Below, piece after piece: positions 1-64,000 of a stretch of DNA of 64,000 nt (positions within the stretch are counted from its first letter, which is position 1; every line of letters starts with the position of its first letter). The DNA comes from Arabidopsis thaliana (taxonomy: Eukaryota; Streptophyta; Magnoliopsida; Brassicales; Brassicaceae), in contig NC_003074.8 in NCBI RefSeq assembly GCF_000001735.4, positions 22,327,261 through 22,391,260 on the forward strand, given 5' to 3'. The position numbers and the translations under genes were made by a program. Under the pieces are notes generated by a model. It was not told the DNA's origin and did no database searches. It saw only the letters and a program-made list of their open reading frames with translations.

Positions 1-1832
1 GAATTAAAGTTACACCACCCATCACCATTTTCCATGAACAAAACGATCACAAACATAATTTAATTTTGGCATGGTCTTTATCACAGTGATTCATTTTGTA
101 TTGAGACCCGACATTTGTAATTGTTTCTGTCTACCGTCGATCTCAATATAAAATGAACCATCAGGACAATACATCATCTATATAAACTTAGAAAAATCTA
201 ACAGTTTGGTTCGACATACATAAACTAATAAATGCAATTTTATAGTTCTAATTTGTCTGCCTATTATGATATCATGAAGTGAATATAATCTTGAAACATC
301 ATCATGAAACTTACGCATGACTTAAAGATTGTCGTCTTTTAGGAAAATCTTCCGCTTATTGATTATGGATCGATAGAAAATCTTAGCTTTTGAGACTTTT
401 GTACAAAAAGAGAAGAAAAAAAAAGAAAAGAAAAAGAAGATCTTGTAACAAACTTTCAGAATCAATGTGTGGCTGCTTTTGTCTCCAACTATACCTTTTT
501 CTTTTAATGATTACTATTGCTACATAGATAACACACACCTTAAAATCGTGAAAATGTTTGAAGCAATATTTCATTTTGTGCTAAGAGATCATCAAAATTT
601 TTATTGTAGATAAGTGACTAATTTATGGTAAAGACTTGAATCACTAAAATAAACAGTTAAATTGCAAAGGGACAGGAGCGAGTGAAAGCCACGTGAGCAA
701 GGTGTGTAAAAGAGCATGGGTTTAAGCGAAAAAAATCTTGTAGTATAAATGTCAGAGCAATCACGTGGATATGCACATGACATAACGTCCACGTGTCACA
801 GAAACAAGAAAAAGGAAAAGGACACGTGGGCCTACCTTTTCGCGCGTGGCTCGTTGTCCCTCCCTCACCGGACACCCAATTTCTTTCCCAATCATTTGAT
901 GCGATTGCGATTCTGCTTTTCTTTAGCTACTTAGGGAATGACGTTTATACCCTTGGGCATCCATCATCCACTCATGAGCTTATCAAAGCCTCAATCATTC
1001 AATATGATAGCTTTTGCCTTTGTGTGTGTTTACATATTTACAGCTATACTCAGCGTGACTCGCACGTGACCTCGTCTCTACCCTTTAATAGAAGAAATTT
1101 CCCTCTTTGGGTTTGAGTAAACCAGATATGTAAACAAAAGGAAAGAAAGCTGGTTACACTCGTGGCCACTAGGATTTCATCAAATCAAATCTTGTTCGAT
1201 TTAAGACACTAATGTCGAGGACTTTTCTTTGGGCCTGTATCAGCCCACTAAAATAAAATTGTACTGAAAATCCCTTAAAACCATTTTTTCTTTTTCCAGT
1301 TCAGGTTATATATAAAATAAAAAATGAACACATCAACTATCTTAAAATAAGATGTTGTATAACGCATCTAAAGATTGTGCGTCTAGAGATATTTTAGTCA
1401 ATTTTCACTGCTGATCATAAGGGGGATTTAAAATTCGTCTGGCTAAACATGAAAATTCACTAACCAACTTCATATACCCATTAACGGTCAACACCAGAAT
1501 AAACACTCCATCAATAAGCAGAACCAAAAGAATGTAGATGATGATTGCATTGAGTTTTTGGTACCAAACCATAACCAGGTTTCGAATTCCGCATACAAAT
1601 TGGCAACATTTATGCAAAAGCAATCTACTCTCTACTCCACCAATCTCGGTTAACCGGTACATTTCTCCACGGTTATTCCTGGTCCGGTTCATTTCTTATT
1701 TTATTTGATTCGAACCATAAATGGCAAAACAGCAATTTCATGGAAGTTCCGAGGCCATTTTGCTAACGGTATAGACGGCACGGGAAGAGAAAGACCACCG
1801 GTGGAGAAAACCCTAATCCCCCAAATTCGACC
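1..1832. other. Gene-free stretch upstream of the mTERF gene
   Basis: I see no convincing coding region here; the short open frames are AT-rich or low-complexity. The stretch holds a cluster of G-boxes between 690 and 1068 (separate entry) and a telo-box-like AAACCCTAA core near 1809, just before the mTERF start, of the kind common in front of housekeeping and organelle-related genes. The left part may be the flank of a gene lying outside the window. Confidence 0.6.
690..1068. promoter_or_regulatory. Cluster of five CACGTG G-boxes
   Basis: Perfect CACGTG palindromes lie at 690-695, 762-767, 790-795, 823-828 and 1063-1068. G-boxes bind bZIP (ABF, HY5) and bHLH (PIF) factors and often mark ABA- or light-regulated promoters. 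Which gene they serve is not clear: the mTERF gene starts 765 bp downstream, and a gene left of the window could also be the target. Confidence 0.5.
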
Positions 1833-3509
1833 ATGTTCATGGTTCGATTGAAATTCGCATCGATCTCTCATAATTTCAGTACGGTGGCGGCGAAACATAG
1901 AAGAGTGCCGTCGAAATACAAGTCTCTAGCCATCGGAAAAGCCCAGCAAGCCATTACAGACTATCTCCACACCACCAGGTCTCTCTCCTACACTCACGCT
2001 GAACAAATTGCCTCAAACGCCTCCGTTTCGATTCGAAACCTCATCCTGAAACTCGATTTCTCTGTTCCTACCTTCTCCAAATCTCTTCGGAAGCATCTCA
2101 GTTACCATCCTATTAACGAATTCGAGTTTTTCTTCGAGAGCATTGGCATTGACTACAGTGAGGTTAGCGAGTTTTTGCCTGAGAAGAAATTCTTCTTCTC
2201 TGAGGATCGGACTGTGTTGGATGCAGCTTTTGCTTTATCTGGATTTGGGTTTCCTTGGAATAAGCTTGGTAAGTTGTATAAAGAGGAAAGGTTGGTTTTT
2301 GTGCAGCGTCCTGGAGAAATTGAATCCAGGCTACTTAAGTTTAAAGATATAGGATTCAGTACAGTTGCGGTGATTGGTACTTGTTTAGCGATTCCTCGTA
2401 CTCTCTGTGGAGGTGGTGAATTGGGTTCGGAGATACGTTGTTTGTTTGTTAAGCTGAAAAGACTTTTTGATGAGTTTGATTCACATCATCTTTTTGAAGA
2501 AAATGTGGATTCTTGGCTCGCCGTTAGCAGGAAGATTAGGATCTTTTACGATTTGGGTTGTGAGAATGAAGAGATGTGGGAGTTGATGTGTAGAAATAAG
2601 TCACTTTTTCTGGAATATTCTGAAGAAGCTCTGATGAATAAGGCTGGATATTTTTGTAGGTTTGGTGTTAGCAAAGAAGATGCTGCTCTTTTGATTCTTC
2701 GAAATCCCGCTATTATGAATTTTGATCTAGAGAAACCGGTGATCTCTGTTACAGGAATGCTAAAGCATTTTGGATTGAGACAGGATGAAGTGGATGCTGT
2801 TGCTCAGAAGTACCCGTATGTTTTTGGTAGAAACCAATTGAAGAATCTGCCTTATGTGCTTAGAGCAATAGATTTGCATGAAAGGATCTTTGATATATTG
2901 AAGAATGGGAACCATCATTTACTCGCTAGCTATACCTTGATGGATCCCGATGAAGACTTAGAGAGAGAGTATCAAGAAGGCTTGGAGGAGCTTCAAAACT
3001 CAAGAACCAAAAGACACAACATTCAAAAGTTGGATTTCCTTCATGAAATAGGGTTTGGCGAAAACGGCATCACCATGAAGGTACTACAACATGTACATGG
3101 TACGGCGGTAGAACTCCACGACCGATTCCAAATCTTACTAAACAGTGGCATCATTTTCTCAAAGATATGCATGTTGATAAGATCAGCACCAAAGATCTTG
3201 AATCAGAAACCACATAGCATACAAGATAAACTAAGGTTCCTCTGTGGCGAGATGGGAGATTCTTTGGATTACCTAGAGGTTTTCCCAGCTTATCTTTGTT
3301 TTGACCTGGAGAACAGAATCAGTCCAAGGTTTAGATTCCATAAGTGGCTTGTGGAGAAAGGGTTTAGCGAGAAAAGCTATTCAATCGCAAGCATTGTAGC
3401 TACAAGCGAAAAGGCCTTCATAGCTCGTCTATATGGGATTCATCCTGCAATCCCGAAACATTGGTTCGAACGCTTCTCCAGCAGAAAAACCAGAGACACT
3501 GTATCCTAA
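1833..3509 (+). CDS. SHOT1: mTERF-family mitochondrial protein (SHOT1 / mTERF18-like)
   Basis: A single uninterrupted frame encodes 558 residues. mTERF proteins are helical-repeat nucleic-acid-binding proteins of mitochondria and chloroplasts that act in organelle transcription, splicing or genome maintenance. The first 30 residues are basic, rich in Ser and Ala and nearly free of acid, as in a mitochondrial presequence. The body shows degenerate mTERF repeats of about 30 residues with recurring Leu/Pro/Phe patterns, for example near residues 280-320 (LLILRNPAIMNFDLEKPV). The ATG at 1833 is followed by an in-frame ATG at 1839 that could also be used. Family knowledge: Arabidopsis SHOT1 is a mitochondrial mTERF whose loss suppresses a heat-sensitive hot1 allele. 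The identification rests on gene order (At3g60400) and sequence type; mTERF membership is more certain than the symbol. Confidence 0.85.
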   Translation: MFMVRLKFASISHNFSTVAAKHRRVPSKYKSLAIGKAQQAITDYLHTTRSLSYTHAEQIASNASVSIRNLILKLDFSVPTFSKSLRKHLSYHPINEFEFFFESIGIDYSEVSEFLPEKKFFFSEDRTVLDAAFALSGFGFPWNKLGKLYKEERLVFVQRPGEIESRLLKFKDIGFSTVAVIGTCLAIPRTLCGGGELGSEIRCLFVKLKRLFDEFDSHHLFEENVDSWLAVSRKIRIFYDLGCENEEMWELMCRNKSLFLEYSEEALMNKAGYFCRFGVSKEDAALLILRNPAIMNFDLEKPVISVTGMLKHFGLRQDEVDAVAQKYPYVFGRNQLKNLPYVLRAIDLHERIFDILKNGNHHLLASYTLMDPDEDLEREYQEGLEELQNSRTKRHNIQKLDFLHEIGFGENGITMKVLQHVHGTAVELHDRFQILLNSGIIFSKICMLIRSAPKILNQKPHSIQDKLRFLCGEMGDSLDYLEVFPAYLCFDLENRISPRFRFHKWLVEKGFSEKSYSIASIVATSEKAFIARLYGIHPAIPKHWFERFSSRKTRDTVS

Positions 3510-4351
3510 CTGAACAAAAAGACTCTTTGGATCTTGCAGCAGTTGGGAGCAATGTACCCTTGAGGTTTTTCAGATTTGTGGACCTGAACACAAAGGGAAC
3601 CTTATTGCCTCAACTCAAAAACGTTACAAAATCTCTAAATGGTAGCAACTGCGTGTGGGAGATTGCAGATGAGACGTTTGTTTGTTTGTGGGATGTAGAA
3701 ATGATGGGCACACTTGGATAATTTTGTGGTTACCAATTAGAGTGGGAAGAACTTATCTGTACCACTCGGTGGATTCCGTTTTTGGCCTCTTCACAGATTA
3801 TGAAGTGAGAGGTTTACATACATTTTAGGATTGTATATACTACTTTTTTTTCTTCGATCAGACAACAAGAAATTGCAACTGGTTGATTTTGGGCTCCCTG
3901 AAACAATCTGCACGTGTCACAGGCCCGTGTCGGTGATAGTAGTAATGACTTGATTGCAAAACGTGGAACCAAATCGCACACTTGCCAGTGAAAATAAATC
4001 AAGCTGCTTTGTTATATACGTCCGGATAGTTTTGACTACATTTCAGCTTTAAAGTCTTGGAAAGCAAGCAAACGAGTGCGTGCAAGTCACGTGCGTCTTA
4101 CGTTTGGAGCCCTTGTGGTCAGTGTGGCAGCGGCTGTAAATCCGACGATATAGGAAGGGTAAGATAGTCATTTAACATATTTCTATCTTTTTTTTGGTTA
4201 ACACTTTGGTTTGGGGTTTCTATCAGCAATAACATAACTGCCGCTCTTCATTCTCTCTCATTTCTTTCGCTCTACATTGGCTCTGTGTTTTTTGAATTAT
4301 CTATTGATTTCCATTAGGGTTTTCTCACTTCTTTGATCGATTGAATTATAT
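3510..4351. other. Intergenic: mTERF 3' end and DUF1639 promoter
   Basis: No coding region seen. The mTERF 3' untranslated region probably ends near 3840. Two CACGTG G-boxes lie at 3911-3916 and 4088-4093. A pyrimidine-rich stretch (4240-4280) and an AGGGTTTT box near 4316 precede the next start codon, as in many plant leaders. Confidence 0.55.
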
Positions 4352-5420
4352 ATGTTCCGTCAATCCATGGCGTTTCCTCCACCGATCCATGGTTCCGATG
4401 CACCGCCGCCGCCACAGCCGCCGTCGGTGGTGAACGGGATTGAAACCTCTAGACGGCAGCAGCAACAGATTGCAGCAGCTTCTTCTTCGCCGGTGAAATC
4501 TCATCCGCTTCATAACTTCCCTTTGTCTGATCTCAGATGGGCTATGAATCACGCCAATACACACCGGCTCCGCAAAGCATCGAGTAGATCTCCGCTTCGT
4601 GAAGCTAATACTGGGAAAGGAAATCTGGTGATTGAGGAGGTGAACGAAGCTTCAGGTTCTTCGTTTGAATTGAGACCGGAGAAGAAGAAGGGAAACGCGT
4701 CTGGTGTTAGCGATTCCGCCGCAGATAGATCCGCGACGAAGTCAACGACGCCGGACGGTAGATCGAAGATCTTTATACGGATCCGCACGAAGAACAACGA
4801 AGAAACAGCTGTATCGACTGATATCGCCACCTCCGTCGCCGCCTCTGTTCAAGTGACTGATGATTCAGCTGGTCCGGCGATCGATGCTGAAGGTGAACGG
4901 ATCTCCGATGGTGGTGGTCAGGAAGCAGACGAGTTTGGACCGAAGACTTGGAATCTGAGGCCGAGGAGACCACCGCCGACGAAGAAGCGGTCAATTGGAC
5001 ACGGCGGTGGGGTATTGAAGAGCTGTAACGGTGCTTTACCGGAGAATAAATCTCTGGGAACGGTAAGAACAGAGTCAATACGATCGAGGAACGGTGTAGA
5101 TGCTAAGATGGCGACGACGGAAAGAAAGGAGAAGAAACCGAGGTTATCGATATCGCTCTCAAAGCTGGAGATAGATGAAGATATCTACGCGTTGACTGGA
5201 TCAAAACCTAGTAGAAGACCAAAGAAGAGAGCCAAGAACGTGCAGAAGCAGCTCGATGTAAGATTTTCACGTTGAATCAGAATCTTACCTTTGTTTTACT
5301 CAAACCTGACCTAACAATATTGGCTTGAATTGTTGTATGATCGTTTTTCAGGTTCTTTTCCCTGGTTTGTGGATGGGTAACGTTTCTTCAGAAGCATATA
5401 AGGTCTCAGAACATGCTTGA
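4352..5420 (+). CDS. DUF1639 family protein, two exons
   Basis: Exons are 4352-5257 and 5352-5420, giving 324 residues. The short second exon restores the conserved DUF1639 ending, in which QKQLD runs into LFPGLWM; reading on through the intron would end the protein early. The family is plant-specific and of unknown biochemical function. Residues 1-25 are Pro-rich, most of the chain is low-complexity and charged, and the conserved block lies at the C terminus (about residues 255-310: KLEIDEDIYALTGSKPSRRP followed by basic residues). The basic tract KKRAKNVQKQ could be a nuclear signal (inference). An in-frame ATG at 4367 (MAFPPP) is an alternative start. Gene order suggests At3g60410. Confidence 0.8.
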
Positions 5421-7185
5421 AAGGTATTAACATTTTTGATGAATCCGATTGGATTACTTCTTCCTGTTTACTGTTGTATAGTCTGTGATTGAGGAAATAA
5501 TGTAATTGTTTCTGAATCTTGTAGGGTTGAATGAGAATGATGTGAAGTTAATCTTGTTGAATCGGATTCGACTGAAATCAGATAGGAGCGTCGAAGAAGC
5601 TTCTTCCATTGATTGAGGTATAAAAGGTAGTGATTCAATGTTGTTTGTCATTTTTGAGTTAGACTTTCTCCTTGGTGTTATCCCTTATTGGTTCTTTGCA
5701 GTGCAACAAAATATTGTAGATTCATGAATGAAAATGTTAAATTGATTTCCCTGAAGAAGAGTTTTAGATTTGCTTGCTTGGACGATATGTGATGTGGCTA
5801 ATATTTGGTGTTCTTAGATTTCCGATAGTTAGGGACATATCATTCCTTAAGGTTAAAGTTCCTATCTTAATGTTAATGATTTGCGTCTTAACCTTACATA
5901 TTTTAAAATCCTGATTTGGTGTAGAGTGAGGATGTGAACTCTGAAGTTGCTATGATTTCGAGGTCTAGACTTAGATAAAATGGACTCACTTTGTATAATA
6001 AACCTTCACTTTCTCATGTCTCTATCTGTACTGTGATGATGCAGAACTGCGAATGATTCGTTTCTTCAAGTTTTGGCTTCATTACTGGCTCGTCGGTTTC
6101 AAGAGCCGAATTCAACTTCAACTTCAGATACGGTCTTAAGTCCTAACTGTCGGCAGTATAAAATGTGAATCAAACTAGTTTTCTGATCCAGTCGTCTTAT
6201 TTGTTACCACTGATGTGAGGTGTTGATACGGCCTCTATTTTTTTTTTTCTGTTTAATTCATTCACTTTGTGTAATAAGATTAGTGGGATAGCCTGACTTT
6301 TTGTAAAGGTGGAAAAATAAAATCAGAATTATCAACATAATTTATTTATTCCATTACTAAATTTCATAAATTAAATCATTCTAGTTTTCATTAATAAATA
6401 GAGCAAAAAAGACGGATAATTTGGTCAAACATGTAACAGAAGAAAATATAATTACCTGCAAATTTGATAGCGTTTTTACAAATTGTTATTTTAACCCCAC
6501 TTCCAAGTTCAAAGTTCAAACTCTGATCCAGTAAATTAAAGAATATAATCTGGACTTTAACGGTCAATATTATAATTTGGACTTTATACAAGGACCACAG
6601 GCTTGATGTGTCACTCTATTCATCATCAATTCATCACCTCCACTCGCTTTGTCCCTTGGTTTATCCAACTCTTCATGCACTATCCGTACACAGTAAAACC
6701 AAAAAATTACGGATTAATAACAAATTTTGATTGTTTGGACCTCTATCCATTTTGTATTTTTGGACTACTTATTAGTACTTAATTATTTACATTAGTATAT
6801 TTTACATATTGGTCCTTTTATGTATTATGTATCATGCATTAATTACATATTGTAGAAAGAGATTTGTACTAACTAGTTGACCTAAAAGAAAGAAGAAGAA
6901 GAGAGAGTCGTCTATATCGAGTGGTTTTGGTATTAATTCTTATCACGTTGGATTTATATAGATGTAAACTTCGTAGTAATAACAATGATGAGTCGTGTTT
7001 TAAAAGAATTTTGTTACTTTCTTGTGTGATAAGCTTCCTCGCAATTTCCTACTGAGGAAAAGAAATGCAATTTTAACTTCCTTCAAAAGTTTATAGTAAA
7101 AAAAACAAAACTCAACATCTCATTGCTTGCATATATGTATAAATACCTCCCACTTCTAGTAACAAAGATCACACCGAGAAAGGCA
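5421..7185. other. Intergenic with probable DUF1639 3' untranslated region
   Basis: No protein gene seen. The first ~900 bp may belong to the DUF1639 transcript. AG/GT pairs could be introns in its 3' untranslated region, but I cannot confirm them. From 6300 on the DNA is very AT-rich and serves as the promoter side of the first phosphatase-like gene. Confidence 0.45.
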
Positions 7186-8450
7186 ATGGAGTCGGCTAAA
7201 TCAATCATCGGTGGCCACCAAAATGTCATCCTGATGCGTCATGGTGATCGACTCGACAATTTCGAGCCACTCTGGACTTCAACAGCTGCGAGACCGTGGG
7301 ATCCACCGCTTGCTCAAGACGGTAAGGATCGGGCCTTTAGAACTGGTCAGAGAATCCGGTCTCAACTTGGGGTTCCGATTCACCGTGTCTTCGTCTCCCC
7401 TTTCCTCCGCTGCATCCAGACCGCTTCCGAAGTCGTTGCCGCCCTCTCAGCCGTCGATTTCGATCCCATTGCTATGTCATCTAAAGACGTGCTTTCCATC
7501 GACAATACTAAGATCAAGGTCAGTCAGAATATCTCTCTATATATTTTTTGAGACCAGGGTTTGTAGTCTAGTGGTTTTATGCTAGTGTTGGTCCGTGTCA
7601 TACATACGTTATAAAAAAAAAAAACATATATTGTGGACTATGGAAATTTTTAATGATTCTCTAAGCAAAATTCTGTTATGTTGTTCTTATAACCATGCTG
7701 ATCATTTTGATTGAAGCATTTGAGATGTTTTATGCTTATATATGTCTTGTCTCGTCTGCTTTAGGTGGCTATTGAATTTGGATTGTCCGAGATACCGCAC
7801 CCAATCTTTATTAAGAGTGAAGTTGCTCCCAAAGATGGGAAATTTGATTTCAAGATTTCAGATCTTGAAGCTATGTTTCCTGAAGGAACAGTGGATTCTA
7901 ATGTGGATATGGTTTATAAAGAGGTGCTCTATATGACTTGTTTTGTCGTGTCTTCGTTCTTAATGTTTTGTTTTGTGTGACTATATCTAAACTTTATTTC
8001 GATAATTCTCGATTCCTTGTTTGTACTGTTTAGGTGCCAGAATGGGGAGAATCTGCACAAGCCTTTGAGGATCGATATTATAAGACAGTGAAGATTCTTG
8101 CGGAGAAGTATCCTTCTGAGAACTTGCTCTTAGTCACTCATTGTAAGCAAAACAGTTATGGCTTTTTTAGTTTTTAACCAAAATTGATGTTTTCCTAATC
8201 TTGTAGTTCGTTTTTTTTTTTGGGATGGGAAATTGCAGGGGGAGCAGTAAGTGTTGCATTTTACAACTACTTCAAAGACGCAACTAAGTACGTGGTAGAT
8301 TATTGTGGTAGTGTTGAAATGAGAAGGCAGATTTTGAATGGTGATGGGTTTGGTAAATTTGAGGTAGTTACTAGTCATGGAGTATCTTATAAGTACACCA
8401 AAATCCCAGTCCATGATCATGTAGTTGTAAGCCGCCAATCTCCCCTTTAA
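7186..8450 (+). CDS. Histidine-phosphatase (phosphoglycerate mutase-like) protein, copy 1 of 4
   Basis: Exons 7186-7518, 7765-7923, 8034-8142 and 8239-8450 join in phase to 270 residues. The RHGDR motif (about residue 20) carries the phospho-accepting His of the histidine-phosphatase superfamily, and VSPFLRCIQTA supplies the conserved Arg. LLVTH, at the end of exon 3, gives the second catalytic His. Family members remove phosphate from small molecules or proteins; the C-terminal half of animal UBASH3/Sts proteins is built the same way, but the substrate of this plant clade is unknown to me. Copy 1 has Trp instead of Gly right after the second His, because the last base of exon 3 is T. I chose the start at 7186 to match the MESAKS start of copy 3; an upstream in-frame ATG at 7123 would add 21 residues. 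Likely At3g60415 or At3g60420. Confidence 0.82.
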
Positions 8451-8852
8451 CCGGTTTATATGTGAATATCTGGTTTAACGGGTTGCTTCAATAAAAAAAA
8501 ATATATAAGAATAATGGTTCAGTTATTTTCCTTTTCTTCCACAAATTTTACAAAAATATGTAAAGCTAAAGGGTTGTAATTTTTCTAACACAAAATTGTT
8601 GTTCAACAAGAATTTGTCAGAACGTATTTAAATTACCATTGCTATAAGCAAGAGAACAGTCTTAGCAAACTGCTGAAACGACAAAAAAAATTGTTCTTTA
8701 GTATTCAAAAAAAAACTTTGAACTATACGTAGTCTTCCTCATGTCTGATGCCTATTGACGAGTTTATTACAATAGTAAAAAACAAATGAAAATACAATAA
8801 AAAGTCAATGGTCTTCTTAATTGCATGTAATATACTATACTTGCATCACGCC

Positions 8853-10070
8853 ATGAAGCAGCAAGAAACAGAGCAAATGAAGTCTAAATCAAACATGGAT
8901 GGCCACCAACATGTTTTCATGATGCGCCATGGCGATCGCATTGATAAGTTTGAGCCACAATGGGTCTCGACTGCTGCTCGGCCTTGGGATCCACCGCTTA
9001 TTCAAGGCGGCATGTTTCGAGCGTTTCGAACCGGTCAGATGATCCGATCTCAGATCCATTTTCCCATTCACCGTGTCTTTGTCTCCCCTTTCCTCCGCTG
9101 CATCCAAACCGCTTCCGAAGTTATCGCCGCCCTTTCTGACCCCGACGCAAATTCGTCTGATTCCTTCGACAAACCTAAGCTCAAGGTCAAATGACCATCT
9201 ACGTATATATGTGTTTATGTTAAACTATGGAAGATTTTCAGATTTTTTCATAGATCTTAAGAACAGTTAATCGTCGTGCATGTTGTCTCTATGTCATTGA
9301 AAGTCCTATGCATTTGTTTTTCGTTACAACGTGTTTGAATGTTCTAGTTACATTATGCTAAGAGACTTGTTGTTTGTAGTGTTATAGTGTACGTACTGTA
9401 TAAGTCAATTTAAGAAGCTTGATCGTGTGCTTCAGGTTTCTATTGAATTTGGCTTGAGCGAGATGCTGAACTCAATCGCTTTTAAGCCTGAAGTTGCTCC
9501 AAAAGATGGCAAATTTGATTTCAAGATTTCAGAACTTGAAGCTATGTTTCCTGATGGAATGGTGGATCATAATGTAGACCCGGTTTACAAAGAGGTTGGT
9601 CTCTAAGAAATCTTTGCGTGTATTCTTTAGTTTGAACACAAGTCTATAAGTACAAGAATTTGACATGTTCTGTATATATACATACAGATGCCACAATGGG
9701 AAGAGACTTTGGAAAGTTGCAACAATCGATATGTTAATTTGGTCAAGACTCTTGCTGATAAGTATCCTTGTGAGAATCTGTTGTTAGTCACTCACAGTAA
9801 GTGACTCTCACATTCTGTTTTTTTTTTTTTTTCTTGTTTTATAGTGTTTTTGAGTATCATAGTCTTTTTAAAAAACTCGTCCATGGAAATGTAGGAGAAG
9901 GAGTAAGCTTTACATATGCCACATTCTATAAAGAGGCAACGCACAGGTTAGATTTTTGTGCTTGTGTTGAACTACAAAGACAGATCTCCTCTAGTGAAGT
10001 TGGAGATTTTGAAGTCGTTACAAGTCATGGTCAAGATGGTATCATGTACCCTCCCTCTAACTCCGGTTAA
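8853..10070 (+). CDS. Histidine-phosphatase (phosphoglycerate mutase-like) protein, copy 2 of 4
   Basis: Exons 8853-9185, 9436-9594, 9688-9796 and 9895-10070 give 258 residues. Exon 1 from this ATG is 333 nt, exactly as in copy 1. ATGs at 8808 and 8877 are also in frame. RHGDR and VSPFLRCIQTA are intact. After the second catalytic His the residue is Arg, where copies 3 and 4 have Gly. The C terminus is shorter than in the sister genes. Only 402 bp separate this start from the stop of copy 1, so its promoter must be short. The substrate is unknown. It arose by tandem duplication, since the intron positions and phases are the same as in its neighbours. Confidence 0.8.
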
Positions 10071-10628
10071 TTTTGTCATTGTCTTCGTATGATCCCTACG
10101 AACCGGATAAAACCGGCGTTAGCCGTCGCTTGACTGATTCAGTCTATATTGAAATCTCTGATTTTTTTTATTTTGGTTCAGAATTTGCCTTCACTTAGTA
10201 ATTTTAAATTCAAATAAAAGATATTATCATCACCATTATTTATCTATTCTCAATTGTTTCAAATTTTTGATTGCGGTTTGGTTTTGTTGTCGATTAACCT
10301 CTGATTTTCTAAATTTATTTACATCAACATACTTTTAAATACATAAACTGGTTAGCTAAGTCTCAATCAATTAAGCAATGTGGTTATTAGTCATGGAGTA
10401 TCTTTCAAATTCAAGGACCACAAAAATCCCCAATCCATGATCTTGTAGTTTCCGGTTTAGCCGGTTTTGTCCATTACGATGATGTTAAAAAAAAGTTGTT
10501 TTTATAAAACATAGAAAAGAGAAGGAACAGAAATTAAAAAAAATAAATAAAAAAGCGCCATGTATACAACAATCACTTCCAACGTAGTCTCAAAGGTCAC
10601 AGCAGCAGCAGCAACAATCAGAGCAACA
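10071..10628. other. Spacer between phosphatase copies 2 and 3
   Basis: AT-rich spacer without its own gene. Around 10380-10445 the sequence reads like the lost 3' end of a sister copy: an agtcatggagtatctt stretch and a ccatgatcttgtagtt stretch closely match the last exon of copy 1 (about 8370-8430). Part of an older duplicate, or the former end of copy 2, therefore seems to remain. A TATA-like tttttataaaac lies at about 10499-10510, before copy 3. Confidence 0.5.
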
Positions 10629-11885
10629 ATGGAGTCTGCTAAATCAAAAAATCCCGATAGCTACCAAAATATCTTGATGATGCGTCACGGTGATCGCATT
10701 GACAAAATCGATCCACTCTGGCTTGATACAGCTGCGAGACCTTGGGATCCTCCTCTCGTTCAAGACGGTATGGTTCGTGCGTTTCAAACTGGTCAACGGA
10801 TTCGATCTCAGATCCAATTTCCGATTCACCGTGTCTTCGTCTCTCCTTTTATCCGATGTATACAGACTGCTTCCGAAGTCATCGCTGCTCTCTCCGCCGT
10901 CGATTTCGATCCTAACGCTACTTCGTCCAAAGACGTCACTTCAATCGATAAATATAAGCTTAAGGTCAGATAATCGCTGTAATCGCCTTCGATTTTGAAA
11001 TCTTTTGGTGTTCCATGTGTATCTGTGAATCTCTGTTGATTGAATTCTAGTTTAAGAATGTTGAGCTGAATTGTTGTTGAATGTGTGATATTAATCATTT
11101 AAGGTTGATTATTGTATACTTCTCAGGTTTCCATTGAATTTGGTTTGAGTGAGATGCTGAATTCAATTGCTATTAAGCCTGAGATTGCTCCCAAAGATGG
11201 GAAATTCGATTTCATGATTTCAGAACTTGAAGCGATTTTTCCTGATGGAATGGTTGATCATAGTGTAGATCCTGTTTATAAAGAGGTGAGGTTTTGGAAT
11301 TTTGTAGTATCTAGACTTGTCTTGTTCTGTTTCTGTTTATCTTCTAATCTTCGAAGCAATTTGAGTTTAAACTTGATTCTCTTGTTGGCATTGTTTAGAT
11401 GCCACAATGGGAAGAGACTGTGGAAGGCTGCACAGATAGATTTCTTAGTTTGATAAAGACTCTTGCTGATAAGTATCCTTCAGAGAACTTGCTCTTGGTC
11501 ACTCACGGTAAACAAACACATTATGTTCTTAAGTCTTTTTGGATCTTTTACACATTCTTTCTGCTTTGTTTCTCTGGAGAGAACATCTTCTTCTAAGGTT
11601 TTATTAAAGCAAAGAGTCTATGAATAGTCCCTTTTATCGATCAAATTTTGTGTTTGAATGTCTCTTTGTTGAGAAAATGCAGGGGAAGGAGTAAGGACTA
11701 CATTTGCAACCTTTAAAGGCGTACATGTGTACGACGTAGAGTATTGTGGTTGTGCTGAATTGAGAAGACAGGTGTCGAGTAAAGATGGGTCTACTAAAGC
11801 TGGAGACTTTGAGGTGATCACAAGTCTTAGTCAATGTGGAATCAAGTACCATTCCTTGAGCACCACAGACCAAACTTCTGCTTAA
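10629..11885 (+). CDS. Histidine-phosphatase (phosphoglycerate mutase-like) protein, copy 3 of 4
   Basis: Exons 10629-10964, 11127-11285, 11399-11507 and 11683-11885 join to 268 residues. Exon 2 (159 nt) and exon 3 (109 nt) have the same length in all four genes. RHGDR holds the nucleophilic His, VSPFIRCIQTA the conserved Arg, and LLVTHGEGV the second His with the usual Gly. On motif grounds it looks like a working enzyme; the substrate is unknown. An in-frame ATG at 10560 would add 23 residues (MYTTITSNVVSK, then Ala-rich), which could be a weak targeting sequence. Gene order suggests At3g60440. Confidence 0.83.
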
Positions 11886-13721
11886 GTCAATGATGTTCCG
11901 GATGATCATGGCACTAGTAAACCGGAATCAAACCGGATACTGGTTATCTAGAAACAATTCTGTAGAAGATGAGAACCTTGCCGGAATACTACAATAGTAA
12001 TGTGTTGCTTCCGACAGATTGGAGATACGGTTTCGAAGAGAGAACTTCTTTTTAAGTGTTGTACCGGCGGTTGAAAATGATTTTGTTGTTTATTATTGAT
12101 TCTAAACGTAATTTTGGGCAGATACTATTGATTAAACTGATTTTGCGTTTTTATTTTTACAATGTCATGTGTTTTGATGTCTTCTTACTTACTCTGTCTC
12201 CGACTAACCAAAAGCTGTAAACAAGACCGGCTCTTCAACAGGAAACATAACCACCAAGTAGGTTGAGTCTCATTTAAGAACAAGCCATATGCCACTCCTT
12301 GCACTGCAAAAAGTCTTTTCCTTTTTGCTTCTTCTCTGCAAAAAAATTGTTTTGGAGTGCAAGTACCACCAAAAACTTCGTACTAGACCATCATCAGCTA
12401 CTGGAATCAAAGCAACGATAGAGTTTGAGTAACCAAATCTGTTTGGGAGTACCAGAGGTTAAATATGATCATTATGATGCTCTCTGCGGAAGATGCAGCC
12501 AGTCCCAACGTCCATTGGACCTTGAAGTCTATCCAAAGCTCTCATACTAACATGAAAGAAGACAGTCTTGTGGTTAGTATACTTTTGTGGAGCGGATCAT
12601 AAAATCCATCTATGATTCTTCGAAGCCCTTTATATAAGTAGCTCTTTCGTACGTGCATATTGTAAGCATCAGCAGAGAACCCAAGCAATGAGTTGATTCT
12701 TCACCTCTCCCGAGATGCCAAAAACAGAGTAAACACTCAACATGTGGTTAAGAGTATATTTGTAACTGGTTGTTATGGTCAGAGTAAACAAACAACGATG
12801 GATAGTATATTTGGAACTGGTTGGGATATAGTTAATTTTTTAACACCTAACAACTACCCATCGTTGTTTGACCATAAGAAATTCCGAATAAAAGATAAAT
12901 TTAAGGTTAAATATGCTATATATATAACCGGTCGACTATATCAACAAAGATGTTATTTGATGAAGAAGTCACTAGCGTGGGGTAATTTTCAACTACCTCC
13001 TCCATTAAGGAATGGTTCGACTTATATTTATACATTTACATGATACCGACTTATTAACATCCAAACTGTATATCATCCCACCTATTTTATTTCAGACTTT
13101 TTGATATAAAGGATCATAATCATAAGCCTTGTTTCGTCACGTCATTCATCATCCATTCCACCCATCTTCCTAAAACACCAAAAAGTATATTATCTTGTAG
13201 GAATGTAAGACTAGTCGTTAATACGATGTCGACTGTCCACATTAATGTAACCCCATCGATGGAGACAAATCAAATTACTAGTTTCCAAGTCATATTGAAT
13301 ATTAATATGAAGTTAAAAAACATGTTTGTAGCCTTATGTAAATTATATCCTTTTTTTGTTTAGTTACGTAACACAATTGCATAACAACAACCACAAACAA
13401 AAGGTTATAGCTTTTTTAATGCAAACCAATCAAAAATCTTTGCAATTTTCTAATGCTAAAAGTATGAAAAATCGCAGTTGATATTAAAAACAATTTAGGG
13501 GATTTCTCAACAATTTACAAGTTAAATTTGTTAATAATAAAACGACTTGACTTTACCATATATCTTTTTCTTTTTTAAATTAGAAACTTTTAAGAAGAAG
13601 AATACAAAAGAAGTAGTGGCACTTTATGACATTTTCCACAAAGGTTAAAAAAATCACATTCCTTTATAAACAACGATCCATTAGTGTCGGAAAACGAAAG
13701 AGAAAGAAGAAGAAAGAAACA
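11886..13721. other. Intergenic between phosphatase copies 3 and 4
   Basis: Contains a decayed CSLD-like fragment on the minus strand (12378-12593) and a 20-bp bulged inverted repeat (12773-12877). A 116-residue open frame at 12693-13043 is not recognisable and is probably chance. The rest, from 13050 on, is AT-rich. A TATA-like cctttataaac lies near 13660, about 60 bp before copy 4. Confidence 0.55.
12378..12593 (-). pseudogene. Cellulose synthase-like D (CSLD) gene fragment
   Basis: Read on the minus strand, 12593-12483 gives [12 protein letters not shown] followed by [15 protein letters not shown]. This closely resembles the conserved catalytic-core block of CSLD proteins (TVFFDVNMRALD, then LQGPVYVGTGCLFRR). 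Further on in the same frame, 12440-12378 gives RFGYSNSIVALIPVADDGL, matching the later CSLD block RFGNS...SIPVAEFQGRPL. About 80-100 residues that lie between these blocks in real CSLD enzymes are missing, and a TAA lies in frame between them. Traces of the preceding FEGIDP region may extend to about 12630. CSLD enzymes make cell-wall polysaccharide in Golgi or plasma membrane. This is a relic, not a gene. I recognised the family by eye. Confidence 0.7.
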
Positions 13722-14927
13722 ATGGAGTCTCCCAAATCTAACGTCGACGATGGCTACCAAAACATCTTCGTCATGCGTCACGGTGATCGAATCGACAATT
13801 TCGAGCCACTCTGGGTTTCAACCGCCGAGAGACCTTGGGATCCACCTTTGGTTCAAGACGGTATGATTCGAGCGTTTCGAACCGGTCAAAGGATCCGATC
13901 TCAGATCGGGTTCCCGATTCACCGTGTCTTCGTCTCCCCTTTCCTCCGATGTCTTCAGACAGCTTCCGAAGTCGTCGCAGCTCTATCAGCCGTCAATGTC
14001 GATCCTAACGCCATGTCTTCCAAAGACGTCCCTTCCATTGATAAATCTAAGCTCAAGGTCTGGTCATATCTATAATCTTAAACTCAGATTTAGGAAGAAA
14101 TGTGTGTATGATGAAATCAGCTGAGATGTTTGGCTACTTTCTCAGGTTTCTATTGAATTAGGTTTGTGTGAGATGTTGAACTCAGTGGCTATAAGGCGTG
14201 AGCTTGCTCCTAAAGATGGGAAATTTGACTTCACTGTTTCAGATATTGAAACTATGTTTCCTGAGGGAATGGTTGATCATAATGTGGATATGGTTTATAA
14301 AGAGGTATGCTTTACACTCTACAGGACCTTTTAAAGTGTTGATCGTTTTCCTTACTTTGGTAGACAACTTGATCCTTTTGTTCCTTCTGTTCAGTTGCCT
14401 AAATGGGAAGAGTCTGTGGAAGGTTGCAGAGATCGATATGTTAAAGTTGTAAAGGCTCTTGCTGATAAGTATCCTGAAGAGAACTTGCTCTTAGTAACCC
14501 ACGGTATGCAAGTTTCTGACTCTTGGTTTCCTATTTTGACTTATGTGTATCTGTAAAATGCCCTCCTATCCTTTGTCATCTTGATCAATCTCAATCAGAT
14601 GTAAACCATGTCCCTTCTCTACATTGAACTATCCTATCCGTCTCTGATGACCTTTGTGCACTTTGGATGTTGTTACCTTCTAAACCTCTTTGATGAATTT
14701 TTTCAGGGGAAGGAGTTGGAACTACATTTTCGACATTCTATAAAGATACAACAGTGTACGAAGTAGACTACTGTGCTTATGTTGAAATGAGAAGACAAGT
14801 CTCAAGTGAAGATGGGTCTGTTAAAGCTGGGGACTATGAGGTGGTTTTGAGTCATGGTCAAGCTGGGATCAGGTTTAGTCATGATCCTGTCAGTTATGAA
14901 CCTGTCATAAGCCATTCACCTGTTTAG
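13722..14927 (+). CDS. Histidine-phosphatase (phosphoglycerate mutase-like) protein, copy 4 of 4
   Basis: Exons 13722-14057, 14146-14304, 14395-14503 and 14707-14927 give 274 residues, the longest of the four. RHGDR, VSPFLRCLQTA and LLVTHGEGV are all present, so both catalytic His residues and the conserved Arg are in place. The start is the MESPKS methionine, aligned with copy 3; the upstream reading to 13626 is basic low-complexity and unlikely to be used. The stop is only 241 bp from the stop of DUO1 on the other strand, so the two 3' ends converge closely. The spacing from copy 3 (1.8 kb) is much wider than between copies 1 to 3. Likely At3g60450. Confidence 0.83.
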
Positions 14928-15168
14928 TCAAATTGTCTTCAGTGTCCTCTGTTTCTGTACTTTTGAATTGTATTTGAACTGCTTTTGTATGAATTATGAA
15001 ACATTGTTTCAAAGTTTTCATTCAATCGAATCAGAGTCCAAAGAAAACAACAACACAACTTCCTTCACATAATAACAAGGGAACAAGAATTGTCATTACA
15101 TAAGAATGTAGTTAGATTATAGACCTAAACACACAAAGGAAACCATCTACAAACAAAAAATCAACAAT

Positions 15169-16240
15169 CTAAGGACTTGGGATTGGATCAACCTGATCAA
15201 ACATGTCAGCTGGGAAATCGTCTAAGAAAACATCAGCTTCTTCATCCTTTGAAACATGTCTGCATCTTCTCGGCACAGGCGAAGGCTCGAAGAACGGCTG
15301 AGGGAGAGCGAACAATGGCTCAGAAGAATCAGCTGGTCCAAGTATATCATAGTAAAAAGGGTCGTCAAGTCTAGCCAAAAGCTCTCTGCTTTCTGGAGAG
15401 AAAGGGCTGATTGCTTGCTGATTTGCATCATTCTGTGAGTCAGAGTACTCTGCTAGGACAAGATCAGTGCCAAAAGCGAAAGGCTGATGCTCTAACTTAA
15501 CACCCAAATCCGGCAACCTCAAGACTTCATCACCAACTTGATCAGATGAATAAGGAACCATCTGGGAACATGAAGAAGAAACTGTAACCTCTTCCTCAAC
15601 CAAACCAAAACCCTGAGACCACAAAATTGAGAATCAAAAAACCGAAAAACAGAGCTTGTGAATTTTGTAAATCATCATTAGTACCTGAGAGGATTGACGG
15701 ATTGGTTTGACGTTTTTGCCCTTGAGTCGATGAGAAGAAGAAGATTTGGGATTGAAACTCGAACTCGATGCATCAGAGGAGTTATGAAGAATCCTAGCGA
15801 GTCTCTTTTGTCTGCTACTCCAGAAATTCTTCACATCGTTATCAGTTCTTCCCGGTAGATACGTAGCGATTCTCGCCCATTTGTTACCAAACTCAGATTG
15901 TAACTCAATCACAGTCCTCTCTTCGTCAGCCGAGAACTTGCATCCACTATAAACAAACACAAAAAACCCTAAATTTGAAGCAAACAAAACCAAAATTGAA
16001 TTTGCAGAGAGAGAGCAACAAAGAGAAGGAGAAAAATGTATACTTTTTGAGATTGGGACGGAGTTTATTGACCCAACGAAGACGACAGGATTTGCCGGTG
16101 CGTTGAAGAAGACCTTTGGATCGAATGGAGCTCCAATCACGAGGACCGTATCTCTTGACATGGTTGATGAGTACTTCGTCTTCTTCGGCTTTCCATGGAC
16201 CTTTCTTTATCTCTTCCTTCTTCGCTTCCATTTTCCTCAT
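15169..16240 (-). CDS. DUO1: DUO1, male-germline R2R3 MYB transcription factor
   Basis: Minus-strand exons 16240-16044, 15946-15685 and 15612-15169 give 300 residues from MRKMEA, or 297 from the second Met (16231). R2 (about residues 12-64) and R3 (about 66-116) are MYB repeats with the regular Trp spacing (GPWKAEEDE, WSSIRSK, CRLRWVNKLRPNLK). R3 begins NGCKFSADEE and carries the extra lysine known from DUO1 proteins; counted from the second Met it is residue 66. DUO1 is known to switch on sperm-cell genes and to permit generative-cell division in pollen. The C-terminal part is acidic (DVFLDDFPADMFDQ), as expected of an activation region. A miR159 complementary site lies in exon 1 (separate entry). 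Identification is strong from the repeat sequence, exon plan and miRNA site. Confidence 0.95.
16115..16135 (-). promoter_or_regulatory. miR159 target site in DUO1 exon 1
   Basis: The plus strand reads tttggatcgaatggagctcca. That agrees with Arabidopsis miR159a (remembered sequence) except at three positions, so the DUO1 mRNA is complementary to the miRNA. The site lies in the MYB R2 coding region (residues around RDWSSIRSKG). Published work lists DUO1 as a miR159 target, which would keep DUO1 out of tissues other than the germline. Confidence 0.85.
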
Positions 16241-17552
16241 CGCTAATCGATCTCTCTCTCGATTTTGTGTTTTTGTTCTTCTCTGTTTTTGTGTGCGGAA
16301 GTTTCTTTGGGTTTTGTAGTGGCGGTTGGATGCGGTTATCACCCACATTACCATTACCCTCCACTTTCAGTACCCCACTCCCCAAGTTTCTCTCGCATTT
16401 CGAATTTGATGTTATTACCAAAATGCCCCTGATGTTGTAATTAGAATTACAAAGCCCAAATCATGTGAGCCAGCCCGTGTAAGGCCCTCTATTTCACATG
16501 CATATATGGTGGAAAAAAATGATGTGAAGGATCTTCGAGACTCGAGAGCCTTGAAAGTTGAAACTACGTATTTAGATACCGTATTTTACAGCAAATGTAG
16601 AAAGAATCAATTTTTACAGGACAGCTGTCCAAACAAAGGCCAGACAAACTCAGTAATAATCAGGATAGTATATGACTTTGCACATTGAATTCTTTATTGG
16701 ACATTTACCGAAAGGAAGGAGGGAGGAGACAAATTTTTAAATAAATGAATTTGGTAAACCACTAAATGACTTTACTATTCTCCTCTCTTAAAGACGGTTG
16801 ACTCAAACCATCTAATGTGCAGATGCACTCACTAAGTCAATCTCTTCTCATGGCTTTTGTACTATGCTATCTTTAGATTGTAGTATCTCCCACCTTGGAT
16901 ATGTCCAAAGTCCAATGGTGGAATGGGAGAAAACTCAAATGTTTCAAACTTTCAAATCCGTATATTGATATAAAAGCAAGGATTATAAATTACTATTCAC
17001 TTGTTTTCGCCAATTAATATATATTTACGTCACATTGTTATTATACGTACTGTATTTTGTATAAAAGTTTTACGTCTTTTAAAAAACGTATATAATTAAG
17101 TTTGAATTGTATAAATAGTACACATATGAAGTGTAAAAAAAAACACATTTGAGCATTGAATAAGGATCCATTATTGTTCCACGCATTTGCAAAAAGTATA
17201 TATTAAAAAAGACCAACACAATGTAGTAAATCTTCAAAAAATTAAAAAATCTCGAACGACATGATATGGCTCCGAATCCACAAACCTATATTAATAGAAA
17301 AATTACACAGTATCAAAGTTCTTATAATTTGATATAAGATAGGGTTATAAGATATATTGTTACATGTGCTATTTATTACTACATATGTAAACAATTGACT
17401 TTCATGTATATGGTCGTCGGGGAAACTTCCTAATCATTTCCTTCCTCCTCATTAGTTTACTACCAAGAGGGAAACTTCGGACGTTAAGTTCTTTCAACTT
17501 TCTTCTTCACATTTACTCTCATTTGCTCTCTCAACAACAAACTTCCAGAACA
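16241..17552. other. Intergenic: DUO1 promoter side and DUF247 upstream region
   Basis: DUO1 and the DUF247 gene are transcribed away from each other, so this 1.3 kb holds both promoters. The DUO1 leader near 16241-16320 is rich in GA on the minus strand. From 16980 to 17400 the DNA is extremely AT-rich. I see no gene in it. Confidence 0.5.
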
Positions 17553-19624
17553 ATGAACCGAAGGTTGAATCATGAACCGGACACGGTCCTTGAGTTAAAC
17601 GAATCGACTCCTGGGATGTGGTGGTTTCCTACAAATCCTGAGCATCGTTGCATCTACCGAGTCCCTGACCGTCTACGTCGTGTAAATCCAGAAGCTTACA
17701 CGCCTCAATTACTCCTCATTGGACCTCTTCACCATTCTTTAAAATTTCAAGCTCTCAACTCTCGTGGAGATATCACAAACACAAAGTTAATGGGCTACTT
17801 AAACATGGAGGAGCATAAGAAGATTTACCTTGCGAGATTCTCAGAAAGGCTTGCAGGTCAAAAAACGATTGATGAACTCAGAAGAAGAATCAAAGAAGAA
17901 GAAGATATAATAAGGGCAAGCTACTCTGAGTCAACTGCCTGGATTGAATCTCCAAAGTTCGTGGACATGATCCTACACGACTCTGTTTTCATAATAGAGT
18001 TCCTTTTAAGGAGTAAAGATTACACCTTACTTGAGGACCAAGGATCATGCATCAAGAAAACATGGGATCCTATATTTGAGCAGCCTTGTCTTCAAACTAC
18101 TGTGGATGAAGACCTCATTTTGCTCGAGAATCAACTTCCTTACTTCATCCTCGAGAAACTCTTCGATCCAATCGTTCCAATACTCCGCCCAAACCAAACA
18201 CTCCGCCAGATAGTCATCACTTACTTCAGATTCCAAGGTAATATCGGAGTTGACTCCAGATTTAGACATTTCACTGATCTATTCCGATGTGTCCGCGTGG
18301 AGACACTTAGGCCAAAGATGCCAAAGAATAAATTCAGATATTTAGTTGGTCTGTTCCGATTTGTCCATTTGGGAACACACGGGTCAAGAGAATTAGAAAA
18401 GAGTCGTCCTCAAGAACATAAAGCTCTTCGCATGGAGAAGACACATGGGTCAGGAGAACCAACAAAGAGCACATTCAGATATATAGCTGATCTTTTCCGG
18501 TGTGTTCCGATGGAGACACTAGGTTCGAAAAGAGAAGAAAAGAGTCGTCTTGAACGACTCAAAACTCATCGCATGGAGGAGACGTCACATGGTCATGGCT
18601 CAAAAAAAACAAAAGAGCTACCGATCATCAAACACATGTATAACGCGGCAAAGCTACAAAGTGCAGGAGTGAAGTTCAAGGCCGTGACAGATGAGTTCTC
18701 GATAGATGTGACATTTGAGAATGGTTGTTTGAAGATACCTTGTTTGTGGGTTCCTGATGATGCAGAGATCACACTGAGAAATATAATGGCGCTTGAGCAA
18801 TGCCATTACCCTTTCAAAGCATACGTCTGTAACTTCGTCAGTTTCTTGGATTTCCTCATCGACACTGATAAAGACGTGGACTTACTCATGGAGAACGGTA
18901 CCCTTTCTACGTATACATATATATATTGTTTGTGTGTTAAATATCCATTTTCCACATTATCAATGCTTGTCTTGTTTTGTACTCGTTAGCTATTTTTGGT
19001 TAAATTTACAAGATTTGACGTTTAAATTTTATATTGATGCATAGAATTATCAATACTTAAGACGAATTTCATACTTGAGTTTGATTAGATAGACATTTCT
19101 AGCATTTATTCTTAAAACGAAGATATTGATGTTTAGAAATATTTGAACCCCTATTATCTGTAAATCATGTTTTTCAGCATGTTATATATCATATGTTGTT
19201 TTACTTTTATCAATACAAATGTTTAAACAGTATAAAATCTTGTAATTCCAATTAAGTACTGCTCGTCTCCGTGTTCGCTAGGTTATACTGCTTGCTTAAT
19301 TTTTCTTGAATAAGTGACAGTAATATGATATATATGGTTTTGAAAGGGATACTAAACAACTGGGGGGAGAAGAGTTCTGTGGCGGTGGCGGAGATGGTGA
19401 ACACGCTATTTTCGGGGGTGGTGGAGAGTCGTTCTTACTATGCTGGTATAGCGTCTAGAGTCAACGCCTATTATGAAAATCCAGTCAACAGGTCACGCAC
19501 CATCCTCGGACGCCAGTATTTCGGTAATCTATGGAGAGGTACCGCTACTGTCGCCGCTGCGCTTCTTTTGGTGATGACTCTTATCCAGACGGTGGCTTCT
19601 ATTCTTCAGGTTATGCAAAAGTGA
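17553..19624 (+). CDS. DUF247 family membrane protein
   Basis: Exons 17553-18897 and 19347-19624 join (phase 1) to 540 residues. DUF247 proteins form a large plant family, mostly of unknown function; one member pair is linked to grass self-incompatibility. The N-terminal part has the family signature (CIYRVPDRLRRVNPEAYTPQ, then LLIGPLHHS), followed by WIESPKFVDMILHDSVFIIE and LILLENQLPYFILEKLF. Between about residues 235 and 348 a block of some 40 residues is repeated three times around FRYxxxLFRxV, which is unusual. The last exon encodes a C-terminal hydrophobic helix (about residues 510-536), so the protein probably sits in a membrane with its bulk on one side. The 449-bp intron separates that helix from the rest. 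Gene order suggests At3g60470. Confidence 0.85.
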
Positions 19625-20419
19625 ATGTTCTTCCCGTACCTGGGTGACGATGCTTCACTCTCTCCGGTTCGTCTCTTGAGTTTAATAAATTAGACGTATC
19701 TACGATCTATCATTTCACTCTCTCTTCATAAATTTGTGTTTAATAAATTAGTCATGTCTTCCTCCCAACCCCACAAAATGGATCTTGTTTTTCTAGCTTC
19801 TATATCTCATAATAATAAACAAAGACTTAATGGTCGTGAATGATACTTTATTATGAAGTCTAAAATTTTAGCCCGAGTAATGTATCGAGAAGCTCTATTG
19901 CTGAAGACTCGCTAATAAACAAAAGACCACTATTCTAGCTAGGAAACTGTAAGACATCATTTCCTTGATTGTGTATAGAGAAGTTAAGGCTCGTCCATGA
20001 GAGGACCACCTATTTTATTTATCCTTTCTCGGAAGTCCTCAAATAGAACTCTAGTATGAAAACAGTTACTAACTACTAGCTTCATTTGTTGCCTTATAAT
20101 AGTAAACTGACATGTTTTGGCCTTTGTATGACAATTACATTGTGTGATTTGTGAAGTCGTAGAGTTTGATCCTCCCATAGAGAGATATGATTTCGTCAAT
20201 CTTGAGATATGATTTATTGAACCAATCAGAGTCTCAGAGCACATAACCTTTTAATTTTTCACATAACATCTGATTTTTATGAACCCAAAAACCTTATAAA
20301 TTATGGTCTTATCTTATATAAAACATACATAATTATGGAATCATCTACCAGAGACCTAATTCCATGATCGTCTCACAGTAATTCCGATAGAGCTTCAAGC
20401 TCGATCTGTTCATGATAAA
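19625..20419. other. Intergenic between DUF247 and At3g60480-like gene
   Basis: The stretch holds the 3' ends of two convergent genes. Two similar ctctcttca / tttaataaatta stretches near 19680-19755 suggest a short local duplication. No coding region seen. Confidence 0.5.
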
Positions 20420-20629
20420 TCACCCGTCTCTCTCTGCGAAACATTCCCAAAACCCTGCGATTCAGCCAGAAGTCGAATTTGTAATTAAACCATAGAATAA
20501 AAATGGCGTACCGGTGATTTGCTTATCCGGTATTTGAGGAGTAACCCCCAAATTGGTTCTAATGTTGGCTCCAAGATCAATCGCATCTTGAACCTGTTTC
20601 AATTTTCACCACCAATTGGATCCGATCAA

Positions 20630-20664
<35 letters not shown>

Positions 20665-20948
20665 TAAGATAGATAGAGATCAATCTGATTTCAATACGAG
20701 AATCTGACCGTGTGGATCCCCGTGGCGCGGACTAATGCGACGGAGCTGGTGGCTAACGACCCGACGAAGAGTGATGCGACACCGAAGGCTTTGAGCGGCA
20801 TTAATCGAACGTCGCCGGCGTAACCTCTCCGAATCAATCGTATTCCCCACATGATTTGGGCTCCACTTCCCAATGCCCACCACCAGTGACCTGATCCATC
20901 CAACAAACTGCTTTCGCCGGCACCGGTTCCAGCGTTCTGTTCCTCCAT
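20420..20948 (-). CDS. Small plant membrane protein of unknown function
   Basis: Minus-strand exons 20948-20709, 20593-20512 and probably 20454-20420 give about 118 residues. Exon 1 starts MEEQNAGTGAGESS and contains two hydrophobic stretches (about residues 22-38 and 52-75) separated by a basic loop (RLIRRGYAGDVR). This suggests a two-pass membrane protein. Exon 2 reads VQDAIDLGANIRTNLGVTPQ and keeps phase with exon 1. The last exon is short and less sure: I chose the acceptor that keeps phase and ends in FWECFAERDG. A CT/CA microsatellite sits in intron 1. I do not recognise a function; gene order suggests At3g60480. Confidence 0.65.
20631..20664. repeat. Compound (CT)n(CA)n microsatellite
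   Basis: About five CT units run into about eleven CA units, inside intron 1 of the small minus-strand membrane-protein gene. Such a tract is likely to vary in length between accessions. Confidence 0.9.
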
Positions 20949-22266
20949 TTTCGCCGTCTTTTCTCCGATTTGGTGAAATGGGTCAAAATTCCGATTCCGA
21001 AATTCCTTTATTCGTGTTTACGATCGTTGCTGGTTTAATGGGCCCATTTTCGGGCTTTAGGACCATAATTAATAAATATATCAAGGCGAGGTTTTTCTAT
21101 ATTTGTCATCACTCAACATGATATCAGAATCCATAGGAGGCCCAACATCATATAACAGAGAATTCACACCGTTATTATATAAAATTTAATCTCAGTTAAA
21201 CAAGATTGAGCTCATAGGAGGCCCAATCGATCGTATCGGAGGTCCAACCCTACCTCATTGTACGTCATCCGCCACAATATTTGACCAACCTTTCATCAAA
21301 ACGTCTCTCAGCGGCCATTGTGGAGTCCATTAAGTTTTTGAGAACACAGACTTACAGTGTCCTCTTAGCACAGCCTCAACACGCATCAGGGTTGCTACTA
21401 ACCACTCCAAGCTCAGCATGGCTGTGGGAAAGCCTTTCAGCACAAGGAAAGCCTATCGACCAAACCAGAAAAATAGCAACAATGATAATAGAATATATAC
21501 ACTATTCAATGATTTTTGTAGGAAAATCTGGTTGATTAGTAATTCAAATTTCATCACTAATCAAATAAAAGTGCTTCTTAGTTATAATGGCGCCGAATCG
21601 AATAAAACAATCCAGACCCATGCGTCTTCATAAGAAGAAAAAAATTACTGAGTTAGTAGTATATTTTATATTCTTTCTTCTTCTTTATTAACACCAATTT
21701 TGTGTAATTCTTACGTCCAAATTAATTAGATTGTCAATATATTACAAATCAAAGTGGGCCGACACAAAACTTTTATGTACAATAGAGATTTCTTTTTTTG
21801 CTAATTATTGATAATTATGACGTCACGCAATCTCGAGCAGAGTTGATGGATTATGGTTTATGGAGTGGCGTACATACATGATACATGCACAAGGATTCGT
21901 CCATATCTAACAAGAGATATATGGTCAAATAACATCCCATTTCAACGAATGCATCTAAATTGTTATTCGATTTTTTGATTCTTTTCTCCGTTTTCTTTTT
22001 TTGCGTATATAAGAATATTATTTTACTTATATAATATATTGAAACACGTTATTTTCATTTAATTTCACATGGGGGTAAGTTACACTCGATTGACAACGGA
22101 CCCACTATGTATAACGAAATTATTATAGTGGTTTTTTTTCTGTCTATATAGTATTACTCTCTAATGTTTCCTTTTTCTTTAGACTAAAGTAATTTGCAAG
22201 AATATTTATAGCAGCCCACTTCAGACCGCAACCTACAGCTTTAACACTACTCTCTCTCTCTCTCAA
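20949..22266. other. Intergenic upstream of ERF035
   Basis: No gene seen. Between 21125 and 21260 a short motif, aggaggcccaa or close variants, occurs three times; it could be a fragment of an old repeat. The part from 21650 on is AT-rich. A TATA-like aatatttata near 22200 and a CT-rich leader directly before the start codon mark the ERF promoter. Confidence 0.45.
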
Positions 22267-23037
22267 ATGGGAAAACAAATCAACATAGAGAGTAGTGCTA
22301 CTCATCATCAAGACAATATTGTTTCCGTTATAACAGCCACGATATCCTCCTCCTCCGTCGTAACGTCTTCGTCAGACTCTTGGTCTACCTCCAAAAGATC
22401 GTTAGTGCAAGACAATGACTCCGGAGGGAAACGGCGGAAGAGCAACGTTAGTGATGATAACAAGAATCCGACGTCGTATAGAGGAGTGAGGATGAGGAGT
22501 TGGGGAAAATGGGTGTCGGAGATTAGAGAGCCGAGGAAGAAATCAAGAATATGGCTTGGCACTTATCCAACGGCAGAGATGGCAGCTCGTGCTCATGATG
22601 TGGCGGCTTTAGCTATTAAAGGCAACTCCGGTTTTCTTAATTTCCCTGAATTATCCGGTTTGCTTCCTCGTCCGGTTAGCTGCTCTCCTAAGGATATACA
22701 AGCTGCAGCTACCAAAGCCGCCGAAGCAACCACGTGGCACAAACCGGTTATCGATAAGAAATTAGCTGATGAGCTAAGCCACTCTGAGTTGTTGTCTACC
22801 GCTCAGTCTTCGACTTCTAGTAGTTTCGTGTTTTCTTCGGACACGTCGGAGACTTCTAGTACGGACAAGGAAAGCAACGAAGAGACGGTGTTTGATTTGC
22901 CGGACCTTTTCACGGACGGGCTTATGAACCCAAACGATGCGTTTTGTTTATGCAACGGCACCTTTACGTGGCAGCTTTACGGAGAGGAGGATGTAGGGTT
23001 CAGGTTTGAAGAGCCGTTTAATTGGCAAAATGACTAA
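22267..23037 (+). CDS. ERF035: AP2/ERF transcription factor, DREB A-4 type
   Basis: An intronless gene of 256 residues, as is usual for ERF genes. The AP2 domain spans about residues 71-128, from [16 protein letters not shown] to GFLNFPEL, with the RIWLGTY and [14 protein letters not shown] blocks. The Val in GKWVSEI is typical of DREB-type domains, which bind DRE/CRT (CCGAC) elements. A basic stretch before the domain (GGKRRKS, residues 53-59) may serve nuclear import. The C-terminal third is Ser/Thr-rich, then acidic with aromatic residues ([13 protein letters not shown]), as in activation regions. Gene order and type suggest At3g60490 (ERF035), a relative of TINY. The downstream neighbour is 3.9 kb away. 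Confidence 0.88.
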
Positions 23038-25199
23038 ACCGCCCTCCACTTGCTTACTGTAATTACTAACATATAATTTTCTTGATAAAGAACATATATT
23101 TCCATTACGGTATTAACTAATCTTTTCTATCCTTTTCTCTTTTCTTGTTTCTACATCTGAGTATATTGTCACTATGTGAAAAAATTGATCTCGTTTTGAA
23201 TATTTACTTTTCAAAATTGAAGTAACGCAAGTGATTGATAAGTGGAAAGTGACTAATAAGTGCCAGTGGCAAAAACGTAATTATATGCAACGTACACAGA
23301 AATTTAGGCAACGTTTATTGACAGTGACGCTGTCTCGAACTTTTAGGCTTTTTTGTATTCTCGACTCTCGTTGGCCCCTAGATAAATTTGTAGAATGTCG
23401 ATGGATTTTGACTTGAAGAGACAAAGCCTCCACTTACGCTCACACATGTTACACATGTATCAGTGTCTGAAACCTAATTAATCTCCATTTTGCTGTCTGC
23501 ATCGTAAATTAGTCTATGTTATCGACATTAATATACGTTCAAGTTTCATTGATAAAAGTAGCTATGTAGCAATTTTGGTATATTCGATCCTTGACTAGCA
23601 AAGTTGCAATCACTCTTTCTAATTCTGATTAATTATGTTACCGGATACTATGTATAAACGAATATCCATTGACAAAATCATGTTAATTACCAAACGGATA
23701 TTTGTTTCGTTTGATACGCATATTCGGTTAGATAAGCAAATATTACGATAAAAATCGATTCGATGACCTTGATTGCAGTCCGACCGAATCGATTGGACCA
23801 TTTTCAATTCTCTTTCAAACTGTTTATAAATTGCTTAATACATGACCTATATAAATGAGATTAGCGCAGGCACCATATATGTCATATGCGTCATTGATGA
23901 GACGATGATTGCGAAATTGAAAGTGAAGGAGACAAGCTTTTGATTAAATTATCGCTTTATTATATTTGGGGTGGGAATATAACATGACTCACATGTTCAT
24001 CATTGTTTCTTTCTTTTTCTTTTAAAGTTACAATAAGTTAATAACCTTTCACTTTCTTTATTTTCATTTGTCCATTTCTTTAATTTGCGTAAAAGGTGAA
24101 AGGATATATGCTATAACAATGGGAATGCTTTTGCCCAACATCTTACTTTGTCCACTGTGTGAGGCATAACACGACTGTTATGGATTCCCAAACACATTCA
24201 TTGGATCCATTAAGCATATTAGTAATAATAATAACTGGATATTTCGAATAAATTAGTAAAATTCTAACAAATTGCAAAATCAAACTTTTTGTATATTAAA
24301 GACCACATTTTTATCTTATTTTATATTTTATTAATCCAGACCATTAATGAAACATTTAGAAGAAGGAAAAAAATTAGTAATTATATAAATATAAATTACA
24401 TAAACCAAATGTCATTCGAAGTTTCATGGGTATATAACTTTGATTGAAAACGGAATTTGACTCCGGAACAGGACAAATCTTGGTGAAAAATATTTCAATA
24501 AAGCAATTTTAGGCAATACATGTACATTCTTTTGGTTGACTTTATGAATGTTTTTTTTCTTGTGTGTGTAGTTAAGTAGACTCATGAATTACGACTGAGG
24601 CCACTGATTTAAAAAAAACATATAAAGATAGTGGATGTGGTAGTGAGCTCACTATCACATTAGTTTTACGTACATGTATTATTAAACATGCCGAGCAATT
24701 AGTGTGTACTTATTCTATATTCTCATGATGTTAGGATTTGAATTGAATGTGTGTGTGTGTGAGCCTCCATAGAAATTAACAGGAAGACATAAAGAGTCTT
24801 CTTTTTTTCATTGGTTTAGTGGTGGCATGAGTATCTACTTGATAGCAGCCAATCTTTTTATACTATTCTTATCTAAGTAATTAATAGATATATATCCTTT
24901 TTTATAATGGGTTCCTCAGCCGTGAGTAATATACTTAGCTCCCACACTTACCTAATCTTTTGTATTTTTTTTTTCATTTTTGGGGGAAATGATTATGATT
25001 ATTGCTGATACATTACAATATCCATATCCGTTTCCACACGAATACCTTTAGACTTTGGACAATACTATAAATTAAAAGCTTACAAATTACAAGGAGCTGA
25101 ATTCTTCTTTTGGCGCCTTCCATTATGCACATAGACTAGTCCAAGTATAATTGTACACATAATTAATTTATCAAATAAAACATAATTAAAATAAAAGTG

Positions 25200-25231
<32 letters not shown>

Positions 25232-26984
25232 CATGCGATCTTTATCTTTGGAATAAAGTGGGGGAAAAGAAAAAATAAGCAAACAGAAAGAAGAAAAATG
25301 AAAGCAACAGCAGAAGAAGAAAACAATGGAGATTCATATTGTTCACTCTTACTAAACATTTTTTCTTACATCTCAATCAAAAGAAATGAAAAAAAGAAGA
25401 AGGAAATTTGGAGAGCATGTGGGGAAAGCTGAAATTGTTATACCAAAATTAGCGAAACGTACAATTGAAAACCAATCGGAAATAATGAAAGTAAACCTTA
25501 ACTAATTTCATTCAAATAAGTTAAGAGAGTTACTTATAATGTAATTTCAAAATTTAAAAAAAAATTGGGCAAACAATATCAAAGATTTAAGCTGTCTCCG
25601 GCTCGTTCATGTAGACTACATGATGTAGTTTGTGTGTGCGTGAAGCAAACATAAACATGGTTCTATCAGTTTCTAGATTCATCCCAACATGTTTCTTGTT
25701 CATAATTAAGTAATAGTAAACAATCCAAATTAAGATGATCATAAAGATACAACCATATCTTCTTGACCCTTACCAAATAAGCAGTTTTTTTTTTCTTTTC
25801 TCTTTTTAAAGAATTCGATGTGGTTCCAAGTTTAGGAAAGAGGACGGAACTTAAGAAGAGACACTAATTAAGTGACTTAAACCAAGACATGGTGACGAAA
25901 AGATCCACAAGAGGCAAGGCATCTCGCGGAATCTGTAAACTTTTTTTGGCTGCTCATAACAGACTTTTACGCTTGATAGTTTCTTTAGAAATATAGTTCT
26001 CGTTGAAGACTTTAAATAGCTGATGATTCTTGAAATAGAGATCGAAGGATTGAAAGCTTGCTCAAAATTCTCTCATTGTTAATAAATAATCGTTTAAAGT
26101 CTTAATTAGTCCAAATGTTGAAGAAAGTACAGAAAACGATATATTTGAGTGGTGCTGCTGGAACAAGTAGGATAAAATACGTACAAGCAATACAAATCTA
26201 GTAAGTGTACATGCATGATCTTCAATTCTTGAGGATTTTGTGGGAAAGATTCTGAAAACTGTACTGGCTTGTTGAATATTCTAAATCTAAAATACAATTT
26301 ATCAGTAAGTAAGCAAACATGTGCGTCAAAGTTAATCTTTCCAAGCTGAAACAACAATTGCTGAGATATTAAAAAGTTCAACATACTACTCATTGACTTT
26401 CTTAACATTTACACCAAAAAGATAAAATAAAAAACTCATTGACGTTTTTCCCTTTGAAGTTAGTAGCCCAAAAAGCATCAAGATAATGTCTGTAAGCCCA
26501 TGGGCTTATATCCATTATAATTTTTTTTGTCAAATAACAAATAATATATGAAACGACGTCGGTAACAGCTGAAACGACGCCGGTGTTTGTTGATCCAGAA
26601 CGACAGCGTTTTTAGTTATTCACCCTCTCGAATTTTTCCGAAACCTGTGTTTTCCCATCACCAAGCTTTCTCTGAATCGCCGCCGTGTTTACATTTACTG
26701 TTGTTAAGGCCGAGAGATAGATAGAAAAAAACATCTGTGCGATTTTGCCGCCTCTCCCTAAAATCTTTGGAGCTCCTTCGTAGTTAGCCGGAGGTGAAGT
26801 ACAATAAAAGAAAGAAGAAAGTCCAAGTGTCTCTTCTCATCTCTTTTCTCCAGTAGGTACGTTTTGGTTTAATTTACAGAGTTGATTCTAAGCCTAAGAG
26901 AAGGTTTTCTATCGATTAGAGTGTTTGATTTGCTGTAAGGGTTGCTCAAAGTTTTGATTTTTAGTTTACTAGTGATAGCAGATA
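23038..26984. other. Long AT-rich intergenic region
   Basis: Nearly 4 kb with no frame I can support. It includes a (TA)n microsatellite at 25201-25226 and many A/T tracts. Close to its right end (26555-26610) lie two aaacgacg-type boxes (gaaacgacgtcgg and gaaacgacgccgg). The leader of CER7 follows, with a likely 5' untranslated intron (donor near 26857). A small RNA gene cannot be excluded by eye. Confidence 0.5.
25201..25226. repeat. (AT)13 microsatellite
   Basis: Thirteen uninterrupted AT units within AT-rich intergenic DNA. Confidence 0.95.
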
Positions 26985-29180
26985 ATGGAGGGGAGATTGG
27001 CTAATATGTGGAGGTTGACTGTTAACGAAAGTAAATTCGTGGAAACTGCGTTGCAATCTGAGCTCAGAGTAGATGGTCGTGGCCTTTATGATTATCGCAA
27101 GCTTACTATTAAGTTTGGCAAGTAAGTGCTCATAGAACTGCTTATTGATGCCGTTTCTTTTCTGCACTTTGTAGGCTTTGTTTGCTTTCTTTAGCTCTAA
27201 AGCTTCCCTCTTTGTCGAGTTTTGTGATAAATTTGAATGTAGATAACTTTGTTCAGTCTATTACCTCTGTTAGAACGAATACTAGCATGCTTTTCTTTTA
27301 GTGTTTGTAACCAAAGACAGCTTTTAATCTCGTTTGAATTAACAGAGAATATGGTAGCTCGGAAGTTCAACTTGGTCAGACTCATGTAATGGGTTTCGTG
27401 ACTGCTCAGTTGGTACAACCTTACAAAGACAGACCTAATGAAGGGTCTCTCTCGATCTTCACGGAATTTTCTCCAATGGCTGATCCGTCTTTTGAGCCTG
27501 GTCGTCCTGGCGAATCTGCAGTGGAGTTGGGACGCATTATCGATCGTGGTCTAAGGTAAATGTTTTTTTGGACAAACTTTGTTGATGCTGCAAGAGTATT
27601 GCTGGCTGTTCTGGTTGGAGTAATGGTAAGTTGGTCTTTGTGTTGATTGCAGAGAAAGCCGTGCAGTAGATACAGAGTCACTCTGCGTTCTAGCTGGAAA
27701 GATGGTTTGGTCTGTTCGCATTGACCTTCATATCTTGGACAATGGAGGGTAAGTTTTGTTGGCTACAGTATATCTCATTGAAGGTTCTGGTTTTAAAATG
27801 ATCTTTAATGCGTGTTTTTGTTACACATTTATGTATAGGAACTTAGTTGATGCTGCAAATATTGCTGCTTTAGCAGCTCTCATGACATTTAGGAGACCCG
27901 ACTGCACTGTAGGAGGAGAGAATGGTCAAGAAGTGATCATACATCCACTAGAGGTTAGTCATATGTTTTCGGTTTAGAGAAACTTGTAAGAATTTGTTAA
28001 GTGGAGAAGACAGTTCTTAACTTTAACTGTTTGTTCTATCTTTACTTTCTTTTGCAGGAAAGGGAACCACTTCCATTGATAATACATCATCTCCCAATAG
28101 CCTTCACGTTTGGATTTTTTAATAAAGGCAACATTGTGGTAAAAACAGTTGTATTTTTAGTGAGAGTCTAGTTTGCTTTTTCTTTTTTCTTTTCTGAGAT
28201 ATAAAGTGTGATGTGTTGTTATATGCAGGTGATGGACCCAACTTATGTTGAAGAAGCAGTTATGTGTGGGAGAATGACTGTGACAGTTAATGCCAATGGC
28301 GATATATGCGCAATCCAAAAACCGGGGGAAGAAGGCGTGAACCAGAGTGTAATCCTTCATTGCCTGCGTCTTGCTTCTTCAAGAGCTGCTGCAACAACAA
28401 AGATCATTAGAGAAGAAGTAAGGTTTCTGAAATCCAAAGCATATTTCTTTTGAATCCAAAAATATTCAACAACTCATAGTTTGTTGTGCTTTGTTTTCAT
28501 GGTGTAGGTTGAAGCATATAACTGTGAGAGAAGCTTACAGAAGGTGAAGCGACATCCCACTTTGGCTAAATCTGAAGTTTCTGGACCTACTGTAGCTGTG
28601 AAGGAGGAACATAGGAAGTCCTCAGATCAGGAAAGAGCTGCAGAGATATCTCGAGAACATGTTGAAAGACTAAAGCTCTCTACGGAGGAAGTAAGAAGCA
28701 GTAAGGAAGAAGAAGCTGCCAATTTCAAAGGCGGTCCCTCAAATTGGTATAGTCTTGAATGTTTCACTCTCTGGTTTGTGAAGGAACCTCCATGACTCCT
28801 TGTGGATCTTTCTTTTCAAAATCTCTGTTGTGAAACAATTTTCAGGGACCCTTACTCAGAAGCTATGGATGTTGATTCACTGAAAGTTTCTCTTGCTTCA
28901 AGAGGTAAAATTTTGTTTTTTTTGGCTTCTTACTCCCAATGTCTCTTCGAGTCATGCTAAACTGATACTGTTCTGTTTTGTTTAATCAGGGGATCCCGTT
29001 ACTAAGTCATCGAGCACGAAGAAAATGAACGGCTCTGGAAATGCGCAGAAGGTTGGTGTTGAGATTTCAGTTGAGGAAGTAACCGGAGAATTAGGGAAGA
29101 AGGATACAAAACACAAGGATGGAGAAATGACACTTAAAGATGCTGTCAAACCTAAAAAGAAGCGGAAAAACAAAAGCTGA
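26985..29180 (+). CDS. CER7: Exosome core subunit RRP45B (CER7)
   Basis: Nine exons join in phase to 438 residues: 26985-27121, 27346-27555, 27653-27748, 27839-27953, 28058-28138, 28229-28417, 28508-28746, 28846-28904 and 28990-29180. The first ~290 residues form the RNase PH fold of an exosome ring subunit (LRVDGRGLYDYRKLTIKFG; LGQTHVMGFVTAQLV; NAAALAALMTFRRPD-type helix). Like other eukaryotic ring subunits it probably lacks catalytic activity and holds RNA for the Rrp44/Rrp6 nucleases. The tail (about 290-438) is charged and rich in Glu/Lys/Ser, ending in a basic KPKKKRKNKS-like stretch that may direct nuclear entry. Known role: Arabidopsis CER7 is needed for stem wax, because it limits small RNAs that silence CER3. 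The length equals what I recall for CER7 (At3g60500). The 3' end faces the hydrolase-like gene. Confidence 0.93.
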
Positions 29181-29880
29181 GTTAAAGCATTTTCCCGATC
29201 ACTCGTACTTTTCTTCTTCCCTTGAAACTCAAGACTATAGACGGTTTATGGTCAATTGTATCTGAAAAAAGTCAAAAGTTTTGTTAAATTTTGTTTCATA
29301 AGATGAGGCCCATGATTAAAAACCCAGTAGATGAGATTTCAACATAATATATTTCAGTAATTAAATGGGCCTCCTGGAGGAGGAAGCAGGGCCTTATTAA
29401 GGCAGTAATTAAATGGGAGAGAGGAGGCTTGGCGGCGGAGCTGGTAGATCGGAGAGGAGAAAGAGAGGGCGGAGCGGAGGCGGGTGAGAGACATGACACC
29501 TGAGTTGCTTAGGGGTTTGTTAATTGTTTGAAAATTAAACTCTACACTTCATTTTTGGTGAGACTATTGAGCTTAAACCTAATTCATCGCACCAAATTGA
29601 ATTATGTTTACATGCAAAAGTGTTCACATATATAATATTCATGTATACACTAAGCGCGACAATGTATGGAGAAGGCATCAAAAGCGTAATTAGTAAATTA
29701 CTTATATTAATAGTTATTTTATTAAATTTTGAAGTACTATTTTTGTCAATACAAAAATTCTGCAACACATTCTGCTTCAGGAAGAATGAAATCAGTCTCC
29801 CAACAAACAAGTTCTTTACGAATACCAAGGGGAGTGTCGGACTGATGTTAGCCAAGTTGATTTTTTTTTTCATCAAGAAA
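29181..29880. other. Intergenic between convergent CER7 and hydrolase-like gene
   Basis: The stretch contains a GC- and purine-rich island at 29355-29500, unlike the AT-rich DNA around it. On the minus strand this encodes a 44-residue frame that looks like a mitochondrial presequence (separate entry). Otherwise only 3' untranslated regions are expected. Confidence 0.5.
29360..29494 (-). other. Small open frame resembling an organelle presequence
   Basis: Starting at the ATG at 29494 on the minus strand, 44 codons run to a stop at about 29360. The peptide begins MSLTRLRSALSFSSPIYQLR and has many Arg, Ser and Leu and no acidic residue, as mitochondrial presequences do. The second half is Pro/Gly-rich. 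A 15-bp direct repeat (29355-29369 and 29403-29417) lies in it. It may be the leftover first exon of a lost gene; no continuing exon was found before the neighbouring gene. Confidence 0.3.
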
Positions 29881-32743
29881 CTAAATGCTTTCTCTGAGTT
29901 TGACAGGAAGGTCAAGATCAGGTTCCGTGGGAGTCAAGGCACAGAAGTAATCATCAACCATGTCCTCTGATACTTTCTCCAAGCTCGGTGGATCCCACTG
30001 CACACCCACCAATTCTTATCAGTAATGCCTTCCTTATGTACACAGTAATGGGGTTATTGGAAATATGATTTAACATTATACCTTTGGTGCTTCATCCTTG
30101 TCTATCAATCGAGCTCGTACTCCCTTTTCAGTATTGAAACATTACGCATTAGTGACTCATTACTCTGTTTGCAATGGCAAGCTTTTTAATACTGGAAATT
30201 CACATACCTCACAAAAATTGCCGGACATTGGCCCGATTAATCCTTGTAGCGACATTCTGTACTCTCGGATTAAGCATTGGTCAAGTGTTTGTAATCTTCC
30301 TTCCCGGATCTGTTGGATTCGTTTTAAAGAAGCTGCATGAGTCATGAAAAGGAAATTTGAATTTTTTGAAGATTTTTACAAGCAAAGTTGATTGTGAACT
30401 TACAGATCTCAATGCCACCTTCAAAGATAACGGTGAGCTTTCTTTAAGTCTACGTAGAGTCGTAATGCACCATGTATCTTTTCTTCTACTAGCCTCGATT
30501 TCCTGGTGACCCAAAACACTGTTACTTCTAGTGACCGAGATGGTCATACTCGCAGAATCATTCGTAAAGAAACTTACCAAAGAATCAATAATTTCTTCTA
30601 CTGTGTCATGGCTAAAGCATTTTTCAAGTAAATCGATCCTAAGAAAAATCAGAAATAAAGCAAGCTCAGGGAGCTGGTATGAGAATACAAGGCATGAGTT
30701 TTGTATCTTCAGGTTTCAGAAAAAACAAACCTACGAATAACACCAGTCTTTTCCGGATGGGCAACTTCTGCACATTTTTCTAAGCATGACTCAACAACAG
30801 AAGGATCATCAGTGAGCAGCTTCTTGAGCTGTTCTTCCATTACAGGAACCTCCTGTTGTAGGACAAGAAATTATACTATTTAGCAGGTAAGATAAGTTTT
30901 ATGGAAACAGAAAGATCTCAAATTATATAATCTAAATTACCTCACTTCTAATATAATGTGTAGCAAGGCCACATGCCAACATTTCTGCCCCACTGAGCTT
31001 TAACCCAGTCAGACCCAGATACTCCCCTGCATAGACTCTATTAAATCGTCCATCTGAGGGAGCTAATGTATACTATGAAACAGCAGAATTTGATATTTAA
31101 CTTTGCTGCTGGATCAGCGATTTCTATGGTAATTGTCCAAATAAAAATTGCTTTACAGCAGTTAATAACACAGTCAAATGAGATTATGAGAAACCTAGAG
31201 AGAATTTAAGCAGTTCAAAACATATCACTAGCATACCTAAGCGACCAGGTAAGTGGGAGAGGTTAAAAGAAGCACCAGCATCAGGATGAAAACCGATGAT
31301 TGTTTCAGGGGTAGCAAAAATCTGCAATATCCATGAGCTAGTTACTGCATCCTCCAAGAAGTTGGACATCCGAACTAAACTAGAATCCAGCTGTCCGACT
31401 AATTGAAAGGAAGAAATAGATGGTGAAAGATGGAGAAATAGCGTATAGATGAGAAATTACATACAGTTCTATCAGTAGCTACACGAAATGTCCCAGGTAT
31501 CGAAACTCCAGTTCCGCCTCCCATAGTAACACCGTTAAGAATTGCCACCTGCATGCAGAGAAACTCATGGTGTCATTCTACTTATTGGTGACATCGTTAT
31601 TCCTATTGGTACCGGAATTCAGAATGATCAAAAAGTAAAGAGAACTTACATGTGGCTTTAGATATGTGCCTAGCAAGTATATAAAACTATACAAACTCGA
31701 GAAAAACTCCCTAATAGCATCCGGGCTACCTACATATATTTAAGGAGAAATAAGTAAAGCAATGAGCAGTGAATACAGAGAGTAAGAAGATACCGCAGAA
31801 ACCTCGCTAATCAGTAAAAAAGGCATACTAAGTTTCAAACCCAAATATAGATACCTAAAGTACTACAAAAAGTGGCAAGTATTAGATTAACATACACCCT
31901 CCCACGCCATTTCATCTTCATGAATAAAACTCCCTTTTTCGTTTACGAACCTAACTAGCCTCCAAGAAATTAAATAATCACAATGTATACAGAATTTTCC
32001 TGTACCTCTCGTTCTTAAATGGTAGAGAGACACAATATCACCACCAGCACAAAATGCCCTTCCACTCCCCTTCAACAGATCAAGAGAAATAAAAGTTAGG
32101 AACTTTTTCTCCCCTCAAACACAAGAAAGTAGAAGCAACAATGTGTTGCACAAATTACCTTCATCATCACAAACCCAATATTTGGATCTTCTTCCCAATT
32201 CTTATAAAGTTTCTGCAACCTATATCCCTATTCACAAACACACACAAATCAATGTCTCATGCCACGAAATCATATATCCATCAAAAGTCGAAACCAATAA
32301 TCAATGTACCAAAGAAAAACAGGAGTAGTAGAAAATCCAAAAGTTGAGAGCGAGAGACCAATATATACAATTCTATTACGAAATTGAAGAATCCAGCCTC
32401 GAAGAGACCACAATTGCTAGTAGGAGTGAAGGAAAGATACAAACAGAGAACAGTAGAGAGTACCATGTGAGTGGTGAGTGCATTGAGAGCAGGTGGTCTA
32501 TTGAGAATCGCAGTACGGGAACAACCACTTCCTTCAACGAGAACCTAATCAAAAATTGAGCTAACGATCATTCAAAATTTCCGTAAATTGAAACAGAGAG
32601 TGAGAATGATGACGATAAAACCTCCGAACCTGGTAATCAAGATCCTCGGAAGTCAATTTAAGCGAGCACAAGCTCCTCCGATAACCAAATCTCCATAGCT
32701 TATCTCGAACGATTCGTCCCAACAATCCCTTCGCGTTATGCAT
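29881..32743 (-). CDS. 3-hydroxyisobutyryl-CoA hydrolase-like protein (crotonase fold), mitochondrial
   Basis: Fourteen minus-strand exons join in phase to 401 residues: 32743-32630, 32544-32464, 32227-32159, 32069-32006, 31729-31650, 31548-31465, 31321-31237, 31026-30941, 30852-30731, 30638-30578, 30502-30404, 30309-30208, 30123-30082 and 29997-29881. Residues 1-35 are basic and almost free of acid ([20 protein letters not shown]), as in a mitochondrial presequence. The crotonase oxyanion-hole blocks are [11 protein letters not shown] (about 89-99) and [12 protein letters not shown] (about 141-152). [12 protein letters not shown] (about 169-180) carries the Glu/Asp pair region used by HIBCH-type hydrolases. 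The enzyme class releases CoA from 3-hydroxyisobutyryl-CoA in valine breakdown; the exact substrate here is inferred. Gene order suggests At3g60510. It converges with CER7. Confidence 0.88.
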
Positions 32744-34490
32744 TCTTCTTTCGTCTTCTTCTTCGTTCAAAACTAGAGAACTCTACTCTCTTATTTGGCA
32801 AAATCAAACATGGCGGATCGATTTTCCGTTTTCGTGTCGTGGCGAGTTTATCAGCTCCGATGCCACGGAAGAACCTCTAGCCCAGACAGAGGTTTCTGAC
32901 TCGTCTCTCACTCCTGATGACGTGTTCCTTCTTTTGGGGATAATGGGCTGATCCCGAACCTAAATTTAGTTTACTGGGCTTCCTATATTACCAATAACTA
33001 ATTTACCATAGTACCCTTTCCTATATACGTGTTTGCTCTCAAATTTCAATCGTCTGTTTGTGATTCCCTTTTGTCTAATAAAACCCTAATTTTGATATTT
33101 CACATTGAACATAACAACGTCGTCGTTTTGGAGTGGAGACGTAGTGACGACCTCTCATCTTTTTTTTTGGTAAAGCAAGGACGATCTCTTTTAGCAAATA
33201 AAACCAAATGTTTTCATGTGATTATGGTGATGTATGCATTATTCTAAAAAGGATTAGAAATGATGCGGTTTGGTCACATGTTTTATCACTTTGTTTAAGC
33301 GAAAATAGTTTAGTGACAAAAGGAAATTAAAAAGAGAAAAGACATGGAACGAATTTGAGTGGCAGAGAAAGAAGGTGGCAGCTTTTAGTTTTTGTTATAG
33401 TATTATTTTTTATTTTGGGTCCAAAAGAGGAAACAAGACGAAGGACTAAAAATGTATTAATTTCTCCTGAAGAATCTCAGCAATATATGTGGATCGATGT
33501 TCGTGACACTGCTTTGCCTGTGACTCAATTCATATAATTTGTGATATTTTCATATTTGGGTCCTGCACACGGTGAGACCATGAACAGCTATAAATATGAA
33601 TGAGGGTGCATCATTAGATATGTTTTTGGATCTGAGTCAAGTTATATGTAAAGCAATCGCCATGCGAATTTCTCATCGCGGTGGATTTAATCTACTACAC
33701 TATATATACTGTATATGTGTAAGCCTTTTAGTGGTCAAATGTCTTTTTCAACAAAACTATTGATGACTACTCGACTAATCGTATACAACAACTACTTTGT
33801 TAGTATCTCAATATTTGTGTGACTATGACGACGAACATATCGCTTTGATGATTTGAAACTAAGTTTAGCTAGTAACGTTTGCATCAAAACAAAACCCTTA
33901 TTTACTAGAGGGCCACATGGAATACCTAAAGCATTCAAAACATGTACTAATGTATGAGTCATGACACACATTTTACATGTATTTGCACGAATTCTTAATC
34001 CAATAAACACACTTCTTAAAACTAGCTAGGAATGACTCAATCATGTTAAAACTCAAATCTAATAATAGTGGCTCCATTGATTAACTTGTTTTTAAAAAAC
34101 TAAAAAAAAAGTGTTTAAATGATTGTTAACTATATGTGTGGCTTTTGAATAGCGAGAGAATAGTGTCATCATATGCTGATCATGAAGGATAGCAACAACA
34201 AAACTCACACACAAAATTCATCGCTTATCTAGTAAAATCAATCACCCAACCCAAAAAAAAAGAGAGAGATTTCATTTGTTATAGATATACTTAATTAATT
34301 TATCTCAAACACTTACTAATCCATGAAATAACTCCGCAGGTATATTACATTGCTTCTCAAACCATAACAACAGCTATCATAGCCCTAGCTAGTTTTATAT
34401 ATCTTACAGACATGTGTCTTATTATCATCATCCCAGATCCTAATAAACTCTCTATGTCTCTCTTAACTTTTGGTTATTTCGAAAACATTA
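32744..34490. other. Intergenic upstream of the hydrolase-like gene
   Basis: No gene seen. The right-hand gene also runs on the minus strand, so this stretch holds the hydrolase promoter (left) and the 3' flank of the zinc-binding gene (right). An AAACCCTAA telo-box lies near 33081 and a cgtcgtcgtttt box near 33118. Confidence 0.5.
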
Positions 34491-35207
34491 CTAACACATA
34501 ACATCCTTGAGAAGCTTGTACCTACGAGTGGCCGGTCTAGGAGAAGGCACGCCAGTTTTTCCCTTGTCGGCTGCTGGAGGAATACTACTACTAGTGGTTT
34601 GGTTAATCTCTTGCTGTTTGATTTGGTGATGAGGTGAAGAATATTCCGACCGGTACGATCTCTTAGACGATCCACCATTAACACCGTGTTTTGCTCCGGT
34701 TCGACTTTTTGCTTCACACTGACACCAATCACAGATCTTGATTGGATCAGCTTGCTCTTTGTAATAGCTACTACAGTACCTGTATCAAGATTATGATCAT
34801 GGTCATGAATTGATGATGATAATCCATGTATATTTATCATGTATATGTATATATGGTAGTTGTTGAGACATTTCTTGTCTAGTTTGACAATATATACACA
34901 CATATATGTATATGATATATGCATGCTTTTGATTTAATATGATGATGAATGATCATCAGCTACATAGATATAAAGCACGTGGCACAAGATCTCACCGTCT
35001 ACTGCGATCTAAATCTGTATTATATGCTGTAAATATGCATGATGATGAGTAAATTACACACATAAGTACATGTGGTATAGAGATAAAGAAATATGTAAGA
35101 ACATACGAGTGTTGAAAGCGATTAAGGCACTTGCTGCAGTGAAAGAGCTTGTCGAAGAATCCCACATCACCACACATGCAACACACTCTTCTTTCAAGAT
35201 CCACCAT
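34491..35207 (-). CDS. Small Cys-rich zinc-binding (PHD-like) protein
   Basis: Exons 35207-35107 and 34779-34491 on the minus strand give 129 residues. The N-terminal half holds paired Cys and His: CCMCGDVGF, LFHCSKC, RFQHSYCSSYY and ICDWCQCE. They are spaced like a PHD- or treble-clef-type finger that binds two zinc ions; the exon junction falls inside it (HS/YC). The second half is low-complexity, rich in Ser, Gln, His and Lys, and ends in RRYKLLKDVMC. Such short PHD-like plant proteins lack a known function; nuclear or protein-binding roles are possible. The 5' untranslated region has a GA repeat at 35276-35291 (GAGA-factor type). Gene order suggests At3g60520. Confidence 0.82.
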
Positions 35208-37670
35208 TTTTGTTTCCTTAAATTAGCAGAAGACAGACGGAGAATATGAAGGAGAGGAAGAGTTGGAAGAGAATGAGAGAGAGAGAGAGATAAACAAAAT
35301 AAAAAAGGGAAGAATTGATTCTATAAAGAAGGAGAAAAAAAGATATATAAATTGGTTATGGAAAACTTATTATATTCGCAAGTCGGTCCATAAATAATAA
35401 TAATATTTAAAAAACCAAGAAATATGTTAAATAAATAATAAAAAAGTATAATAGCGTAATAAGGCAGGTAGAGACCGCAGGTTGCTTTGCAGTCGTTTTC
35501 AGTTGGAGCTTGGGAGGTGGAGAAACAAAGAACCTTAAATTATAAAAATCGACTATTTGTAAATGACTATTTTGCCCTTGTTTTTTTGTTTGGGATGTTA
35601 CTTTCGTAGCTTTTTTCTGTCTTTTTTAGGAATTTGAGAAAGAGAGAAACTTGTGGGATGCATATCTTTGACTTTATCTCCGTTGAGAGCGTGATAGACA
35701 CTCCCGTTTGGTTAGAAGGCTCATAATTTTACAAATAGCATTTTCTTCTAACTAATTATACAATTTTTAAATAAAAAATTTGTTGTATTTGGTGAAAGAA
35801 ACTCTGATCTCTTCGTGAAAATAAACTGCTTCAAATGATTTGTATAATTATGGTTAAAACAAAAAGAATTGTTTAGTTAAAACTTGAAAACACGAGCATT
35901 TAGAAATCTAATGGTTTCAGACTTTCAGTCTCCTAATGAAAAAAACAAATTGTCTGAGTCCCCTAGATTGAGAATTTATTATGATCACTGTTTATTTGCA
36001 CGATGATCTTGACACAATAACCTGTTTAGTTATTTACTTTAACATCCCAAAAATTATGTTTTATCCACTATGAAAGAAAGTTTCAAAATGTTTTTATTTC
36101 ATGTTTATAAAGAGATCCACTTTTATGAATCCATCCATATCTAATCTACACCTATGCGCTTACACGATAATGAATTTAAAGTGAGACTAGTCAACTCATT
36201 CAACTTCTCGTGCGCCACATTAATTTCTTAAATAGACTTTTATCGAATCCTAAGTCTTTAGTTCGTTCCTTCGTTCGTTCGAATACTTTTTATATCATAG
36301 CCTATAGGTCTAGAAAATAAATGTGACTGATGAAACTTCTTAGCAAATATAGCATGGAAATTAATGTATTCACATGACCAATATCAAAGAAAAAATGGTC
36401 GCCCATGACCAAATAAAACTAATCATGTACGAATTACATCACGTACCATTTCCAGAACACTCTAATTGTATTAAATAAAATCTGTAGTGTATCTATGTGA
36501 CATACTATTGTGCCACTAAAACCGTGTGCCATGAATTATATATGCCGTGAAAACTTACTTATTTAGGCGTGTATAAATGTGATTGGTTATGTATTTTTGG
36601 AGAACTAGATAAGATTAATCACACTGACTTATATATATATATATACACACGGTGGTATTTTAGTGTAAATCGACAAAGTGGAGCCCATTGTTTTTTTTTT
36701 TTCTTGGGTGTATATTTACATTGGGAAAAAATGTAAGTTTTATGGTAACACATATTTGTAGAAAAGAATAGCCAATTCGAGAATCATGCTATAATAATGC
36801 CAGTCAACTCTGACAACATTTCTTCCCAATATGTTTGCCAATTCACGCGACAAAACAAGAACACATCTAACGTGTTTGTACAAGAAGAAAATATCATAAA
36901 CCTTTCAGACGTAGATTTTTTTCACTGGTTTTATTCATGTCTTAGTTTAGTTTACTTAGTTCATATCCAAAGAGATAGTAAATGTAATCTTACTAACAAG
37001 AACTTAGTTCATATCCAAAGAGATAGTAAATGTAATCTTACTAGCTAGTTAAAGTTAATGATCTAGTCTATCTAATTTAAAAAACGAAATGTACGGATAT
37101 GTAGCAAGAATTCATTTATTCAAAAACGAACGATCGATGTTCATTTCATGAAATTGTCATGACATTTTAAAAGAGGATACACGACTCAGAAGAAAACATA
37201 TACTATATACTATCTTCATTCTTTTAATAGAGCCAGCGAAATGAGTCACTTTCAACTGTTCAATTATATACAACAGTAATTTTGGTGAATATTGAATTGT
37301 AAAGTGTATGTATACACAACACATGTATCGTATGTAGTATTGCAGATGTAGATGAAGATATATATACATTGAATAATAAAGGGAAAGTAGGGAAAATTCA
37401 TAAACCTTCGTAAGAGGCTATGTATGTGAATGTGAGAGGCAGGCCATATATGTGGATAATTTAGAAAATGGACACAAGAGAAGAGACTCTGTTCCATGCA
37501 TCGTAATATCTTCCATGCGTTCCTGTTATTACCTTTAAGGGGACCATTTCTCTGAACACCTTTTCTGTCCATTAATCTACACCTTACACGTGTCTGAATC
37601 GAAATATCTCAGCTTTAGCGTTGTGTTAACGGCAAGTTCACTAGAAGTCACAGCGCGTGTGACCTACTCT
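35208..37670. other. AT-rich gene-free stretch
   Basis: Apart from the first ~150 bp (promoter and leader of the zinc-binding gene) I see no gene. It carries a 48-bp tandem repeat (36954-37043) and TA tracts near 36633-36645. The reading frames in it are short and without recognisable motifs. Confidence 0.5.
36954..37043. repeat. 48-bp tandem repeat, almost two copies
   Basis: The segment that starts acttagttcatatccaaag at 36954 recurs at 37002 with no difference I can see over about 42 bp. It is probably a recent slippage or unequal exchange. Confidence 0.9.
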
Positions 37671-39617
37671 CACTATAAGAAGATAGACTATTTCCGACGG
37701 ACGAAATCGTCGGAATAACATTGGAAACAAACGTATTCGACGAATTTTCGACGATATTGATTGGTCGATTCTATCTCGTCGGAAATCTGAATGTCGTCGC
37801 AAACGTGTTACAAATTCTCGACGGGTTTCCGACGAGGTATTTTCCAACAATTTCTCTACGCTTTTCTGACGATAACATTGGTTGCGAAACCGGTTGGAAA
37901 CTAGTCGAAAATGATCGTCGGATCCTCGTCGAAAATAGTTTCCGACTATTTTCTAACGAATATTGTTGTCAAGCATTGCATCAAAACGTTGTTGAAAATC
38001 GGTCGGTATCTTCTTCGACGGTTTCCCGATGACGTTATTCCCGATGGATTCCCGACGAAGTATTTCCGACGGGATACACTTAAAATTTTTCATATTTTCA
38101 ATTAGTATGACGATAAAAGGTGATTTAAAATCCAGAAGTTGTAAAAGGTAAAAATAGCTAGTAAACTAAAACTGTTGATTGAACTTTTGATTAAAATATG
38201 AGTAATATAACAAAAAATTAATCATGTTGAAGAAATACATGTTTTTTATTCTTCTAAAAAAAAGTCACACAACTTGTTACAATTTTTAAAATAATAAACT
38301 TCAAGTTACTTTTTTTGCAATATCTAATGCAACATATAATTCACATTTAGTGATAACCGTATAGAACGTTTGTTCCTCATTCTAAATTGAAGATTTCGTT
38401 GAACCAAGTTCCAACCAGCAGCTTCTCTGCCCAACATCGTTCATCTCTATTCTGCCACCAAATAAGAGAAATCTCAATTGTTAACCAAATGTACCAAGCC
38501 TTTGACCAAAAAAAAAAAACCAAGTGTATCAAGCTTAGTTGTTAAAGAAGTATATGAATTACACTTTTAAAGTAAAGCTACAGATTGAAGAAGTTGTTAC
38601 CTCGAAGAAGAAAAAATAAAGAATTATTTAGGCACTTATGCTAAATGGCATATGCTAAATGCCAATGTCTCTTCTTAGATGTTGTATACATAGCGAACTC
38701 CAATAGTGATTGAATGAGTTTTTGGATTTGAGAAAGAGAGTCAGCACAAGTGAGAAGAAGATAGTGAGTTCGTCAAGGGAGAGAAAAAGCAATTTCGAGT
38801 CTTTTAAAGATGCAGATGAAGCAGTTAGATGAAAATCGTGGAGTAGAAACGGTGAAGATAGGAGATCGTGGAGAAGAACAAATATTCTGGTGTCAAATGA
38901 TGTGGCAAAATATGATTTGTTATTTTACCTTTGAATTTTTTTCATCTTCGTTAATTTCCTTACTTTTCTGATAAACTTGCCATATGTCAAAATTTGATTG
39001 CACATTTTTGTATAACGATCTCAAATTTCTTTTACAGATTTTATGTTAATTATTTAAATTAGAAAAAATCTATGTGGCAAATTTTGATTGGTCACATGAT
39101 TTGTGAATCAAATTTGTGAATGATGGTAGAAGAATATAAAGATGAGAATTATCAATGTTACCAATTATCAATGGTAGAAGAATATAAAGATGAGAATCAA
39201 ATCAGTGACGGATTTCCGACGGACTTTTGAATATATATATATTTTTTTTAAAACTAAACGCACGGCTATTTGACCGGGCAACTATTTAACCGGCGGCTAC
39301 TTGATCGAGTGTATTTTGTTGGAATTCCGTCGGAAAAGTGCAGCATATTCTGACGAATATTCGAGGGGTCAAAACGGATATATTTTGGTCGGAAAATTGT
39401 CGAAATATTTGGTCGGATTTAATTTGGTCGGAATTTCGTTGGAAATAACTGAAGAATTTTCAATCATTTAGAATTCGTCGAAAAATTTCGACAATATTTT
39501 GACGGGAAACATGTCGTCAGAAATCCGTCAAAATATCATTACAAAACCGTCGAAAATTTCCGACCGTTTATTTACCGTCGAAAAAGTTGTCGAAAAAGAC
39601 TTTGTTCTCTTGTAGTG
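37671..39617. mobile_element. Non-autonomous CACTA (En/Spm-type) DNA transposon
   Basis: The element starts CACTATAAGA and ends TCTTGTAGTG, which are imperfect inverted repeats with the diagnostic CACTA end. It is flanked on both sides by TCT (37668-37670 and 39618-39620), the 3-bp target duplication this superfamily makes. Both subterminal regions (37690-38075 and 39205-39600) are packed with copies of a CGTCGGAA / TTCCGACG motif in both directions, as expected of the binding sites for TnpA-like proteins. The middle encodes no transposase, so the element depends on one made elsewhere. It also holds a short internal duplication (tggtagaagaatataaagat at about 39123 and 39172). Length is 1,947 bp. 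Confidence 0.9.
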
Positions 39618-42600
39618 TCTCTTCGTGGCTCGAATCGGCGATGAAATGGGTCCGGCCAAATAGTAGCGACCGTTCACCCGATTCTTTGTGGGAGTGGGAC
39701 TCACATCCACCTGTCACCATCTCCCTCAGTAAGCAATTGACACCATCAATTCTTCTGTCTTCGATAGATATTCGAGGAAAAAATCTCAGAAAAATCTAAA
39801 ATTGATTAATCAACCTTAACGTACAAAAAAATTGATTTGATTAATCATAAATTAACCTGCAGAGTATTATTGGGTTGTCCCGTAATAAAAGTTGATTCAG
39901 TAAAAAGTTGTATTTTAGCAAAAACAAAGAAAAATTCGTGAATGATGTTATGGAGTATCAATGTATGCGTTATGAACATGGACTGTTACTTTTATTTGAT
40001 GTACGATCGAATATACGGCGTTGTCATCTGTTACATACTGTACTTACGTCCATAATGGATAGATCTTTTCTAAATGGGCTTATGATTTAGATATGACGGC
40101 CCAATTCAAAATTTTGGCTTTGCCGGATATTTCCAACGCACATCAACTCACCATTCCAAAAGGCTACTAGCTTATACGACGCCGTTTGTGTTTTCTGTAC
40201 ATCTTATGTCCGACACATGTTCTGTGCTTAACAATGTCCCCCAAGTGGTCGTCGTTGTCGCATTCAATGGAGGTTGGGCCCCACGGCCCATAATTATATT
40301 CACAATACAAACAGAAGCCCATTTCACATCACCTTCTCGCTATCTTGTTGTCTTCAAAACTGTTGAACTTGACGTGGAAACAAACGAAACCGAAAAAGCT
40401 TGCGTGGCTAAATCATTGACGTGTACTTTTAGTACTTCACTGGGGCAAGTCTTCCGCTGCAGATTCCAAATATTCAATGAAATACATTCGTTCTAACTGG
40501 TTTTACTACTAAATTCTATGCTTTGAAATAAATCTAGTTTACACCACAATGGTTTTATTTCACGGACGTCAATAAAAGTCGTGGAATCAATCTTTTATTT
40601 TGTGTTTACTACAACATAATCAGATTTTTTGTTTCGTTTTGTTCTGGAACGGTTCTAAGCAAAGAATACATAATCAGATTCTTATTACTCCGATGAATTC
40701 AAAAAGTAATATGTAGCCATTTATGTTATAGCACAGGAACGAAATAGATTATTGAAAAAAAAAAATAGATTACTGAAATGATTCAAATATATAACAATTA
40801 CAACAGACTGATCCATTTAATCTATTCATATTACAGTATCACAACTTCACTGTCATGTTGCAGCATACGTTTTTAACAAGTACTGTTGTTTTATTTTTTG
40901 ACAATCAATAAGTACTGTTGTTTAAAATTGTTATCTTTTGCATTACTGATTAGCTCTTATATTGATCGGATTCGGCTCATATCTCTAGGTAATGTTTTTT
41001 TTTGCTTTTTAAAAACCACTAACTATATACTGTCGTCGGTTAAAATTCTGCATAAGACGTATAAAATGGCATAGAAAACGAAAATTAACCACAAAACATG
41101 AATATCTCAATAGTCAATACACAACTCAATTCACATTATTAAAAAAAAAAAAAAGGGGGAGACAAGAAGGACAGAGGATGAGCATAAGGTCATCATTTTT
41201 GCATGTTATTCGTCAGAAGGATAACATTATCTCAATTAGATTAATATTTATTTACTTAATTAAGAGGTGATTAAGTGGTGAATAAAGTACATACTCTAGC
41301 TAGTGAGTTAACAAACATATTATTAAAACATAAATTTGTCATTATGGGCACATGAGGTCGCACGTGTTTGCTTTGGGATCACCGCCGTCACGTGATTCAA
41401 GAAAGCCGAACTAGGAATTTGTTGGAGTGAAGCACGATGATAATATTCGTAGGTACGTATATCATCAAAATGAATGAATAATTAGAATCAGAGATTCTTC
41501 TTATCTCAGAGGACGAATAAAAGTAAGTGGAACCACTACCACTACGAAATCGAAAAAGAGAGACGCTTGGGGTGAAGATAATCGCACCGTACGTAGATGT
41601 ACTTACTATGTATGATACATACGATACGAATATTATCATCGTGCTTCATCACTTCAACAAATGTTTTCTCGCAGAAGAGACTGAACCATGACAGGCTGGG
41701 TCCACTAAGCATTGTCACATTCTCCCTACACTCGTTTTTCTCGCTCGTCTTTCTTGTTTTCAATATTTCACATAATTTAGATATTTTTGAATTAAGTTTG
41801 AATTTCTTTTTCATAAATCATATCTCTTCATTAAAGAGAAATCTATTTTTTTATGATTAGTTTCTTTACAATTGTGTTTCTTTGTGGTCAGCTAGGAATT
41901 CTGTTTGGTCAACTTATTGGCTGGATACTTACCGACTTACATAATTGCCTACTGGTTCTTTTAGAGACGTTTGAATAAAACAATACGATAAAATAGAGTT
42001 GCCTAGTGGTTAAGTGTGTATGCAATTGTGAGACACCCATAATTCAAAACTTCAAATTCATGGCAACAGAATAAGTAAGCTCGGACAGAAATGACAACAA
42101 ATACTATACAAAATTTACGATGTAACTTTTTCCTACTACTTGTGATTAACTTTTAAAAGTTTTGCAAATAAAGGACACCAAAAAAAATGTTTTACAACGA
42201 AAAAATAATCATATATGGGTCTACGAAAGTGAACCTTCTGAATGAGACAGAAGTTGCCAGCTGGAAAAACTTTTGTCGGTAGTAAACTAAAAATTAAATT
42301 GAATAAAAATAATTTATCTCCGTAGCTTTTCCTCTAGTTTCGTGCCATCTTGGTTTAGAAGTTAATGTCCACTGCAGTCGGACTCTCAAGTATGAGTCAT
42401 ATAGTAAACGAATAAACGATATTCAGAAATGTTGCGACTATTATAGGAAAATATATCACGTCATCTTACGATTACGATTACATTTGTTTGTAGTAACTAA
42501 AAACCTAGTATATATAAAATCTTTCAAAGCCAATTCTCGCTTTTTTGTTTTTGTTTTTCTATTACCTTCTTCATGGCTTCGTCTTCTTTTTTTTCTTTTC

Positions 42601-42841
42601 TTTTTCCACAACTTCGTCTTCTTTTATCTTGTACTTTAACTACAACAAATCTTCTTTATCTTCGAGGAACGTGAAGATGAGAACGGTCCCCACATGCAGC
42701 CACGTGGATTTACCGATTAGTCTGTATTTTTCTCTTGTAATACTTTTACGTAGATATTATAAAAATATTTTCAGCTTCAGAACTTTTATGGATAGGCCAA
42801 TAATTATTATTGTCGGCTTCGTATCATAAATCACTAATTTA
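39618..42841. other. Gene-free stretch right of the CACTA element
   Basis: No supported gene. A CGACGCCGTTT box lies near 40178. Around 41998-42072 a tRNA/SINE-like head is possible: a ttgcctagtggttaag A-box-like stretch with a degraded B box, ending near 42180 in an A-run. The rest is AT-rich. Confidence 0.45.
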
Positions 42842-43299
42842 TAAGCCAAACAAAACTCTACTATAGAAAGAACGTTCATAGGACTATCATAAGAAGAAGT
42901 GGATTTGTTGCTTTTGGACTAGCATCATTCTTAAGGTTTATGTTAGCTTGCTAATGTTCTTAGATTTGGATTTCGAGCTTTCTTGATATCGGCTTGAACT
43001 TTATGCTTTGTATTTTTAGTGTATCTTGATTCCATTTTAGTTTCCGGAGAATTCACTGTTTCTTCCGGCTTAAGCCAAACAAAACTCTACTATAGAAAGA
43101 ACGTTCATAGGACTATCATAAGAAGAAGTGGATTTGTTGCTTTTGGACTAGCATCATTCTTAAGGTTTATGTTAGCTTGCTAATGTTCTTAGATTTGGAT
43201 TTCGAGCTTTCTTGATATCGGCTTGAACTTTATGCTTTGTATTTTTAGTGTATCTTGATTCCATTTTAGTTTCCGGAGAATTCACTGTTTCTTCCGGCT
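42842..43299. repeat. Perfect 229-bp tandem duplication
   Basis: Copy 1 is 42842-43070 and copy 2 is 43071-43299; they look identical when read side by side. The unit starts in host DNA (taagccaaacaaaactctac) and runs into the 5' part of a LINE fragment, so the duplication came after the insertion. Identity implies it is recent. Confidence 0.92.
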
Positions 43300-43418
43300 T
43301 ATGACTTTGGGGACTTTTAGTTGTCCGCTGACTTAGTTTCCTTCTTTTGGGCGTTTGGTTTCTTGTAAGGTTCCATCTCAAGTTCTAATAAAATTTCTAG
43401 TGACAAAAAAAAGAAAAA
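42877..43418 (+). mobile_element. 5'-truncated LINE-like retroposon (3' tail)
   Basis: It ends in tagtgacaaaaaaaagaaaaaa and is bounded by a 12-bp direct repeat agaaagaacgtt (42865-42876 and 43419-43430), the target duplication of an L1-type insertion. The tail resembles that of the fragment at 50328-51055 (ggtttc, then ttgggc, then ggttcca, ending tagtgacaaaa). Only 3' untranslated sequence is present, with no open frame for reverse transcriptase. The 5' part has since been tandemly duplicated together with flanking DNA. Confidence 0.75.
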
Positions 43419-43430
43419 AGAAAGAACGTT

Positions 43431-46087
43431 TGTGGAACAGACCAAACACTTCAACACGTTGCGCCACGCTATTCTGCGAACCTTCAATCAGTTTATATAC
43501 AATTTTGTTATTTTATGAATTATGATGATATATGTGACTTAATGTATTATTTTGTATTAAATTTTAACAAATTCATGTATTGCAGTTGTAAAAGAGAAAA
43601 GAAAAAGGAGTCACTGTTCTCACATCAAAGCCCTGCAGAGATATTTCTGTGTACTCTTTAAAACTGATGCCTCCATCCAAAGTACAATATTGGAATATGT
43701 TTTTACTGCATATACACGCAATGTATTTACCTAAATTCTAATTCAATTGTACCTTGTAATTAGATGGTTAAGACATAAGAAATCAGATACATCTGCCCGA
43801 ATTAGAGCCTTATGATGATTGGCGGTGCCACATAAAAATTGAACACAAGATAGTGATGCATATGAATGTTTATATTTTAGCCGAATATGAACACAATGTT
43901 CGCAACAATTGGTTCCCCATTCTTTATATCATATGCATGTGCCGTGCGTGTTTGTACATATATGAGTAGTTTCTGTATAGTTGAAAAACTGAATAAATTA
44001 ATGAAGGAGCAATGCATGAAAGAGACATAAGAAGATAAATGATAGGGAAAAAATATGTATATATAAACCTAAAAAGAGGGCCATAGGAATTTATAGAACC
44101 AAAGTGCAATGCACTTCGGATCGTCGGTCGACTCATCTCCTTCATTGTCTCCATCCATTTTCCCATTCCCCACTACATTTTTATAGTTATCTCTTCAATG
44201 TTTAAAATAATATGTCAAAACAACTCTTTATCAAAACTAAATTTTCGTTACTTCTGGTAGTAAGGATATTTCTAAACGTTATCACATTAGTTATTAATCA
44301 AACCTGTGAAAGACATGCTAGGTTACTGAAGAATGATATTAGATACTTGTGTACACTCTATTCTACAACGATCGAAGCTAGTCCCACTTCTGTGTCTCTT
44401 TCTTTTTCTGTAAGTGTGATTGCAAAATGCGAAATATTCATGTAAGCACAAGAAACAAGATAGTTATACATTCGCATCACTTTGTATTAATAAATTGTTG
44501 AGCCAATTTTGTTCTCTATTTCCTTGTTTTGGTCATGTTGAAATTCAACTCTATGATTGATTACACATTCCGGAGAATATTATTTTATTTTCTTTGAACA
44601 AGAAAACATAAAAAAAAAAAAAAACTCAACGGGATACTAAATGATCCAACTCACAAATTTCAACAAAATTAAGAAAAAAAATCGGAAAACCTTTTTAGGA
44701 GATGGCAGAAGAATTTAATTAACAAAAGGGAGAGAGGCTTATTGAAAAAAATAAAATTAGTAACCTTGCATTTATTTAATTTCCCCTTCATTACTTGTTT
44801 AAATTAATAAAACTATAGACTATGATCTATAATGAGTTTATTGCAAATAAGGCATTTGTCTTAGATATATATTTTATTTTAGGCACTTTTGAAATGATCT
44901 TTAGATTTAGGCACTTCTTTCCTGGGGAAAGTCGTTTTTACCCTTACAGAGAGATGATGTTGTTCTTTCTTTGTTGATGAACTTTTACGTTTTACACTAG
45001 AAATCAAAAATACTTGCGACCAACACCAACAACTTTGGAGTCATTGATTACAGAGTGATGTCAGCGACGATTGGAAATTCAGACGACTAACAATCGGTCC
45101 TCATGAGATGTGAATGCGATCTAGATTTTTAACATCCCACATTTTGAGATCTGGAAAAAAAAAACAAGAAACAAAAAAGTCCCACGATTTAGTATTACGA
45201 TTTGCACGTTTTTTTGTTCAGTGATTTTTGTGCAGGTTAAGGAATTCAAGAAGTGATTGATACTTTGTTGATTGCTCAATTGATGTTCATAATCATGTCT
45301 ACAAGTACATTGATTTTTGTTCATGTTAATGGTGTTTGATGATAATGAGGATGGTTGTAGTGTTGTGTTATTGTGTGTATGTAAGAATTGCATACTCTAT
45401 ATTTGACGGTTTGGGTTTACAAGTCTAATTCTAGGGTATAGCGTTTACCATTGACGCCGTTCGTTACCCCTCGTTGTCAAAGCCGTGAACCACCACCAAA
45501 TCTTTGTGCTATCGTCAAAGCTTCATGCCTACCGTCGAAGCTGCAAGTCCACTATCTAAGCCATATATCTTTGGATGTCAAAAGAAACTTAAAATTGAAT
45601 CAGAGATGGGGATACAATTTTTAGAAGATAAACACATTCTTTTCACCTCATTCTCAACTCCAGTTCATAGTTTAAGGGCAAAAATGTCCGTAACAATAAA
45701 AATTGAAGTATTATATGCTTTTACTGTTTAGAGTGTCTGTTTTGAAAGAAATGTTTTCAAAATGCTTGTTTAGAATATAAGCTCGATCTATAATATATGC
45801 GTTTTTAAAAAAAGACTAGTATATGCATTATGTAATTCATGGTTAATTAATCCTCTGGTAAGTAAATTAAATAGCACATGCATGTTCAAAGAAAAATGTA
45901 GACAAATATATTAAAGTGGATAAATAAATAGAAAAAAAGGGAGTGGTCAGGTCAGTCTCGGTGCATGCTAACTCTATGCACGTTCTCATCTTCGTCTCTT
46001 TCCTCACTTACACTAATTCTCTCTCTCTATATTAAACCTCTGAACCAGTGACCACATACATACTCAGTAAGCGAGTCCGAGTCAACA
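43431..46087. other. Gene-free stretch upstream of GATA4
   Basis: AT-rich DNA with no supported gene. Around 45450-45545 three related cgtcaaagc/cgtcgaagc stretches recur within about 80 bp, without coding sense. The last 100 bp (ctctctctatattaaacc near 46021) are the GATA4 core promoter and leader. Confidence 0.45.
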
Positions 46088-46887
46088 ATGGACGTCTACG
46101 GCATGTCTTCACCGGACTTGCTTCGTATCGACGACCTTCTCGATTTCTCCAACGACGAAATCTTCTCTTCCTCTTCCACCGTCACTTCCTCCGCCGCTTC
46201 CTCCGCCGCTTCTTCCGAAAACCCTTTCAGCTTTCCTTCTTCCACCTACACTTCTCCTACTCTCCTCACCGACTTCACTCACGATCTCTGCGTTCCCGTA
46301 CGTTTTCAAATTTCAATTTACCCTAATTTTGATTTTGATTTTGAATTTCTAAGTTCTGATTTTGAGTTTTGCAGAGTGACGACGCAGCTCATCTCGAATG
46401 GTTATCGCGATTCGTTGACGATTCATTCTCCGATTTCCCAGCAAATCCTTTAACCATGACCGTTAGACCCGAGATTTCATTCACCGGAAAACCTAGAAGT
46501 CGCCGATCAAGAGCACCAGCACCTTCCGTAGCTGGAACTTGGGCTCCGATGTCTGAATCAGAGCTTTGTCACTCCGTCGCTAAACCTAAACCGAAGAAAG
46601 TCTACAACGCTGAATCGGTTACGGCGGATGGAGCGAGGCGGTGCACGCACTGTGCCTCGGAGAAAACGCCACAGTGGAGAACTGGACCGCTTGGACCTAA
46701 AACACTTTGTAACGCTTGTGGAGTTCGTTACAAATCAGGGAGGCTTGTACCGGAATACAGACCGGCGTCGAGTCCGACGTTTGTATTGACTCAGCATTCG
46801 AACTCTCATCGGAAAGTTATGGAGCTCCGGCGACAGAAGGAACAACAAGAATCTTGCGTTCGAATTCCGCCGTTTCAGCCGCAGTAA
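46088..46887 (+). CDS. GATA4: GATA4 transcription factor
   Basis: Exons 46088-46297 and 46375-46887 join to 240 residues. A single type-IV GATA zinc finger lies at about residues 160-185 (CTHCASEKTPQWRT through LCNAC), with two Cys pairs 18 residues apart as in plant GATA subfamily I. It is followed by the basic tail GVRYKSGRLVPEYRPA that contacts DNA. The N-terminal half is acidic and Ser-rich (LLDFSNDEIFSSSS, FVDDSFSDF), fitting an activation region. A basic SRRSRAP stretch before the finger may help nuclear import. GATA factors bind WGATAR sites in light- and nitrogen-related promoters. The single intron separates the acidic start from the rest, as in related GATA genes. Gene order and sequence point to At3g60530. 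Confidence 0.93.
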
Positions 46888-47871
46888 ATTTGGGGGTTTT
46901 CTTTTCAAGGGTTTTTGTGATTTGGTGACGTGTCGTAATCTTAACGGTGATGATCACGTGACCGACGGGAGGGGTTAAGGACTTAATTATCAGTATTAGT
47001 TTAAAGTTTGCAAATCTCTGCTAATTAATTTGTTGGTAATTTCTATTGATTTTTTTCTTGCTTTTGTTTATTGGTCTCACGGCTCTCCTTAAAGTTATAT
47101 CATTAAATGATTTCATTGGCGGCATTTAATTTTCCTCTTTTCAGATATAAAAGCTTCTCAACCACCATGGACTCTGCTTTTTGTGACTTATGATGTTATA
47201 TCACACATGACAATGCTGGTTAATCTTCATACATACATCATACATGTTACATGCTTGAGAATTTGAGTTTTTGGCATTTCACGAGGCAATTCAGTTTACT
47301 ACTTTCTTAAAAAATAGTAACCTAAGCCATACCAAACCTAACTCTCTCTGGTTTAGGCTATTCAAATCTAACAATTTTTCGCTTTATTCCATCTGAACCA
47401 AAAATTACCAATACTCTTATACAAAGTGCTTAAACCTCTTATAAATAAACTAAACTGGTTAGGCGGTAACACCGAAACAGAACAAACAAATGATCTGAAA
47501 ATTGAACCATAATGTGGTGTATAGTGTCACCGTTATTCAAATCCAGAACCCCGACAGACCGAATCCTAATAGAAACCAAAGCAAGGTCTTAACATTAAGA
47601 TATCGAACCAGAAATACCATACAAAACTAATCTAATTTGGTTAATTTTCCGCTTAAACTATCAACTAAACCAAGCCAAGAAAAAAGAGGATCAAATATAT
47701 GTATAAAGAAAGACAAAAATTCAAATATCAAGAAACTGCAAAAATGTTGAGGTCAATTGAGACTACTCAAGAAAACAACAACAAAACTCAAAACATGAAT
47801 GAAACTACTATACTGACAAAATTCTAAACAGTGAAAAAGGGTACGATGACATTGCTCTGTATGTATCGTCT
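46888..47871. other. Intergenic between convergent GATA4 and SEC61 beta
   Basis: Two 3' ends face each other. From 47340 to 47700 the sequence is full of aacc/ggtt words (aaccg, aaccaa), a simple pattern often seen in old plant repeats. No gene seen. Confidence 0.5.
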
Positions 47872-48117
47872 TCATTTGCTCTTGACAAAATAGAGCTTAC
47901 CCATGACATGAAGAACAGCTACAAAAGCAATGAAACCAATGCTCATGATAAGAACAACATTTGGAGATATCTTGAGACCAGGCGCGTCGTCTGTGTAGAA
48001 CTGAAGCATTGTTCCAGCTCCACCACCGGCGCTGCTGCTGCCACCAGCAGGCTTCCTCCTCCTCATGCTTGCAGTTGCAGCTGCACTTCCTCTCTGTGGA
48101 GCTCCACCACCAACCAT
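47872..48117 (-). CDS. Protein transport protein SEC61 subunit beta
   Basis: An 81-residue tail-anchored protein encoded in one exon. The N-terminal half is Gly/Ala/Ser-rich with a basic patch ([13 protein letters not shown]) and the conserved stretch [16 protein letters not shown]. This is followed by one membrane helix (about residues 53-72: [19 protein letters not shown]) and a short lumenal end. Sec61 beta is the small non-essential subunit of the ER translocon, binding alpha and gamma. The length and the YTDDAPGLK signature are typical. A 5' untranslated intron is likely: a GT donor just after ccgaatcag (about 48567, minus strand) and an acceptor in gacttag near 48142. An ER-stress element lies upstream (separate entry). 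Gene order suggests At3g60540. Confidence 0.92.
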
Positions 48118-50318
48118 TTTTGCTTCACTTCTTGTTTTTCAACTAAGTCAATAACAACACAAACTTAAGAAAGAATGAAGTAGAATCTCAAATGTTTATA
48201 AAACCATAGAGATCAAAGATGAAATCTATGAACAATTTGGCTTAATAACAGTGTAATAATTCTTGATAATCTGATCCATATTGTCCAAAAATCAAGATTC
48301 ATCATCACAACCGAAAAAAGAAGCAACATTGGGCATGCAGATCAATAAAGCGTGTCATAATCGGACAAGTCCAAATGTTACGCTAGCGAAATCAACATCT
48401 AGAATTCTAGATCAGACAAATATATGCGAGCATGTTACAAACCCTATGCATCCGATATTCATTACATCTGTAGAATCTTCGATCGCAAAACAATCAAACA
48501 TTGCGAGATCAGATGAATCATAATTGTCTCTTAGATTCACGAGATTCGAGTAAAAGAATTTCACCTGATTCGGCTTCAATTTCTGATTAAGAAGAATTCG
48601 TCAATGAACGTAAATCGCAGACTTGTCGACTATTTTTGTTTATGAATTGAATTTTTTCGTTTGTTCTGAGGCTTCGTTCGCGTGACGACCAATAATATAA
48701 CGCCACGTGGTTCGTTACATGTAAGACATCCAATTTTATATTGACACGTGGAAGACAATCCGTATGTAATGTGAACATCTTTATAGTCCGCGTCTTTGCG
48801 ACGTTGCCTTTGGTTTTAAAATTCGTTCCTAGAAATTTCTTCAAACTAATTGAGATTAGAGACAACTTGTTATAAACACCTTCAAGCATAGGCCCAAAGC
48901 CATTTTCTCTTTTCCTATTTATTGGGCTGGGGCCGTTATTTGAGCATCAGTATGATGATCCTACGACTACGAGAAGGATGAAAACTCTCAACAACACTAA
49001 TTATCAGGATAGCTGAATCTCTACGGCTAGATGAATTTTGGAAATTGGAAAAGGTATCAAGCCACACATTCTTGACTACCATTCGACAACACGAGTGCAT
49101 CACCGACGGCTCAGAACTCAAAGGAAAAAGGACCACTATTTTGTTATTACACTTCAAGTTTCAGATAAATGGGCTTATATCTGAATTATGGCCCATAAAA
49201 TACGGGCTGCTCTGAATAATGGCCCATTATCCGCACTTCCTTTTTCTGGTTACTCTGCAAGGAATGGGGAATACAATTAGTTAGATACGTTAATTCTTAT
49301 TTCAATTTAAGAAAATTAATCAAATACGGTTTGCTCTGAATTATTGCCGACGAGAAGGATGAAAACTCTCAACAACACTAATTCTCAGGATAGTTCAAAT
49401 TTGTGTTTTGACTTTTTAGTTTTGACCAACACGAAAACATTAATCAGTCACCAAATTACAACTTTACTGAAAAATATATGATTCTATTGCTTTGTAAATA
49501 TATTTTCTTTAATCATCGCATTCATTTTATGCACTTATTGATAAATGAAATAACATTATTTCGATACACTTAAACAATTTTTGGGTTCATCCCTAGAAGG
49601 CTAGTGTTGTCAATTGAAATCTGCTGTATATGTATATCACTGTATTGACACAGTATTATTATGAACAATATAGTCCAACGACAAAGGTAGAATCCAACGA
49701 AAAATGAGAAATCATTGGAGACAATTTTAGTTTAATATATCGAAGCATATATGTATACGTCGCATATAAACAGTATAAAACACTCCAACGAACTCAGTGT
49801 GTATAGTTTGTTGAAAAGTAGAAAGAACATAACTTCTTGTCATTTTAATAAATATAGTGTAGGGATACACAGACATAGATGTCAATCTTAATATAAGTAG
49901 ACAATGACTACGTACAACGGTACAAGTAGTTATAGTTTGATTAAGAGATGATCATATGTGGTTTTTTTTTTTTTTTTTTTGGAATCTGAATTGGACAGTG
50001 CAATTGATATCTTTTTTTAACAATCTTACCGTAAACTCTATATCCCTTACAATTTGATTTGATTTGTTTGCATTCAGATATTCATTCGTACTACAAAACA
50101 AGAATTTTGATATACTATTAGATTGATGGATATGTTAGTTCGTACGGTAGTGGTAGATTGGTATAGCTTTTTTATCTTTTCGATTTTCAGACCATTTAGT
50201 ACTTGTGGTTTTATTGCGTCCACATTACAAGTAGACTATTATTATTATTACCCATACGGATTTTAGATTTTTAGTTATCCACATAAGAATAAAAGAATGA
50301 AAAAGAATGACGTATATA
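48118..50318. other. SEC61 beta leader, promoter and AT-rich intergenic DNA
   Basis: The first ~530 bp are the likely 5' leader and intron of SEC61 beta; the ER-stress element follows. A segment of about 40 bp with cgagaaggatgaaaactctc occurs at about 48971 and again at 49349 (nearly identical), so something was copied locally. Several tgggc/gggccc-like boxes lie between 48890 and 49230. No gene seen. Confidence 0.5.
48689..48707. promoter_or_regulatory. ER stress response element (ERSE) upstream of SEC61 beta
   Basis: CCAAT at 48689-48693, nine bases, then CCACG at 48703-48707: exactly the CCAAT-N9-CCACG consensus bound by NF-Y and bZIP28-type factors in the unfolded protein response. It lies about 570 bp upstream of the SEC61 beta ATG and probably close to its transcription start if the leader intron is real. 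The CCACG overlaps a CACGTG G-box (48704-48709); another CACGTG follows near 48744. Confidence 0.7.
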
Positions 50319-50327
50319 GTTTCTACT

Positions 50328-51055
50328 GAAGAATTGCGTCCCTTTTTTTTCCGGAGGTTTCGTTCTGTTTCTGTTGTGGTAGTCTTCTTTGTTGGCAATT
50401 GGTTTCTCCTCCTTGGTGTTGGTTTCTGTGTTTGATAGCTTCCTCCTTCTTTCGTCGTGCTTGTTCTCGATGAAGGTTCTCGAGAGGTTAGGCTTCACTC
50501 CTTGTACTTGCTTCAGATCTTTTCTGTTAGCCTTTTGAAGGCTTCTAACTAGACGCAATTAGACGCCTCAGTCGTCGTCGTCGCATCCGGAAGCGTTTTC
50601 GAGTTTCTTCTTGTGGTTTGGCTTGCCGGGTTATGAAGTCCTAGTTTCTGGTTTCGAGAGATTGGCTCTCTTCATGATAGGAGGTGGCGGATGTTATTTC
50701 GGGTTGGCCGTGGGCAGCCGTAGTAAATCTCTTCGCAGGTGCAATTGAGGAGGAGTTTTTCTTAGCCGCTTGTGACTATTGTTTTTTTGGATTTTAGCCT
50801 TGTTGCTTCTGCTATTGTATTTGGATACATCTTCTTTCATTTAGGGTCTCTGTTTTGCTGCTTTGTGGTTTTAGGGTCTTTGTTTCCCTTTCTTTAGGGC
50901 TTTGTTTCCGGGGATGTTTTCGTTTTCCTCCGGCTTTGATTCCGAGGATTTTAACTTCGTCCGTCGGCTTTGGTTTCCTTTATTTGGGCATTGTGTACTT
51001 CCTTGGTTCCACATCAAATTAATGAATATAATTTCAGTTTAGTGACAAAAAAAAA
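50328..51055 (+). mobile_element. 5'-truncated LINE-like retroposon (3' tail)
   Basis: The fragment ends in tagtgac plus an A-run and is flanked by a perfect 9-bp direct repeat, agtttctac (50319-50327 and 51056-51064), as target-primed reverse transcription leaves. The sequence is T- and G-rich 3' untranslated DNA with recurring ctccggctttg words and no reverse-transcriptase frame. It shares its tail with the LINE fragment at 42877-43418, so both come from one L1-like family. Confidence 0.75.
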
Positions 51056-51064
51056 AGTTTCTAC

Positions 51065-52585
51065 ATCACTACATAAACTAGGTATTTCAATAAAGACGAC
51101 AGTACTTGATAAGTTGATATGTCTCAAGGCAATATATGCGTTGCACATGCAATGTATTCTTGATGGTAACCAGTATATTATACCTATTTAGACGGTGGGA
51201 TTTCAGACCACTCTCTCTTCTGCGACCGATGTTGACTTGTACCTTTGTTGCATTACCAAAATCTGTTATTCACATAACAAGAGAAAAACCATAAAATTTT
51301 AGATTATAACCATGAAAAACAAGTTTTCACATGATGAAGTAACCGCACGTGTGGGTCTCCTTCTGGTATTTCAAACTTTTCGACTATGAGTTGACGAGAG
51401 TCACACGTGTGAATGACAGTATACGTGTCATCAGGTGGTTCCTGAAGCTAAAGCTTCTGGTTGTCAAAGAGACTTTGCACTACGCTGACTTCTCTTCACC
51501 TTCACCAAACTGTCGGCGGCGATTCTTAGTTTGGGATTTGTTTATTTGAAGTACTTTGGATTTGGTTATTTAACATAATTAAACTACAATATGAAAGAAA
51601 AATGCTTAGCTGTTATATCTGTACGTTTGCTTACAAAAAGGAGACACCCAAATCTTTTAAACTATTTTATTTTCCTATAGCAGTTTTTATTAAAAAAAAT
51701 AATAATAGAAATGCTTGTTTTAGTAGCTTCTTTCCACCTTCCCATAAGACTCCAAAAATCGATGTCGTTTCTCTTTTTCCATAAAATTCCATTTGAAATT
51801 CTTCCAGTTGTATATATATAATTATAGGTAATATATTAAATATTTGTTGAGTCTAATTTATTTCCGTGTTTCAGAGATTTGTACTTGTTTGTTTGTGTAT
51901 TTTGTGATATTGCATCTATTTCGGACAATGTAAAAACTGTACAATTCAATTCATCACTATAAATATTTGATCTCCTAAATACATGCATACACCTACTAAT
52001 TAACGCGATGACGATGAATAATTTTTCTAAAAATAAGCAATACGATTGATAAAAATTAAAGATACAAAAAGAGGCATATAACCTTTTGATTGTATATGAT
52101 TTGAAAACTTTTTCTTGAATCATTAAAATAGCTTAATTACCTTTTGCATAAATAAACTAAAATTATACGATTTTAGATGCAATAATTAATTCCAAATCTT
52201 AAAACATCATTTCCTCATAAGTCATAACCTTTTAACTTACACTTGTAATTTTGTTCAACATGGATTACTGAGATCCGAATCTGAAATATTTATACCTAAT
52301 CAATACTCTGACCTACCGTACGTATGAAACTGTATTTAAATTGTTACTACATGAACATGATATAGAACTATTTTTATAACGATATAATACACACGAAGGT
52401 TAGTAAGATTAACAAACATTTAAATAAAGTAATCATTAAAAGAAACGACGATGAAGGTACCTAATCGTTACATTAGAAGGCTTGTATATAAAACCTCAAC
52501 AAAACCTCTCCCTTTCACTTCATCACTTCAAGTCTTCTCTTCCTCGTTGATCAAACATTTTCAAGTACTTTCCGGCGAAACATCA
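51065..52585. other. Intergenic upstream of CYCP3;2
   Basis: No gene seen. CACGTG-like cores occur near 51347 and 51404. The TATA box of CYCP3;2 is at 52485-52492. Confidence 0.5.
52485..52492 (+). promoter_or_regulatory. TATA box of CYCP3;2
   Basis: A tatataaa lies about 100 bp before the chosen ATG. It argues against the in-frame ATG at 52451, which would lie upstream of transcription. Confidence 0.55.
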
Positions 52586-53381
52586 ATGGCCGTTTCGAAT
52601 TCTTTAACAATCTCTCCGAGGAAACTCCGGTCTGATCTTTACTCATACTCATACCAAAACAATTCCAAGACACCTCTGGTTATCTCTGTTCTATCGTCAC
52701 TGATTGATCGAACTCTGACTCGAAACGAGAGGATTAGCCGGAGAGCTTTGCCTTCCTCCGGCGCCGGTGGCAAAACTCAGATCTTTGATTGCCGAGAAAT
52801 CCCTGATATGACCATCCAGTCATACCTAGGGAGAATTTTCCGGTACACTAAAGCCGGTCCTTCGGTTTACGTGGTGGCTTATGTCTACATTGACCGGTTC
52901 TGTCAAACCAATCCCGGTTTTAGAATCAGTCTCACTAATGTACATCGTCTACTCATCACTACCATCATGATCGCTTCTAAATACGTCGAAGATTTGTAAG
53001 TATCTAATAAAAACTTCAATTTAACCAAAAAAGTCTTACATATTTTTCTATTTAAGATTCATTTTTTTGAATTGGTTACATTCTTTGGTGGTTTTCAGGA
53101 ACTATAGGAATTCATATTTTGCGAAAGTAGGTGGACTAGAGACAGAGGATTTGAATAAGTTAGAGTTAGAGTTTCTGTTCTTGATGGGATTTAAGCTACA
53201 TGTGAATGTGAGTGTGTTCGAGAGTTATTGTTGTCATCTTGAAAGAGAGGTTAGCTTTGGAGGAGGTTATCAGATCGAGAAGGCATTGCGTTGCGCTGAG
53301 GAAATCAAATCCAGACAAATGATCATTCAAGATCCTAAACATCATCATCATCATCATCAGCTTGCTCGAATCTTGTTGTAG
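52586..53381 (+). CDS. CYCP3;2: P-type (PHO80-like) cyclin CYCP3;2
   Basis: Exons 52586-52995 and 53099-53381 join to 230 residues. The cyclin box covers about residues 60-165: PDMTIQSYLGRIFRYTKAGP, YVVAYVYIDRFCQ, HRLLITTIMIASKYVED, then YFAKVGGLETEDLNKLELEFL. This is the PHO80-like arrangement of plant CYCP (U-type) cyclins, which bind CDKA and are linked to cell division and nutrient signals. The intron splits the box after VED, as is usual for the family. The C terminus carries a run of His coded by a CAT repeat at about 53341-53358, likely variable in length. The start MAVSNS was chosen because it follows the TATA box. Gene order suggests At3g60550. Confidence 0.9.
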
Positions 53382-55197
53382 AGAAAACAAACTCTGTTTT
53401 GTTTTTAGTCTTAGTTTTTTTCTTTTGTCGTTTGTGCATTGTGGTCTTGACTTTCTGACAAACTTGTTGGTTAGAGTTTCTTTTGTTTTTATTTTATTTG
53501 GTAGGTTGTAAATGTAGATATAGAAGCGTAGAGATGAGCGGTGATGTAAAGTATGAGATTCAATGTCAATTGAATTTTTTGTAACATGGTTCAAATCTAT
53601 GTCCTTGCATTCAGCTAATCAACATACTTATTTCAGGTCTCCTAAGGCGATAAATTTAGCCTATGTATTGTCATATCCAAATGTGTAGATAACTTAACTT
53701 CTTGAATATTTATAAAAAAATTGCCTATATAAAACTAAACGATATCTTATTTGACATTTTCTTTTGCCAATGTGTATGTATATAACTATATATCTGTATG
53801 CTAAAAGATAGGATTTATGTGTTGATTTGGTGTCTAATAATTGATTAAACGGTGGCTTACATACATCCATTATTGCCAATAGTTATAAAATTCTTTAACA
53901 AAGATGTTTTATACTTTCTATGTCTATTAGACGCGCACCAACTTTTCTTAATATAAAATATATCAATTATAATTATAGTTTCAGATTAATTGAATCTTTC
54001 TCATTTTTGGGATGTAGGAAACCATGATCGTGTCTAGTTTCCCATATAAATTTTCGACTTTCAAAGTGGTAAAAGAAACGCATCATCAACATATTTTTGT
54101 AGGAACTCACAAGTTAGCATTGTATCTTTTCATTCTTATGCCAGAAAATAGTAGAAAACGTTTACATATATATATTAATCAACCCTAATTAATTATTATG
54201 CCATTTGAATAAGAATACAAAATGGGTTCTGTATAAATTTATCATAATCCAACACAAAAAGAACAGTGTAGTGTGGTTCACGAGCATTTACCTAACCAAA
54301 GGCATCGATCAATCATTTGGCTTAATCCTTTGTATCAAGTATATAAAAGAATAAGATTAGGATCGATGTGTTGATAAGATGTCTAATAATTGCCTCACCA
54401 AAGGTATACCACACTAATTTGTATACCCTTTTTTAATCTAACCTTGACATTGTCTTTATTCGATATTTTAATTATGTTGATTTAAGTTATATAATAATGC
54501 TAACAAAGTCTTACAAATTAAAGGTTCGAACTTCCACAATTGATCACACACGTTAATCATTATATAGTTTAGGAGAACTCTTTTTTTTTTTTTTCCTTTT
54601 AATGGGAGATATGTAATTTGTAGAACGTATTAATTCTGATGAACAGACGTAACTAGCCTCTTATTTTCTTGCAGTTATCATTTTGGTTAGTTGTCCTGTT
54701 AGTTGACTTGATTATTGTTTAACAAATTAACTCAGGTGGGGGATAATAGGGTGGGGTTTAGTGGTTGGATCTACGCTTTTTAACCAAAAAAGGTTAAATG
54801 GTTGGATATAGCTGCGATGATGGTCTTAAGGGCTATTGTTAACCGAACGAGTTGGTGGTAATTTTATATTCGTTGAAGTTGGTGGATAGTAGTAATAATT
54901 AATGTTCTTATAATTTTGTCGTGAAAAACTTTATACTTTTGTATGTGTTTGAAATAATCTTGAGGATTTCAGATGACTTGTGGTTTAAGTTATTGGATAA
55001 GCAATACTTGTTAAAGCGTTGTCAGCCCATTTTTCTCAGTTGGGCCCAAAGAGACCCAAACAAACCCTTGTATCAACCTTTACGGGTTTTGATTATCGGC
55101 AAACTGATTATTATTTTAAAAATCATGATAAAACAAAGTAATTGTACGTATGATCAAACCCTCGAAAGTAGAATAGAAAGCATCAGGAGCAAACCAG
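53382..55197. other. AT-rich intergenic stretch
   Basis: No supported gene. Two words around ttaaccaaaaaaggttaaatggttgg (about 54780-54805) form a small inverted repeat. A tgggcccaaagagacccaaac stretch near 55042 looks promoter-like for the small frame that follows. Confidence 0.45.
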
Positions 55198-55518
55198 ATG
55201 GAAACACTTCGAGACTCAAAGCTGTCAATGGAGAAATCATTACAAATTCTCAGGAGCATCACTTTACTGGTGTTCTACTCAATACAGGAAAAACATGGCG
55301 CCGAGGTGGAGAAGATGAGAACCGATCTTGATATTGAAACGGGCACAAACAAAAGTATCCAGGCAATGGATGATCACACAAAAAGGCTATGCACGGCACT
55401 TCATGAGATTGGAGCTCAAACTGAAGTTGCAAAACGCGAGCACATGCATCATCTACGGCTCCAATCTCATGAAGTCCCGCTGTTAGCACTCGGATTTGTT
55501 CTCAATTGTAGCATCTAA
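55198..55518 (+). CDS. Hypothetical 106-residue protein
   Basis: An ATG-started frame (METLRDSKLSMEKSL) of 106 residues, fairly hydrophilic in the middle (GAEVEKMRTDLDIETGT) with coiled-coil-like Leu/Glu/Lys spacing. I do not recognise it. It might be the small unknown gene annotated between CYCP3;2 and EXPB5. A perfect 18-bp inverted repeat (55398-55415 and 55458-55475) lies within it, so the apparent frame could instead be part of a hairpin-forming RNA or a gene fragment. It ends 64 bp before the duplicated EXPB5 segment starts. Confidence 0.35.
   Translation: METLRDSKLSMEKSLQILRSITLLVFYSIQEKHGAEVEKMRTDLDIETGTNKSIQAMDDHTKRLCTALHEIGAQTEVAKREHMHHLRLQSHEVPLLALGFVLNCSI
55398..55475. repeat. 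Perfect 18-bp inverted repeat (stem-loop)
   Basis: acttcatgagattggagc at 55398-55415 is the exact reverse complement of 55458-55475, with a 42-base loop. In RNA this would form an 18-bp stem. Confidence 0.9.
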
Positions 55519-55582
55519 GACTATTTCTTTGCCTTTTACTGCGTTTTTAGACTATCAGTTTCATTTGAATCGTTTAGATGAA

Positions 55583-56854
55583 CTATACGTTTTATGAGTT
55601 AAGGCTTGAATTCCCATCTTATGATGTTGTATATATGAAGAATTTGCCAAATTCAGCTTCCATATAGCCACACATCAACCAAGCCTGATGTCATAAGAAA
55701 CTATTAAAACATTGAAAATATGACAACTTCATTATAATTTCTAACACCTTACATTAGTCATATTTAGATTAAGAAGTGTTTGGTTAGAACTTAGAATCCC
55801 TAACTTCTTGTATATATTCTGACAAGTTTTTTACATTCATATGTAATACCCCGTAACTTTTTCTTTTGAGTATAATTTAAAATCATATTCAAAAACATAA
55901 AAAAGAAGTGTTTGGTTGTTTGTAGTGATGGTGTTTTGCATAGTCGGAGGATTGTACATGACAACGACTGTGTGCTTGGTTTGAGAAAGAAAATTTTAGG
56001 TTTAGAGATCGAGTTCCTTTGATACCACCCGATGATATGAATGTTTATGTAATTGATAATCTTTATTGTATAGCAAGATGACAGAGAGTAGCTAGAGTAT
56101 TGTAGAGAAGTTAATTACAATATTATACTTTACATAAAAGAGAGAGTAAGAAGAATACATAATTAGGAGACATGATTGATCAAATCATTTACTCTAATTG
56201 ATCCTTAATATTACGTTACATATATAATCCAAAATAAGTAATATAGAATTTAGAAAGTGAATATAAGAAACTAATCAAAATTAACCTTTGTTTGAACGGT
56301 AGCGGTTTTAGTTATAGTTTTTGGTTTCTAAAAAGAAAAAGAAAAACAATCATAGTTTCCAATAAGCTTTTTAAAGTTTTTTATTTCCTCAAATCTAGGA
56401 TAACTATAAGTCTTAAAAAAAAAAAAAAACAACTAGAAGTCTATAATTGTCTTTTTAGTAGAAACCTAAAGCTATTTCAGTTTGTTAAATTCTAACAACC
56501 AGAAACTAATTAAAACCTTGAAAGCTAAAAACAAAAATATATATATAAGCTCTAAAAAATCTCAACCCATTCAAGATTCTAAATCAAACATGGCTTCCTC
56601 ATCTCTCAAATGTTTTTCTTTTATCGTTGTTCTTACAACTTTCTTTGCAATCTCATTGAAGCCATGTTATTGCCACAATAAAACCCACTGGAACACCGCC
56701 GGCATCACGTGGTATGGCGACCGAGAAGGTCCTGGCACCACAGGTATTAATCAAACCTTTAATTGTTCCAATACACTTATAAAACTCGAAAACATTTTCC
56801 CATATTTACCTATATATGCACGGTTCGTAAAATATGTACACAGGAGGAGCTTGT
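55583..56854 (+). repeat. Left copy of the duplicated EXPB5 5' region
   Basis: This segment (promoter, exon 1, intron 1 and start of exon 2 of EXPB5) recurs at 62980-64000, offset 7,397 bp. Over the ~1,020 bp visible in both copies I noticed only one difference (A at 56564, T at 63961). The segment begins with ctata, which equals the target site next to the copia element. Confidence 0.92.
56590..56854 (+). pseudogene. Truncated beta-expansin 5' end (EXPB5 copy)
   Basis: Exon 1 (56590-56743) encodes a signal peptide ([20 protein letters not shown], cut near CYCHN) and the expansin start [18 protein letters not shown]. Exon 2 starts at 56844 with GGAC and stops matching expansin after about 11 bases, where copia DNA takes over. 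Beta-expansins loosen cell walls, and this copy lacks nearly all of both domains. The promoter in front of it is whole, so the fragment may still be transcribed into the element. Confidence 0.85.
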
Positions 56855-58569
56855 CCAAGTCGGTGATGCCATACTTCCTCTGTTGCTGCACACTGACGGT
56901 TTGAATAAAGAGCCACAAACTCTTGATTCTCCAACACATAGAGCCCATTTCTACGAGGACCCGTGGTTACCACTTTCTGTGTTTGTAAATCGATTATGCA
57001 AACCTTATTAGCATCAAAGTAAACACCGCAAGGATAGTCATCACACAACTTTGACACAGAGAGAAGAGATTTTTGTATATTTGGAACAACCAAGACTTCA
57101 TTTAAAGGAATCTTACCATTTGAGGATTTGATAGTGGTAGATCCAGTGTGAGTAATCGGGAGATAAGTGCCATCGCCAACCAAGACAGCATCATCCCCTT
57201 CGTACTCTGTTGCAGACTGAAGTCCATTGGTCGATGATGTTACATGAGCCGTCGCAGCTGAGTCGGGATGCCATTCCTTGCCTGTATCATCTGAGACCCG
57301 GAGAGTAGAAAAAGCTTGTATTTCAGCCTGGTAATTGTTATCAAACCGATTGTAACACTTGAGAGCAGTGTGACCAGTGCGACCACATATCTGACACACC
57401 GGTCTTGGACCTGAAACTTGTGGGGAGGATTGATGTTGGGAAAACCCTCGTCCACGAGTTGAGTAGCCTCCTCTGCCTTTATTTTGACCAGAACGTCCTC
57501 TTCCTTTTTGATTGGGGTTGTATTGAGGAGATCCAGACTCAGATCTTTCAATGTTGAAGGCAAGGTGAGGAGTAACAGATGCCGCTTCTTCATATGATTG
57601 TAGCTTACTGTCAAAGCCTTGAACTTCTGAGACAACATCATTGAAAGTTGGAGTCGGAAGCTTGCTGAGAGAGCTTTGAATCACCGTGGTGATGGGGTCA
57701 TAGTCACGACCAAGACCGTTAAGAAAACCAAAAATTTTCATTGATTCATCGACTGGCTTGCCAATGGAGCTGAGAGCGTCGCAGATGGTCTTGAACTCTC
57801 GGCAGTAGACAGAGAAAGGCTTTTCCTTTTTGGAGAGAAGCTGGAGATTCCGACGAAGTGAGAACTCACGAGCAACACTGCTTTTGTTGAAGTTTTCAGC
57901 TAGAGACACCCAAATTTGACGAGAGGTGCTTAGATTGTGAACATGACCAAGGACTTCTTCAGACAACGTGCCAAAGAGCCATGACCGAACTAACTGATCG
58001 GTACAGAACCAAGATTCATACAGAGGATTGGGTTCCTCGGAGGTGACTTCGCCATTGACGACAAGGCGAGACTGAGATGGTGCATTGACGGCGCCATTAA
58101 CAAAACCTATGAGTTTTTGACTCGATAGGAGAGACTCGAATTGAGTTTTCCACAAGAGGTAGTTACTGTCTGTGAGTTTGAGAGTAACAGAACTTGTAAC
58201 ATGAACATTATCTGGAAAAGGGTATGAGGTCGCCATTTGAAATACCTGTTAAGGCTACAAAGGCTCTGATACCATGAAACGATTAGAGAAAGTTTCAAGC
58301 TTTTGGTAAAAAATCGTTTCTTTCTCAATAATTACATTAGGGTTTTACACTACTCTTTTATAGACATTGTAGAAGGAGGTAGATATGGAACAGTCTAGAA
58401 TATGGCAGATGCTGTGTAGCTGGCTATGGTGAGTCATCAGGCAAAACGCCCCTCCTCTGTACGATCGTTGCTCTGTTTTGAGCTGGAGTCTATTTTGTCT
58501 TCTTCTATTTGACTGGGCTGAGATGGGCCTTTTGTTGTTGTTGGGCCGGTTACTTGTTTGTTGCTTACA
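56853..58569 (-). mobile_element. Partial Ty1/copia LTR retrotransposon (5' LTR plus gag and start of pol)
   Basis: On the minus strand this piece starts with an LTR (58569-58275), shared with the neighbouring complete-length copy. The primer-binding site (58274-58262, complementary to initiator tRNA-Met) and gag with a CCHC zinc knuckle come next, followed by the protease region. It stops abruptly at the fusion with EXPB5 exon 2. It is the same family as the copy at 58275-62979 and nearly identical to it, so it is young. Incomplete element. Confidence 0.88.
58275..58569 (-). repeat. Copia LTR shared by both element copies
   Basis: It serves as the 3' LTR of the complete-length copy and as the 5' LTR of the partial copy, the layout expected of a head-to-tail pair of LTR elements. 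It matches the LTR at 62685-62979 throughout. Confidence 0.9.
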
Positions 58570-61500
58570 CTCCCCCTCAAACTTGGAGTGGGTGAACCAG
58601 ACACACCAAGTTTGCTCCTGAGATCAACAAATGCTCGGCGTGGAAGTGACTTTGTAAACACGTCAGCTAATTGAAAGGTAGCTGAAATGTGTTGTGTTTC
58701 GATCAGACCGAGTGCGACCTGCTCCCTGATGTAGTGATAATCGGTATCAAAATGTTTTGAACGATTGTGGAGAGCCGGATTTGCAGATAGGTACACTGCG
58801 GAGAGGTTATCACAGTAAACTTGTGTAGGAAGATATTGGGGAATGCCGAGATCTCGCAGTAAGAAAGAGATCCAAGTAATTTCTCGTGCTGCATAGGTTA
58901 GAGCTCTGTATTCTGCTTCGGTAGAGGAATTAGACACTGTAGGTTGTCGTTTTGTCGACCAAGAGATCAAGTTGGAGCCTAACAAGATGCAGAATCCAGT
59001 AGTAGACCTTCTAGTATTCTTGCAGCCCGCATGATCGCTATCACTGTAGGCAGAAAGAGTAAGAGTAGAGTTCCTTTTTATTGGCAAACCCATTCCAATT
59101 GTCCCTTTGATGTACCGTAGTATCCGTTTGAGCAGTCCGAAGTCAGAGGTTGTAGGGGAGTGCATTCTCTGACAAATAAAATTGACAGCAAACTGAATGT
59201 CTGGACGTGTGATGGTGAGATACTGCAGTTTTCCCGCAAGGCTTCGAAAATAGGTTGGTTCTGCAAATAGCTCAGAATTGAGGTTGTCCAATTGTTGTGG
59301 TAGAGGAGTTGGCATGGGGTTGCAATCACTCATTCCTGCCTGTTGTAAAATGTCTGTCGCATAAGCCGTCTGATGTAGAAAGAGACCATTAGCATAATCT
59401 TCAATTTGAATACCCAAGAAATAGCGAGGTGGACCAAGATCCTTCATAGAAAACCGATTCTTGAGAGCTTGTAGAAGATCTTCTAAGAGAGATTGATCAC
59501 TGCCAGTCAACAAAATGTCGTCAACATATAACAGTAAATAGAGTATTTTTCCATCTTGATGACACACAAATAATGAGGGGTCCGATTTACTGCAGACAAA
59601 TCCATAATCAAGAAGAAAGTTGCTGAAAGTATCAAACCATGCCCGTGGCGCTTGTTTCAAACCGTAGAGGGCTTTCGTGAGACGACAGACATGAGTGGGT
59701 TTCTGAGGATCAATAAAACCTGAGGGTTGGTACATGAAGACCGGTTCTTGCAGCTCACCGTGTAAGAAGGCATTGGAGACATCAAGCTGCTTAATAGGCC
59801 AACCTTTTGATGTTGAGACATCAAGAACAAGACGAATTGTTGCTGTCCGAACCACAGGACTGAACGTTTCTAGATAGTCCACCCCTTCCTCTTGATCGAA
59901 GCCCTTAGCCACTAGACGAGCTTTCAGTTTATCGATTGAGCCATCCGGGTGAAGTTTGGTTTTAAAAACCCACTTGGAGCTTAGAATATTCATATCATCA
60001 GTTGGAGGAACCAACGACCATGTATGCAACATATGGACCCGGTTAATCTCCTCATGTACTGCTTCATTCCAACCAGGATGCTTCATAGCGGATGCAAGGG
60101 TTTTTGGTTCAGCAGTATTCATTCGAGAGGTGATGAGAGCATACCTCGTGTTTGGCTTTTGAATTCCTGCCTTTGATCTTGTGGTCATTGCATGAGAATT
60201 GATTACTTGTTCTTGATTTGCAGCAATCTCTTCTGCTACTGGATTCACTTCTTCATCACTTCCTTCATTATTAGAGGTAGGTTCAGGATCTGTCAGTTGT
60301 TCTGTAACTTGAGATCCTGCATATGTATTAAGATCAATCGGTTTAGAAAACAATTGGACTGGAGCTGCAGGTACTGAAATCTCACTGATCTTGTTATGTT
60401 GCCAAGCTTGAAGAAGAGGTGTTGAGTACTGAGGGACTAGAGATTGATACTTTTCCTTGAATGGTTTTTCAGACTCATTGAAGATAACATTTCTTGAGAT
60501 ATAGACCTTGCCTGTTGGAGGGTAAAAACAGCGATATCCCTTATATTGGCTGTTATATCCAAGGAACACACATTGCAAGGAGCGCGGATCGAATTTGTTT
60601 TGAGCGAGAGGTCTGAGACAAGGATAACATGCTGAACCAAACACACGGAGAGATGAATAGTCTGGCTTTTCCCCAAATAACGCTTCATATGGACTCAAAT
60701 TCTTCAAGACAGAGGATGGTAAGCGATTAATGATGTAATTGGCAGTGAAGAAGGATTCTACCCAAAACTTCTGAGGTGTATGACTATGAAAGAGCATAGA
60801 CAATCCAAGCTCCACAAGATGTCTATGTTTTCGTTCGGCCAATCCGTTTTGCTGTGGGGTATAGGGGCATGAGATTCGATGATGGATGCCATGCTCACTG
60901 AGATGTGTTTTTAACTTGTTGCTCACAAACTCTCCTCCTCCATCACTCTGAAATACTTTGATCTTAGTGTTTAGCTGGTTCTCTACCAACTTCTGAAACG
61001 AAATAAAAACTGAGAGAAATTCTGACTTGTTGTGCAAAGGATAGAACCAAGAGTATCTTGAATAATCATCAACAAAAATAGCATAATATTTGAGGCCTTG
61101 GTTGGATACAACTGGAGAAGGACCCCATAAATCACAATGAATCCGATCTAGAGGATGTAAAACACGAGAATCTGAAATTAAAAATGGTAGTCTTGAACTT
61201 TTCCCCATCTGGCAAGGTTCACAAACTGGAGATGTTCTGCTCTTATTTATCTGAATCGCCTTGCTGTTTTGAAGGTGCTGGAGAGCCTTAGAATTTGCGT
61301 GTCCAAGTCGGTGATGCCATACTTCCTCTGTTGCTGCACACTGACGGTTTGAATAAAGAGCCACAAACTCTTGATTCTCCAACACATAGAGCCCATTTCT
61401 ACGAGGACCCGTGGTTACCACTTTCTGTGTTTGTAAATCGATTATGCAAACCTTATTAGCATCAAAGTAAACACCGCAAGGATAGTCATCACACAACTTT

Positions 61501-62684
61501 GACACAGAGAGAAGAGATTTTTGTATATTTGGAACAACCAAGACTTCATTTAAAGGAATCTTACCATTTGAGGATTTGATAGTGGTAGATCCAGTGTGAG
61601 TAATCGGGAGATAAGTGCCATCGCCAACCAAGACAGCATCATCCCCTTCGTACTCTGTTGCAGACTGAAGTCCATTGGTCGATGATGTTACATGAGCCGT
61701 CGCAGCTGAGTCGGGATGCCATTCCTTGCCTGTATCATCTGAGACCCGGAGAGTAGAAAAAGCTTGTATTTCAGCCTGGTAATTGTTATCAAACCGATTG
61801 TAACACTTGAGAGCAGTGTGACCAGTGCGACCACATATCTGACACACCGGTCTTGGACCTGAAACTTGTGGGGAGGATTGATGTTGGGAAAACCCTCGTC
61901 CACGAGTTGAGTAGCCTCCTCTGCCTTTATTTTGACCAGAACGTCCTCTTCCTTTTTGATTGGGGTTGTATTGAGGAGATCCAGACTCAGATCTTTCAAT
62001 GTTGAAGGCAAGGTGAGGAGTAACAGATGCCGCTTCTTCATATGATTGTAGCTTACTGTCAAAGCCTTGAACTTCTGAGACAACATCATTGAAAGTTGGA
62101 GTCGGAAGCTTGCTGAGAGAGCTTTGAATCACCGTGGTGATGGGGTCATAGTCACGACCAAGACCGTTAAGAAAACCAAAAATTTTCATTGATTCATCGA
62201 CTGGCTTGCCAATGGAGCTGAGAGCGTCGCAGATGGTCTTGAACTCTCGGCAGTAGACAGAGAAAGGCTTTTCCTTTTTGGAGAGAAGCTGGAGATTCCG
62301 ACGAAGTGAGAACTCACGAGCAACACTGCTTTTGTTGAAGTTTTCAGCTAGAGACACCCAAATTTGACGAGAGGTGCTTAGATTGTGAACATGACCGAAC
62401 TAACTGATCGGTACAGAACCAAGATTCATACAGAGGATTGGGTTCCTCGGAGGTGACTTCGCCATTGACGACAAGGCGAGACTGAGATGGTGCATTGACG
62501 GCGCCATTAACAAAACCTATGAGTTTTTGACTCGATAGGAGAGACTCGAATTGAGTTTTCCACAAGAGGTAGTTACTGTCTGTGAGTTTGAGAGTAACAG
62601 AACTTGTAACATGAACATTATCTGGAAAAGGGTATGAGGTCGCCATTTGAAATACCTGTTAAGGCTACAAAGGCTCTGATACCA

Positions 62685-62979
62685 TGAAACGATTAGAGAA
62701 AGTTTCAAGCTTTTGGTAAAAAATCGTTTCTTTCTCAATAATTACATTAGGGTTTTACACTACTCTTTTATAGACATTGTAGAAGGAGGTAGATATGGAA
62801 CAGTCTAGAATATGGCAGATGCTGTGTAGCTGGCTATGGTGAGTCATCAGGCAAAACGCCCCTCCTCTGTACGATCGTTGCTCTGTTTTGAGCTGGAGTC
62901 TATTTTGTCTTCTTCTATTTGACTGGGCTGAGATGGGCCTTTTGTTGTTGTTGGGCCGGTTACTTGTTTGTTGCTTACA
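62685..62979 (-). repeat. Copia 5' LTR (right end in the window)
   Basis: 295 bp, TG...CA ends, next to the tRNA-Met primer-binding site, followed by the target site ctata. The LTR itself meets the repeated EXPB5 promoter. Confidence 0.92.
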
Positions 62980-64000
62980 CTATACGTTTTATGAGTTAAG
63001 GCTTGAATTCCCATCTTATGATGTTGTATATATGAAGAATTTGCCAAATTCAGCTTCCATATAGCCACACATCAACCAAGCCTGATGTCATAAGAAACTA
63101 TTAAAACATTGAAAATATGACAACTTCATTATAATTTCTAACACCTTACATTAGTCATATTTAGATTAAGAAGTGTTTGGTTAGAACTTAGAATCCCTAA
63201 CTTCTTGTATATATTCTGACAAGTTTTTTACATTCATATGTAATACCCCGTAACTTTTTCTTTTGAGTATAATTTAAAATCATATTCAAAAACATAAAAA
63301 AGAAGTGTTTGGTTGTTTGTAGTGATGGTGTTTTGCATAGTCGGAGGATTGTACATGACAACGACTGTGTGCTTGGTTTGAGAAAGAAAATTTTAGGTTT
63401 AGAGATCGAGTTCCTTTGATACCACCCGATGATATGAATGTTTATGTAATTGATAATCTTTATTGTATAGCAAGATGACAGAGAGTAGCTAGAGTATTGT
63501 AGAGAAGTTAATTACAATATTATACTTTACATAAAAGAGAGAGTAAGAAGAATACATAATTAGGAGACATGATTGATCAAATCATTTACTCTAATTGATC
63601 CTTAATATTACGTTACATATATAATCCAAAATAAGTAATATAGAATTTAGAAAGTGAATATAAGAAACTAATCAAAATTAACCTTTGTTTGAACGGTAGC
63701 GGTTTTAGTTATAGTTTTTGGTTTCTAAAAAGAAAAAGAAAAACAATCATAGTTTCCAATAAGCTTTTTAAAGTTTTTTATTTCCTCAAATCTAGGATAA
63801 CTATAAGTCTTAAAAAAAAAAAAAAACAACTAGAAGTCTATAATTGTCTTTTTAGTAGAAACCTAAAGCTATTTCAGTTTGTTAAATTCTAACAACCAGA
63901 AACTAATTAAAACCTTGAAAGCTAAAAACAAAAATATATATATAAGCTCTAAAAAATCTCTACCCATTCAAGATTCTAAATCAAACATGGCTTCCTCATC
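62980..64000 (+). repeat. Right copy of the duplicated EXPB5 5' region
   Basis: A near-perfect repeat of 55583-56603, continuing past the window end. It directly follows the copia LTR, so the copia element sits about 1 kb upstream of the EXPB5 start in this copy. Confidence 0.92.
63987..64000 (+). CDS. EXPB5: Beta-expansin EXPB5, start of gene (cut by window end)
   Basis: Only the first codons (MASS) are in the window. The sequence equals the start of the truncated copy at 56590, whose exon 1 shows a signal peptide and a beta-expansin N terminus. EXPB5 would be secreted to the wall and loosen it during growth. Gene order suggests At3g60570. Whether this copy is complete cannot be seen here. 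Confidence 0.7.

Follow-up and report, generated by a model that had tools for sequence, protein, structure and literature searches.

A copia element between two copies of the EXPB5 5' segment in Arabidopsis thaliana, plausibly the product of one aberrant, one-ended integration

At its right-hand end the window, by which we mean the whole 64,000-nucleotide stretch of DNA analyzed here (bases 22327261-22391260 of chr3), contains a 1,272-bp host segment followed, from left to right, by 1,423 bp of antisense copia gag, a full copia interior between two identical 295-bp LTRs, and then the same host segment again, this second copy running on into an intact EXPB5 gene. All copia sequence between the two host copies lies on the minus strand, and nothing other than copia sequence is found between positions 56854 and 62979. 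The right host copy extends beyond the window, and the rightward flank was fetched from the genome for full comparison; with that flank included, sequence comparison reproduced every coordinate that an earlier note on this DNA had assigned to the locus, and established that the anatomy it described (host copy, partial copia, shared LTR, full copia, LTR, host copy) is real. Repeats this long and this alike lie far beyond what chance can produce. The features are as follows.

55583..56854, plus strand: host segment, left copy, 1,272 bp, running from ctata through the EXPB5 promoter, exon 1 and intron 1 to 11 bp into exon 2
56590..56743, plus strand: EXPB5 exon 1 of the truncated left copy, 154 bp, mapped against the intact right copy
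56844..56854, plus strand: opening 11 bp of EXPB5 exon 2, up to the junction with antisense copia; the frame stops a few codons on
56852..56854, no strand assigned: tgt common to EXPB5 exon 2 and copia at the left junction, from sequence comparison
56852..58274, minus strand: partial second copia copy, 1,423 bp, with leader and gag, stopping short of the integrase part and lacking the 38-bp deletion
58275..58569, minus strand: copia LTR, the 3' LTR of the full element and common to the partial copy, identical to 62685-62979
58570..62684, minus strand: full copia interior, with gag carrying a 38-bp deletion, integrase and reverse transcriptase (Pfam)
58570..58590, minus strand: polypurine-tract-like run adjoining the LTR, from sequence
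62673..62684, minus strand: primer-binding-site-like 12-mer adjoining the 5' LTR, from sequence
62685..62979, minus strand: copia 5' LTR, full length, its last base abutting host ctata
62980..64000, plus strand: right host copy, extending beyond the window to chr3 22391511, with the EXPB5 ATG at window position 63987

Alignment of the left host copy with chr3 22390240-22391511 shows that the two agree at 1,271 of 1,272 sites (1,020 of the 1,021 sites compared within the window alone), with identity stopping at 56854 in one and at chr3 22391511 in the other. The sole difference, an A at 56564 opposite a T at 63961, falls upstream of the ATG, where the host segment holds 1,007 bp of native sequence. 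The protein encoded by the intact right copy, once the fetched flank is included, is 264 aa long and has the Pfam domains DPBB_1 and Expansin_C, confirming that the gene is an expansin; the name EXPB5 is the earlier note's own, and we take the gene to be a pollen expansin gene. The truncated left copy still has all 1,007 bp upstream of the ATG, together with exon 1 and the intron 1 splice sites; it continues into antisense gag and LTR sequence and would, if spliced as predicted, give a 58-aa stub.

To place these sequences in the genome, matches were scored over 119,662,809 bases in 7 contigs; the match counts given here are lower bounds, and all comparisons refer to one reference genome with one allele per locus. 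A query consisting of the 5' host segment only, rather than the rest of EXPB5, returned at least 19 matches, two of which are full length and at least 17 shorter. Two parts of the promoter, 55792-55913 and 56036-56211, have matches elsewhere at 72-91% identity, and on this sequence similarity the EXPB5 promoter seems to hold old repeat fragments. Directly left of the duplication lies an inverted repeat of 22 nt (55394-55415 and 55458-55479), 95% complementary, with its arms 42 nt apart.

Searching five pieces of the insert separately against Pfam identified Retrotran_gag_2, gag_pre-integrs, rve and RVT_2, and the order of gag, then integrase, then RVT_2 is that of a copia-type element; no RNase H model was found in these five pieces at an E-value of 0.001. 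This domain order, together with the direct, identical LTRs with TG...CA ends (297 of 297 sites agree when two bases beyond the repeat are included), substantiates the earlier assignment to copia. A piece of the partial copy, 57049-58248, matches Retrotran_gag_2 and Pol_BBD. The LTR at 58275-58569 stands between the partial and the full unit and is shared by both, as the earlier note had proposed. The run at 58570..58590 may act as the polypurine tract, and the 12-mer at 62673..62684 resembles a primer-binding site of the initiator tRNA-Met type. Across gag and LTR the two units agree at all 1,682 aligned sites, and differ by a single gap: 57942-57979 of the partial copy, 38 bp bounded by 6-bp direct repeats, is missing from the full unit at 62389/62390, which shifts the gag frame of the latter. 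The near-identity claimed previously for the repeats is thus exact at the aligned sites of the element, and this gap had been overlooked.

The closest relative found is a copia element at chr1 11148091-11152835, which agrees with the locus at 2,725 of 2,731 pol-side sites and at 1,421 of 1,423 gag sites. In contrast to the insert on chromosome 3, this relative is a single element without the 38-bp deletion and is flanked by a 5-bp duplication, ATTGC, indicating that the element family is capable of normal integration. As the relative has no gap, the simplest reading of the difference between the two units is that the full unit suffered a deletion; both units also bear the same two gag differences from the relative, which points to one recent source. 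Among genome matches, the LTR has at least six (two at this locus, two at chr1 11.15 Mb at 99% and two at chr1 17.68 Mb at 67-69%), the gag piece at least 16, and the pol piece at least 43. Three gag matches are full length at 97% identity or better (both units here and the chr1 relative), the further ones falling to 66-86%, and two pol matches reach a rounded 100%, this locus and the chr1 relative. Since one reference provides one allele of the locus, genome LTR matches of this kind cannot reveal intermediates in its formation.

Inspection of the two ends of the insert reveals that they are unlike each other. At the right junction (62979/62980) the LTR is whole to its last base and sits directly on ctata; at the left junction it is the copia interior, within gag, that meets EXPB5 exon 2, instead of an LTR end. 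A short 5-bp target duplication at both element ends is accordingly absent, the right end lying on ctata and the left end, inside gag, on exon 2. Identity with gag reaches back to 56852, which bears out the 3-base tgt overlap reported before at 56852-56854. Overlaps of at least 3 bp arose in 5.8% of 200,000 random break-point pairs; the tgt overlap permits joining by microhomology, without proving it, and is weak evidence of mechanism. One end with an exact LTR terminus and another that is abnormal and carries a short overlap are what a one-ended integration would leave behind.

We favor, with a probability of roughly 55%, a history in which the structure is the product of one aberrant, one-ended copia integration. 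At host ctata, upstream of EXPB5, integrase would have attached a copia cDNA by its 5' LTR end, leaving the 3' LTR end unjoined. This free end would then have been lengthened by ~1.4 kb of leader and gag, either by acting as a primer at the homologous 5' LTR in a cDNA or through the cDNA having been a concatemer beforehand. By joining or by a template switch, the extended end could have become connected via tgt to EXPB5 exon 2, for which the sister chromatid is the simplest partner; from there, repair or synthesis would have gone back across exon 1 and the promoter to ctata and so reached the left flank. A single insert would result, with the 1,272-bp 'target duplication' on either side of it, one gene copy cut in exon 2 and the other intact. 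The order of these steps, the involvement of the sister chromatid and the priming event are what we infer from the observed anatomy, with its complete LTR end, truncated end, overlap and near-identical repeats. The extra gag piece is precisely what normally follows an LTR (primer-binding site, then gag), so extension of a 3' LTR on a 5' LTR suffices to account for it, and the additional 1,423 bp can be explained without the remains of a second full element. Because the appended gag does not have the 38-bp deletion of the full unit, its template would have been another molecule, or the deletion came later.

This history resembles retroviral products obtained when integration is disturbed. As described in the portions of PMC5041404 on which we draw, most aberrant HIV and ASLV proviruses have a normal end at one side, whereas the other end is often truncated and can carry additional viral sequence; the join usually involves short homology, and most commonly host sequence is duplicated over hundreds or thousands of bp. 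The authors' model there is that a free viral 3' end primes, copies nearby viral and host templates, and enters the chromosome by homologous recombination. Like these ASLV and HIV-1 products, the locus has one end at the precise LTR terminus, an abnormal opposite end to which further element sequence is attached, a short overlap and a host duplication within the size range described; the precedents are retroviral vectors with disturbed integration, whereas the element here is a natural plant copia. It is for its smaller number of steps and its close match to retroviral products, not on account of SNPs, that we place one-ended integration first. The similar youth of the host repeats and the element repeats was also counted in favor of a one-event history.

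Plant genomes offer partial parallels. According to the relevant parts of PMC11899658, 11 tandem LTR-sharing elements exist in the A. thaliana TAIR10 assembly, with a choice between complex single insertion and recombination left undecided there. The locus resembles them in having one LTR between two interiors, very high identity and the same orientation; unlike them, it is missing the outer LTR of the second unit, has no short target duplication on that side, and is flanked instead by a 1,272-bp host duplication within a gene. The selection used in that study, as far as its available text describes it, seems to need a third LTR, and at this locus the LTR-interior-LTR-interior-LTR pattern lacks both the third LTR and most of the second interior. 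For complex LTR insertions in grasses, PMC1950507 proposes template switching, with LTR sharing arising before or during a single insertion, and the parts of that paper considered here report no Arabidopsis case; those grass insertions have short target duplications, in contrast to the locus described here. Among the open-licence PMC papers listed, judged mostly by title and the start of the abstract, we saw no plant one-ended integration with gene duplication. EXPB5 together with 'transposon' gave no open-licence PMC match by word-start matching, a method blind to 'retrotransposon', and the matches to EXPB5 with 'retrotransposon' were, by title and the start of the abstract, rice and crop papers. 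The locus is an unusual natural plant example whose ingredients are already known.

The strongest competitor, to which we give appreciably less weight, is the history put forward in the earlier note, or its mirror: copia inserts normally at ctata, an unequal LTR-by-LTR exchange supplies an extra unit, and an illegitimate exchange joins exon 2 of an empty chromosome to the copia interior, with either exchange possibly preceding the other. An exchange of this type between an empty haplotype and a tandem pair would yield the exact anatomy seen, and tandem LTR-sharing elements are, according to the portions of PMC11899658 at hand, common and polymorphic in plants. It is not required, however, since one-ended integration generates the same anatomy. 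The earlier argument for it had treated ctata as a displaced target duplication, a reading that is not forced, as the 1,272-bp duplication itself begins with the five bases ctata. Any insertion with a long direct target duplication places the left ctata at the promoter and the right one at the LTR when the duplicated segment starts with these bases; a normal two-ended insertion at this site is for that reason an assumption and not an observation, and ctata carries no independent sign of one. Exchange between haplotypes also demands three events, as well as heterozygosity or an empty sister, in a plant that is mainly selfing.

Divergence between the copies does not decide between an origin within one lineage and an exchange between haplotypes. 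Assuming, for these calculations, a mutation rate of 7e-9 and a diversity of 0.3-0.7%, the one difference in 2,952 paired sites corresponds to ~24,000 generations (95% range ~600 to 135,000), and by this sequence-based measure the structure is young under either history. The youth ascribed previously to the repeats agrees with these counts (1 difference in 1,272 aligned host sites and 0 in 1,682 aligned element sites). Under haplotype exchange, one difference at most in 1,272 bp has a probability of 0.19-0.37 for a diversity of 0.7-0.3%. Likelihood ratios of same lineage over other haplotype came to 0.48, 0.68, 0.88, 0.79, 1.13 and 1.46 in six settings, so that four of the six lean slightly toward haplotype exchange and the range as a whole, 0.48-1.46, leaves divergence without discriminating power. 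Nothing in the present evidence contradicts a multi-step origin.

A less likely account, to which we attach little weight, places the gene duplication first: EXPB5 would have been duplicated in tandem, copia would have entered the second copy at ctata, and a later deletion would have removed the stretch between exon 2 of the first copy and a point inside the element. This route would arrive at the structure without an empty haplotype, and illegitimate recombination is known to remove LTR elements in Arabidopsis, a mode of loss reportedly described by Devos and colleagues in 2002. It nevertheless requires the gene to be duplicated, copia to insert, a second copia unit to be gained and a deletion to follow. 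The similar youth of the host and element repeats speaks against it, as does the stretch between 56854 and 62979, where copia stands alone. An assembly artefact in the reference is very improbable: two near-identical repeat pairs inside 8.7 kb are a classic clone-assembly risk, but the copies are distinguishable by a SNP and a 38-bp indel, the exon 2/gag joint is absent from both other copies, and a 1,571-bp EXPB5 promoter is reported to have been amplified from Col-0 DNA (PMC7916401), a product that would span the right LTR junction if it ended at the ATG.

The native sequence upstream of the intact EXPB5 is now cut short by the LTR, 1,007 bp from the ATG, so that by simple arithmetic a 1,571-bp fragment ending at the ATG (window 62416-63986) comprises 1,007 bp of native sequence, 295 bp of LTR and 269 bp of copia interior. 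The word stems 'duplicat' and 'retrotranspos' have no match in the main text of PMC7916401. Probes or guide RNAs directed at EXPB5 exon 1 would match two sites. The left copy would encode at most the predicted stub of 58 aa, and its transcript would run on into antisense gag. It is a long shot, though a conceivable one, that the left copy yields antisense copia RNA in pollen and so serves as a natural silencing source for a young family, born of that family's own failed insertion.

If the one-event history is true, failed integration of the second end of an LTR retrotransposon can duplicate and truncate a plant gene in a single step. Gene fragments and altered promoters could then arise in a way that would escape surveys based on short target duplications.
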